Origin: Antedon mediterranea
Taxonomy: Eukaryota > Echinodermata > Crinoidea > Comatulida > Antedonidae
Assembly: GCF_964355755.1 (NCBI RefSeq)
Contig: NC_092680.1
Span: 1,396,001 to 1,460,000 of the forward strand
Length of the DNA stretch: 64,000 nt
Reading direction: 5' to 3'
Part shown: positions 1-64,000 of the stretch, piece after piece
Layout: every line of letters begins with the position of its first letter
Numbering within the stretch: the first letter of the stretch is position 1
Notes under the pieces: model-generated
What the model was told of the DNA's origin: nothing
Seen by the model: only the letters and a program-made list of their open reading frames with translations
The model's database searches: none
Program-made: the position numbers and the translations under genes

Positions 1-7
1 TCTTTAG

Positions 8-3000
8 CTATGCTACACTGAACTCAGTGACATTCAAGCCATCCACTGGAACTCACCATTAAAGTTGCAGGTGAAGAACAAACACATTGATTTCTTTCGC
101 AACCTTTACCTAAGTTTTCTAGAATATGACGGCAATTTACTACGAAGAGAATTATTTAGCTGTGATCATCTAAACAGTAACATATCAACACAAGAAACTA
201 AGGTAATAAATACAAGTGTTTAATTTTTAATACCAGATTGATTGATTGATTCCAAGAAATGAACGGTTTATATCCACAACACTGTACTTGTCTTTGACTT
301 GTTGATGGACAATAGGAACCAAGAAAGCCCACTGACCCGCTGTTTACCATCATTTATTTATTTTTTTATGACATATTTTTGTGGATAGGTGCCTTACCTA
401 GATATAGTTCCATGAATGTACGATTTTAGAAACGATTTAAGCTCTGTCTACATTATCAATCTAGTTGACAAAAAAAAGTGTGATGTGCCTAAATATGGTA
501 GTTATATGCTCAAATATGGTAGTGATATGACAACATCATGTCTGTATTATTGAAACATTTTAAGTACAACACAGGACCGAGAGCTGTACATAAAACATAG
601 TATTTTATACTGATGTATTGTCCCTTTGACTGGGCACATCACATTTTTGTCTGTCAGTTTGATAGTGTAGACAGAGCTTTAGACTACCATGATGTGTTCT
701 TTGATTTCTTGATGCGCAATGGCAACCAAGAATAGCACTGACCCTTGATTCTTGTTAACCATCATTTATTTATGCTTTTATCATGTGTTGTTTGTATCTG
801 ATAGCCACCTGACCTAGATGAGTCTGATGAGTGCTATGATTTTAGAAGAGAAAGAATACTGATGCACAGAACACATCTATATTATCTAGATTATGAGTAC
901 ACACCAGTAAGTTACTTAAGAATACTGATGCACAGAACACGTCTATATTATCTAGATTATGAGTACACACCAGTAAGTTACTTAAGAATACTGATGCACA
1001 GAACACATCTATATTATCTAGATTATGAGTACACACCAGTAAGTTACTTAAGAATACTGATGCACAGAACACATCTATATTATCTAGATTATGAGTACAC
1101 ACCAGTAAGTTACTTAAGAATACTGATGCACAGAACACATCTATATTATCTAGATTATGAGTACACACCAGTAAGTTACTTAAGAATACTGATGCACAGA
1201 ACACATCTATATTATCTAGATTATGAGTACACACCAGTAAGTTACTTAAGAATACTGATGCACAGAACACATCTATATTATCTAGATTATGAGTACACAC
1301 CAGTAAGTTACTTAAGAATACTGATGCACAGAACACATCTATATTATCTAGATTATGAGTACACACCAGTAAGTTACTTAAGAATACTGATGCACAGAAC
1401 ACATCTATATTATCTAGATTATGAGTACACACCAGTAAGTTACTTAAGAATACTGATGCACAGAACACATCTATATTATCTAGATTATGAGTACACACCA
1501 GTAAGTTACTTAAGAATACTGATGCACAGAACACATCTATATTATCTAGATTATGAGTACACACCAGTAAGTTACTTAAGAATACTGATGCACAGAACAC
1601 ATCTATATTATCTAGATTATGAGTACACACCAGTAAGTTACTTAAGAATACTGATGCATAGGACACGTCTATATTATCTAGATTATGAGTACACACCAGT
1701 AAGTTACTTAAGAATACTGATGCACAGAACACATCTATATTATCTAGATTATGAGTACACACCAGTAAGTTACTTAAGAATACTGATGCACAGAACACAT
1801 CTATATTATCTAGATTATGAGTACACACCAGTAAGTTACTTAAGAATACTGATGCATAGGACACGTCTATATTATCTAGATTATGAGTACACACCAGTAA
1901 GTTACTTAAGAATACTGATGCACAGAACACATCTATATTATCTAGATTATGAGTACACACCAGTAAGTTACTTAAGAATACTGATGCATAGGACACATCT
2001 ATATTATCTAGATTATGAGTACACACCAGTAAGTTACTTAAGAATACTGATGCACAGAACACATCTATATTATCTAGATTATGAGTACACACCAGTAAGT
2101 TACTTAAGAATACTGATGCACAGAACACATCTATATTATCTAGATTATGAGTACACACCAGTAAGTTACTTAAGAATACTGATGCACAGAACACATCTAT
2201 ATTATCTAGATTATGAGTACACACCAGTAAGTTACTTAAGAATACTGATGCACAGAACACATCTATATTATCTAGATTATGAGTACACACCAGTAAGTTA
2301 CTTAAGAATACTGATGCACAGAACACATCTATATTATCTAGATTATGAGTACACACCAGTAAGTTACTAAAGAATACTGATGCACAGAACACATCTATAT
2401 TATCTAGATTATGAGTACACACCAGTAAGTTACTTAAGAATACTGATGCACAGAACACATCTATATTATCTAGATTATGAGTACACACCAGTAAGTTACT
2501 TAAGAATACTGATGCACAGAACACATCTATATTATCTAGATTATGAGTACACACCAGTAAGTTACTTAAGAATACTGATGCACAGAACACATCTATATTA
2601 TCTAGATTATGAGTACACACCAGTAAGTTACTTAAGAATACTGATGCACAGAACACATCTATATTATCTAGATTATGAGTACACACCAGTAAGTTACTAA
2701 AGAATACTGATGCACAGAACACATCTATATTATCTAGGTTATGAGTACACACCAGTAAGTTACTTAAGAATACTGATGCATAGGACACATCTATATTATC
2801 TAGATTATGAGTACACACCAGTAAGTTACTTAAGAATACTGATGCACAGAACACATCTATATTATCTAGATTATGAGTACACACCAGTAAGTTACTTAAG
2901 AATACTGATGCACAGAACACATCTATATTATCTAGATTATGAGTACACACCAGTAAGTTACTTAAGAATACTGATGCATAGGACACATCTATATTATCTA

Positions 3001-6000
3001 GATTATGAGTACACACCAGTAAGTTACTTAAGAATACTGATGCACAGAACACATCTATATTATCTAGATTATGAGTACACACCAGTAAGTTACTTAAGAA
3101 TACTGATGCACAGAACACATCTATATTATCTAGATTATGAGTACACACCAGTAAGTTACTTAAGAATACTGATGCACAGAACACGTCTATATTATCTAGA
3201 TTATGAGTACACACCAGTAAGTTACTTAAGAATACTGATGCACAGAACACATCTATATTATCTAGATAATGAGTACACACCAGTAAGTTACTTAAGAATA
3301 CTGATGCACAGAACACATCTATATTATCTAGATTATGAGTACACACCAGTAAGTTACTAAAGAATACTGATGCACAGAACACATCTATATTATCTAGATT
3401 ATGAGTACACACCAGTAAGTTACTTAAGAATACTGATGCACAGAACACATCTATATTATCTAGATTATGAGTACACACCAGTAAGTTACTTAAGAATACT
3501 GATGCACAGAACACATCTATATTATCTAGATTATGAGTACACACCAGTAAGTTACTTAAGAATACTGATGCACAGAACACATCTATATTATCTAGATTAT
3601 GAGTACACACCAGTAAGTTACTTAAGAATACTGATGCACAGAACACGTCTATATTATCTAGATTATGAGTACACACCAGTAAGTTACTTAAGAATACTGA
3701 TGCACAGAACACATCTATATTATCTAGATTATGAGTACACACCAGTAAGTTACTTAAGAATACTGATGCACAGAACACATCTATATTATCTAGATTATGA
3801 GTACACACCAGTAAGTTACTTAAGAATACTGATGCACAGAACACATCTATATTATCTAGATTATGAGTACACACCAGTAAGTTACTAAAGAATACTGATG
3901 CACAGAACACATCTATATTATCTAGATTATGAGTACACACCAGTAAGTTACTTAAGAATACTGATGCACAGAACACATCTATATTATCTAGATTATGAGT
4001 ACACACCAGTAAGTTACTTAAGAATACTGATGCACAGAACACATCTATATTATCTAGATTATGAGTACACACCAGTAAGTTACTTAAGAATACTGATGCA
4101 CAGAACACGTCTATATTATCTAGAATATGAGTACACACCAGTAAGTTAGTAATGTATATTTAAAGTCATATGTCATGCTATACAAATAGAAGTTAACATT
4201 ATTATTTGATAAAAGTTGGGTAGAAGAAGTCTACACTATTAAAACTAGTGTGTGATGTGTGATGTGCCCAGATATGGTAGTGATATGACATCATCATGTC
4301 CATATATAGACACATCACATTTTTGTTGTCACATCAAGTTTGATAGTGTAGACAGGGCTATAGAACCTTCAGTGTAGATTTGTTTGTCAACAAAGTGAAG
4401 TGTGCATGCTATATATTTTTTTTTTCAGAAACCAGATGGCAATGATGTGACGTTAGTAGCTCAGCTTTCTATGGATAGATTGCAAATGCTAGAAGCTCTC
4501 TGTAAACATTGGGATGGTAGGTCTACTTACTGTCATTCTGGTGGAAATATATACTTTTATATACTTTGTTGAAATATTGTATGAAAATATGGTAATTTAT
4601 GGGACTGATTAATACAATCATAGCTACAGTGATGTAAAATTAAATTTATATAATATTTATTTTCTAAATCAAATGTACTTTTTTTATTTATTAATTTTTT
4701 GTAAACACCAATTTAGTCTTAATAAGAACATTATTTTAAGCTGGGAAAACATGGCTCTGTAAATACACACTACAGTCATTGTCAATAAACATCGTTTGCA
4801 AATATTAAAATTAAGATTAATATAGCGAAAAATCATTATGAAACTGATTCACAATATTTAATTAACAATTATTTATATTTTTTTTAACAGGACCAATGAG
4901 TCTTGCAGTTTATATGTCAGATGCTGATGCTCAACAGTTTTTAGTTTATGTGCAAACATCTGAAATATTAAGAAGTAGAAAAGACGTTAGTTATCATGTT
5001 GTTTATAAAGATGGGGTAGGTTATTGAATTTATTTATCTGTTATAATAATGCTAGAAGTTCTCTCATGTACAAACATCCGAAATATTAAAAAGTAGAAAA
5101 GATGTTTTCATTTTGTTTATGAGATTAATATGCTTGATTCTTTTAAATTATATTTTGTCCTTTTATGCTGTTTTATGTTTCACTTTCTTTACAAAATACT
5201 ATAAAAGTAGAATTATTTTCAAAGAACGCAACTTTTAGACATTTTTACATTGGCCTTTTATTGTATGTTTTTCTTTTGATAGCTACTTTAAATGCGAACA
5301 TCTTTGCCTTTTTTTAATCCATCCATCCAGAAATTTCTATTTCTTATAGTATGTCTTCAATTTTTCAATAAGTTTAAATAAAAAATAAATAAAAAATGAC
5401 CAGTTCAAACTTGAGTTATACGAATTTCTGCTTTTTGTAGTATGTCTTTAATTTGTCAAAAAGTAAAAAAAAAAAATTTAATAAATGACCTGTTTGCACT
5501 TTTATGTGCATTATTGTTGTTTATTTCTATAGCAATTTTACCCTGTTAATCACCTACGCAACACAGCTTTAAACGAGGTCAAGACGCCGTATGTGTTCCT
5601 GGCTGATATAGACTTTTTACCAATGTATGGATTATATAGCTATCTTAGAAAGATGATCAGTACATTGGATGTAGCCAATACTAATAAGGTACTGTACAAC
5701 ACTCTATTATGCATCAATTATTTAAGGCTTTAAAGTATGCGTTATATAAGCTCTGTCTACACTATCAAACTAGTTTGACAAAAAAAGTGTGATGTGTCCA
5801 AATGTGGTAGTGATATGCTTAAATATGGTAGTGATATGACATTATCATGTCCATATATGGGCATATCACATTTTTTTGTCACATAAAGTTTGATAGACAG
5901 AGCTTGAAGAGTATCTTTCTACTATCTAAGTTTATTAGTCTCTTTTTTGTTTTGTTCTATGATTGTATAATTTAAACTACAATAAAAAGTGCATTTTATT

Positions 6001-8125
6001 TAATACCCAAAAAAAAGTATCTGCTAAAATAAATAATTTAATAAAACAAAAGTTTTAAAAAGGGTTTTAATTTCCTTAAAATCTATGATCTTTTAAGGTT
6101 TTGTCCTAAAGCTCTGTTTACACTATCAAGCGTTATGTGACAACAAAATGTAATGTGCCAAAATATGGACATGATGATGTCATCACTACCATATTTGAGT
6201 ATATCACTACCATATTTAGGCACATCACACTTTTTTTGTCAATCTAGTTTGATAGTGTAGACAGAGCTTAAGGCTGGTCATTTGATGTTCAAATAAACTC
6301 CTGAATTAAAGAAAATATATACTAATTGGGTTAAAATAAATTGTTTTTCAGGCTTTAGTTGTTCCTGCTTTTGAAACTCTTCATTACAGAATCAATTTTC
6401 CAAAATCCAAAACTGATTTATTACACATGTTGGACATGGGTTCGTTGTTTACCTTTCGTTATCACGTGTGGCAGAAAGGTCACGCCCCTACAAACTTTCC
6501 AAAATGGAGGATATCAACAATGCCATATAAGGTAAACATATTATATCATAAATTTTTTTTTCATTTTATAAAATTATATATAAATATACAAACTCTGGCA
6601 AAAATGGAAAAGGAAAATTAAATGCATAAATATAATGAAAATAGGTCAGAGAATGAAGGCAAATGCCTGGAGGATGAAGACAAACATCTTGTGGCCTTAA
6701 TAATTAAATAAATAAACTCTGGTATGGAATTTCTACAGTGAAATACTCTACTACTTATAGTTACACTAATATGTCTTTTTTTCTGTTATGACAATGAAAA
6801 ATAAATGACTAGTTATTAAAATAATTACGATGTAAGTTCACATACAGCCACAAACTCATCATAGTACTATACACTGGGAGAACAGTGTTTGACTGAAGAG
6901 GCCACCCAGTATAAAGAATAAATCATAATAATAACATTGAATTTTACTTTGTACAAAAAAAAATGATTATAATTATTTTATCTATGCTCAGAATTGCTCA
7001 TTTTTACCGCATTGTCTTTTTTCAGATACAATGGGATACTGATTTTGAACCATACATCGTTATTAAGAAAGACTGCCCTCAATATGATAAACGGTTTGTT
7101 GGATTTGGATGGAACAAGGTTGCACAGATTATGGAAATTGACGCCCAGGGGTAAGTTGTACTTGTTGGCCCTTTAGTACAAACTGCACCACAACACACAT
7201 AAATAAATAATTACAACACTTGGCTTATACAACATTCTATAAAACATGATTAATAGTTTTAAATATCGAAAATCAGCAATTACAATACACATTTACACAC
7301 ACATATCAATTATTATACAATAGTGAACGTTTTGAGTGCAATAGTACAAATAATTTCTTGAGATGAAAATATAACAAGTTTTCATCTTTCAGTGCTCTCT
7401 TTTTTATGAATTTTTTACTGAATAAATCAAATAAAAATTATTTTTTCCCAGTGCATGAATATAAAACATTGCAGTACTAGCATCTAGCATCGCACTCTCG
7501 ATGACATAATTAATAGTTCAATAGAATAATTATTGAATAATCCAATCAAACGACAAAATAATGCCTTCATAGATCGTTGTACATACAGTATATGATTTGA
7601 TACAGATGTATTATTTCCACAATCTGTATATATTCCCTATTGTTGTTTTAGGTATGAATTCGTAGTGCTTCCAAACTCATTTATTATCCACATGCCGCAT
7701 ACCCCAAGTTTTGATATTGCAAAATTTAGATCAAGCTCAACATACAGAAAGTAAGTTCAACATTTATTACACTGGACATCATTCTCTGGTTCACAGTGTC
7801 TGGTTTTGCCAAAGAGGTTATATAATTAACTAGAGAGTGAAGTCAAGTGATCCTAAAAGGGCAAGGACTTAAAATGATCACAATATATATATCTGTTAAA
7901 AATAATAAATAGTATTTTATATAAAATTAATAACCTAAAATGGAAGAACCACATTAATAAGAATATATGTTTTTTAATTGGCATTGATAAAAACTGATAC
8001 AGTATTTAAAATATATTTTATTTTTCATTTGATACAGATGTTTGAAAATATTAAAAGATGAATTCAGAAAAGATCTGTCCAAAAAATATGGTTTTGGTGC
8101 TCTCAAATATGTTGCCACAGAATGA
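8..8125 (+). CDS. LARGE1: LARGE xylosyl- and glucuronyltransferase, C-terminal part (5' partial, 9 exons)
   Basis: Golgi type II enzyme that polymerises the Xyl-GlcA (matriglycan) repeat on alpha-dystroglycan. Exons read: 8-202, 805-906, 4429-4516, 4891-5015, 5533-5688, 6352-6531, 7026-7150, 7652-7750, 8038-8125 (TGA at 8123). All have AG/GT borders and matching phases, giving 385 residues. They cover the end of the first domain and the whole second domain (family GT49-like, glucuronyltransferase). Visible landmarks are [27 protein letters not shown], the metal-binding DxD as [39 protein letters not shown] and the C-terminus [14 protein letters not shown], which match vertebrate LARGE closely. 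The 5' end (cytoplasmic tail, TM, GT8 domain) lies before the window. Exon 2 uses the donor at 907, the first of 50 tandem copies, and gives the same spacing as vertebrate LARGE. Whether this is LARGE1 or LARGE2 cannot be told; invertebrates often have one. Identity is family recognition by eye. Confidence 0.95.
439..680. mobile_element. MITE family A, copy 1 (with internal insertion)
   Basis: Terminal inverted repeat like GCTCTGTCTACACTATCAAA at the left and its complement (TTTGATAGTGTAGACAGAGC) at the right, with inner inverted GTGTGATGTGCCCAAATATG / GGGCACATCACA. About 80 bp of unrelated sequence splits the middle. It lies in the LARGE intron before the array. Confidence 0.8.
850..4149 (+). 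repeat. 66-bp x 50 tandem array of LARGE exon end plus 5' splice site
   Basis: Units start at 862 + 66k (k = 0 to 49; last at 4096). Each unit holds 45 nt of LARGE coding sequence, encoding [15 protein letters not shown], followed by the donor GTAAGT and 15 nt leading into the next copy. The donor therefore recurs at 907, 973 and so on to 4141. The unit length is a multiple of three, so each copy reads on in the LARGE frame as 22 residues. In-frame TAA codons occur in units 23 (2368), 28 (2698), 38 (3358) and 46 (3886), all from CTTAAG changed to CTAAAG. Other recurrent variants are CACAGAACAC/CATAGGACAC and ACATCT/ACGTCT, scattered through the array as expected from unequal exchange. The exon part of unit 1 is the real exon; the rest lies in the intron if the first donor is used. 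Confidence 0.98.
4227..4360. mobile_element. MITE family A, copy 2
   Basis: Degenerate left TIR (GTCTACACTATTAAAACTAG) and a good right TIR (GATAGTGTAGACAGGGC) around the GTGATGTGCCCA...CACATCACA core. It lies just downstream of the 66-bp array in the same LARGE intron. Confidence 0.8.
5748..5905. mobile_element. MITE family A, copy 3
   Basis: Near-complete copy in a LARGE intron: AAGCTCTGTCTACACTATCA at the left and AGTTTGATAGACAGAGCTT at the right, with the right TIR missing a few bases. The ATGACATTATCATGTCCATA centre is present. Confidence 0.88.
6108..6270. mobile_element. MITE family A, copy 4
   Basis: Near-complete copy about 80 bp upstream of the LARGE exon at 6352. Left TIR AAAGCTCTGTTTACACTATC, right TIR TTTGATAGTGTAGACAGAGC. 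It is inserted in the opposite internal orientation to copy 3: the ACATGATGATGTCAT core comes first. Confidence 0.88.
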
Positions 8126-8203
8126 AGAAATCTGCCATCTATTTATTTTATAGTATTTATTGAAGGGTAACTGTTGACATGAAAGGTTTATAATGCTGCC
8201 TTA

Positions 8204-8332
8204 AAAAGGCTACACTATCAAACAATTTCGACAAAAAAAGTGTGATGTGCTTAAATATGGTAGTGATATATCCAAATATGGGCACATCACATTTTTTTTT
8301 CACATAAAGTTTGATAGTGTAGACAGAGCTTA
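8204..8332. mobile_element. MITE family A, copy 5 (LARGE 3' UTR)
   Basis: Starts as GGCTACACTATCAAACAATT and ends TTTGATAGTGTAGACAGAGC, about 80 bp after the LARGE stop codon. It is probably transcribed within the 3' UTR and could fold as a hairpin. Confidence 0.85.
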
Positions 8333-9489
8333 AGGCTTTTGACATAACTTGGGCTTAACTCAAATCCGGTTGGTGAGCATTCAGGATGGTAGATGTTTGT
8401 ATAAGGACTCTGTTTGGTCAATTTAATGTTTGTTTTTGTCTACCATACCAAACAAAAGCTTGCTATAGAGTCTTTGACACCTGTTTCGGCTCCGGCAAAC
8501 AAAATCGAACCTCAATGTTCTGTTTTTACGACGCATCACGCGGCTACGCACATCGATTGAAACATTTATTAGGAAGATTTATAATCACTTTCACAAATCA
8601 AAGAATAATCGCAGGTTTCTCTGTAAATCGTGTAATTGTTTCATATACTTTTTATTGTCCGAAAAATTGGTCTTTCAGCAAATAAATGATTGTAAAGATT
8701 TAAAGTATTTTATTTTGTTTATGATTTATGATATGGTTTGATTTCTAAGCACAAATTGTGTATTGATGTATTTTATTACAGAAATAATACATGAAATGTT
8801 ACTAAATTGATAATAAACTAAATTTAAAGTTAAAATAAGGTAACGGGTCATTAATATAAGATTTTATTGACAAATTCACTCTTTCCTGTGTACAATTCAT
8901 GCAAGATTCCAACAAAATCATGTATGTGTTTTTTAGATTTTGCCATTTTATATACAATCCATTATTTTTATAATCATTAAATGTTATTGGACAACACTAT
9001 ATATAGTCTTCCCGATTCCTTCCCCATTTATCAATCCTTTGATCTCTTCCTATTAATACATGCATTTTGACATTTTTAAATGGTACACATTTCACACAGT
9101 TAGGTACATTTGTTTTCTTGCTAAGTTATTTGTGAACAATATGATATAATTTATATATAATATTTTTAATTGAAAATATTACGTAAAATATGAACTTTAA
9201 AAGAAATTTATTTTTTTCTGTACAATTATGACCGTTGTTACCATTAACTTGTTTTTAGTAAATTATAATCTTGAAGTTCATATATGTTTTCAGTTGTAAT
9301 AATGATATTTATTTGGCATGTCATCAAGCACAATCTTGCCGGAAGACAGCAATAGGTATAGGCAGATATAGCGGTCTTGCTGTACGCAGATGTAGAGTGG
9401 TGCTTTTTGTTATAACTATATTCTTTAAAATGTACATCTAGGCCCCAATTACAGGTGTCTCACCATAAATAAGGAACCCCTTTCCATTT

Positions 9490-9625
9490 AAAGCTCTGTC
9501 TACGCTATCAAACTAAAAACAAAAAGGTGTGATGTGCCCAAATATGGTAGTGATATTCCCAAATATAGTAGTTATATGGCACATTGTATTTTTTTTTGTC
9601 ACATAAATTTGATAGTGTAGACAGT
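9490..9625. mobile_element. MITE family A, copy 6
   Basis: AAAGCTCTGTCTACGCTATC at the left and AAATTTGATAGTGTAGACAG at the right, with the TGTGATGTGCCCAAATATGG core. It lies between LARGE and the LRR gene. Confidence 0.85.
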
Positions 9626-9935
9626 TTACAAATAAAAACAAATTATGTACATGATTGTTGCTTGTTTCAGTGTGTACTTACTACCTCTTTCCCTTTAGTC
9701 ATCACATAAAGTTAGATTGATTAAATAATTGTAATTATGAAGTGTTTTAACTTGTAAATGTAATATTTTATATTTGATCAAATAAATCAATTGCTAAAAG
9801 GTTGTGTACTGCAATATTAATTTGTGTAAAAAAAACTTTATGTTAACAGGCTGATTTAGAAAAACTATTTGAAAACAAACAATTTGAAAACACAATTTTT
9901 GTTTTACATGGAATATTTTCCATCCAATAAAATGT

Positions 9936-10949
9936 CTACTCGTCTTCAGTGTTTTCAGTTGATGATCCCAGTAAGATGAATCCCAGACCCTGCAAACAAA
10001 ATAAAACTCTATAAACAATTTGTTAAAAAAACAAATGCTATTATTAGAACCAGTCTCCCTTATTCACTTATTGAACTTTTACAACTTCAGAAACACGTCC
10101 AACCACCATGAAGCGCCCTCTACTCTAAATTGTTTTAACTATAATTACAGTGTAATCTGGTGTGAACAGATTTACCTTCCAGTGACTGGGTCTATCTTTG
10201 AATGGATTGTCACGCAAGTCAACTTTGGTGAGCTTCGCAAGTCCAACAAGGTGATCATCTGGTACACTAGACACATTATTTTTTGACAAAAGCAAAGTGT
10301 TCAATCGAGTTTGCTTCAAACAACACAGCGGGACACTTTCCAAATCATTATCGCTCAAGTCAAAATAAGAGAAATTTCTAAGCTTTGAAAAGGATTCTGG
10401 AATGTGCGTTAGTTTATTAGATGCTAGGCTTAACCACTGAAGTTGTTGAAGATTGCCGAGTTCTGAAGGAAGGTCTCGTAAATGATTATCTCTTGCGCCC
10501 AGTTTTTTTAGTTTCTGTAGCAAGCCTAACTCGGGAGGTAGTGCTGTAAGTTGTGCACCAACAATCCAAAGTTGTTCCAAACTGCTAAGATCCCCAATTT
10601 CTGGTGGAAGAAACCCCAATTGATTATGGCTCAAACTGAGATACTTTAGATTGATAAGCTGACCAAACCCAGAGGGAAGGACTGTGAGGCTGTTATAATC
10701 CAATGACAATTCTTGAAGGTTTATCAAAGAGACAAGTTCAGTGGGTGGCATAATGAGGTCATTATTGTTCAGGAGCAATCGTTTGCAGTGAGAAAGACGT
10801 TGGATAACTGGAGGTAGTATTTTAATGTTACGATGACTAAGGTTGACAGTTTTTTCCTGTTTCATAGATATTTCTGCAACATACTCTTCAACCTTTAGTG
10901 TGTTGGAGAGGACACTACTCTGTTGATCTCCCCCAGCAGACTTGTCCAT
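9936..10949 (-). CDS. Leucine-rich-repeat protein, Shoc2-like repeat type (2 exons)
   Basis: The first coding exon is 10949-10176 (258 codons, ATG at 10949) and the last is 9989-9936 (17 codons plus TAG). The intron has a GTAAAT donor and a TTTGCAG acceptor, both phase 0, giving 275 residues. After a short polar N-terminus (MDKSAGGDQQ) there are about eight to nine LRRs of the 23-residue type with LPPEIG/LPSELG signatures, e.g. LKYLSLSHNQLGFLPPEIGD and LQWLSLASNKLTHIPESF. The short tail begins with the hydrophobic GLGFILLGSS and ends acidic (TENTEDE). There is no signal peptide or kinase/WD domain, so a cytosolic scaffold is likely. The frame also runs on past the donor to a stop at 10125, but the splice pair is better. 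I do not recognise a named orthologue (LRRC10, LRRC57, LRRC58 and RSU1 were considered and do not fit). It diverges from CTC1. Confidence 0.88.
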
Positions 10950-12094
10950 TTTTATGCTAACATTGCATCTCTATATACACACAATTCAATCTTAAAGAAA
11001 AAAAGACAAATTAAAGATGTTTATTGACCAAATTATTACATTTATTAAATAAATTGTAAGTTTGAATATCAATATAGTATCATATTCTTAGCCACAGCAT
11101 ATGCTATGACACCCTACTAGAGGCAGGTTGCTCCTCTAGGTCTAGAGAAGTACGCGAGTCTGAGTATTTCGGTGGCCAGTCAGTACACAGTACCTGTTTT
11201 TGTTTTTGCAGGCCTACTATAACTAGGCCTAGCCTACTACTACTGTACTAGTACTAAGTAGTAGGGCTAGTCTAGTCTAGGCCTATTTATAGCTAGCTAG
11301 TAGGCTAGGCCTAGGCCTATAGGCCTTTTGGCCTAGCTAGAGTATCACTAATTAGCCTAGGCTATACACTGTAGCTTATCTACTTTATTTAGCTATTCAA
11401 ATTCAACGTCACGCATTGTGACGTTTATATAGTTTGTGATGTTTATATAAATTGTTGTTTAAAATGTAAAAATATACTTATAAAATACAGGTCAACAGAA
11501 AACACTGTCGGCGGAGCTAGAAAAACGACTCATGCATGCAATTTGTAAACAAAAACAAAGTCAAGCGACCTCAACGTTTTGGTAGTAAAATAAACAGCTC
11601 CCTCTCTTGACGCGGTTGATTCAAAATGTAAACAAAACTCGTGTCGCTCATTTAAATGAATAATTTACAGTAAAATGTCACATTCAAAAGTAAAAACAGC
11701 ATGCAGGTCTAAGTCTACGAGGTCCACGTTCAATTTAATAGGACTCGTTGTTTGTAAAAGTCCACTTGTAGAGTAAGATTTGTTTTCTGTTATTACTTAG
11801 GCCTAGCTAGCTAGCCGGCCTGTCTTTTTGTCTGATGGGCCGGCCCATTTATTTTTAAAAGGTGCTACTTATACCGATTATACTACCATGCTTATACTTA
11901 GGAGGGAGCTAAACTAGGTAAGCCTATAGTAGTTTTCCTAGCTAGACCAGGCCTAGAACGAGTGGAGCTAGGCCTGCTGGGTAGTTGCCCAATGCAATTT
12001 GAGTGATTTGCACGATTTATTTGTTATTTTATGCAAGAATTTCATTGTGCAATTATTAAATATTTAATTAATTATTTTTGTTTTTTTAGAAGAA
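10950..12094. promoter_or_regulatory. Divergent upstream region between the LRR gene and CTC1
   Basis: Both genes point away from this segment of about 1.1 kb, so their promoters should lie here. It is less AT-rich than its surroundings and has more CpG, for example around 11510-11640. It holds a CTAG/TAGGCC-rich stretch (11205-11345) and further TAGGCCTAG runs at 11800 and 11940. No TATA or initiator element can be assigned by eye. Confidence 0.45.
11205..11345. repeat. CTAG/TAGGCCTA palindrome-rich low-complexity tract
   Basis: Dense overlapping CTAG, TAGGCCTA and CCTAGGCC words, for example GGCTAGGCCTAGGCCTATAG, all self-complementary. The same words recur at 11800-11950 and in a transposon at 44370-44400, so it may be a genome-wide feature. 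Confidence 0.6.
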
Positions 12095-12159
12095 ATGGAA
12101 GTAAAATGTTTTTATTTGAGTTGTCATGGCGACTTAACCGACACTTTGTTGTTGCAAAG
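12095..12159 (+). CDS. Possible 5' exon of CTC1 (uncertain)
   Basis: A TTTTTTTAG acceptor, then ATG at 12095 followed by 21 open codons (MEVKCFYLSCHGDL...) and a donor at 12160 (GTATGC). It ends in phase 2, which does not join in frame to the first well-supported CTC1 exon (12416, phase 0). A linking exon must exist, or this exon is wrong. An open stretch at 12293-12350 with a GTAAAG donor might be that link, but I see no acceptor in the right phase. Confidence 0.3.
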
Positions 12160-12415
12160 GTATGCATATAGACGATTTTCGTCTTAAATAAGCCATCTTG
12201 CAGATATGACAAACAGTCATGACTAGCTCAGGAAGTACGATGTTTTAACATGGTGTCCTAAAATCCCCTGAAAACGCTATGTTATTTTTGTTTTGACCCT
12301 TGGCTGGTCACAACTATTTGCTTCTATAGCACGAAAATCATCTATAAAGGTAAAGGTACCGTTGTGTTTACTAATTGCAACAGTTAACAAATCATTTATA
12401 CTTTTTTTTTCAAAG

Positions 12416-15400
12416 GGTCAACAGTGGAAGTTGTATAGTGAAATACAAGTACACAAGTATATTATCCTATCAAACATGATTTCTACTACAATCACAAAGG
12501 TAGGTATTATAAATTACCAACCAATGAATGTACCAATTATTTCACTTTAATTATTAAATAATGCTTATGGACCAAAATTTTGTTTAATATAAATAAAATA
12601 ATCAGAAGAAATTGCATTTTAATGGGAGATGATTATCTGGGGATGTTTCTGATTTTTTATGAGCTTTAATAAAAATGACAATACTGTTCAATGCATTGTT
12701 TTGTTGAATTGCAGGGTTTGGATAAAAACATCAAGGTATATGCTTGCACAAGTAAAACTCAGGTATTCATTTCAATTGTATATTAAAAGTGGTATCCTCA
12801 AAATAGTATTTTTGTCAATGTTACTAAATACCAAAAAAATTCTATCCCCATTTGGAGTACATTGCGTGAAATATATACACACACAGTGTACCATAATGGT
12901 GGGGATTCCTCCTATGTTTCTAGATATCAGTAAAAGATGAAAGCCAATTACAATCACAGGATGAAGACATTTACTGTACAACTAGTAAGGTACCAGATGC
13001 ACCACAAGTCACTGACCAGTCCAATGAACAACCACAAGCCACTGACCTGTCCAATAAACCACCACAAGCCACTGACCAGTCCAATAAACCACCACAAGCC
13101 ACTGACCAGTCCAATAAACACTCACTTTGTACTGATCAGAATGAGGAATGCAATTCTGGAGCTGGTACATCATACCAAGTAAAACCCTAAACATATCTAT
13201 TTTAAAGCTCTGTCTACACTATGAAACAGGTTTGCCCTGGTATGCCCAAATATGGTAGTAATATGACATCATCATGTCAATTATGGTCACATCACATTTT
13301 TTTTTCACATAAAGTTTGATAGTGTAGACAAGGCTTTAAAGATACAATCAATATATTGTTGACGCATTACATGCATGAGATGAAATTCCAAATATCTAAT
13401 TGAATCAGAACAAAATATAACAATTATGATATTACAAACCATTGTATTTTTAGGGAATGGTGACAGATATAATTGATTCTAAGGCTGGCATTTATGAACT
13501 AGACGGTAGTATAAGGTAAAATTAATACTTTTAGAGAAATTAATAAATTAGTTTCGATACTAAATAATACTGATCATAACCTCACTGTTGACACATCCCA
13601 CTTAGCACCAACTGTACTGATAAACCACTTAAATGTTTACAGCGATTTGTACTTTCTTTTGAGTTACTAATCTATTTATCCATATCTGATTTGATTTCAA
13701 GAGTTTTACTCCCAAAACTAAACAAAAACAATACTGTACTTTACATGTGTAAGGCTCTGTCTACACTATCAAACTTTATGTGACAAAAAAAAAATTTGGC
13801 ATATCACTACCATATTTGAGCTCTTCACACTACTTTTGTAAAACTAGTTTGGTAGTGTAGACAGAGCTTTAAATTTTTCTATATTTTTTTTTTTACATGG
13901 AAACGTTTCTTGTCATTTATTATTTCTGTTTTTTTCTTTATAGATTGTATATGACATACCTTAATAAAGATGTTGGCTGTGTTGTGCCCAACATTAAGGC
14001 TGGTTGCTATGTTACTGTATACAATGCTCACTTCAAAAAACTTTCAAAGGTAAAAATGATCTTAAAATTGTATTGTACATTTCACTTTTACATTTTGTTT
14101 TTCCCAAAATAAAAGTTTTACAAATTGATCTTTCAGGTTGTTTATCTTGTGTGTTGTATGCGATCTTGTGTTGAGGTTTTACCATTCAAGTCAACATTAG
14201 TAAGTTATCTTGATGATTGCAATGTATCCCATTCTTTGATTTGTGGTTTTTTTTTCTTTCTTTATGTTCTTTTTCCTTCTGTTATGTTTTCCTTTGGGAC
14301 TAAAGCCTTGTTCAAACTGAACATTATCCAAATCCATTGATTAGTTAGTGTGAACAGTCTAGTAAACTTTTCTTATATTAGGTAAGGTACACATGCCACA
14401 AAATAAAACTAAGTTTAGCTTCCAAACAAACACTTGTTTGACCAGTAAAACATATATCGAGTCAGTAAAACTAACTGGGCAAGTTTTCCTCACAAATGTA
14501 ATGGCTAGTAAACTGATTTTATAGTAAGTAAAACAAGACAAGTTATACGAAGAATCTAATATCTAAATCTCTTATTCTCAATGTATTTTATTTATTTGTG
14601 TGTGTTTCTTAATCCAGTGTTTAGTTTCTTTGGATGACCCTGTTATCAAACTAATCACACAATTTGTTCCTGCGTTTTCCCTGTTGACCCACATGCACAA
14701 AATGCTAAAACAACTCACACACAAGCTTCCAAAAAATGTCCACAGGTGAGGTTTTTTGTTTAGCAGGAATATTAAACATAAATTTCATTATTGAAATGTA
14801 ATGTACAGCACAGTGAACTCTCTCAATGCTTGACACCATTGGGCTGACCTAATTTGTCTGGTTTTCTGGGAAGTATCTAAATGTGTAAAAAAGAATGAGG
14901 ACCTATGGTATCAAGAAAAATCTTCTAAGCTTCTAATATTCTAATATTTTTTTTAATAATTTAATTTTGATTTATTTACTACTTTTTTAGAAAAATAAGT
15001 TTAATAATTGGAACAATATTGGAAAGTAATGGTATGCAGAGAGTAACGCCACGGAAAAGAAATATTTATAATGAATTTTTTAATACACCTCACCAATCCT
15101 GTGTAGTGGATGATGTTCATAAAAACCAATTACAGGTACAGTAAACATGATCCCTATCTTTGCATTGAAATGGTTTATGAACGTCCCCTCGTGATGTAAA
15201 TCATCTTTTTGGGATTTGGAGGGCTATCCCTAGTAGTATGCAAATTATTGGGTTTTTTGTGTGTGCGTGTTCTTCCTGTCTTGTATAAAATAATTCAAAT
15301 CAAGTTACTTAATTACTGTCCTGGAGCACTTTACAATCTCTTCTTCGCCTACATGATGACAAAATTGGTAATGGTGTTTTGATCTGTAGCTGTATAAACA

Positions 15401-18400
15401 CATATGTATAGGCATTAAAATTATAAAAGGCTAAGTCTAGGAATTCATAAATTGTCAATACAATCTCCTAAATCAAATTAATTATTCCATGATAATATTT
15501 GATTGTTCTTTCTTGAGATATTCTTTATCATCATGTGTAGGATAGGTTAAGGTACCGTTTGACAAATGAAAATGCTTTATATGTAAGTACTGTATGTCAA
15601 AGAATATTTTGTTGTTTTTTTTGCAGAGTAGAATTATATTACCAAGTGTAGCAGACTTGAAGAAAGAAATACTTCAACAATTTAGAGATGCAAATAAACA
15701 TGATGAGAAAAGCTATAAGCAATACATTAGTCATTCAAACATTAACAACTCAATGGTAAGTAAATCAAATACTCACTTATCGTTTAGACTTTTTTGTGTA
15801 GACTAAGAGCATCTTGTATATGTTTGTCTTGTGACCAGGATTGCCACTAAGGTCGTGAGGTGGTTTCCCGATTAATCGTACGATCAAAACGGTACTGGGT
15901 ATGATCAACTAGCGTTCGTGTTCCCACCTAATCATCCATTCATAGAAGGATAAAAGGATAGTGGATGAATTCACTTACGGCAACCCATGGCAATTTACCT
16001 AAAACAAATTTTTTAAGTATAAGCTCCCTGTTCTAATTTTTTTGGTAAACCTAACATTGTCTAAAGTGTACTCTGTCAGTTTAGCGCCCCGTCTCAACCT
16101 TCTCTTTTGCTTAATATATTTTTTAATACTTCAAAAAATAGATCTTGGTTGGATTTCTGTCATCAAATCCTGACACAGGAGTCCTTCGTCTTAATGATGA
16201 AACAGGATCCATTGACTGCATCGCAACTTGTATACAATCCAAAGGAACTGCCAGCCACAGTTGCAAGAACTCTATATGCTACTTACAACACCACCAATCA
16301 TTCCATGCACCATACTCTTGCAATTGTCCATATGCCCATATTTGGAATTTAAAAGGGCTTGTGAAAATTACTTGGTTTATTGTTGTACATGAGCAGTCGG
16401 GTCAACAGGATGTAAATCGAGGGAGGTCATACATTGTATTTGACATGAGACAAGTTGTTTATATGTCCACACAGAACCTACTGCAGAATGTACCTGCTGC
16501 TGGGGCTGCCTCAACAAAAGGTACTCTATCTGTAGTATCACTAAATCAAGTTTATAAAAAAAAAATTCTCAATTTTACTAAAACATGTGGTGTACTGCAA
16601 ACCTGTATTCATAATTGATAAATAATGCTATTCTTTGGAAATTTCAGAAACAGACTCCTCCTCACATTTATTAACAATTAAAATAATGAAGAAAGGAAAC
16701 CTTGTTCGAAGGCTTAGAAAAACTGACAACAGTCTGTTTTTCACAATTGATGGCATTGTATATGAAGATTGCACAAAGAAGTGCTCACCAGATCTTGCTG
16801 CCTCTGCATCTGCCAAAGGTACCAGTTCATCTTGTAAAAGCAAACAGAACATCATATTAAGGTTTGAAGGAAAAGCTGTCAAATGGTACCCTGTTCTGTA
16901 TATAGGATCTGTGTACAGGATTACAGCACGGCAGAATTCAGATAACTGTAAAGTGTTGTCACGGTTCAGTAATCACAGCACGTTTACAGTCACTGAACAT
17001 GATGCCATTGAACAACTAGGGGTATGTAGATATTTTATTCCAATTCCAACAAATTATGAACTTAATTGTATATTAAAATGCATGACATGGCTCTCTTGTG
17101 ATCAAGCTCATACCATTCTTAAGCTCTGTCTACTCTAACCAACTACTTTGACAAAAAAAAAGGTGTAAAATATGGTAGTGATATGCCCAATTAAGGAAGT
17201 GATATTCAATTCAATTCAATTCAAGGATTATGACATCATCATGTCCATGTCACATTGTTTTGTCACAGGTGAATTCCTTGGAGCAGCAAGTTGATCTTTA
17301 TTCTGTTGATGACGTGATTTCACGGTAAGCTCACATGCAACTTTGCCTCATTAGAAAGCATTTTTATCACATCACTGCTGAGTTTAAAAGTATGTTAGAC
17401 TATTGGGGTATTTTCATTACAAATATGCCGACTTCGACATCATTTTGAAAAGTCACGCATCCATTAGATCGCCTTCCTCGTTCACTTGCTGCCTTGAGGG
17501 TTAGGTGACTATGGATTTGACATATACCACTGTCATTTGATATATACCACTGTTATTTGTCATTTACCACTGTCATTTGACATACCACTGTCATTTGACA
17601 TATACCACTGTCATTTGACATATTCCACTGTCATTTGACATATACCACTGTCATTTGACATATCCCACTGTCATTTGACATATACCACTGTCATTTGACA
17701 TTTACCACTGTCATTTGACATATACCACTGTCATTTGACATATACCACTGTCATTTGACATATACCACTGTCATTTGACATATACCACTGTCATTTGACA
17801 TATACCACTGTCATTTGACATATACCACTGTCATTTGTTATCTAGTTTTATCATTGGCAAGTGGTCAACTTGTTGGGAATGCATCATGTGTCGAAGTGAA
17901 CCACATGCACGCTCACACGATCGAAAGGTCCCTAATAGGCGCATAGTGTAAAGGTCAGTTTACGCAGATGAGCGGTAATGCACATCTGTATCTGTATCTA
18001 TCTTGAACGGATCCGTCCGTCCGCTCCGCGTGTGTAAATGGTCATAAGGAATAATATTAGATTCTATATCTTTATTACTGTTACTGTTTGTCTGTGTAAA
18101 TTGGCCTTAACTTGAAAATGTCACAAATACCTTGTGTCATTTACGATTTATAGCTTTCTCCAATATACATATTGTCATAGTTTATGGATTGTCATATAAG
18201 CATATTTGTTTTAATAGATTTAAATCATCCAAAGGTATTGTTTCTTTGATTGGAGTAATTGTATCATGTGATTCAAGTAACAAGTCGCACCAACCAACCG
18301 AATCAGATACAGTATCCATGAATGTAAGGATTGTGGATATCAAGCCTAGTCTTGATGCAACAGGCAGTCTGTCAATTTGTATTAAATGTCCTAAGATACA

Positions 18401-21400
18401 GTATCCGTTAGGACTTGTTCCACAAGCTGTGTTATATTTACAGTACGTATACTTTAAAAATTGGTTTACATAGAAAAACTACATTGCTATCATTAAGCTC
18501 TGTCTACACTATCAAACTTTATGTGACAAAAAAAATGTGATGTGCCCATATATGTACATGATGATGTCATATCACTACCATATTTGGGGAAATTTCTAAA
18601 TTTCCAAAACTCCATGGGAAAAAAACAAGAACAATTTAGTGTATTTATTCATGTAGACATTTTATTTTTGTAGAGGAATTGAAGTTGATAGTTACAAAGG
18701 CAGGTTACGTTGTCAAAGTGGACCTTTAACATCAATACAGGTATTACAAATACCCAGTAGTGTTGAAGATAGGTAAGTTGACCTATATGTGGACCTTTAA
18801 CATCAACACAGGTATTTCAAATACCAAGTAGCGCTGAAGATAGGTAAAGTTGACCTATATATGTGGACCTTTAACATCAACACAAGTATTACAAATACCC
18901 AGTACCGCTGAAGATAGGTAAGTTGACCTATGTGGACCTTTAACATCAATACAGGTATTACAAATACCCAGTACTGCTGAAGATAGGTAAGTTGACTTAT
19001 ATATGTGGACCTTTAACATCAATACATATATTACAAATACCCAGTAGCGCTAAAGAAGGTAAGTTGACCTATATGTGGACCTTTACATCAATACAGGTAT
19101 TACAAATACCCAGTACCGCTGAAGATAGGTAAGTTGACCTATGTGGACCTTTAACATCAATACATATATTACAAATACCCAGTAGCGCTAAAGATAGGTA
19201 AGTTGACCTATATATGTGGACCTTTAACATCAATACAGGTATTTCAAATACCCAGTAGCGCTGAAGATAGGTAAGTTGACCTATATATGTGGACCTTTAA
19301 CATCAATACAGGTATTTCAAATACCCAGTAGCGCTGAAGATAGGTAAGTTGACCTATATATGTGGACCTTTAACATCAATACAGGTATTTTAAATACCCA
19401 GTAGCGCTGAAGATAGGTAAGTTGACCTATATATTCTTTAAAATAATATACTAGATAAAATTTTAATTCTAAATATGTCTTTGATCTTATGTATAATGAA
19501 ACCCAGTTCTCGGTAACAAATATGTTAATATTTATTCTCAAATTCTTACAGTACTATACTTTTATGCAAGTTTGGGCAATTTTGTGTTATTTATGTGGTA
19601 TCACAGATGCCGTGATTATTACATTATATACATTTTATTTTGTTTATTAAAAAAGTGAATTGTTTACAACTCCCTGGACAGAAGTTGTTCATTTATAATA
19701 TATAATAACAACCTTTTTTTTTTAACCCAGCACAACAAACTTATTTGATACAAAGGACCTCTCTAAAGCTCCACCAAGATATGTCATTCATATATTGCAG
19801 TCACTTCTTTCTGGAACCAAAGAGAATGATTTTATTTTAAATGGATACATTAATACAATATACAGTCTAGAGATCAGGTAAGGTTACAACTTAACAGATT
19901 CTTAAGCTCTGTCTACACAATTAAACATGTGATGTGCCTATATACATACACGATGTCGAGTTTATGTAATATTCCGTATGACCATTTACAGGCAGAGGAA
20001 ACGGGCGGATAGATACAGATTCTATGTGGGACAAACTAGATAGTTTTCTGCTTACCGTTACCGTTTTAAAAATTATTTTACAGATGGATATGCTATATGT
20101 GCAGATCTAATCAGTGTCGATGCTCAGCACAATCACAGGCCGCTAAGGGGGAAATGAGTTTTAAAGCAAGGTAGCTTATTATTTATTATTTAATATTTCA
20201 TAAAAATCATGTATGTACATATACATGGGAAAAGAAAACAACATGATTATACCATGGAATCTTTAGTACATTAACAGGTCATAGAAGGACCATTGATTTT
20301 CCCACTACTAAACCAAACACGTCCCAATTCCATAGATTGTATGTGATGCACAGCATAATGACAGTAGTATAATTCAGAGGCCTGAGGCTCCTGGTTTAGG
20401 AACCCTAAGTGGCCCTCCAACACTGGAGGCTTCAAACTTTTTTATCTCTTTTCGACATATTGTAATGCCTATTTCCTCTGGGCACTGCTCAGGTGCCCCC
20501 ATTAGCTTATAATGATCTGATTTGTTATTTCAGAGTTTTGATTGATGATGGAACTGCTGCTGTTAATGTATGGTTGTCAGACACTGAGTCACTTGCATAC
20601 ATCTTATGCCTTTCTCATCTAAGATGGCAGCAGATATTAGATGTTGTTCAGGCTAAGGGACCATTCCATTTCAACTTCTTTAATTCTACAAATGATCAGG
20701 TAACACAACAGCAAATACGTACTCACTAATTCTCTCTCTTTGACAGAGTTTGAATTGTTATAAAGCATGTCACCCATCAAACTGCAATGCCACTATCATC
20801 CAAAGAGTAAACATTTAAAAATTTGTAGATTCATACTTACTTGATCACATGATCATTTTAACCAATCACTAGATGATAAATGTTTGAGCTATAATAGAAA
20901 CTATAAAGATGATTTTATTTTGGTTTTATTTTTTTTTTTATAAATCTTTTTAGAGTAATGCTGTACTAAAGTTACTATGGAAGCTGTGCAGAAGCTGTAA
21001 AGTAAAGAGACCAGTACAGTTACTCTGTTCCTCTGCCTACCTTAGGCAAAGTGGTAAGTAGGCCTATATGATTTGGCTCTAATAATAATAATATATAATT
21101 GTTTTTAATCGATCAACAATTATTCATAACCATGGACCAAACAAATCCCTGGACTCACTCCATTTACACTAACCAAGCTGTTAGAATAAAAGACTGACTT
21201 CATATTACACTAACCAAGCTGTTAGAATAAAAGACTCACTCCATATTACACTAACCAAGCTGTTAGAATAAAAGACTGACTTCATATTACACTAACCAAG
21301 CTGTTAAAATAAAAGACTCACTTCATATTACACTAACCAAGCTGTTAGAATAAAAGACTCACTTCATATTACACTAACCAAGCTGTTAGAATAAAAGACT

Positions 21401-22347
21401 CACTCCATATTACACTAACCAAGCTGTTAGAATAAAAGACTCACTTCATATTATACTAACCAAGCTGTTAGAATAAAAGACTCACTCCATATTACACTAA
21501 CCAAGCTGTTAAAATAAAAGACTCACTTCATATTACACTAACCAAGCTGTTAAAATAAAAGACTCACTCCATATTACACTAACCAAGCTGTTAGAATAAA
21601 AGACTCACTTCATATTACACTAACCAAGCTGTTAGAATAAAAGACTCACTCCATATTACACTAACCAAGCTGTTAAAATAAAAGACTCACTTCATATTAC
21701 ACTAACCAAGCTGTTAGAATAAAAGACTCACTTCATATTACACCAAGCTGTTAGAATAAAAGACTCACTTCATATTACACTAACCAAGCTGTTAAAATAA
21801 AAGACTCACTTCATATTACACTAACCAAGCTGTTAAAATAAAAGACTCACTCCATATTACACTAACCAAGCTGTTAAAATAAAAGACTCACTCCATATTA
21901 CACTAACCAAGCTGTTAAAATAAAAGACTCACTTCATATTACACTAACCAAGCTGTTAAAATAAAAGACTCACTTCATATTACACTAACCAAGCTGTTAG
22001 AATAAAACCTTGTACAACAAAATAAAACAGTTATAAATGTTGTTTTTCTAACCTAATGTGTTACTAGTGCTGTTAAAACATTCCTAATAATATCTGTCAT
22101 TTGAAATAAATGTTTACTTATCATTGATGGCAGTTGTGTCTCTTTGATGGAAAGCGTCAAGAAGAGCGTTCGCTAAAGCATGGTTAATCTGGTTTCCTAC
22201 TACGCTAATCCGTAGTTAATTTCAAATAAGTTTCTGAGCATGTCAATCCCAACAATTTTTAATCCACAATGATTTTTTTATTATTATTCAGATGATAAAA
22301 GTGATCAATTATTTGTCAGTGCAATGGTAAACATGTATAGCAGTTAA
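12416..22347 (+). CDS. CTC1: CTC1, CST telomere-maintenance complex subunit (19 exons, ends uncertain)
   Basis: CTC1 with STN1 and TEN1 binds telomeric single-stranded DNA and recruits polymerase alpha-primase for C-strand fill-in. Exons: 12416-12499, 12715-12762, 12924-13178, 13454-13515, 13944-14049, 14137-14199, 14618-14745, 14991-15135, 15627-15755, 16142-16520, 16648-17021, 17269-17324, 18218-18442, 18674-18772, 19731-19877, 20084-20170, 20534-20699, 20954-21053, 22292-22347. All phases agree over 902 codons. Diagnostic stretches similar to human CTC1 are AGIYELDG, the OB-fold strand LVGFLSSNPDTGVLRLND, the zinc-ribbon cysteines in WICYMCRSNQCRC, and RVLIDDGTAAVNVW. The human N-terminal OB folds (about 250 residues) are not found. 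At the C-terminus the frame reads through a GTAAAC donor to TAA at 22345, some 60 residues short of human CTC1, so a further exon may be missing. Confidence 0.92.
12999..13118 (+). repeat. 30-bp coding repeat in a CTC1 exon (10 residues x 4)
   Basis: Inside the exon 12924-13178, four copies of 30 bp encode variants of PPQATDQSNK: the first two diverge, the last two are identical. The linker is Gln/Asn/Ser/Thr/Pro-rich and low in hydrophobic residues, so probably disordered. It precedes the OB fold that contains AGIYELDG. Confidence 0.9.
13205..13337. mobile_element. MITE family A, copy 7
   Basis: AAAGCTCTGTCTACACTATG at the left and TTTGATAGTGTAGACAAGGC at the right. It starts 26 bp after the CTC1 donor at 13179. 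Confidence 0.87.
13751..13870. mobile_element. MITE family A, copy 8
   Basis: AGGCTCTGTCTACACTATCA at the left and GTTTGGTAGTGTAGACAGAG at the right. The core is shortened. It lies in the CTC1 intron before the exon at 13944. Confidence 0.85.
17121..17268. mobile_element. MITE family A, copy 9, truncated at a CTC1 splice acceptor
   Basis: Left TIR AAGCTCTGTCTACTCTAACC and the usual core are present, with a CAATT microsatellite inserted near 17208. The right half stops at TTGTCACAG, and the CTC1 exon begins at 17269. The family consensus there continues TTGTCACATAAAGTTTGATAG, so the right TIR is missing and the element end supplies the pyrimidine-rich acceptor region. Confidence 0.8.
17517..17842. 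repeat. 20-bp minisatellite
   Basis: About 16 copies of CATTTGACATATACCACTGT with single-base variants (TATTCCACTG, TATCCCACTG, TTTACCACTG). It lies in the CTC1 intron between exons 17269 and 18218. Confidence 0.95.
18493..18581. mobile_element. MITE family A, copy 10 (partial)
   Basis: Only the left part is present: AAGCTCTGTCTACACTATCA, core ATGTGATGTGCCCATATATG, then the centre ACATGATGATGTCAT. The right TIR is lost. Confidence 0.75.
18719..19433 (+). repeat. About 72-bp x 10 array of CTC1 exon end plus 5' splice site
   Basis: The last 53 nt of the CTC1 exon 18674-18772 and its GTAAGTTGACCTAT donor are repeated ten times. Donors fall at 18773, 18844, 18918, 18987, 19059, 19129, 19198, 19271, 19344 and 19417 (spacing 69 to 74). 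Each unit holds GGACCTTTAACATCAA, an exon-like stretch ending GAAGATAG, and GTAAGT. One unit (19059) reads GAAGGTAAGT, with the TAG missing; another (18844) is GTAAAGTT. Reading past the first donor meets TAA at once in the CTC1 frame (AGG TAA), so only the first donor preserves the protein. Confidence 0.95.
19902..19960. mobile_element. MITE family A, copy 11 (left end only)
   Basis: TTAAGCTCTGTCTACACAAT, then ATGTGATGTGCCTATATACA, then it dissolves. A remnant in the CTC1 intron after exon 19877. Confidence 0.6.
21152..22007. repeat. 40-bp x about 21 minisatellite
   Basis: Unit CACTAACCAAGCTGTTAGAA + TAAAAGACTCACTTCATATTA, with a G/A change in TTAGAA/TTAAAA and C/T in CTCCAT/TTCCAT-like positions alternating along the array. 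One unit is shortened near 21742. It fills most of the CTC1 intron between 21053 and 22292, starting about 100 bp after the donor. Confidence 0.95.
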
Positions 22348-23019
22348 ACAGGAAAGATGGTAAACATGTATAGCAGTTAAACAGGAAAGATGCCACACAT
22401 GTATAGCAGTTAAACAGGAAAGATGCCACACATGTATAGCAGTTAAACAGGAAAGATGCCACACATGTATAGCAGTTAAACAGGAAAGATGCCACACATG
22501 TATCGCAGTTAAACAGGAAAGATGCCACACATGTATAGCAGTTAAACAGGAAAGATGCCACACATGTATAGCAGTTAAACAGGAAAGATGCCACACAGGT
22601 ATAGCAGTTAAACAGGAAAGATGCCACACATGTATAGCAGTTAAACAGGAAAGATGCCACACATGTATAGCAGTTAAACAGGAAAGATGCCACACAGGTA
22701 TAGCAGTTAAACAGGAAAGATGCCACACATGTATAGCAGTTAAACAGGAAAGATGCCACACATGTATAGCAGTTAAACAGGAAAGATGCCACACATGTAT
22801 AGCAGTTAAACAGGAAAGATGCCACACAGGTATAGCAGTTAAACAGGAAAGATGCCACACATGTATAGCAGTTAAACAGGAAAGATGCCACACATGTATA
22901 GCAGTTAAACAGGAAAGATGCCACACATGTATAGCAGTTAAACAGGAAAGATGCCACACATGTATAGCAGTTAAACAGGAAAGATGCCACACATGTATAG
23001 CAGTTAAACAGGAAAGATG
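22324..23019 (+). repeat. 33-bp x 21 array starting on the last visible CTC1 donor
   Basis: Units of 33 bp start at 22324. The first two begin ATGGTAAACATGTATAGCAG, matching the exon end ATG and its GTAAAC donor; the other 19 begin ATGCCACACATG or a one-base variant. All share TATAGCAGTTAAACAGGAAAG. Each unit keeps the in-frame TAA. Long minus-strand frames across it only reflect that 33 is divisible by three. Confidence 0.95.
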
Positions 23020-23329
23020 CAACCAATACAAGACAAGTAATGTTTTAATGCAGTTTATTTGAAAATTAAACTAAAATTAAAGTAAAATTGATATAAAGTT
23101 GAATAAAGATGTATGAAAAATATATGTTGATGTATTTACTATACTACAGGGAGAAGTAAAGAGATTTTGTTAAATCAAATTAGTAATCGTTATTATTGAT
23201 ATGTGAACATATAGAACATTACCATCAAATTATTGTCTTGTGAGAACGAATTATGTGAAAAAAATATAAAAAATAGCAAAATGTTGATCTTTCTGTTTTT
23301 TAAATAACTTTTCGAACAAATCAAAAGTA

Positions 23330-23745
23330 AATATGCCATAATATTGCCATATATGCACATATATGGTGTTATCATCATCTTATAGAGCCATAGTAAGTAG
23401 TTATGTCGAAAAATAAAAGGGTCGAAATTTAGTCATTTTTCGAAAATTTCCCTGTACTATAGTACAGGTTTTTTTTTCGAAAAATGCCTAAAATATCCAC
23501 TTTTTTAAATTCAATAATTATGCCATAATATTGCCATATATGCACATATATGGTGTTATCATCATCTTATAGAGCCAAGGAGCCATAGTAACTAGTTATG
23601 TCGAAAAATAAAAGGGTCGAAATTTAGTCATTTTTAGAAAATTTCCCCAGGTATTTTTTCGATAAATGCCCAAAATATCCACTTTTTTAAATTCAATAAT
23701 TATGCAATAATATTGCCATATATATGCATATATTGTGTTATCATC
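23330..23745. repeat. About 190-bp direct repeats preceding the satellite
   Basis: About two to three copies share TGCCATATATGCACATATAT, GTGTTATCATCATCTTATAG, and a GTCGAAAAATAAAAGGGTCG arm. A further partial copy closes the satellite at 27196-27370, so the satellite seems to have grown inside a copy of this unit. Confidence 0.75.
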
Positions 23746-26700
23746 ATCTTATAGAGTCAAAGTAACTAGTTATGTTGAAAAATAAAAGGGTCGAAATTTG
23801 TTCATTTTTCGAAAAATGGCCGATTTTCGACCCTTTTATTTTTTGACAGAAATGGTTACTATTGCATAATAAATATGCGCAGAGGCGAATAATGGGTTCT
23901 GCGCATGTCAATAGTGGTATAGTAACCAGTTTTATCGAAAAATAAAAAGGTCGAAAATTGGCCATTTATTTTAAAAAATCCCTGTACTATAGTACAGGAA
24001 AATTTTCGAAAAATGTCCGATTTTCGACCCTTTTATTTTTTGACATAAATGGTTACTATTGCATAATAAACATGCGCATAGTCGAATAATGGTTTCTGCG
24101 CATGTCAATTGTGCTATAGTAACCAGTTTTGACATAAATGGTTACTATAGCATAATAAACATGCGCAGAGGCGAATAATGGGTTCTGCGCATGTCAATAG
24201 TGGTATAGTAACCAGTTTTATCGAAAAATAAAAAGGTCGAAAATTTGCAATTTTTTGAAAAAATCCCTGTACTATAGTACAGGGAAATTTTTGAAAAATG
24301 TCCGATTTTCGACCCTTTAATGTTTTGATATAAACGGTTACTATTGCATAATAAACATGCGCAGAGTCGAATAATGGGTTCTGCGCATGTCAATTGTGCT
24401 ATAGTAACCAGTTTTGACATAAATGGTTACTATAGCATAATAAACATGCGCAGAGGCGAATAATGGGTTCTGCGTATGTCAATAGTGGTATAGTAACCAG
24501 TTTTATCGAAAAATAAAAAGGTCGAAAATTTGCAATTTTTTGAAAAAATCCCTGTACTATATATAGTACAGGGAAATTTTCGAAAAATTTCCGATTTTCG
24601 ACCCTTTAATTTTTTGATATAAACGGTTACTATTGCATAAAAAACATGCGCAGAGTCGAATAATGGGTTCTGCGCATGTCAATTGTGCTATAGTAACCAG
24701 TTTTGACATAAATGGTTACTATTGCATAATAAACATGCGCAAAGTCGAATAATGGGTTCTGCGCATGTCAATTATGCTATAGTAACCAGTTTTGACATAA
24801 ATGGTTACTATAGCATAATAAACATACGCAGAGGCGAATAATGGGTTCTATGTATGTCAATAGTGGTATAGTAACCAGTTTTATCGAAAAATAAAAAGGT
24901 CGAAAATGTGCAATTTTTTGAAAAAATCCCTGTACTATAGTACAGGGAAATTTTCGAAAAATGTCCGATTTTCGACCCTTTAAATTTTTGATATAAACGG
25001 TTACTATTGCATAATAAACATGCGCAGATTCGAATAATGGGTTCTGCGCATGTCAATTGTGCTATAGTAACCAGTTTTGACATAAATGGTTACTATAGCA
25101 TAATAAACATGCGCAGAGGCGAATAATGGGTTCTGCGTATGTCAATAGTGGTATAGTAACCAGTTTTATCGAAAAATAAAAAGGTCGAAAATTTGCAATT
25201 TTTTGAAAAAATCCCTGTACTATATATAGTACAGGGAAATTTTCGAAAAATGTCCGATTTTCGACCCTTTAATTTTTTGATATAAACGGTTACTATTGCA
25301 TAATAAACATGCGCAGAGTCGAATAATGGGTTCTGCGCATGTCAATTGTGCTATAGTAACCAGTTTTGACATAAATGGTTACTATAGCATAACAAACATG
25401 CGCAGAGGCGAATAATGGGTTCTGCGTATGTCAATAGTGGTATAGTAACCAGTTTTATCGAAAAATAAAAAGGTCGAAAATTTGCAATTTTTTGAAAAAA
25501 TCCCTGTACTATAGTACAGGGAAATTTTCGAAAAATGTCCGATTTTCGACCCTTTAATTTTTTGATATAAACGGTTACTATTGCATAATAAACATGCGCA
25601 GAGTCGAATAATGGGTTCTGCGCATGTCAATTGTGCTATAGTAACCAGTTTTGACATAAATGGTTACTATAGCATAATAAACATGCGCAGAGGCGAATAA
25701 TGGGTTCTGCGTATGTCAATAGTGGTATAGTAACCAGTTTTATCGAAAAATAAAAAGGTCGAAAATTTGCAATTTTTTGAAAAAATCCCTGTACTATAGT
25801 ACAGGGAAATTTTCGAAAAATATCCGATTTTCGACCCTTTAATTTTTTGATATAAACGGTTACTATTGCATAATAAACATGCGCAGAGTCGAATAATGGG
25901 TTCTGCGCATGTCAATTGTGCTATAGTAACCAGTTTTGACATAAATGGTTACTATAGCATAATAAACATGCGCAGAGGCGAATAATGGGTTCTGCGTATG
26001 TCAATAGTGGTATAGTAACCAGTTTTATCGAAAAATAAAAAGGTCGAAAATTTGCAATTTTTTGAAAAAATCCCTGTACTAAAGTACAGGGAAATTTTCG
26101 AAAAATGTCCGATTTTCGACCCTTTAATTTTTTGATATAAACGGTTACTATTGCATAATAAACATGCGCAGAGTCGAATAATGGGTTCTGCGCATGTCAA
26201 TTGTGCTATAGTAACCAGTTTTGACATAAATGGTTACTATAGCATAATAAACATGCGCAGAGGCGAATAATGGGTTCTGCGTATGTCAATAGTGGTATAG
26301 TAACCAGTTTTATCGAAAAATAAAAAGGTCGAAAATTTGCAATTTTTTGAAAAAATCCCTGTACTATATATAGTACAGGGAAATTTTCGAAAAATGTCCG
26401 ATTTTCGACCCTTTAATTTTTTGATATAAACGGTTACTATTGCATAATAAACATGCGCAGAGTCAAATAATGGGTTCTGCGCATGTCAATTGTGCTATAG
26501 TAACCAGTTTTGACATAAATGGTTACTATAGCATAATAAACATGCGCAGAGGCGAATAATGGGTTCTGCGTATGTCAATAGTGGTATAGTAACCAGTTTT
26601 ATCGAAAAATAAAAAGGTCGAAAATTTGCAATTTTTTGAAAAAATCCCTGTACTATAGTACAGGGAAATTTTCGAAATATGTCCGATTTTCGACCCTTTA

Positions 26701-27195
26701 ATTTTTTGATATAAACGGTTACTATTGCATAATAAACATGCGCAGAGTCGAATAATGGGTTCTGCGCATGTCAATTGTGCTATAGTAACCAGTTTTGACA
26801 TAAATGGTTACTATAGCATAATAAACATGCGCAGAGGCGAATAATGGGTTCTGCGTAATGTCAATAGTGGTATAGTAACCAGTTTTATCGAAAAATAAAA
26901 GGTCGAAAATTTGCAATTTTTTGAAAAAATCCCTGTACTATAGTACAGGGAAATTTTCGAAAAATGTCCGATTTTCGACCCTTTTATTTTTTTATATAAA
27001 TGGTTACTATTGCATAATAAACATGCGCAGAGTCGAATAATGGGTTCTGCGCATGTCAATTGTGCTATCATAACCATATTTGACATAAATGGTTACTATA
27101 GCATAATAAACATGCGCAGAGGCGAATAATGTGTTCTGCGCATGTCAATAGTGGTATAGTAACCAGTTTTATCGAAAAATAAAAAGGTCGAAAAT
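23745..27195. repeat. About 285-bp satellite built of nested palindromes (about 12 units)
   Basis: Each unit has a large palindrome of about 140 bp with arms running TAGTAACC(A)GTTTTATCGA..AGGTCGAAAAT and centred on CCCTGTACTATAGTACAGGG, a perfect 20-bp palindrome. One or two smaller palindromes of about 75 bp follow: GGTTACTATAGCATAATAAA, ACATGCGCAGA / TCTGCGCATGT, ATTGTGCTATAGTAACC. Unit spacing is 285 (25382, 25667, 25952), with 287-bp and longer variants where the centre reads CTATATATAG. The repeated 91-codon minus frames are by-products. It lies between the convergent CTC1 and UNC13 genes. Confidence 0.93.
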
Positions 27196-27370
27196 TGGCA
27201 TATATTGTGTTATTATCATCTTATAGAACCATAGTAACTAGTAATGTCGAAAAATAAAGGGGTCGAAATTTGGCAATTTTTCAAAAATTTCCATATATGC
27301 AAAATATTGAATTTTTAAAATTAATTTATTATTCAATATTATTGCTATATGTGCACATATTATAGTGTTA

Positions 27371-30300
27371 CCATTCCCCCTTAAATTGTTATACACTAAC
27401 GTCATGTGCACATACTGGGTTACATCGTATGGGGGTAATAGGACTAAGTTAAAATGATGTGATATTACAAAAAAAACAGTTTAACAGTTTAAATGTAGTT
27501 TATTTGACAATGAATTAACTAAAGCTATGTTAGATAAGTTGAGTACATGAATTGTCAATAAAAATAAACACTGATAGAAATACAATGATGTCATACAAAC
27601 TGAGATATTCATTATGCTGTATAGCATACAAGTCGCACATTATATGCAAATGCCTTAAACAAACAAAACCTACTCTTGAAATAAAAAGTTGTTGTTTTAT
27701 ACACAAACAACACTTGGTATAAAAGCCTGTGTCATATGCTATCTGGCTAAGCTTCAAATGCGATGAACACTAATAGTCCCATCTCCCAGAAGTTATAGCC
27801 ACAGTTGTCAGTTGTGTAGTATTTCTATAAATATCTCATATCATATTGTATATAACCAAAGATTTGTACATCTTAATGTATAAATTATGACTGGAATGCT
27901 ATATGTATCATATTCATATACTGTATTAAAATTATTTTTGTCTGTTTTTTTTTAACCGTTAATGTTGGTTACATTACAACGTAATAAGCATGCTTTTTAT
28001 AACTTAAAATATACATAGTAAGCACAACTTGTTGAGATGGGCACAATAAAACAGTAGCTGGTTCCTATTACTCAACAAGTGTGTTAGAGAGTAGGCACTT
28101 TCAATACAGAAAACATGTAACATTGAATGTTAGTTAAATTAACGTTGTCGTCGTCAACCCGTGTAATTGTGACTATCTTGAGTAAAATGCAAAACCATTG
28201 CATAAAGGGAAAAATACAGGAATGCATAGACTGAAAAAAAAAACTGTGACAAAAAACAAATATATATCATCATATCTTAAAAAAACATCCAATCAACAAA
28301 TGCTACAATACAATTCATCTTATTAACAATAATATAAGTAAACGTAATATTTACAATTTTTGGAATAAACAATCACCTTAATACAAAACTATCTACTTAA
28401 TAGTCTAGCATGATGTAGTATTTGTATAGTGTAAATATATCAATGAAATACAATTATTAGGTAAAATGAGGTGTTTTTTATGATTTGTCATTATAAACAT
28501 TTATTGCAATGCTATCATATAATATACTCTCTGATCTACACCGATATTGCACGTACGTTCGCTTAAGCAGCCTTATTTGGTACTTACCGCCTCCCTAGTT
28601 GCACTATATTTGGTGGTCGTTTTCCAATTGCACATCTACACAACACCCCATGAAAGATGCAGATATAATGCACATTTTCATTATATCTACTCATTGTACC
28701 CAGAGTGCAGGTACACAATAACATATTTTTGTAGGTAATGAATGAAAGTGTTGAATTCTTCAAGTATATTGTGATTTTTTCATGATGTCAAGGAATCTCT
28801 TATATTGGCCTTTATTTGACACAACATTATCTTTTTTCTTAATTGAGATTTGATTTGAAAACCTGTAAAAACACTCTGCTATACTGTAATAGAGAGCTTT
28901 CGATCCGCGAAAGTATGACGCGTTAATTCACTGTGCACATGCAGGAACGTGTTTCCTTGTTCCTTACCTTGACACAATTTTGATTGTTTCTAGGGCCAGG
29001 CGACGACCTACTTGGCCTAGATAAGGTCCTCACAAAATGAAAGCTGCCTAATATATCAATAACTTGCTATGTGGATTGTGTAGCAATTTGGTATTATTTA
29101 GATGCATAAAACAACCACAATATTTTAGCTTCCGATCAAATACATCCTGCACCCACTTTCAATTAAAATATTATTCATTATTTACTGATGATTAACTAAC
29201 TCATTATTTAATGATGAATTAACCTATAAATTACTATAATTATAATTTTATATATATATACTGTATTATTTATATACTTGAATATTAAACATAGCAGAAG
29301 GTCTTATGATGAAGCATTCACCTCTATTTGGAGTCTACTCGGACTCGAACCCATACCTTTTCACTTTTATTCTCTTCTGTGCATTATTATTTATATAATA
29401 TATAAGTATATACATATATCTATGTATATGAAGGGTTGCATTACTTCTTTATGGGCTGAATGCAGAGAATATTTTCCTGAGTTGAAAGATTTGGCTGTTC
29501 CATATTTAGTGAGATGGAACAGTAAATATGTCAACGAATAAAAATGTTTTCTCCATTCAACGAATAAAAACAACATATAACACACCTAAATGTCCTAAAG
29601 TAAAGTGTAATCTAAATTTTATTTATTAAAACCACAAAACGTGCGGATGCTTAAGGCTGGATCAAAACAGAAAGGTGTTGGTGCAGCTCAGATTTTGGGT
29701 TAGAAAAATAACAGACTGCATTTTGGTTTTTCCATGTTTTACTATTTATAACACAAATCTCAAAATGTTTCAAACAAACAGGCTGTTTTTAACACAAATT
29801 TACGATTTGATCATCATGATCCTGGATTTATATAGCGCCTAATGTTGTGAAACCTCTAATGGTTACATGTATGAAACCAAATAAACCAATCATATTGGAT
29901 ACATTCAGGTGTGTTATAAAATGCTACTACTAAATACCATGTATAGAATGCCAAAGACATACTAATGTGAAACCATAGCTTACAAAGTGATTGAACATGC
30001 AACTAAATACTTCCATTAAACCTTAAAATCTAAATGCACTGAAAATTAAGTCAGATATAGAAAATACAATTAGAAAATCGGTGCTCAAGGAGCAATGAAA
30101 ACTTTATTAATATGTTTTTAATAGTTGATAAAAGTATTTGGTAAATAATATTAAGCTGTTGATATACAAGTACATATTCAACAACCTGCTTGAATTCAAA
30201 GCAGTTATCCAACATTTACCATCTGGATCTACTTTATTCATTATTTCACTCGAAACAATTCCACGTATTTAGCCACATATCTACACTTCAAACAGCCAAT

Positions 30301-30472
30301 CATTGGCTATGAACAGCTGTATTGAGATATGTAACCAACAGGAGTCGGTTACATGAATTTGTTGCGGTTGGCCGTGTGTCCGCATACATTTTCCGACTAT
30401 TCTGTATACGTGCATGAAGTGCTTTCACGGTAACCACTTGTGTGTACTGGTTTTCTTCTATTAATATAATCA
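27371..30472. other. Intergenic region between CTC1 and UNC13
   Basis: AT-rich, with no gene I can support. It may contain the distal UNC13 3' UTR (minus strand). A short open stretch at 29429-29541 (plus) has protein-like composition (LWAECREYFPELKDL) before a TAA, but no acceptor or homologue is recognised. Part of it (29492-29519) is a hairpin, CTGTTCCAT / ATGGAACAG. Confidence 0.5.
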
Positions 30473-30690
30473 CAATTGATCACATGATCAATAATCACAT
30501 GATCAATAATCACATGACATGTTGATCACATGATATTAATGGAACATGTTGGTCTTATGACATTGATTACATAATATATTGATCAAACACATTGACCACC
30601 TAGCACGTTGCTTTACATGACGCATTAATCACGTAACATGTTGATCACATGACACATTGATTACATAACATATTGATCCACGACATGATC
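30473..30690. repeat. Degenerate ATCACATGAT-type tandem repeat
   Basis: Irregular repeats of TTGATCACATGAT / AATCACATGA / ATTACATAACATATTGATC units of about 13 to 30 bp. It starts 28 bp beyond the UNC13 stop codon, so it lies at the start of the UNC13 3' UTR. Confidence 0.8.
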
Positions 30691-30717
30691 ATGTGATTAA
30701 TGAATGTTTTAGAAATG

Positions 30718-32070
30718 TTAAGGCTCGCCACCAACAGATCTGCATTCTGACTTCAACCTGACAAACTCCCTTGCAACTTCGTCATTGGTGCGCTGCGAAA
30801 GTATTCGTAGTATGGTCCAGCCGGTGTCGTTCATGTACAGACTTTTACCTAAGACAGTCCAGCATGCACAGCTTCCGGGTTCAACAATGTCACGTAGTTG
30901 GAGTATGCCAATTCCTATCAGGTGATCTTCACGCGCAAAGCAGTAATCCTTTACACAAATGTTCAATTCATAAGCATCTGGCTCATCTTCATTCCCAAGA
31001 ATACTAGACAAATGAAAAGAAATGAATACAATCAATGTTGTGATTAGAAACAAGGCAATCTAACAACAGGATGCTGAGCTCTGGAGATCAAAGGGTTTAT
31101 CTGTGGCTGCAACACTATCAGTTCCACGCACCTTAACAGAAACACACGCGATGGAGAATATGTACATAGTACAGTACTGTTGGTATTTGTTGCAGCAAGA
31201 CATAAGATAAAAGGACTGTTACATGTTGATATCTTGGCAAGGCAAGTTCGACATCATGTTGTTATATTGCCTTGTCAGAACATTCTGTTGCTCCATGACT
31301 TATGACAACTGACAACTGAGCTGTACAATATTTTTTAACTGTTGGCTGTTTATACAGCTACAAATTTCCAGGCATAGCAATGTAAAACTTTATCTGGCCC
31401 AAGAATGATTTAAAATGTTCCAAAATAGTTTGGATAAAATACAGATTAAAATCCAGGCACTATTTGATCATACATATTTTAAAAAAAAGATGATACTTAC
31501 AAGTGGAAAGTTTCATTGTATTTTGGAGCCCAGTTGTTGCTCTTTGATTTTGTGGAATGCTTGCGTCTTTTATCACTGAGATGCGGCCCAATCATATTAA
31601 CTTCTACGAACGGTCGGAACATACTCGTTGTATGCCACTTCAAGTCATTTGCAGCAACAACTAAAATGGAATATCGAAAGATTTCCTTCTATAGTTATTA
31701 CAATATACTTTTATTATTATTATTATCATTATTTATTCAGGCAAAAGATGCTTTTTACAAAATATAACAAAATATAACACAGATTAAACCAAAATTAAAC
31801 AAACACGACACAAGGAGAGAATATAAAATCATAGTCACTAGCTGTCAAGAAAGCAAAAAAGCAGCCTAAGCCACTGTTACCAATTTATCGCCGATTTAGT
31901 ATTATATATTATTTTCTATTTTGGTGTATAGTAAAGATAAAAGTTCACAAATTTGTTGAGAATCATTATCGTACCTTTGACTGTTACTTTATGTTCTCCT
32001 GTACCTGGATGAGTGAATAAATCAACCTGAATAGATACCTCTCCTACATTATCAGATGTACTTGGTAAAT
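30718..32070 (-). CDS. UNC13: UNC13 C2C domain exons
   Basis: Exons 32070-31975, 31660-31501 and 31003-30718. They encode [20 protein letters not shown], then [46 protein letters not shown] and [14 protein letters not shown]. This is the membrane-bridging C-terminal C2 domain. Loop 1 lacks the usual calcium-binding aspartates ([11 protein letters not shown] in place of the SDPYV type), as in other Munc13 C2C domains, so calcium-independent lipid binding is expected. Confidence 0.95.
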
Positions 32071-35000
32071 CTGAAAAAGAAAAATAGTTGCAGTTAGCAT
32101 TTAATGAATAGTATTCAACACAGTTAAAGTTTGAGATAACCAAGTTAATGTTAAAGTTAAATGTTAAATGTTAACAGTTAAGTGTTAACAGTTTAACAGT
32201 TAAAAAACTGTTTGAGATGACCAGGTTATATGTTAACAGTTTAAGACAAGGAGTCGGTTCTCTTCTGGTCTGTCCATGGTTCCCAGACAATAACAGCAGT
32301 AAGTGCACTATGGTGCAGGAATGCTACTAAGATTGTATTTGTAATTTGTTACCACACAACATACTTTCCAAACCAGCATTCCATGTGAACATTGACAATT
32401 ATAATTTCAACTTGTGCAATATCGCATAAAATTTGTGATAAGATTTTTTACATACAAAAAAAGATAATTTTAATGATTAATAGTACATCATACAACTTGA
32501 AACAATGACATTTAAAATTAGTACACTTATCAAGCATACACTTAAATTTACTCTTTATACAAAAAAAATGACATTTTCTGTAAAACAAATAAGAATAGTG
32601 TTTGGTTAGTTAAAAGCTTACAGATCAAAGCTATACTTACTTTTTCAAAGAAATTTTTCCAGCAAAATGATGATATTAAGTGTGTTGATATTATTTCATT
32701 GTTGTGGACTACGAATACCGTAGTACGGAAACCAACCTTAGTATATTGGTTGATAAAATCAGACACATTTTTATTTCAACAGATGAATGGTTTACAAACC
32801 TTTTTCCATATCTACATATTTTTTTCTCAAACATATTTAGAAGGAATTCTATAAAGGAAAAGTCTGATACTATTATCATACTTACAGTTGCCTGGCATGG
32901 TAGATTTGCATCCAAAATAAATCAAAAAGCACAAACCTGTTTTTTGAATCACCAATGTTAACACACAGCCAACCGTTTTACTAAAGCCATATTGTAAGTT
33001 TGTAAAGTAGCTCAAGAACAATTTGACATATTCTTACTCAACTGATGTTAGATATATTAGTGAATTTGAATGTAAATGTTCAGTAGAGAAAACATTCAAA
33101 TTTATTGAATGTCGAGTTTTAGAACAAAACAAAGATTAAGTTTACATCTTTAAAAACGAAAAACTTCTCCAATAAAATACAAAGCAATAGACGTGCTCCA
33201 CAATTGCAATGCTGTTAAAGTCAAAGCAAAAAGTCAACACTTTACACAAAGAAAGTGAAAATATGTATTGAATTTGAAAACATTAACTCACAAACACCTT
33301 AAAAACAGTTTATTTAAGAATCACACAATTTTTGCTTTTACAACAAAAAAGTGAGTAGTTAAAACAACCAGATTATTCTATAGCCGACATGTTGTCTTAT
33401 GGTAACAAGATAAAGTTATGAAGTTCAGATTGCTACAGACAGTTATCAAAAACAGCTAAAAAAACCTAAAATCAACATCAAATTATCCACAACATAATAC
33501 TGATAATTATGTTACCTGGCGGAGCTGAACCTTGTATGTTTACTATAGTATGATAGAAAAATAATGTTTAAAATAATTATTTAAATTTATTAATATTTAC
33601 AGGCATAGAAGAAATTCTAAACCACCTGGTGATATACTGAGAGTTAATTTTGAAACGTTAGAAGTTTAATATTATTATAGCTACTAATTTGTATTGAGTG
33701 CTTCTTTAAACTATTTCTTCCCAAAAATCATTCAAAGAATCAAATAAAAAATCTAGTATGTATAATCAGAAAATTAAATTAAATTTTAATGCTACAATGT
33801 AATGTACATTTTGTCATGCACTGGGATATAGTTATTTATTATAAAAATCAAGTCTTTAGATTAAAATTATTATTAAATATTATAATATAGAACTATTTCT
33901 TGTAATAAATAATGCATTTTACCTGTTGGCTCAATCTTTTCTATTATTTCAAATGGTACTATTAAAAAATACAATACAAATAAAAAATAATTATTAAACC
34001 ATATAAAATAAATATCTTGTCTTTTACTATGTTTTTTTTTTAACTTTTCTTTAAATTCAATTATTATATTCAGAATATTGTCACAATTAAGTGTAGAAGG
34101 TGATATGCAAATAAATTAGTAAAGTTTATTTTGTAAATGTGAAGAAAAAAAATGTTTGAGATGAGCAGGTTAATGTTAACAGTTAAATGTTGAAAAGTTT
34201 AACAGTCAAAAAAACTGTACATATATCTTAAGTGTAGAAGGCTGTTTATGAAATATAATGTGTAGAATATCATATGTAAAGCTAGAAGAATAATGTTTGG
34301 CTTAAAGACTGCATTCAATGTATCACCATCATATACAAAAATGTTTTAGAACATTGCAGTGTGATCTATCACCATCATATACAAACATGTTTTAGAACAT
34401 TGCAGTGTGATCTTTCATGTTGTATGGAACATAAACAACAAATTAAAAATATAAACATTTGCTGTTTACCTTTTGGCCCTGTCGAATCGGGAAGTGCTAA
34501 ATCTATTTTTAATACAAAGAGTAATAATTAGATTACAAATTTAATGTTAAGATTATGTTATCAAGTTGTCAAAAAGCAACAAGAATTATTTTGCATAGCC
34601 TATGTAATATTGAAATGGTACAAAAAGACAGTCACTTTTTTTTCTAAACTATTTGATGACATTTTGGAAAATAGCAATAATTGTAATAAAAAACGGCACT
34701 TTAGCTTAATTATTGTTATAATTTTTCTATAATGTATTCATTGTTTTAATAAATTTTACAATTTGAAAGAGACACTATAGAGCTTGATACACAAAGTAAT
34801 AGGGGATATGCCCATGCACCTGGATCAAGCTGGTCACAAATGGTGTGTATTGATATAGTACTGTAGCTATAAGCAAAGCTGCTTGATCCTACAAACATTC
34901 AACGCACCTCAGACAATGTGCTCTGTTGCATTGCCATCTACTGTAGCCACATGCTTAAATCTATATACATTACATAATGTATTCATTGTTTAATAAAAGA

Positions 35001-38000
35001 ATTATAAATGTGCTGTAGCAGTATCAAAATGTACAAATATTTACATCTGCACATAATTTATATCTACAAAAATAAAGTTACACATTTGCTTTTCTTTTGT
35101 ACGTAATTTATTAACATTTTCTTAAAAGCATGAAGCAGTGTTACGGTACCTGTCGGTGGAGTCAAGTCAACTGTTTTTAAATTTTAAAAGAAAAACATTT
35201 TTATTGTCTACTCTTAATCAAGATTTAATTTGTAAAAGTTAATCATACTGTGACAAATTTAAAATTAAATGGTACATTAGAAAATATGGCATTTTAACTC
35301 ATAGTCTGGGAAAAAGTAAAAGAAACCTGTGAAACTGTATAATATTAAATATTTAGATTTTGTAACTTATTATTATGTATGGTAATTAAGTTGAAAATAA
35401 GATCTATATTAAGATTTTCACTAAGCTAAACTGAAAGACCCATCATAATTTTCTAAAGGCCACTAAATAGAAAATTGTTAAAATTTGAAACATAAAATAT
35501 TTTATGCTAATTATAACAAGGCATTTCATACCTGTTGGTTCAGGTTCAGCTGGTTTGGCTTCTATTTCACAATATAATAAAAGAAAAATATGTTACTAAT
35601 TAATTTAAACCCAAATAAATTATTGAATACTATACGTACTGTACTCTACAAAGTTTACATTTTTTTTCAAACAAAGACCTTTAAAGAACAAATGCTAGGG
35701 ACAAAAATGTATAGTTTTTTAGTAACTGTTATATACTATTGGAACATTAGCCTACTACTCCTTGTTAGCATGGAGTAATAATTAGATTACTCTATGTTGT
35801 TAGTTACAAAACCATTTACCTGGTTCTGCCTTTGCTTCACCCTCTTTCTCTTTTTTCTTTTTCCTCTTCTTTTTCTTTTTCTCATCTTTAGTTAGAATAA
35901 GTAATCGAAAATTAAAGTACAGGAAATAAAACTATACTGAAATCTTGCATACAGTTTTTTGTCACCCAATTTTTAACTTCTTTAGCTACATATTTTTAAT
36001 CTATTCAGTAGTTATTTCTAAACATCAAAAACAGAAGTTAAGATTGTTTATTAGTATTTATATTTCAGTATAATGTATTGTAGTGAAGGTTTTTGTTTGT
36101 GAATATTTTTGTTTTTATACATGGCCTTGCAGAAAAACTGCCAATTGAGTCAAGTTTTTGAGTTTAAATAAAGCATATTACTATCATTATACATTAGAAC
36201 CTTAGTTAAATTGTGTTGCTACAATTAAGTTTTCTGATGATTTAGTACAAATACATTTAAGTTTAACAATTTACCTGGTGGCGGAGGCTCTTCTTCTTCA
36301 ACTTTTTTCCGTTCTATTCAAATGTGTAATGAAATATTACATAGTCATAATTAACATACCTAATTTGCATACAGTGATAAATGTTTGTCGGAATAAAAAC
36401 ATGAAAAGCGTGAGAAAGAACAACTGTAGAAACAGTTAAATAAGACAAAATACTGCATTAGCACTTGTAGAATAACTGGCACAAAACACACAGCTTGTTA
36501 TACCAACAAATGGAAAAGAGTTATTTACGTTATCCATATACTATAGACAACATCATGCACAATCTTACTTAAAAGATCAAGTGAAAACACTGATATTGCT
36601 GACAAGAATGCAGTCAGAGTTCTAGAGCAATAAAGACCAACATTCCATATCACAACTCTGATTGAGGCAAGAGACTAGTAGACTAGTTTGAGGCACACAA
36701 CAATCATATCAGATCATATCTCTAGGTAAAATTATCTTTATCTAGTTCTAATTCAACTTTCGTTGAGGAGGAGGAGCTGTCTTAGAGGTGTTGTTTCACA
36801 TGTTAGCTTCTCCATTCATTGGCGCTTTTGGAAATTATTTATTAGAGTGATGCTATTCAGCAATATTATTATTGCTTTGACAACAAAATTACACAGTTAC
36901 CCATGCTTAACATTAAACAAATGCAAGCAGAAGAATAAAAAAAAAATTTAGATTTAAATGTTATTGGAACGTACTACATTAATATATCGACCTTAAGAAT
37001 TGGTTTATTTCCCACATAGTTAATAAGCAAAGACATGTGTCAGTGCACCTGCTTATGCAATTAAAAACTGACAAAAATCAAAAGACAATAGTTAAGATAT
37101 TAAAATAAAAGCAGTGCCAGTTAGAACAAATCCAATCTCTCCTTGTCATTGTTACTTTATTATTCAGATTAAATTATTCAAAATGAGGTAGTACTGTATA
37201 TATATCTATAATGAACTTGTAAAGTTTCTTGATTGAAATGACAAAGAATTATTTAAAACAAAAATGTTGTACAGGCAATAGCAGTATTTTTTCCAATCCA
37301 ATCTTAACAAAGTCATCAATAGATTATCTGGCTATGTTTCTTGTGGGAAGAGTGCTACTAGATTTGTTTTCATGGCAGAAGCATGGCTCCTGCTACTTCC
37401 AAACACTAGCTAACTTCACCAAACTTTTTTATGAATGCTAAGTTTGCAACTGTTTGAAGAAGTTTGTGATTCCAGAAGTTAATGAGGCTGGTTTGTATCT
37501 TATTTTATCTGGAGAATCAGTTGACTGCAAAGCACCTAAAAACTGTTGAGTTTATAAACCTTAGCACTAGTTTCTTCACAACCTAACTGCTGAAAACTAG
37601 TTTTCTGCAGTGTGCTGAAGTTTTTAACTGGTCTATCCTAGCAAATTTTGGACAACTTTTCTTGCCAAACTTTGCTCGAGTGGACAAGTAAGGTTTGCTA
37701 GTGCACACTAGACTTAAAAGTTCCTATTTAAATGTTTACAATATCCCTAGCAGAGTTGTAGTGGCAGGGACTAGCATGTGATAACAAATCAGATCAATTT
37801 GAATGTATTTGACCTTTGCTCATATGGAATACACCATTCAGAGTAAAATTATGCATCATTATCCTACAATATTTGTAATATAAGTCCTTAATTATAGTAC
37901 TTATAAGAAGAACAACACTTTATCGGAGTAGAAAGAGTTAGAAATTCTTGAAATGTGCTTTGTAAAGAGAAAGAAACAGATCACAATACACAATACTACA

Positions 38001-41000
38001 ATTTATTTTGTAATGATACAGGAAAAATAACATTTTAAAGAATATTTATACAGTAAATAAAAAAATTAAAAAAAACATTAAACCTTAGAATTGTGTTTAT
38101 ATTATCGTGAGATTTTAATTTTCAATTGTAAAACTGTTATAATTGTTAGATTTAGTAAACAACAATACCAAACTAATTTTAAAATGAGTGTTTACCTGTT
38201 GCCTCAATACGATTTTTCCGAATGACTATTTTAGTAAAAAGTATACATAAAACGATTACATTTTATCAAGTTTTATGAAGTAGTAGACTACCATTTGTAT
38301 TGTACAGTATAGATTATAGATTGTTCTACAACACAAATACTGATGCTATTGGAATGTTGGAAAAACCAATGGCCTATATGAAAATATATATATTATATAT
38401 AAAATAATGTTCCCAAAGAAAAAATATATAAAGTGAACTTTATATTACTTACCTTAATTTTCTGTACAGTTTTTGTATAACTTAGAACTTTAGTGGAATA
38501 TTGTTTGGATAATTACGATATGTAGACTCACAAAAGAACAATTGTATAAAGAACAATGGCCTTACCCTGAGAGTAGGTCATAGGTCACCACAGGTCACAT
38601 TACCGTTTATACTGTACCTAGGACATTTCATTTAATCTTTTCTTCATTGTTTTATTCAAGCCATTTTCTTCTAGAGCTTTCAAAATTTCAACATGAATCT
38701 ATAATTTTGAATGTTTTAATATGGAAAGAATGTGAGAAACTTGTAGCCCTACCTTGAGTTGTTTGGTTCTTGACAAACGTCTTTATTAACGTATCTGTGG
38801 TTTGAGTGTACAAGGAGAGAGCGTATCGTAGTGACTGCAGCTCTTCACTTCTCTCTAAAAATGCCTTTCTAAGACCGCTACCGGATGCATGGAAGTACGA
38901 CTGTAATAAATAACAAGAAACAATTTTATTATTTAGTTAAACCCGATATGGTTCCAATATTAGAGAACCATAGATTAGTTAAAGGCGATATGGTTCCAAT
39001 ATTAGAGAACCATAGATTAGTGAACTTTGGTTTTTACTATCCACAATGCATGCATCATTTTAATGTAGTTGTTTCTTTTATACGTCCTCGTGGAGGAACA
39101 CATTTTGTTGTGAACTAGCCTCAATCCGTTTTAAAATAAAGATTTTATTATTATTATGTTGTTGCATGTGACACCTTGTATAATAGTACAAACCTTTATC
39201 TTATCCAGTGCCATGTCAACGACAGCACACTGTTTTGGAGTCAGGTTCTTGCCTTCTTCTTTACCCATATCCTGAAAATATAAATAAAAACAATAAGAAT
39301 ACACAATAATAATCACATGAGGACCGTCAAAAAAGAATCACCTGCTAAATAAAATGTTTCCTCTTGTGTGCAAGATACGCTACTAATACACAGTTTAGAG
39401 TATAAAAAGTCTTGATTAAAAATAACTACAACCAAACAATTAAAAAACAATTACACAGATTAATTTAATCTTTTAAAAAACACTTTTTTAATACAATCAT
39501 TGTTAGCCAATACAAAATAAATGAAGGACAGTAATTCAGCACTAAGACCAAACAGGGAGACAACAAAACAAAAGGTTTAGAAAGCAATGTACTATTACAA
39601 CAACAGCATCACTGAATACACTCACAATTTCAAGTCTGTTTAATGCTGAAAGTGATAGCAACGGATACACAAGATAAGAAAATGTTGTTGATAAAACATG
39701 ATTATTTATTTATTTATTAAATTATAATTGTTAACCGATTGTTTATTGTTTGTTTAATTATATATTCTCCTCTAAAACAGTCAGGAGATCTAATTAGTGA
39801 GTTGAGATATCATTGGTTAAAATAACTTCCAATCAAATTACAGTTTAATAATTTAAGTTTTGGTAGGAGACAGGCATTTGTGCATTATGTAGTAACAAGG
39901 TGATCAAATCTATACAATCAAATAAGTAATACTTGATTTACTAACTTTCAGCCAATCAAATCAGGGAAGTTATTTCCATTCAGAGTATTGTTATTAAAGT
40001 ATTTTGATTATGATTTAAAATGATCAGAGGATTACATTAAGGGCCATAGAAAACACAACATAATTTTGTGGGTGTATTTCTGTTAAGAATTATAAGAATT
40101 GTTGAAATATGTCTTAATTTTGATTATCCCTGAAATATTTCAATTTATAGTTTAAAGATTTATTGATGCTTGGTTACCTACCAGTATTTTATCATAAAGT
40201 ACTCCAACTTATCACTGATAAAATCTAAAATATTGAGTGCAGATTTTCAAGGTGAGGTGAATGTGATTTTCTGTAGTGCACAATATACCATGTAACATTG
40301 GGGGAAAATGGGAAAGTCTATTAACAACAGGGGTAGAAAAATACAGTACTTTGAACAAATATGTTAGGAAATCTAAGATTGATCATCATGCACGCAGATT
40401 TTATTTTTGCAGAATTTAACTCTGTATTTATAACTTTCGCATTATTCCAAATAAAAATAAAAATTTTTTTTCAGAAAAGCAGCTTTCAACGCAGAAAGTA
40501 GAAAGTTTTTAGGAAGATTTATATCTTTAAAAAAAAGCAGCATTTTCATTCATATATATCACAATTATTTAAACCATTGCAGACTAAAAATGGGAGAAAT
40601 ATTGTCAACCAAATGAAAGAAAAACAACAAAATGAAAATAGCATACGAAACAGAAACAGCGTGTCCGACCAAATAAATCAGTTCATATTATTGATTGGAT
40701 TTTTTTTTAAATCAAAAATATTAAAGGCAGATTTACTAAAAATTGTATTTAATATGAACTAATATATTCAGCACACATTTTCACAAGTTCACAAAATATG
40801 CACATGTTAGTGATATGCAAATTTATGCAAATTGGTGTTTACCAGAGCGGTGGTTAACCATTTGTTACCCTCAGCATGCTGAGCTAACTTCCGTGCGACT
40901 GTATTGTCCTGACCCGGTAATTTGACTAACGTATTTGGATTGAATGAGGCTAATATAGAATTTTTCTGCATCAGCAATCAAAAAGAAATAAAAGTTACAT

Positions 41001-44000
41001 TTTACCATTTATCCTCCGTACAAGATTTTACAATGCATCAAAATAATACACCAACTAAACACCAATATAAGTAATAAATTAAAAAAACAAAGATTTAAAA
41101 ATATATAAAATAATACAAAAAAATAATCCTTAAATATGTGTACATTACAAATATAAATGTATATAAGTAAAGTATGCATAGTAATTATTATTATTTGATT
41201 GCGATATATTTAATAATTGAATTAAAACATTGTAAACCCATTCGTATATAGTATAATGCAATAGCCAGATCTTTGCACTATAATGTTTCCATTATTAATT
41301 AAAAATGTGAAAGGAAAAACAACAGTTGTTTTGCATTTTTTTTATTAATTATCTTTGGTACATATTAATATTTTCCTACTGATTGCAATTAGTAGCATTA
41401 TGCAAAAGCAACAATAAATAATTAAGTCCAGTTCAAAATGGTAATTATAATTATATAACATGAGGAGGGGTAAAACTGGAAAAGGAAAAGAAAAAGTAGG
41501 ATTTTTTCAAGACAAGATAGTATGGTTTACATCATTTGGTAGGTTGGGTAAATTGTAAGATGCTTATATAAATTGTTGGAAAACAATTAATTAGAATACG
41601 ATTTTTTTTGTTTTTTAAATCCGTACCAAAATTGTTAAAACACACATAACAATTCCTTTTTCTTTTGTAAATCTATGCCTTTTGGAATGCTAACATTACA
41701 GTATGTATGATTTTTAAGTTTTAAGTACCGGTACTTTTATTCTGGATTGAACTGATCATGTCAACCAAGTTAGGGAGTCCTATTTAATATGTCAACTAAG
41801 TTAGAGAGTCTAGTTCTTGGACTGAAACATTCAACTCTATTCTTTCAATCATTCCTGTACTTGTATAACATCTAAAGTAATATAACCACTTTTTTTTTAT
41901 AGCAAACTTATGGTAATGTTGCATAAATTATAGGTGTACTATTAATACAGATTATTCTACACCCTGTTCTCCAGCCAAGTTAATTATTATGTTTTGTGCC
42001 AAGTCTAATTAAAGTTTTTCATCATTGTTGACCTTTGATATTTTAATTCAGGCGCAAGAGCTCAATACAGTTTTAGGTTAATAGGTAATACATAATTAGG
42101 TTGTGATCATTAATGGATGATATAGTTCATTACTGTTTCTGAGACAATAATAATTATCTACCTATATTTTCCAATTAAGTTGGTACAGATAATTTTAGCC
42201 TTATTTTATAGTACTTTGGGCTACAACACAACAACACATTTCAACTAGCCTAATTCAAGTATCTGAACTATTACAAGGCCAATATTTATTTGCATATAAA
42301 GTGCTAGTACAAAATGTCCAAAGGGTCAAGAACACAAGCCCTATAGCTCATGTCTACACTATAAAACTAGTTTGACAAAAAAAGTGTGATGTGCCCAAAT
42401 ATGGTAGTGATATACCCAAATATGGCTGTGATGACATCATCTTGTCCATATATGAGCACATCATATTTTTCATATAAAGTTTGTAGACAGAGCCTTAAAA
42501 TGCAATGTTATAGATGAATACATCATTTAGTTTGTTAACAATTGTTTATTAATGCTTGAATTACTGATCTTAATAACATAAATGTTTAAATAAATTATTA
42601 AAATTCTATGAATCAGCAAAACTGATAGTTTAATTAACAATTATTGTCCATTAATGGCAAAAGCAAACTAAGCTATAACAAGCTAACAACAAGCTTATTG
42701 CATATTCAGTGTATTTCATATTTATCAATTGACAATAAATTATTTTATCTAACTGTAAGTATTCATATTATAGGCCTAATATTTGAAAGTAGTTGATTCC
42801 ATTACAGTGAGTGTATTATAAAGTAAGAGTTAAAGGAAGGACTAGTTGCTCGAAATCTGTACAATCTATATGTAGCTGTTTACATTTTTTTCAGTAATTT
42901 GCCTTTTGATTTATAATTTTAGAGTTTAATTGCATTTCAAAATAGTGTTAAAAAATATGCTCCAACTCATCTCGGTCTTCTTTGGAGTCACTCTAAGGGC
43001 GCGTTTATACAACACGCTATTACACGCATATTCTACACGCCTACGAGAAGTGTGTTGTATAACAACAAAGAGATTCCGTGTAATGAGATTTTAATTGCAA
43101 AAAAGGCTACTTGGCTGAATCCTAAAATTTGGTGGATTCCCGGTCGCCGTTACCGTGTTGGAAGTGTCCTCAGGGTATATTTTGACCTCTCGTTAAAACA
43201 GGTCGTAATATCAATCATGTCATGCGACGTCTAACAAGATTGGGCCCATTTATTGCTGCTTCGCTGCCAGTAATCATCCTCCTACCACGTCTTACGCCTA
43301 GCCTGGTAGGGCCAACTCGTAGTGGTAGTAGGCCTCTATAGATAGACTATCGTTTCCCACTCCAAACAGAATAAAAAATAACATCGCAAAAATGGCATCT
43401 TCTTCCATAGTGTATAGATGAAACAATGAAACCCTTAAAATAACTTTTATTAATTTAAATGAACCGAGAACAAAATAAACAACAATGCAAACGTGAACGA
43501 ATACAATAATGAAAATGGTAAAAACCGCGCGAATACATCGGACAGCGAGGAGGCGACGATGATTTGTTGACAACAACCCAGCCAACAATTCAATTCAAGC
43601 GATCAACGATTTGACCTTTTATCCTAGCATGCACTGCGTGTTGATGAAACTTCCGGTACAACATGGTATCGTGATTTCTAGTATAACAGCAAATGTTAAG
43701 GTGGGTTGACCTCGGTCCGAACAACACGCTAAAAATTTAAGCCGTGTTCAAATTTAGGGTGTTGTATAACACGACCTAAGTGGAGTAGATAATTAATTAG
43801 TATTTACTAAATTAGCTAATGTTATTTGGTAAAAGTTTTTTTTTTTCAAATAGCAAGCAATGTATTAGGGTTAATCTTTACTTTAGATGCTGATGCAGAA
43901 TTACTTTGCAAAAACATGTAGCATAAGTTTGAACTGGTTTGAACTGGTTTTAGGCGGCAATTTCAAGCCTTATACTTACCGGTACCGATGGTACAGAAGA

Positions 44001-47000
44001 CAGGGTCTCCTTAAGTTTTTCATTCATAACACTATCCATACTTTTAATTTGCATCAGCTCATATAATAACAGAGAGTATTAATTAATTTAATTTGATAAA
44101 TCAATTTAATAATTGAAATAATTTAATGGTTCGAAGTACTTTACTTGATCTTAAAATCTAAATTTCCATATTTTTCTTGTTATATTAAAGACCCCTTCCC
44201 TGCAATTTTGGACGTTTTTTGGAAAATAATACATATATATCACTTTAAAAACATTAAACCATGTCATTTCTTGTCTTAAATGTACGTTTTATGGTAAATT
44301 ATGATAAAAAGTGAGAAACAATGCACTACCTAAGTAGCTCGCGGCGATCGACCTCTCGTGGACGGTCTTAGGCCTAGCCTAGCTAGGCTTAGTTTTGTAG
44401 GCCTAGCTGGTAAACATCGGTAACGTACAAAAATCGTACGCTATATACCTAGCCTGACGTTGTATAGTTGCATTAATTGTCTTTCTATTTTTGCCAGACT
44501 CCGTTGATACAAATTGGGGGAAACCTGGTATTTTCGCTGAAAAGTTAGGAGTCTTCCATTTGTTTTGGCCTCACGATCGATCAGTGGGCGAATTACAGGT
44601 GAAAAACAAAAATATCAATCCGCGCGCAATGCATTTTGGGATTTATAGCGGGCCGCTATAATTATTAGAATCGACTTATTTTTCACATTTTTAACCGTTT
44701 AAAGACGAAAAAAGTTATTGCAATAAGACCATATAGTATTATTTTTACATTAAATATAGTTTGTGATCTTAAATTAGATCTAAAAAACGTAGGGAAGGGG
44801 GCTTTAAAGTTTTTTTACTTATTTTTACACTTGGCTTTTGACAAACAAGGAGAAAACCAAAAACCATAAAAAAATTTTATTAAAACCAAAAAGTGAAACG
44901 TGTTTTTGATAACCCACATGCACTTGAACCGTTTGGTGAACAAATAGTCTAATTTGTACTTACATAATTAAAAATAAAAACAACTTTAATCCAGGATAAA
45001 AAAAAAAATGAAAAAGCATTTTTCTTTATAATATAGTAGCTAAATTGTTAAAATCAATATATATTATAAAACTAATCAACTACTTTATATTATAGTACAA
45101 GGTAACTAAATTGTTAATCATCAATATTATAAATTATAAATTCAAAAAATAAAAATAATTTAAAAAAAAATATAACGACATCAACTTATTGAGGTTCAAA
45201 TGTAATTGTTAATTTTTATATAACAGCCTCAGGCCCCAACACAGTGTCCCTTACAGAGAGGTCTTCCAAATAGGGAATGACCTTAATAGGGAAGTAGGTT
45301 CTACTATGCTTATAGGAAACTTTCCATTTACGATGACTGACAACTAACCTAAGTCAAGTCATGTCAGGTCAATCGATGTGTCATCATCAAATCTATGTAG
45401 ACAGGTCCCAATATTCCTGCATGTGAACAATAAACCAACATGACGTAGTTTGGTCATCGCAAATTGAAAGTTCCTTAATTATTTTAAAATTTAATGGATT
45501 TTAATTGGTGTATATTTAAACTTAGACCCCAAACTTCACATAGAACCTCAAAAAGTTCAAATTAAAATAAAAACATCATTTGTTAGTGTGGTTTAACTGC
45601 AGGATTCATCTCACAGATAAAAAAAATCATTTAATCAAATTATATAATTAAGAAAATTAAAAAACTTTAATAACCCTATTAAGTGTTAGTGGTCATTCTT
45701 AAATGTTGCCAGGTGCAATTGGTTCAGACAGCAGGGTTTACAGACTTTCAAACCAAATGCTTCTCAGCATTTTGTTAGCAAAACATTTTCAATTCGTTTG
45801 AATAGTACATTATTATAACAAATAACTTTGACAACACCAAAATATTTTGAGCACTTACCGACATATCAGACATAGGGGGTAGTACAACAGTTTTTTCGAG
45901 ATTAGTCATCGAGATTTTCCAAATCTCTTTTAATAGTTTCTTCAAGACCGTCTTCTCGCAATTTTGATTTAAATCCATGAGACTATATTAAGAAAATTGA
46001 ATTAGAATGTTACCTGAAATCTATTACGTTAAAATTGCAATTGACAATAAAGAAAGATATACAATAAAAACCCTATTGGGGGGATAGCTTCGGAACCAAA
46101 TAAATTGACCTCCTAATATTGGTGCCTTCTGAATTGCCCATAGTGTTAAAACATAAATTGTCTCTCATTCGAAGATAACAGAGGGACCACAAAGTAGCAT
46201 AACTAAATACACATTTTGTCTACAATTTATTGAATAAAACAAGGTGCTCTACTTTAACTACTCTACTATATTATAATAGCACTAAGCCAAAATTTGTTCC
46301 TCTATCTCCTCCTCAACCCGAAGTCTGATGCTGGCGCCGTTGGGGGCACTTTTTAATTTCACTTTATCCATTAAGCTACATTAGAACGGCAAATTCTACA
46401 AAAAATGCGTTTTAGACCAGTTTCTTTGCAACTGCCGAAGGGTTTGGTAATTCCAGTAATACTCGGCCATTTTGGACGAAAAAACACTGAAAACACAAAA
46501 TGCATAATATATAAACAATGTACATACTTTTCATCTAAGAGACCAACGAGTGGACAGAGTACTGCATCAGCTTCCTCTTGTACGATGCTACGCTGACTGG
46601 GTTGACCCAATGCGACGTTGCCCTGACCTTTGATCTTAGCAAGTATTACGCTAAACTCCTCAATTTTTGCTTGAATTTGTTTTTCCAAACTAGATATGAA
46701 GACAACATAATTAAAATAAAGAGAAAAAAGAAAATTGTAAATATATAAAACATAGCGTACATTTATTTGTTTGTGTATATTTTGATGTAACACTTTTTTT
46801 TACACGCTTTAAAAAAATAAATGTTAATGATTTGTTGAGAAATCATTTTATTTTGCTTGTTTGATTGACGCTGTACCTTTTGGCGTACACCTGACTAAGT
46901 CTGTCGAGCACTTCGTTGAGCGATTCCTGCAGCTTTGTCAACGTCTCTGCTGCTTTCTCATCCAGTTTTTCTCCGCCCATGCTCTCAAACATTTTGTTGA

Positions 47001-50000
47001 GTTGCACTCGCAACTGCTGTATGTTATTCATTAAAATACATGCTTGCAACTTTGAAAAAATAAACAAAATAATTATGAAAATGTTTTTATTACCATTATA
47101 TTAATTGGTCACCTGGGAACATCTAAGAACACCCAATAGCATTTATCCTCTTATTAATTTTTGTATTTTGTAAATCCTGTATATGCATTTTAATCTGTAT
47201 ATTTTTACTGTACTGTGTATTTTACTTCGTGTTTTAACATTTTACTGATTTTATTCTATTTTTATATTAAGTTGCCATGAGAAAAACCAATTTCACATCT
47301 ATTACTACTATTACTATTTGACAATAAAGTTATCTTGTATCTTATAAGTTTCTCAAACGTACTTAGCATAAAGTACAAGTACTTTAGAGTAGGGCAAACA
47401 TCTGACCAATTACTCTGATATAGTACTTAATTATTATTATCACAATATATTTTTTATATACTACATACTAATTTTATAAAAAAGGTAATGATTATGTGTA
47501 ATTATGTAAATACTACTGTAAATGTATTTTATCATAAAGGAGAAATGAAAATGTTTCAGTTAACCATAGATCAATATCTTACCCTCTTTTCTGTAACACA
47601 ATATTGATCAAACTCTTTGCTAATTATTTCAGCATACCTAAGAAGCACCTTACTAATTGTCTGAAAACAACATAAAACAGAGAGAGAACAATTAAATTAC
47701 TATATTAAATATTAGCCAAATTGGTACACACCAAATAACTTATAACACAAGAATCTCCTGTTCTTCAATTTGCATTCAAAACACAGTATCGGAAGTACAG
47801 GGTTAAAAGGTCAAACTGGGTGATGCCATTTCACAGCATAGGAAGTCAAAACTATTAATTCCTATAGAGGGCTCAATTATTCTATCCACCTACAGTATAG
47901 CAGATCCCCTCTACAGATTTTGACTTTCTAATTTTTCACAATGGCACCACCCATAGCTCTATTCTTTCCTACAATGCCTTTCAAAATTGTAACATGTTTT
48001 GGACGAACAGGAGATTCTTGTGTTAGTTCTTTGGTACACACGTATACACAAGTTGTTGAAGTGATAAAACAAATGACTACGTATCAACCAATTAGATTAG
48101 ATTAATTCTCATAAATAATAATAAAATTATATAATAATATAACATCACTAGTACAATTTGATTTCATAAACATACCCGTGAAAATGTCCGTAAGTATTCG
48201 GTAACACATTTTGGGTCTGGACAGTCAAGTTTGCGGATAATTTCAAAGCTCTGATTCAATTGGGTAAAGACATCTACTACAGAACATGAAAACTTAGCAT
48301 GAATAGAGTTCTTTTCAAAACCAGTGTTTTTATCTCGATCAAGGGCACCAATTAGAAATTCCATTGATAATGCCTCATTCTCCTCCAGCCATTGAAGTAC
48401 AAATGGTTGGAACCACCTAGTAGAACACAAAGATATATTGTTAACATATCATACAATAAGGCATCATTCTCAAATTGTGTACTAAAACACTCCAACCAAC
48501 TGCCTACAACTCAAGCAACCAATCGCAACTCAAGCAACCAACTGCAACTCAAACAACCAATCGCAACTCAAGCAACCAACCGCAACTCAAGCAACCAACC
48601 GCAATTCAAGCAACCAATCGCAACTGAAGCAATCAATTGCAATTCAAGCAACCAATCGCAACTGAAGCAACCAACTGCAACTCAAGCAACCAATCGCAAC
48701 TCAAGCAACCAATCGCAACTCAAGCAACCAATCGCAACTCAAGCAACCAATCGCAAAACAAAAAACCAATTGCAACTCAAGCAACCAATTGCAACTCAAG
48801 AAACCAATCGCAACTCCAGCAACCTATTAAATAGAAACTATAACGTAATAGCACTATCATTATCTATCTATAGCTCTGTCTACACTATCAAATTTTATGT
48901 GACAAAAAAATGTGATGTGCCCATTATGGTCATGATGATATCATATCTCTACCATCTTTGAGCATATCACTACCATATTTAAGCACATCACACTTTTTCT
49001 GTCCAACTAGTTTGGTAGTGTAGACAGAGATTTACACTGTATTTCATTCATACAGGTAAAAGCATCTTATTTAATTCCCATACTTTGGATATTCTGGCGT
49101 GACTTCTTTATATTTTGTCAATGGTTTCACGTATTCTTTGTACATCCATTTAACTTTGAAATGTAAGTTCATATACTCTGCACTTGTACACAGTCGTTCA
49201 TGTTCATGTTCTGAAAAATAGCAAACTTTAGTTATCATTTTCTTTAAAGAGGTCAAAGAAAGAGGTAAAAAATGAATGGTTGATCCACTATCATACCAAG
49301 GTTACGAAATGCAGTTTGAGTAACAAAGTTAATTTTTTTAATACACATTTTTATTTTTAACAATAATACATGCAAAGTATAACTAAAGCAAGAAACCCAT
49401 TCCACAATGAACATTGGTTTCCAAGGAGGTCAAATAAAGAGGTCAAATAAAGAGGTAAAAAATGAATGGTTGATCCACTATCATACCAAGGTTACGAAAT
49501 GCAGTTTGAGTGACAAAAACTGATTTGAAAACGAATTTGGAGTGAAAAATAATAAATTCATTTTTTTTTGGCGATTTAGCTTTAAAAAATTTAATTACAT
49601 CCACGTTTCAATTTAATGAAAACAGTTTTTGTTTAAAAGAAAGCTGATTAATTAGATGAAAACAATGTAGGTATATATGTAATCTATATTTTGACAAGAT
49701 AAAAACCAGACATTGATCTTATAAAAATGAGGCCAAATAACATAGATACATAAATACATTTTGATATTCATAATTTAAATATTTTTCGTATTTCACATTT
49801 CAAATTAAAATTTAAAAAAAAATTGAAAAATATGTACAAATATATAGCATGTTTAAAGGAGATGGGTCAGAGTTCATTCATATCCTTAAAATAAAATTTT
49901 ACAGAAATCATCAGTCATAGTTATAAATTATTATTATTATTATTATTATTATTAGAGTTATTATTCAAAAGTTAATTCCAATCAAATATAATTTAATATA

Positions 50001-53000
50001 AATAAAATTATTATCAATATCAGTAAACGAGACAAGTATTTTATACTGACCACTGAGGGCGCTATTGAGGTCATTAGCGAACCCTGTCCACATAATGTCA
50101 GCACTTCTCTGACCAACATTCAATTCGTTTGGAAACCTATACAAAGAAAAAAAAAACAATGAGGATAAATCATAAAAAAATACTAAAAAACAAATACATT
50201 AGGTAAAATATTGGAAAAAAAAATTATTTACCTGAAAAAATAAATTTAAATGAAAATATCTTCAACAAGAAATTCCTTGTCGGTAAGACAAAACATTAAT
50301 TCGGTTAAATGTAAATGTTTGTAAAAATATTCTTTTTGTTTATTAAAACTACAAATATACAAATTGGATTTTATTTATCTAATAATTTTATTTTTCAAAT
50401 TTTGTGGGAAAAAAGATCTTTAAATGAGTTTATTTACTTTGTAAATTAAGATTTTGTTTTCTAGGTGTTCTCTTACTTAAATTTAGATTTTTACAGCCAT
50501 GAAGTAGAACGGACTTACTGATTTAGAACAGCTGTATACGTCGTTTTGTCTTGTTCAATTACCGACGTAAGAAGTTGAATAAGCTTTGACCAGAAATCCA
50601 GGTTTTTATTACTTGGTCCGTTACTAGCGTCTGTGTCCGTCACTTCCGGTTGTTCACTTTGGCCCATCTGGAACTCGTACGTCTCATGACAGTTGTCATA
50701 CATGTATGTATACGTTGATTTTAAACAAGCTGTTACGCAGTCGCCAACTACATTCGCTGCTCGTGGAGGACTAGCAAGCTCTTGCACCTTTGTTTTAGAA
50801 ATGATAAAGTTATCTATTAAAAATTAACCCTTTGAAGATGTGGCCCGTATCCCATACAGGGTAATTTACTGTCCCAGAATGCGAGGCCCGTATATGTATG
50901 GGTTGATTTGCACTTTTTGAGAATTTTACCTTTGACCTAGGTCAAACCATTTTACATAACAATAAAATAAGTAGGCCAAATACATAAGTAAGCCATCCGA
51001 TACAAAATCTTAAAGAAATCATACCAAACGTATATATCTGTACACTGTACTGTACATGAAGACAAGACAGATAACAGAAGAGACCCAGACTAACTACGAC
51101 AAACAATTATTTTGTAAAAAAATATGCGTTCTAGTATAATGTTACTTCTAATCAGTCAAGAAGAGAGTAGAATACATACGATGGTGTAGTAAGGTTTCAT
51201 GTCAAATGTGTCGCTATGCAACCTATATGACAGTTTCAATTTCTAACGTTAAATGAAATGATAAGGTATCTGCAGCATATTTTACCTTCATTCTGAAGAA
51301 AGCTATGCTTGTAAGCAGGTCAACCATTGACTTGAGGTCGGCAAGTTTCTCTTGGCTGTCAGCTGGAAAATTCTCCTGTAAAAGAAGTTATATTGTATTT
51401 TGGGATATGTTTTAAAAATATTAATAGAAAGATACGGGAGCTGTAGCTTGATGGTTAACATGCTTGCCTTCCAATCCCAAGGTCCGAAGATTAATCCTAA
51501 CCTAGTGCCAGGGTTGTGACTCTTTTAACTCAACTCCCTAAGCCTCAAATGAGATTTAGTTTAAGCACGACAAATTATAAAATAGTTTATTCACCCTGTA
51601 ATTGGCAAGTCTATGCTCGCTGTTGGATGAGTATGAAATATAAATATAAAACTATTTCAAACCATAGATGTGTTGGCTTGGCAATTTAACATTAATTAAA
51701 ATGTTTCCATACCCTATACATTGATAAGTCTATCCTAACTGCATTATGTAGTCCATCTAACGTCTTGACAAATCGGTCTTTCTGTTGGCAAAATAAACAA
51801 CATTTATTAATCAAAACCTAATTCTTTTTCCCTTTCAATATAAATATATGTGACATACATAAATAAGTAAGAGGTATAACTAATATATATATTAATTTGA
51901 GTTTTTTTTCTTATGCATTTGTCATCTTGTTGGTAATCAGCAAGTCTATTTATGAGTAATTTCTCAGTCGTCCATCGATCGGTTTCCTGTGATTTGTTTT
52001 TAGTTTAGACACCTGTAATATTTCCATATTAATATCTATAAACATCTTTATTCTTCTATGCTTATTTCCAAATTAAAAAATATGAAAGAATATATATTAG
52101 CAAGAGAACTTACCAAACAATTTAGCAAAAGATGGAGGTTTGTTCTCTTTTAGAATTTGGCGCAAATTGAAGATTTTACTAATCTTTCGCGATATCACCA
52201 AACATATGTTTTTTCGTGAAAATCAATAGGATATTCTGTTTATATATAATATAACTTGAAAATTGTGGACATGCAAAGCACAGTGATATACTGTGCAAGT
52301 ATTTTGACAAATAAATTGAATATAGGAGAAAAATGCATACAAACCTTTGATAGACCCTCCATTTTTATGGAAACATTATATAACTACACAAAGATTGCAT
52401 GTATAAATAGTGTAGATTTTTTAAATAGTCTTTAACAGATGTTTTCTCGGAGATAAATTATTTTGTTTAAAAAGTGTTAATTGTTCTCAAATGATTTATT
52501 AAATGTTTATTGAGATTGACAATCAGTTTTGTTCTATAATAAACATTGTTTATGATCAGACAGAGATTTGACAGAAAGAATAATAAAAATGAATTGTCAA
52601 TGTCAACAATAAATGAAGACGATGATTTATACTCATTTTGTTCACTTTTATGCGTAGTCTGTCTGTAGGATTTAAAAGTAATTTATAGATAGACAACAAC
52701 ATGTACTTTATACATTGGCAATGCACTTTTAGGTAAACTCCACATTTAAAATTCAATACAGTTCATTTTGAGTAATTATTTTATTTTTATTTTTACTTTA
52801 AATAACTCATGTTTGTGTCAGAGAATTAAGTAATTAACATAATTTCTATGTACATTTCTTTTGCAAATGACAATAAATGGAAGTGATTTTCCACTGATGA
52901 TGAAGCAGATAGATTTTTTCTTGTAAATATGAAAGTTTTAGATAGTGAATCTGCTAAAACTTAATCTCAAATTTAATTGTAATGTTTATATCAAATTTCA

Positions 53001-56000
53001 TTCTACGTTTTATTGTCTTTTGGACGGAGTACTCATTTTCATTGTCAGCCGTAAATCCACATGTCATAATTCATGTTTTATTTGTTTGGAAACATTAAAT
53101 ACATTTCATTTTCATATGAAGTTTTCAATTTCCTAAAGTGGAAATAGCATATTTATGACTACACATTACGATCATATTTATTTTAGTTGTATTCAAATTT
53201 CATAATTATCTTTAGTAAATATATTGAGATTGATTTTTAAAAGAATCACGCCAGAATAAAAGGAACTTGTCTATGTACTGATAGGATAATTAGTTAATTC
53301 AATATCCATATTATATTAAAGTTACCATTGTATTGTCCTGAAGGGAGGAGAAAAGTTGGACGTCCAAAAACTTCGTGGAGACGACAGTAGAAAAAGAGAG
53401 AACAGAGTTGGGATGGAAATCATGGAAAATAGTCAAGCCCGTAGCCAGGAATCTTGCAGCATTATGGGCCAAAGGGCCCGAAGAGGATAGATGAGGTGAA
53501 ATATTGAAATCATGGAACATAGTCAAGCCCGTAGCCAGGAATCTTGCAGCATTATGGGCCAAAGGGCCCCAAGAGGATAGATGAGGTGAAATATTGAAAT
53601 CATGGAAAATAGTCAAGCCCGTAGCCAGGAATCTTGCAGCATTATGGGCCAAAGGGCCCCAAGAGGATAGATGAGGTGAAATATTGAAATCATGGAAAAT
53701 AGTCAAGCCCGTAGCCAGGAATCTTGCAGCATTATGGGCCAAAGGGCCCCAAAGAGGATAGATGAGGTGAAATATTGAAATCATGGAAAATAGTCAAGCT
53801 CATAGCCAGGAATCTTGCAGCATTATGGGCCAAAGGGCCCCAAAGAAGATAGATGAGGTGAAATATTGAAATCATGGAAAATAGTCAAGCCCGTAGCCAG
53901 GAATCTTGCAGCATTATGGGCCAAAGGACCCCAAAGAGGATAGATGAAGTGAAATATTGAAACTACAAATATAGAAACTTGGTTCTCACCCCAAAATTGG
54001 AAGCAGCAAACCGGTCACTCGCTGAAACAGCCGTGGTAGCTGTAGTGTGTGCGTAAAATGCGTTGATATTTGCTAGTAAGGTACTCATAACAGCTGGTAC
54101 GCCACTACACATGTATTTAGTACGTAGACACGAAAAATGACTGCAAAAATAGATACAATATTTGTAATAAAAAAATGATTAAAGTTGTGATATATGTTCC
54201 TGTCAGGATTCGAACTAGTAACTTCTTATTTACAGACCAAGTATCATACCATAGAGGCACCTTATACATTATTTTCATAGATTATTAGGCAAATACTCAA
54301 TACTGATGCAGTGGAATATAAAAAAAGTCAAAGATAATAAATATATACAACTTAAATTTGCATCATATATGCTTCCTTATATGATGACACTTAGACTAGG
54401 TTACTGAAATCAATGAATTTAAACGGAGCAATTAAGCCTTTTAAGAAGTAATATTTGTATTATATAGACTCTATGAAATTACACAAATATGACAGTATAA
54501 TGTGCAGAATCAATTTACAACCCTAATTGAGGCCTTATGCGAGCTAGCCTCACAAACTGCCCTACATAACAAATTTACTCACGTCATTGCTTGATAGATG
54601 GACTCAATTCCATATCTCATTGCAAACTCATCAACTATTTCCTGGCCAGGCTCGTCAAAATACACCTTCCAGGCGTCGTCACCTTTAGCAGGAGGTAATT
54701 TCACGTTGCCTCCTACCTTTTCACTGAGGTGGTGGAAGAGATTCTGCCGAAATCAAACAATGAAAATATATTGATAGTATTTGTATAATAGCATATCCCG
54801 TTTCAGAGAAAATTTTGAGTTACGGTCTATTTGTTCTTATGCATCTTGAAAATTGAAGAATGAAAGCACTCAGAAACTGAGTGAAGTACTTTGCAAAATA
54901 TATCCACTGATTGGGAGCATGTTGAAAGATACATTTTTTTGCTTTATGTATTTAGCTTTACATGTTAAAATCCTGCTGGGGTTAATAATTTTGTTTAAAT
55001 AATTTTTTAATTCAAACAATCCCGGAACTGCAAAAAAATGACCTTTCTAAAATCAAGATTGACCAGAATAATGGTCGAGGAGTGTCTTGAAGCTGTGCCA
55101 ATTTGCGGCGCCCCTGCCAGTCGACTAATATTTTGATCCATGTCAAAGAATATGTTCATGTTAAAAGAATAGAGAGTGTGCTATTTAATATATCGATGGA
55201 AGATAAGCTTTTGTGACATGACCAATATATCAATTTTCCTTAAAATCAATAGGCATGTTCTGACAGTAAGTATATACCTATGCACAGAATGAAATAATAA
55301 AATGACTAAAAAACTAATTATCAACTAACAATAGTCTCATTTGACTAACAATGGAACAGCAACGCGAAAAACAAACGGGTGGATTTTTAAAAAAATAGCT
55401 TTTTTTAAACTACTCATATTAAAAAACTGGTACATTAAATCAAGTTATGTTTTGAAATTACAAATCAAAAATTATAACCCTTGCCTCTTGTCCAAAAATA
55501 AGGTTTTTTGTACAAGTAGTTCTCGAGAAAATGCAATTTCAGTTTACTTGTTACTTTAAGACTGGTCGCCGGCTTTTGAGAATTGTCTCCTATCTTTTAA
55601 CACTAGCCGGTCTGACAATAATATCATTTTTGTTATTTGTGAAGTTATTAATAAACCAATTTTGTGGATTTTCAATAGGCATGGTCTGAAAGTATATACC
55701 TATCTACACCCAAAAAATCAGAACGATAACTTGAAAACTGTAGGCGCTATCGTGCTAACAAACAAACAAACAAACATACATACAAATATACAAACAAAGT
55801 GAATACTATACTTGGCAAAATTCTTTTTTGCCAAGTAAAAAGTGAGTATATTACTTTGTAATGTTAATTGGTGATGCACACAGGTATACAGTAACTGTCT
55901 AGCCAGTGAGTTTGGAAAACTTGCTTGCAGGCGTCATGTTGTCACCAACACGGTCCAGTGAGAGTGCAATTTATATAACATCAACTTTTCAGCATAGTTT

Positions 56001-59000
56001 TACTACTTATTATATGAACACAACTGTAAACCAAGTTTCTGGAAATCTATTTTTGATATTAAACTGTTGATGAGCATTTAACTTTGATGTTAATTTGATG
56101 TGCATATAACTACCAATGTATTCAGACTTTGTACGTATATATTACATTGCATTTTATGGTAACAAAATAGGTTTGTTCTAATTTATTGATGAAATAAGTT
56201 ATTGAAAATCGACATGCAATATTGAAATGGTCTAGACAAATAGGTGGTATCAATTTACGATAAACATATTAAATTTCAAAAATCATGAGATGTGTAAATC
56301 CATTAGCTTTCATCTGTTAATGTACATTGTCAAAGTGCAAATACCTAGTATTTAAGAACCAAAACGTAGAGACATTCTCAAACATACTTTTTTTTCTTTT
56401 GGAAACATATCGTTTATCGCAAACCTAACTTAAAAGTATTATTTATTTATTTCTTTATTCTGATACAAAATCAATAGGATAAAAAACACAAAAAGTACCG
56501 AGACGGCAAACTTATTTCCATTGTGGTCCTAAACTGTGGGTCGGTTCTTATAATATGATTAAAAAATGTACTCCATATAGTATAAAAGTTAAAATGGAAG
56601 TCCAACGCTTTATACAAGTTGAAAATATATTGCATTATGCCTAGGCTAGGGGTGCGCCCTGCCTTCACACTGTCGTCGCCGGGAACGTTTGAAATTCCCG
56701 AGTAACAAGAATAGTCAATCAGGTGAAATTCGGGCCTAGGGGGCTCTTCCAGAACACAACCGCTCGCAGTGATTTAGTAGCGTCTGGAGCTAAGAGGATT
56801 CAGTATAATTCCTAATCAGATAAAAAGGCACAATAGGAGACATAGGCCTATAGTAATAGCATAAATCAGTATTAAAACTGAGCTGCTTAATATTATCCTA
56901 CAATATATTCGTTTTTAAAGTGGTACACTGAGCCGACGTCAGTTAGTTTGCCGGGTATGTTAAAAGATGAAATTCAGGCCTAAGCAACCCATCAATGACA
57001 GTGTTATCCCAATATTCATTTTGCCTGGATTTATACACCTCATCAAAAACGATACCAACATGCTTAAGTCAAACCATTTGTGAAACATATTCATAGATTT
57101 TATATTATACTTAAACTATACTTTATTATCCAATCTATTTAATATGAATGTTTGAACTTCAATACTATAAAAATGCAAATTTATTATACTTGAAAATTTG
57201 TTTAAAGCCAGGATTGAGCCCATTTACAATATTCACCTATCATACTAAGATAGTTTCTTTAAAAACCAAGTTTAGAAAATATTGTGTGGTAAGTGGTATT
57301 TACTTTTTTCTAATATTACAAATAAACATATAAACTAACTTAAGGTAGAATCATTTTAATGACATCATTTACCACTATTAAACTTTAAGCCATAATCACA
57401 CTAAACTGTTGCTTTAAAAACCAAGTTTAGAAAATATTGTGTGGTAAAAGTGGTATTTACTTTTTTACAATAAAAAGGATAATTTGTTCTTGATTTTATG
57501 AGTGTTTCCCTATTAAATGTGAATGGTGGATATTTGCCACAGAACTGGCACTATTAAGATAGAAATGTCATTAGAGGCATTAATCAGCATTCATTACAGT
57601 AAAGTATTATTCGGTAACACAATGTTTATAAAATCCTTACCTCATGAAGACATGTGTATTGATCGTGATAGGGAGCTAATGACTTCTCCTCACCCTTAAT
57701 CTCAACACTAATTTGAAGCCTAATAGCACCAGATACTGCCGATTTATCAGTACGTTTCTCTGCAAAAATAATCATAGAAGTTGATAATTAGGAGCTTTTT
57801 TTGTAAAGTGAGAAACATATCAGCTTTACAGATGTGTTTATTTCACAAGTTTGATTAAATATCAATGTGAAAAGGTTTGCTATTGTGAAATATTAACATG
57901 GTGAAATGTATTATCATGGGTGTGGCTGTGGTCTAGTAGTGTGGTCTAGAGAAAGCTCCAGCTATAATCATCCTTGCCTACACAAAGGTTTTTCATCTGG
58001 CATTTATAACACTCAAAATGTATAATTTTCCAAAGACTATAAAAGTGGAAATAATTGGTGCAGAACAAACCAACAGAAATAACAGATTCAGGAATAAACA
58101 GGGCACCTGGTCACATCAACCGTATATCAAAAATCAGATGGCACTTTTGACACCAAAGAAAGAGGGGCAAATCATCATCAATATTGGCTAAAAGGCGAGT
58201 GGTATCAGAGAGAGATTAAAGCTTATGGAAGAGACATGCTATGATGAAGAGGATGATGATGAGGATGACAATGATATGTCTATTTTCATTCCATCAACTA
58301 CGGCAACAGAAAGATATAATATGCATCATTATAGCAAATAAAATTTTTCAATGTATAATTTTGAAATATTCCTCTGAGATTCAAACGAAATATGGCAAGA
58401 GTGATGGATCTGATAATCAACTTGCATACAAATATTTGTTAAAGTCTTTGAAATGATCGATAGGATTGATAGTTGAACAAGAAACGGAGAAGAGTATGCA
58501 AAGAGTTCAAAGTATAGCAATAACTGAGTCTGTTGCTTGTTGTGTACTGTGGAAAGCCTACTAGACTTCATATGGTCATGTTCGATTGTAATCCAACCTA
58601 TGGTCCTGTTTCCGCAGCCAAAACAACATTATCGGTAAATTTTTTTACCAATAAAGTGCGCATAATCAATTATTACCAAATAACCAGATGCCCAATCAAA
58701 GGTTAAATATTATCCCATTTATCCGGTTTGAATGAGATATTATTTTTCTCGAGTGGAATCGTTTAAACCATGTTTCCACCAGTTAAACCCTGTTTCCACA
58801 GGCAGTTCGGTTAAAAAAATCTGTTAATTTTTATCGGTTAATTATCGGTTATCTTTTGGCTTAAAACACGGCCTAAAAATAAATTGGACAAAGATAAATG
58901 GAAAACAAAAGCTTGCTCAACAAATGTGTATGCATGACTTGTACATCTTATACAATTGATTTGAATATTGATTTGAATGAAGAAAAATAAAATGAATAAC

Positions 59001-62000
59001 TTACCAAGATTGTACCATACATCCATGTCACCACTTAAGGTCCTTACTTCAATTATTGTCTGACCCAAAAAGTCATCCGATTCTCTCGTTAGTTTCTGCA
59101 TCAGTTTAGATTTAAGGTCATCATCTTCATCCCTATCACAAACAAAAATCAATTCTTACAAGTAATTATTCTATTTTTCATCTGGTAAGGGGTACGATTA
59201 CTTATAAGATAGAATATTACAGATACATTATTAATAATTGTACATTATATTTTTTTGGATTTATATAGAATATGATACTGAGGGTAGTTTATATGTTATC
59301 ATATTACAAATAAACTTAACTTAAGGTAGAATTTTGTTGAGACAGGGCCAATACATAATAATATATAAATTTAATTAATAATAGAATAATTAGTTTCTCT
59401 AAATTCCTTAAAACCTTACCAAACCCGAACTTTTATTCTATCCGATGAGTTATGACATTCAAAATAAAATTTCTCATTCCATTCAGGGTTCAAGTTCTGT
59501 TGCACGGTGTGAGTACGTTTCTTAACTTTGCCCACTTGTACCGTAACATATGGATCACTAGTTCCTGTTTTATCTTTGGCAATTAAGCCTTGGGCACTTG
59601 CTACAGTTATGGCTAATTTTGCTGACCATTTGGATGTCCCGTCCAGCACACTCTGCTTGACCACTTGCATATGTCCAGAATGTGATTGTTTTGGAATAGT
59701 GAACACTTCTCTGTATAGAAAAGAAAATAATAACAAAATGATGCAATGTAAACATAATCATTATAGATGGCTGATGAAATTAATGTTTCCTCCCTCAGGA
59801 AGCATGTCATTTTATAACTGATCATATTGACAACAAGAACATAAATATAACATTATTACAAAAACATCACTTAACTTTACAAATTATTATGAAGTGCTTT
59901 CATACTATAGATTTCCTATATCTATATTATTTGACACTAAATTCAACCTAAAATAGGTGTCTCAAAGGAGGACATTTACTTTGTGATTTTTTTAAACATT
60001 TTCCATTTAATATAAGGTATAAATATTATACAGTTTGTTGAAATGACATAGTGTATTCATCACCTCCTAAAGAGCATAAATGTAAATAGTAATTTTTACA
60101 CGCAAAATATCCTGAAGTACCTGAAAACCCCCAGTAGGCAAACTATACAGAAATTTCAACACTACACCATGATTTACATAAACCATTATTAAACATTTGA
60201 AATGTTATGTGCTCTAGAGCATAGAGTATTGCATGCATATTATTTAAAGAAATATTACAAAGTGACTATTTTGATATGACTTTATTCACATGCCTGACAA
60301 CATAAAGTCCGACTGTATATTAAACTCTAAAACGAAAACTATTTTCACTAAAAAATGTATTATCCACTGAATAATAACAAAACATTTCTAAGTATTGATG
60401 ATGATTGTTTCTTTGAGAATAGCGTATCTTAATATAAGATATAATGTATTATGCCACACCTTGTTATTTGATTGGATGATTGTGGGTCACATGATATTAA
60501 ATAAATGTTATATTGCACTCTCTAGTGTACAGTGTAGTTATATACAATCGAGTACTGCAAAACTAGTTTGATAGTGTAGACTGAGCTTTATAAAGTGACA
60601 TACAAACCTTATAAGATCAAATATTTCAGGTTTATTTCGTTCTCTTATCTTCATTCTGTCTTGCATTGCGGCTATAATGTTCATTGTTTTATCCTCTGCT
60701 CCATGTTTCGAGCTCTTTTCAGCGGCCCCTGTTATTTTAAAGGCAAGAGTATATCATTATTTACACACATACTATTACTAACATCATTATCATGAAGTAT
60801 TTTGGGATGTACTTTTAAATTCAAATACATAGCATTGTTATATCCTTTTAGTTTACAAGAAGTAGGTGGTTACAATGCTGAATGATGATGTCAATGATGG
60901 CTTCATCACATAGGCCTCACTATGAAAATAACTGTACTTTGGGGATGTTGTGAGGGGAGGTGCTTATAGATGTAGGCCCATGGTAATATGAATTTTAAAA
61001 TATTATAAACAACAGAATATGTTAATTAAACGGGTATTTAAAATCAGTAAGCTATTTTTAGATATTATAGTGAACTATTATATATTTATGCTTTATGCTT
61101 TAGGTGATTGACTCTTCTTTTACTTGAAAACAAGATTAAAATACAGTAATAGGACAAATTGATATTAACTACAGATCATCAAATATCATTAAATGAATAT
61201 GACATACTATTCATGCACAAAATAGATATTGAATGAAAAATGGAAATTGCATTAAATTATTGACATATTATACAAAATGTATTTGGAACAAGAGTTTGAT
61301 CTGAAATAAGAAAAATATAAATAATTATTAAGCAAAACCTCCTTGCGTACCTGAAAAACAATCACATTATTTATGTATGTAATGACGTGTATATGAATAA
61401 ACATTTAATTTGTTCTGATTTAATGTTAAACATTTGGTACAAAACGTTAATCTGTTATTGCGCAAAAGGTATTAGCTTCCTCTACCTGTACATGTTAGTA
61501 AAATCAGACCACAAAATATATCACTAAATGTGTTCAAAAAGTCATACATCAAATCTGTGTGTTGACTAACTGTTGATAGATCTGAATGTTCTAAATATAA
61601 CATGAAAATCGATCACAACATTATAAATAGCGAGGAAATGACAAACACATTAAAAATTACAGCATGGCTTCTTCTAACGCATAAAATTGTGTTACATTGT
61701 GAAGATCATTATGAGATTTTATATGGTGTTACTATATCCACAAGAAATAGTGCTGAAATTATTCAGTACTGGAAACTCTTTTGCTATATTTATGTGACAG
61801 TTGAGATTATTCAATACCATGGAGATATCAAACAGGTAGAAAGTCAACCAGAGCTAATAGTACAGAGACACCATGGAGAGGAACTATGTAATACGGCTAC
61901 ATTCTCTATCGGCCAATTCTAAGTTGCAGCCACTACTACTACTACTAAATCATAAGCATTCTATACATTAAAAGTTAGTCATTTCATTGTTTTTAACAGA

Positions 62001-63341
62001 ATAATTAGTTTACAAAAACCGTAATAAAAATCATGTAGTTTTCATATTATTTTATTAACAGATACAGTAGTCAGTTTAAAAAGCTCGTATTTGCATCACT
62101 TCTGTAATTGTCTAGTTCACTCTCTAGTTGTATAAATACTTCTATCGATCACACACAAAGTATTATTAATTGATGAAAGTTGTTTTGCTAAATGGAGTAG
62201 CAACAAATTATGCACCATGTATAGTTTAACAGTCAGATGTTTGCCTAACTCTTATGTCCAAGTTGGACAAACATTTTTTTCTTACATGTTTGATTTATAT
62301 TGGTATAACAACTTTGACTTAGACTTACCGTTATATAACCAACCTCTTGTGCTTTCAAGAATATTATAAACAATGTAAGTAAGGTAAGTAAGGTAATAAG
62401 TAAAGACATAGTATAAATGTCAACAAAAAGGTAAAAAATCACAAACAGACTGCAGAAATAAAACATGAGCTATTAAAGATAGTTGTAAATATGTTTGATA
62501 AAATTACTGATGCAGAAATATTGTAATGTTTACGATATACCTACTATTACACTGTCTTACAGAAGATAATTTACAGCCTTAGTTTCGACAAATACTATAT
62601 TTAGTACCAATATAGTATTGCAATAGAAAGTAAAATGTAAAATGTAAGAAATCATGAGAATGTATTTGTACAGGCTTCTCAGGAAGTTTTCAGTTTCTAT
62701 GGAGTATGGTTTTAAGAGTTTTGTTTTCAGGAGTATAGCTTTAACAGTGTTGTTATAATAGTGATACACTAATACAAGAAAGGAATATTAAAATATAGTA
62801 AAAAAAATAATGAAAACAAAATTGTAATTACAATAAAAACAATATATTGAAAACAATTTTTAAAAGTGCAAACAAGAAAAGTGCCAAAGTAACTTAAAAT
62901 AATAGGATATACAGTAAAGAAAAAATAATTAAAATCTAAGAAAATCATACAAAATAGACAAAAGGTATGGTTTTAAAAAGTTTACAAAGTGAGAGAATTC
63001 TACAGCAACGGAAATTAAGCAAGTTGCCATGTTTTGTAGTAGTGGGAATAATTGAGGAGATATTTTGAACAAATGTTCATTAAATGTGACATATGTGTAC
63101 TCTATTCTAAGTACTAAGTATTGTAGTTTAATACAATGGTACGGTATAGGATTGAAATTAATAAGAATAAATATAAATTTTGTAAACAAATTTTTGGTTG
63201 GTTTACCCGCCGCCGGATCAGCCAAGCTATCGGCCAGGCTAGCCTGAGATTGGTTTCTTTGTCTACATGATGGACTTGAAAAATCACGTAGCCCAACAAG
63301 AAATGACCAAAAGGATGATGTCCATGAAACGTTCTCCTCAC
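30718..63341 (-). CDS. UNC13: UNC13 (Munc13) vesicle-priming protein, C-terminal part (5' partial, 32 exons)
   Basis: Munc13 proteins open syntaxin and template SNARE assembly to prime synaptic and secretory vesicles. The minus strand carries, in order, the post-C1 linker ([25 protein letters not shown]), the C2B domain, the MUN domain with MHD1/MHD2, a Pro/Lys/Glu linker, and the C-terminal C2C domain ending [20 protein letters not shown]...GGEP-stop (TAA at 30718). I read 32 exons with AG/GT borders; every phase matches, giving 1253 residues in the window. Similarity to vertebrate UNC13A/B is strong over the whole length; the C1 zinc finger and N-terminal part lie beyond 63341. Introns are 0.25-3.1 kb and hold MITEs, a SINE and minisatellites. 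Exon limits are given in the sub-entries. UNC13A, B or C cannot be distinguished; invertebrates usually have one such gene. Confidence 0.96.
33516..38225 (-). CDS. UNC13: UNC13 micro-exon cluster: eight phase-1/1 exons for a Pro/Lys/Glu linker
   Basis: Between the MUN-domain exon ending at 38753 (KNQTTQ) and the C2C exon starting at 32070, eight short exons can be read on the minus strand: 38225-38196 (30 nt, [10 protein letters not shown]), 36313-36275 (39, [13 protein letters not shown]), 35885-35820 (66, a Lys-rich [12 protein letters not shown] then EGEAKAEP), 35561-35532 (30, [10 protein letters not shown]), 35170-35150 (21, VDLTPPT), 34502-34470 (33, [11 protein letters not shown]), 33958-33923 (36, [12 protein letters not shown]) and 33530-33516 (15, GSAPP). 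All begin and end in phase 1, have AG acceptors and GTAA/GTAT/GTAC donors, and most end CC-A-ACAG or CCAG. Any subset can be joined in frame; together they add about 90 residues. Individual exons could be false, but eight in a row in one phase is unlikely by chance. Confidence 0.75.
34320..34412. repeat. Two-copy direct repeat, about 46 bp
   Basis: ATCACCATCATATACAAAAA / TGTTTTAGAACATTGCAGTG, two adjacent nearly identical copies within a UNC13 intron. Confidence 0.85.
38753..57759 (-). CDS. UNC13: UNC13 MUN domain (MHD1/MHD2) exons
   Basis: Exons (high to low): 57759-57641, 54743-54583, 54140-53990, 51781-51713, 51375-51286, 50787-50519, 50136-50051, 49210-49084, 48416-48176, 47660-47583, 47049-46877, 46689-46528, 45982-45859, 44057-43980, 40965-40843, 39271-39194, 38900-38753. 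They give the alpha-helical MUN module that acts on syntaxin/Munc18. Recognisable stretches include [137 protein letters not shown] and [20 protein letters not shown]. The exon 44057-43980 uses an unusual GAG acceptor, chosen because it alone keeps phase 0; treat that limit as tentative. Confidence 0.93.
38943..39022. repeat. Two-copy direct repeat, 42-bp spacing
   Basis: CGATATGGTTCCAATATTAG + AGAACCATAGATTAGT occurs twice in tandem. Each copy also holds the short inverted pair GGTTCC / GGAACC-like (GGTTC...GAACC). It lies in the UNC13 intron just upstream (minus sense) of exon 38900. Confidence 0.85.
42345..42497. mobile_element. MITE family A, copy 12
   Basis: AGCTCATGTCTACACTATAA at the left and AGTTTGTAGACAGAGCC at the right, with the core GTGTGATGTGCCCAAATATG and the centre GATGACATCATC. 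It lies in a UNC13 intron. Confidence 0.85.
42989..43783. mobile_element. Non-autonomous DNA transposon with GTTGTATAA TIRs, about 795 bp
   Basis: Left end CTAAGGGCGCGTTTATACAA followed by CAC; right end reads, in reverse complement, CTTAGGTCGTGTTATACAAC followed by AC. The TIR is about 25 bp with few mismatches. Inside are more GTGTTGTATAAC words. A 96-codon minus-strand open frame (43588-43298, containing [15 protein letters not shown]) has locally higher GC and may be a transposase 5' exon remnant; I cannot assign the superfamily. It lies in a UNC13 intron. Confidence 0.7.
44189..44803. mobile_element. TTAA-flanked MITE, 615 bp
   Basis: Flanked on both sides by TTAA (44185-44188 and 44804-44807). 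TIRs are AGACCCCTTCCCTGC at the left and, in reverse complement, AGCCCCCTTCCCTAC at the right. TTAA target duplication is typical of piggyBac-like elements. No transposase frame is present. The middle carries TAGGCCTAGC words like those in the CTC1 promoter and a CpG-rich patch near 44340 and 44620. It lies in a UNC13 intron, about 130 bp upstream of exon 44057 in transcript sense. Confidence 0.75.
48485..48832. repeat. 18-bp x about 19 minisatellite upstream of a UNC13 acceptor
   Basis: Unit CAACCAATCGCAACTCAAG with small changes (AATTGCAA, AACTGCAA, GAAGC). In the UNC13 (minus) sense it reads TTGAGTTGCGATTGGTTGC and ends about 70 nt before the acceptor of exon 48416. The plus-strand open frame of NRNSSNQ-type repeats is an 18-bp frame effect. 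Confidence 0.93.
48872..49033. mobile_element. MITE family A, copy 13
   Basis: AGCTCTGTCTACACTATCAA at the left and GTTTGGTAGTGTAGACAGAG at the right. Near-complete. It lies 50 bp downstream (minus sense) of the donor of UNC13 exon 49210-49084. Confidence 0.88.
49260..49512. repeat. Direct repeat, two copies of about 62 bp separated by 130 bp
   Basis: GAGGTAAAAAATGAATGGTT + GATCCACTATCATACCAAGG + TTACGAAATGCAGTTTGAG occurs at 49262-49321 and again at 49452-49512 with one change. A GGTCAAATAAAGA pair precedes the second copy. Confidence 0.88.
51434..51650 (+). mobile_element. tRNA-derived SINE
   Basis: The head GGGAGCTGTAGCTTGATGG (A-box-like) is followed by CTTGCCTTCCAATCCCAAGG and a decayed B box (GGTCCGAAGATTAATCC), then CTAGTGCCAGGGTTGTGACT and a body of about 120 bp. 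This is the layout of tRNA-derived SINEs common in marine invertebrates. Intron of UNC13, between exons 51781 and 51375. Confidence 0.7.
53416..53960. repeat. 90-bp x 6 minisatellite beside a UNC13 donor
   Basis: Unit start GAAATCATGGAAAATAGTCA at 53416, 53506, 53596, 53686, 53777 and 53868. Each unit contains the near-palindrome GGGCCAAAGGGCCC. The array ends 30 bp from the donor of exon 54140-53990 on its intronic side, but does not include the exon. Two units have one extra A (91 bp), which breaks the minus-strand frame. Confidence 0.95.
54199..54261 (-). mobile_element. tRNA-like SINE head (fragment)
   Basis: In reverse complement: GGTGCCTCTATGGTATGATA (A-box-like TGGTATGATACTTGG) and a good B box AGTTCGAATCC followed by TGACAGG. 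The ends do not form an acceptor stem, so it is read as a SINE remnant and not as a functional tRNA. Confidence 0.45.
55610..55860. repeat. Dispersed repeat with ACAAACAAAC tail
   Basis: TTTTCAATAGGCATGGTCTG ... GGCGCTATCGTGCTAACAAA followed by an ACAAACAAAC run and an ACTTGGCAAA / TTTGCCAAGT hairpin. Related pieces with AAAATCAATAGGCATGTTCT occur near 55240, and AAAATCAATAGGATATTCTG near 52220, so it belongs to a dispersed family. Confidence 0.5.
57240..57470. repeat. Duplicated about 55-bp segment in a UNC13 intron
   Basis: TTTAAAAACCAAGTTTAGAA + AATATTGTGTGGTAAGTGGT occurs at 57257 and again at 57412 with one inserted A. The adjoining ATTACAAATAAAC...AACTTAAGGTAGAA recurs at 59303-59333, a third partial copy. 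Confidence 0.8.
59005..60728 (-). CDS. UNC13: UNC13 post-C1 linker and C2B domain exons
   Basis: Exons 60728-60608 ([14 protein letters not shown] to KPEIFDLIR), 59710-59420 ([20 protein letters not shown] to RIKVRVW) and 59132-59005 ([14 protein letters not shown] to GDMDVWYNL). C2B is the calcium- and PIP2-binding domain that tunes priming. Its acidic ligands are visible in loop 1 ([11 protein letters not shown]) and loop 3 (WDEDDD), so calcium binding should be intact. Phases 1, 2, 2, 1 agree across all junctions. Confidence 0.96.
60560..60590. mobile_element. MITE family A, copy 14 (right TIR remnant)
   Basis: AACTAGTTTGATAGTGTAGA + CTGAGCTTT, a solitary right end in the UNC13 intron, 18 bp from the donor of exon 60728-60608. 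Confidence 0.65.
60730..63206. other. UNC13 intron without recognised features
   Basis: The 2.5-kb intron between the candidate cassette exon and the 60728 exon. I looked here for the C1 domain cysteine/histidine pattern on the minus strand and did not see it. Open frames on either strand (for example 61602-61922 plus) have no splice context or family signature. Confidence 0.5.
63207..63341 (-). CDS. UNC13: UNC13 cassette exon, 45 residues (candidate)
   Basis: 135 nt between a CTGCCTAG acceptor and a GTAAAC donor on the minus strand, phase 1/1. It is open with the sequence [10 protein letters not shown]...[13 protein letters not shown] and joins in frame to the 60728 exon. It is rich in Ser, Arg and Gln, has no C1 cysteine pattern, and I recognise no equivalent in vertebrate UNC13, where C1 runs directly into the AAEKSS segment. 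Being a multiple of three in symmetric phase, it could be an alternative exon. The C1 exons should lie beyond 63341. Confidence 0.55.
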
Positions 63342-64000
63342 CTAGGCAGGTTAGTGCAAACAAAAACCAAATGTTTTATTAAAAAGCTTTTTTAATATGC
63401 AAAAAATACTACATGCATATTATAGATTGATTTTTTAATAAATAAGTAAACAAAAATACAAAAATTGTCCTACACACACCACACACTTCATGTTGATATA
63501 CTATGTCTATTTTCTATTATTCTTAAAATATGTTTTGTCAATTTTTTCTTTTTAGATACTGTAGTTTCTAGTCTATTCTATCTTCCTAGTAAACTGTCTC
63601 AAACCGACTGATACTAATAAAGCAAACATCATATTTAAATACAATATTATATTCATTTTAACTGAAATATGTTATGTTATAATAAATTGAACTATTTTGG
63701 CATTTAACTTGTTACTATCAAATAACAAACGTCAATACTCTAAGCATTAAATTTAAACGCGATTGAAGACTAAGATCATGGCTATTAAAATTGTTATCGC
63801 TTTAGTAAATGTCTTACTCGTGGCTGGATTGTACTTACATCTAAATAAATATATTTTTGTATTACAATTGACGGTTTAAATGTTTGTTCGTCTCTACAGC
63901 TTTCACCGCCCACTTGTTTGCATAAGGCTTTATTTCTAGATTTAATTGATACCAATCTATCAAAATGTGTCTAAAGTAGATTACGTTTTATCATAGAAAT

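Follow-up and report, generated by a model that had tools for sequence, protein, structure and literature searches.

A 66-bp minisatellite multiplies a LARGE exon/intron junction in Antedon mediterranea, in a genome where such arrays recur

An exon end that is repeated in tandem together with its 5' splice site raises the question of how the splicing machinery chooses among identical donors. Such a case is found in the LARGE gene of the crinoid Antedon mediterranea, in a stretch of 64,000 nucleotides (hereafter the window), where the original prediction had asked how 50 competing donors are handled by the spliceosome. The question proved genuine, and several independent natural test genes are now at hand.

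Structure of the LARGE array and identity of the gene

Unit-by-unit comparison of the array showed 50 full tandem copies of a 66-bp unit (Table 1), and TRF reported 852-4148 with a period of 66, 50.0 copies, 98% matches and a score of 6433; the period and copy number first read from the letters alone were thus recovered. Each unit consists of the last 55 nt of the exon, and not 45 nt as initially described, followed by the 11 nt that open the intron (GTAAGTTACTT). The expected GTAAGT is present in 50/50 units and the donors are all identical. Only 8 of the 66 columns are variable, 35 units are identical to the consensus, and nine bases (CCAGTAAGT) are unchanged in every unit. The variants are scattered and common to distant units, without long block duplication, and the most diverged unit (4 differences) is the outermost one, unit 50. 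A run of 3.3 kb of near-identical units is not explicable by chance. The array occurs once in the 354-Mb genome, which is assembled at chromosome scale in 18 contigs.

When exons 805-906, 4429-4514, 4891-5015 and 5533-5688 were joined with those downstream, the product matched human LARGE1 over 356 aa (E=5.2e-180) and was recognised by Pfam as Glyco_transf_49 (PF13896). LARGE is a single locus; apart from it, the sole match was an uninterrupted relative on C10 with 36% identity. The two acceptors predicted to flank the array, ending at 804 and 4428, were both confirmed. The product obtained by splicing from donor 1 aligns gap-free across the junction with human LARGE1, in which HYEYEP is followed at this place by AADSTDVTLVAQ, and the human protein carries no insertion there. 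The vertebrate spacing anticipated for the first donor therefore holds, and the gap-free match through donor 1 identifies it as the authentic one. Use of donor k adds 22(k-1) residues. The frame remains open for donors 2-23, and donors 24-50 would end the protein since an in-frame TAA follows donor 23; the same codon lies just past the donor in units 28, 38 and 46.

These TAA codons rule out a coding minisatellite, that is, one open reading frame with an in-frame protein repeat. Recursive splicing was also rejected: the unit reads GAGTACACACCA directly before GTAAGT, without a pyrimidine tract and without AG/GT. Sequestration of donors by RNA structure was discarded as well, the fold of the array being no better than that of shuffled sequences (z=-0.24). 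The intron upstream of the exon measures 602 nt, and the downstream one 3522 nt from donor 1 or 288 nt from donor 50. A decayed acceptor-side duplicate of the exon sits about 410 bp upstream. A short dispersed MITE-like element with ends GTGTAGACAGAGCT and AGCTCTGTCTACAC is present at 4245-4365, 5745-5905, 18490-18580 and other positions, and has many intronic copies.

Table 1. Features of the LARGE and CTC1 loci (window positions) and of junction arrays elsewhere in the genome
Feature	Location	Strand	Unit and copies	Evidence
LARGE exon with multiplied junction	805-906	+		AG at 803-804, GTAAGT at 907, human LARGE1 match
LARGE tandem array	852-4151	+	66 bp x 50	TRF and unit-by-unit comparison
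First LARGE donor GTAAGT, putatively the one used	907-912	+		gap-free LARGE1 alignment through donor
50th and last LARGE donor GTAAGT	4141-4146	+		288 nt from acceptor 4428
Next LARGE exon	4429-4514	+		acceptor TTTTTTTTTCAG ending 4428 (AG 4427-4428), LARGE1 match
Decayed older copy of the start of exon 805-906 with the end of the preceding intron, spanning the acceptor	285-440	+		alignment, 82% mean column identity
CTC1 exon with multiplied end	18674-18772	+		Pfam PF15489 E=2.5e-21; solved CTC1 structures
CTC1 exon-end array with AG/GTAAGT	18718-19434	+	~73 bp x 10, 9/10 donors intact	TRF and donor count
CTC1 last-codons/stop array (TAA 22345-22347), into 3'UTR	22331-23020	+	33 bp, ~21 copies	TRF and translation ..VSAMVNMYSS and stop
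Axonemal dynein heavy chain, exon-end array with donor	C1:19363306-19368754 and slightly beyond	-	68 bp x 82	DNAH3 match 2e-14
STAT exon-end array			69 bp x 10	STAT_alpha 4e-10
ABCC exon-end array			58 bp x 8	match ~5e-5
UTP20 exon-end array			44 bp x 3	match 2e-18
Exon-end array, gene without assigned name	C4		55 bp x 6-7	
Two related donor arrays	C6		53 bp, 25 and 17 donors	
PARP1 exon end, donor GTATGC	C10, 4982-6315 of sampled locus		29 bp x 46, 100% identity	solved structures 1e-11
Acceptor-side array before OST-HTH/LOTUS exon	C1:41142100-41143300	-	61 bp, ~4-5 copies	OST-HTH 4e-8

Donor and acceptor arrays elsewhere in the genome

The original prediction had further held that a minisatellite spans a functional exon/intron junction and that this arrangement is unusual. 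The former was upheld; the latter held only in part, as similar arrays were found in CTC1, dynein, PARP1, STAT, ABCC and UTP20 and are known as mirages in amphioxus. Exon-end donor arrays are present in at least six genes besides LARGE (CTC1, DNAH, PARP1, STAT, ABCC and UTP20); those of DNAH, STAT, ABCC and UTP20, and those on C4 and C6, came from genome searches for three successive donors with reading of the flanks, and that of PARP1 from a random sample. These tallies are lower bounds, from which no density is claimed. The 10-copy array of CTC1 lies in the same window about 18 kb from the LARGE array, and a further array in CTC1 spans its stop codon. The dynein array is built of higher-order repeats in which whole blocks of unit types recur, and its 82 donors are all perfect. 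Some donors are broken in the ABCC and UTP20 arrays. At the two C6 loci, the first exon resembles a signal peptide, a resemblance without homology support. Two other repeats were noted in the window: a 30-bp repeat of 4 copies at 13000-13119, seemingly within a coding exon and in frame (10-aa repeat), and, at 23472-27200, a complex satellite whose periods are 89 and 285 bp.

The acceptor side can be multiplied too. Searches of the genome for acceptor arrays gave one true case, the OST-HTH locus, where the OST-HTH exon is carried by the last copy, the one closest to the exon body. An asymmetry between donors and acceptors had been suggested by the count of zero acceptor arrays among the TTTTNCAGG loci, one of which is the UTP20 donor array in antisense; given the OST-HTH array, it is not established. 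The idea that donor motifs are enriched in tandem arrays was also dropped. The triple AGGTAAGT gave 82+295 matches versus 1474+119 for the reversed control, and no enrichment is claimed because a small number of large satellites account for most of these matches. Many arrays with donor motifs were non-coding satellites (L035, L036, L041-L048 and L056-L058) and were set aside. A 34-bp satellite (AGGTGAGTAACATTAGATCATTAGGGACAGGTAT) forms several clusters across 2 Mb (C3:20094304-22073804).

To what extent do arrays favour junctions? Nine stretches of 9 kb drawn at random (81 kb in total) contained about six arrays of at least 5 copies, and one of them, that of PARP1, was a donor array. Besides the arrays that span donors, there is one over an acceptor and one over a stop codon, while further arrays lie within introns or coding sequence. 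From this range and from the sample, the placement of arrays looks indifferent to junctions, and survival would do the selecting.

Choice of the donor and origin of the array

In all donor arrays, the exon runs on into copy 1, and the copies after it are intronic. Among the later donors of eight arrays (CTC1, DNAH, STAT, ABCC, UTP20, PARP1 and the two on C6), 0/193 keep the frame without a stop. The C4 gene has one open later case, at an extra near-match site that is not a clear GTAAGT donor copy. As no later donor is open in these eight arrays and a stop follows LARGE donors 24-50, copy 1 appears to be the main site, and we infer from the reading frames that, even with up to 82 identical donors, splicing must normally be confined to copy 1. 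Such a choice fits exon definition. The 5' end of the U1 snRNA encoded here is of the usual kind (ATACTTACCTG), and at least 42 U1 snRNA genes form a tandem array (C5:15664856-15752909) with units mostly of about 1.86 kb. In human data, the upstream 5' splice site is preferred when donors are near-equal and introns are long, and the intron-nearest donor is preferred when introns are short (PMC9225289). For LARGE, an exon rule and an intron rule predict opposite ends of the array given the intron lengths from donors 1 and 50: a rule of intron proximity would favour the last donor, against donor 1.

The explanation that we consider very probable is a junction-spanning minisatellite of the mirage type, in which the donor closest to the upstream acceptor is selected through exon definition and the array is tolerated without a needed function. 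The first step would have been a tandem duplication comprising the last 55 nt of the LARGE exon and the 11 nt of intron next to them; growth to 50 copies would have followed by slippage or unequal exchange, as suggested by the variants common to distant units, the block repeats of the dynein array and the divergence of the last LARGE unit. Copies 2-50 would be intronic, and the transcript would present 50 equal U1 sites. Donor 1 would be picked as the nearest to acceptor 804 across the exon, defining 102 nt compared to 168, 234 and up to 3336 nt for the following ones, and the array would be removed within a 3.5-kb intron.

Three other explanations were weighed against this one. If several donors were used, donors 2-23 would produce LARGE isoforms with 1-22 extra 22-aa repeats, a length ladder made by splicing. 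These donors keep the frame without a stop, all LARGE donors are of equal strength, and the exons of 168-300 nt defined by donors 2-4 are of ordinary size; however, human LARGE1 has no insertion at the corresponding place, and the other arrays offer no open alternative, which implies that the cell already limits use to copy 1 there. We therefore regard this ladder as improbable. There is likewise only a small chance that a few donors at the start of the 50 see measurable use, in which case one LARGE allele would give isoforms lengthened stepwise by in-frame 22-aa repeats, to an extent that varies with the array among individuals. An expansion of the array during assembly, the animal having few units, is less probable still: long arrays are error-prone and the dynein array contains large repeated blocks, but the assembly is of chromosome scale, the LARGE variants are scattered without such blocks, and arrays of many sizes similar to that of LARGE occur in unrelated genes.

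A regulatory role of the LARGE array, for instance as a U1 decoy or as a buffer slowing or tuning LARGE splicing, can be related to the integrity of the donors. Across seven arrays, donor columns vary less than the rest (1/42 versus 58/396, Fisher p=0.03), in a test that is weak as units were located by donor context and columns are not independent. Together with the intact donors of LARGE (50) and dynein (82), this mild lack of variation could hint at a constraint. Against such a role, like structures with differing units and copy numbers are found in unrelated genes, the RNA fold of the LARGE array is ordinary, and the ABCC and UTP20 arrays contain broken donors; we consider it very unlikely, and retain the tolerated, junction-spanning minisatellite as the most probable explanation of the LARGE array.

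Relation to mirages and other known systems

Mirages are minisatellite-like tandem duplications of exon/intron boundaries that have been described in amphioxus for Adh3, the globins BflGb6 and BflGb9, troponin C and PGBD5 (PMC3087553, PMC3902484). The same reports describe 5' and 3' boundaries, length instability and RT-PCR results suggesting regular splicing (PMC3087553, PMC3902484), and mirages were reported to leave splicing undisturbed (PMC3087553). As to length in the present genome, of which one haplotype was covered, the two related C6 loci differ, with 25 and 17 donors. The LARGE array shares their main characters, its units spanning an exon/intron boundary with a splice signal of the AG/GT type (GTAAGT in all LARGE units), and the 66-bp unit fits the 10-160 bp of mirages. 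At the level of the genome, donor and acceptor sides both occur, edge units escape homogenisation and splicing would be regular, as in amphioxus. The LARGE array is thus a real, well-formed and very long mirage, of a class already known. What is new is the copy number, up to 50-82 near-identical copies compared to 3-6 in amphioxus BflGb6, and the recurrence in many genes of one genome, whereas published mirages are all cephalochordate.

Two other systems bear comparison. In the Rogers model of intron gain by AGGT tandem duplication (potato RdRp, PMC4974935), a tandem duplication within a coding exon likewise gives rise to extra splice signals; in LARGE, in contrast, no new intron arises, as the junction pre-existed and the copies lie inside an existing intron. 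The internal tandem repeats at boundaries in human segmental duplications are similar in that minisatellite units alter gene structure at a boundary, but they average about 4 x 30 bp, half of them coding, and arrays of tens of intact donors are not described in the available text of that report (PMC2812944).

These arrays show that a single genome can contain many mirages, some of great length. They provide naturally occurring genes in which 10 to 82 near-identical donors are present and only the first gives protein, and at least one mirrored acceptor case. Such genes offer a test of the strictness of exon definition and of how it depends on the number of copies and on the length of the exon (102 + 66n in LARGE). 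Most work on the choice between equivalent 5' splice sites has relied on minigenes in which a few sites were duplicated. A genome search for the GFP family (PF01353) gave no match, and its positive control likewise gave none. The GC content of the present genome is about 32%, compared to about 41% in Branchiostoma.
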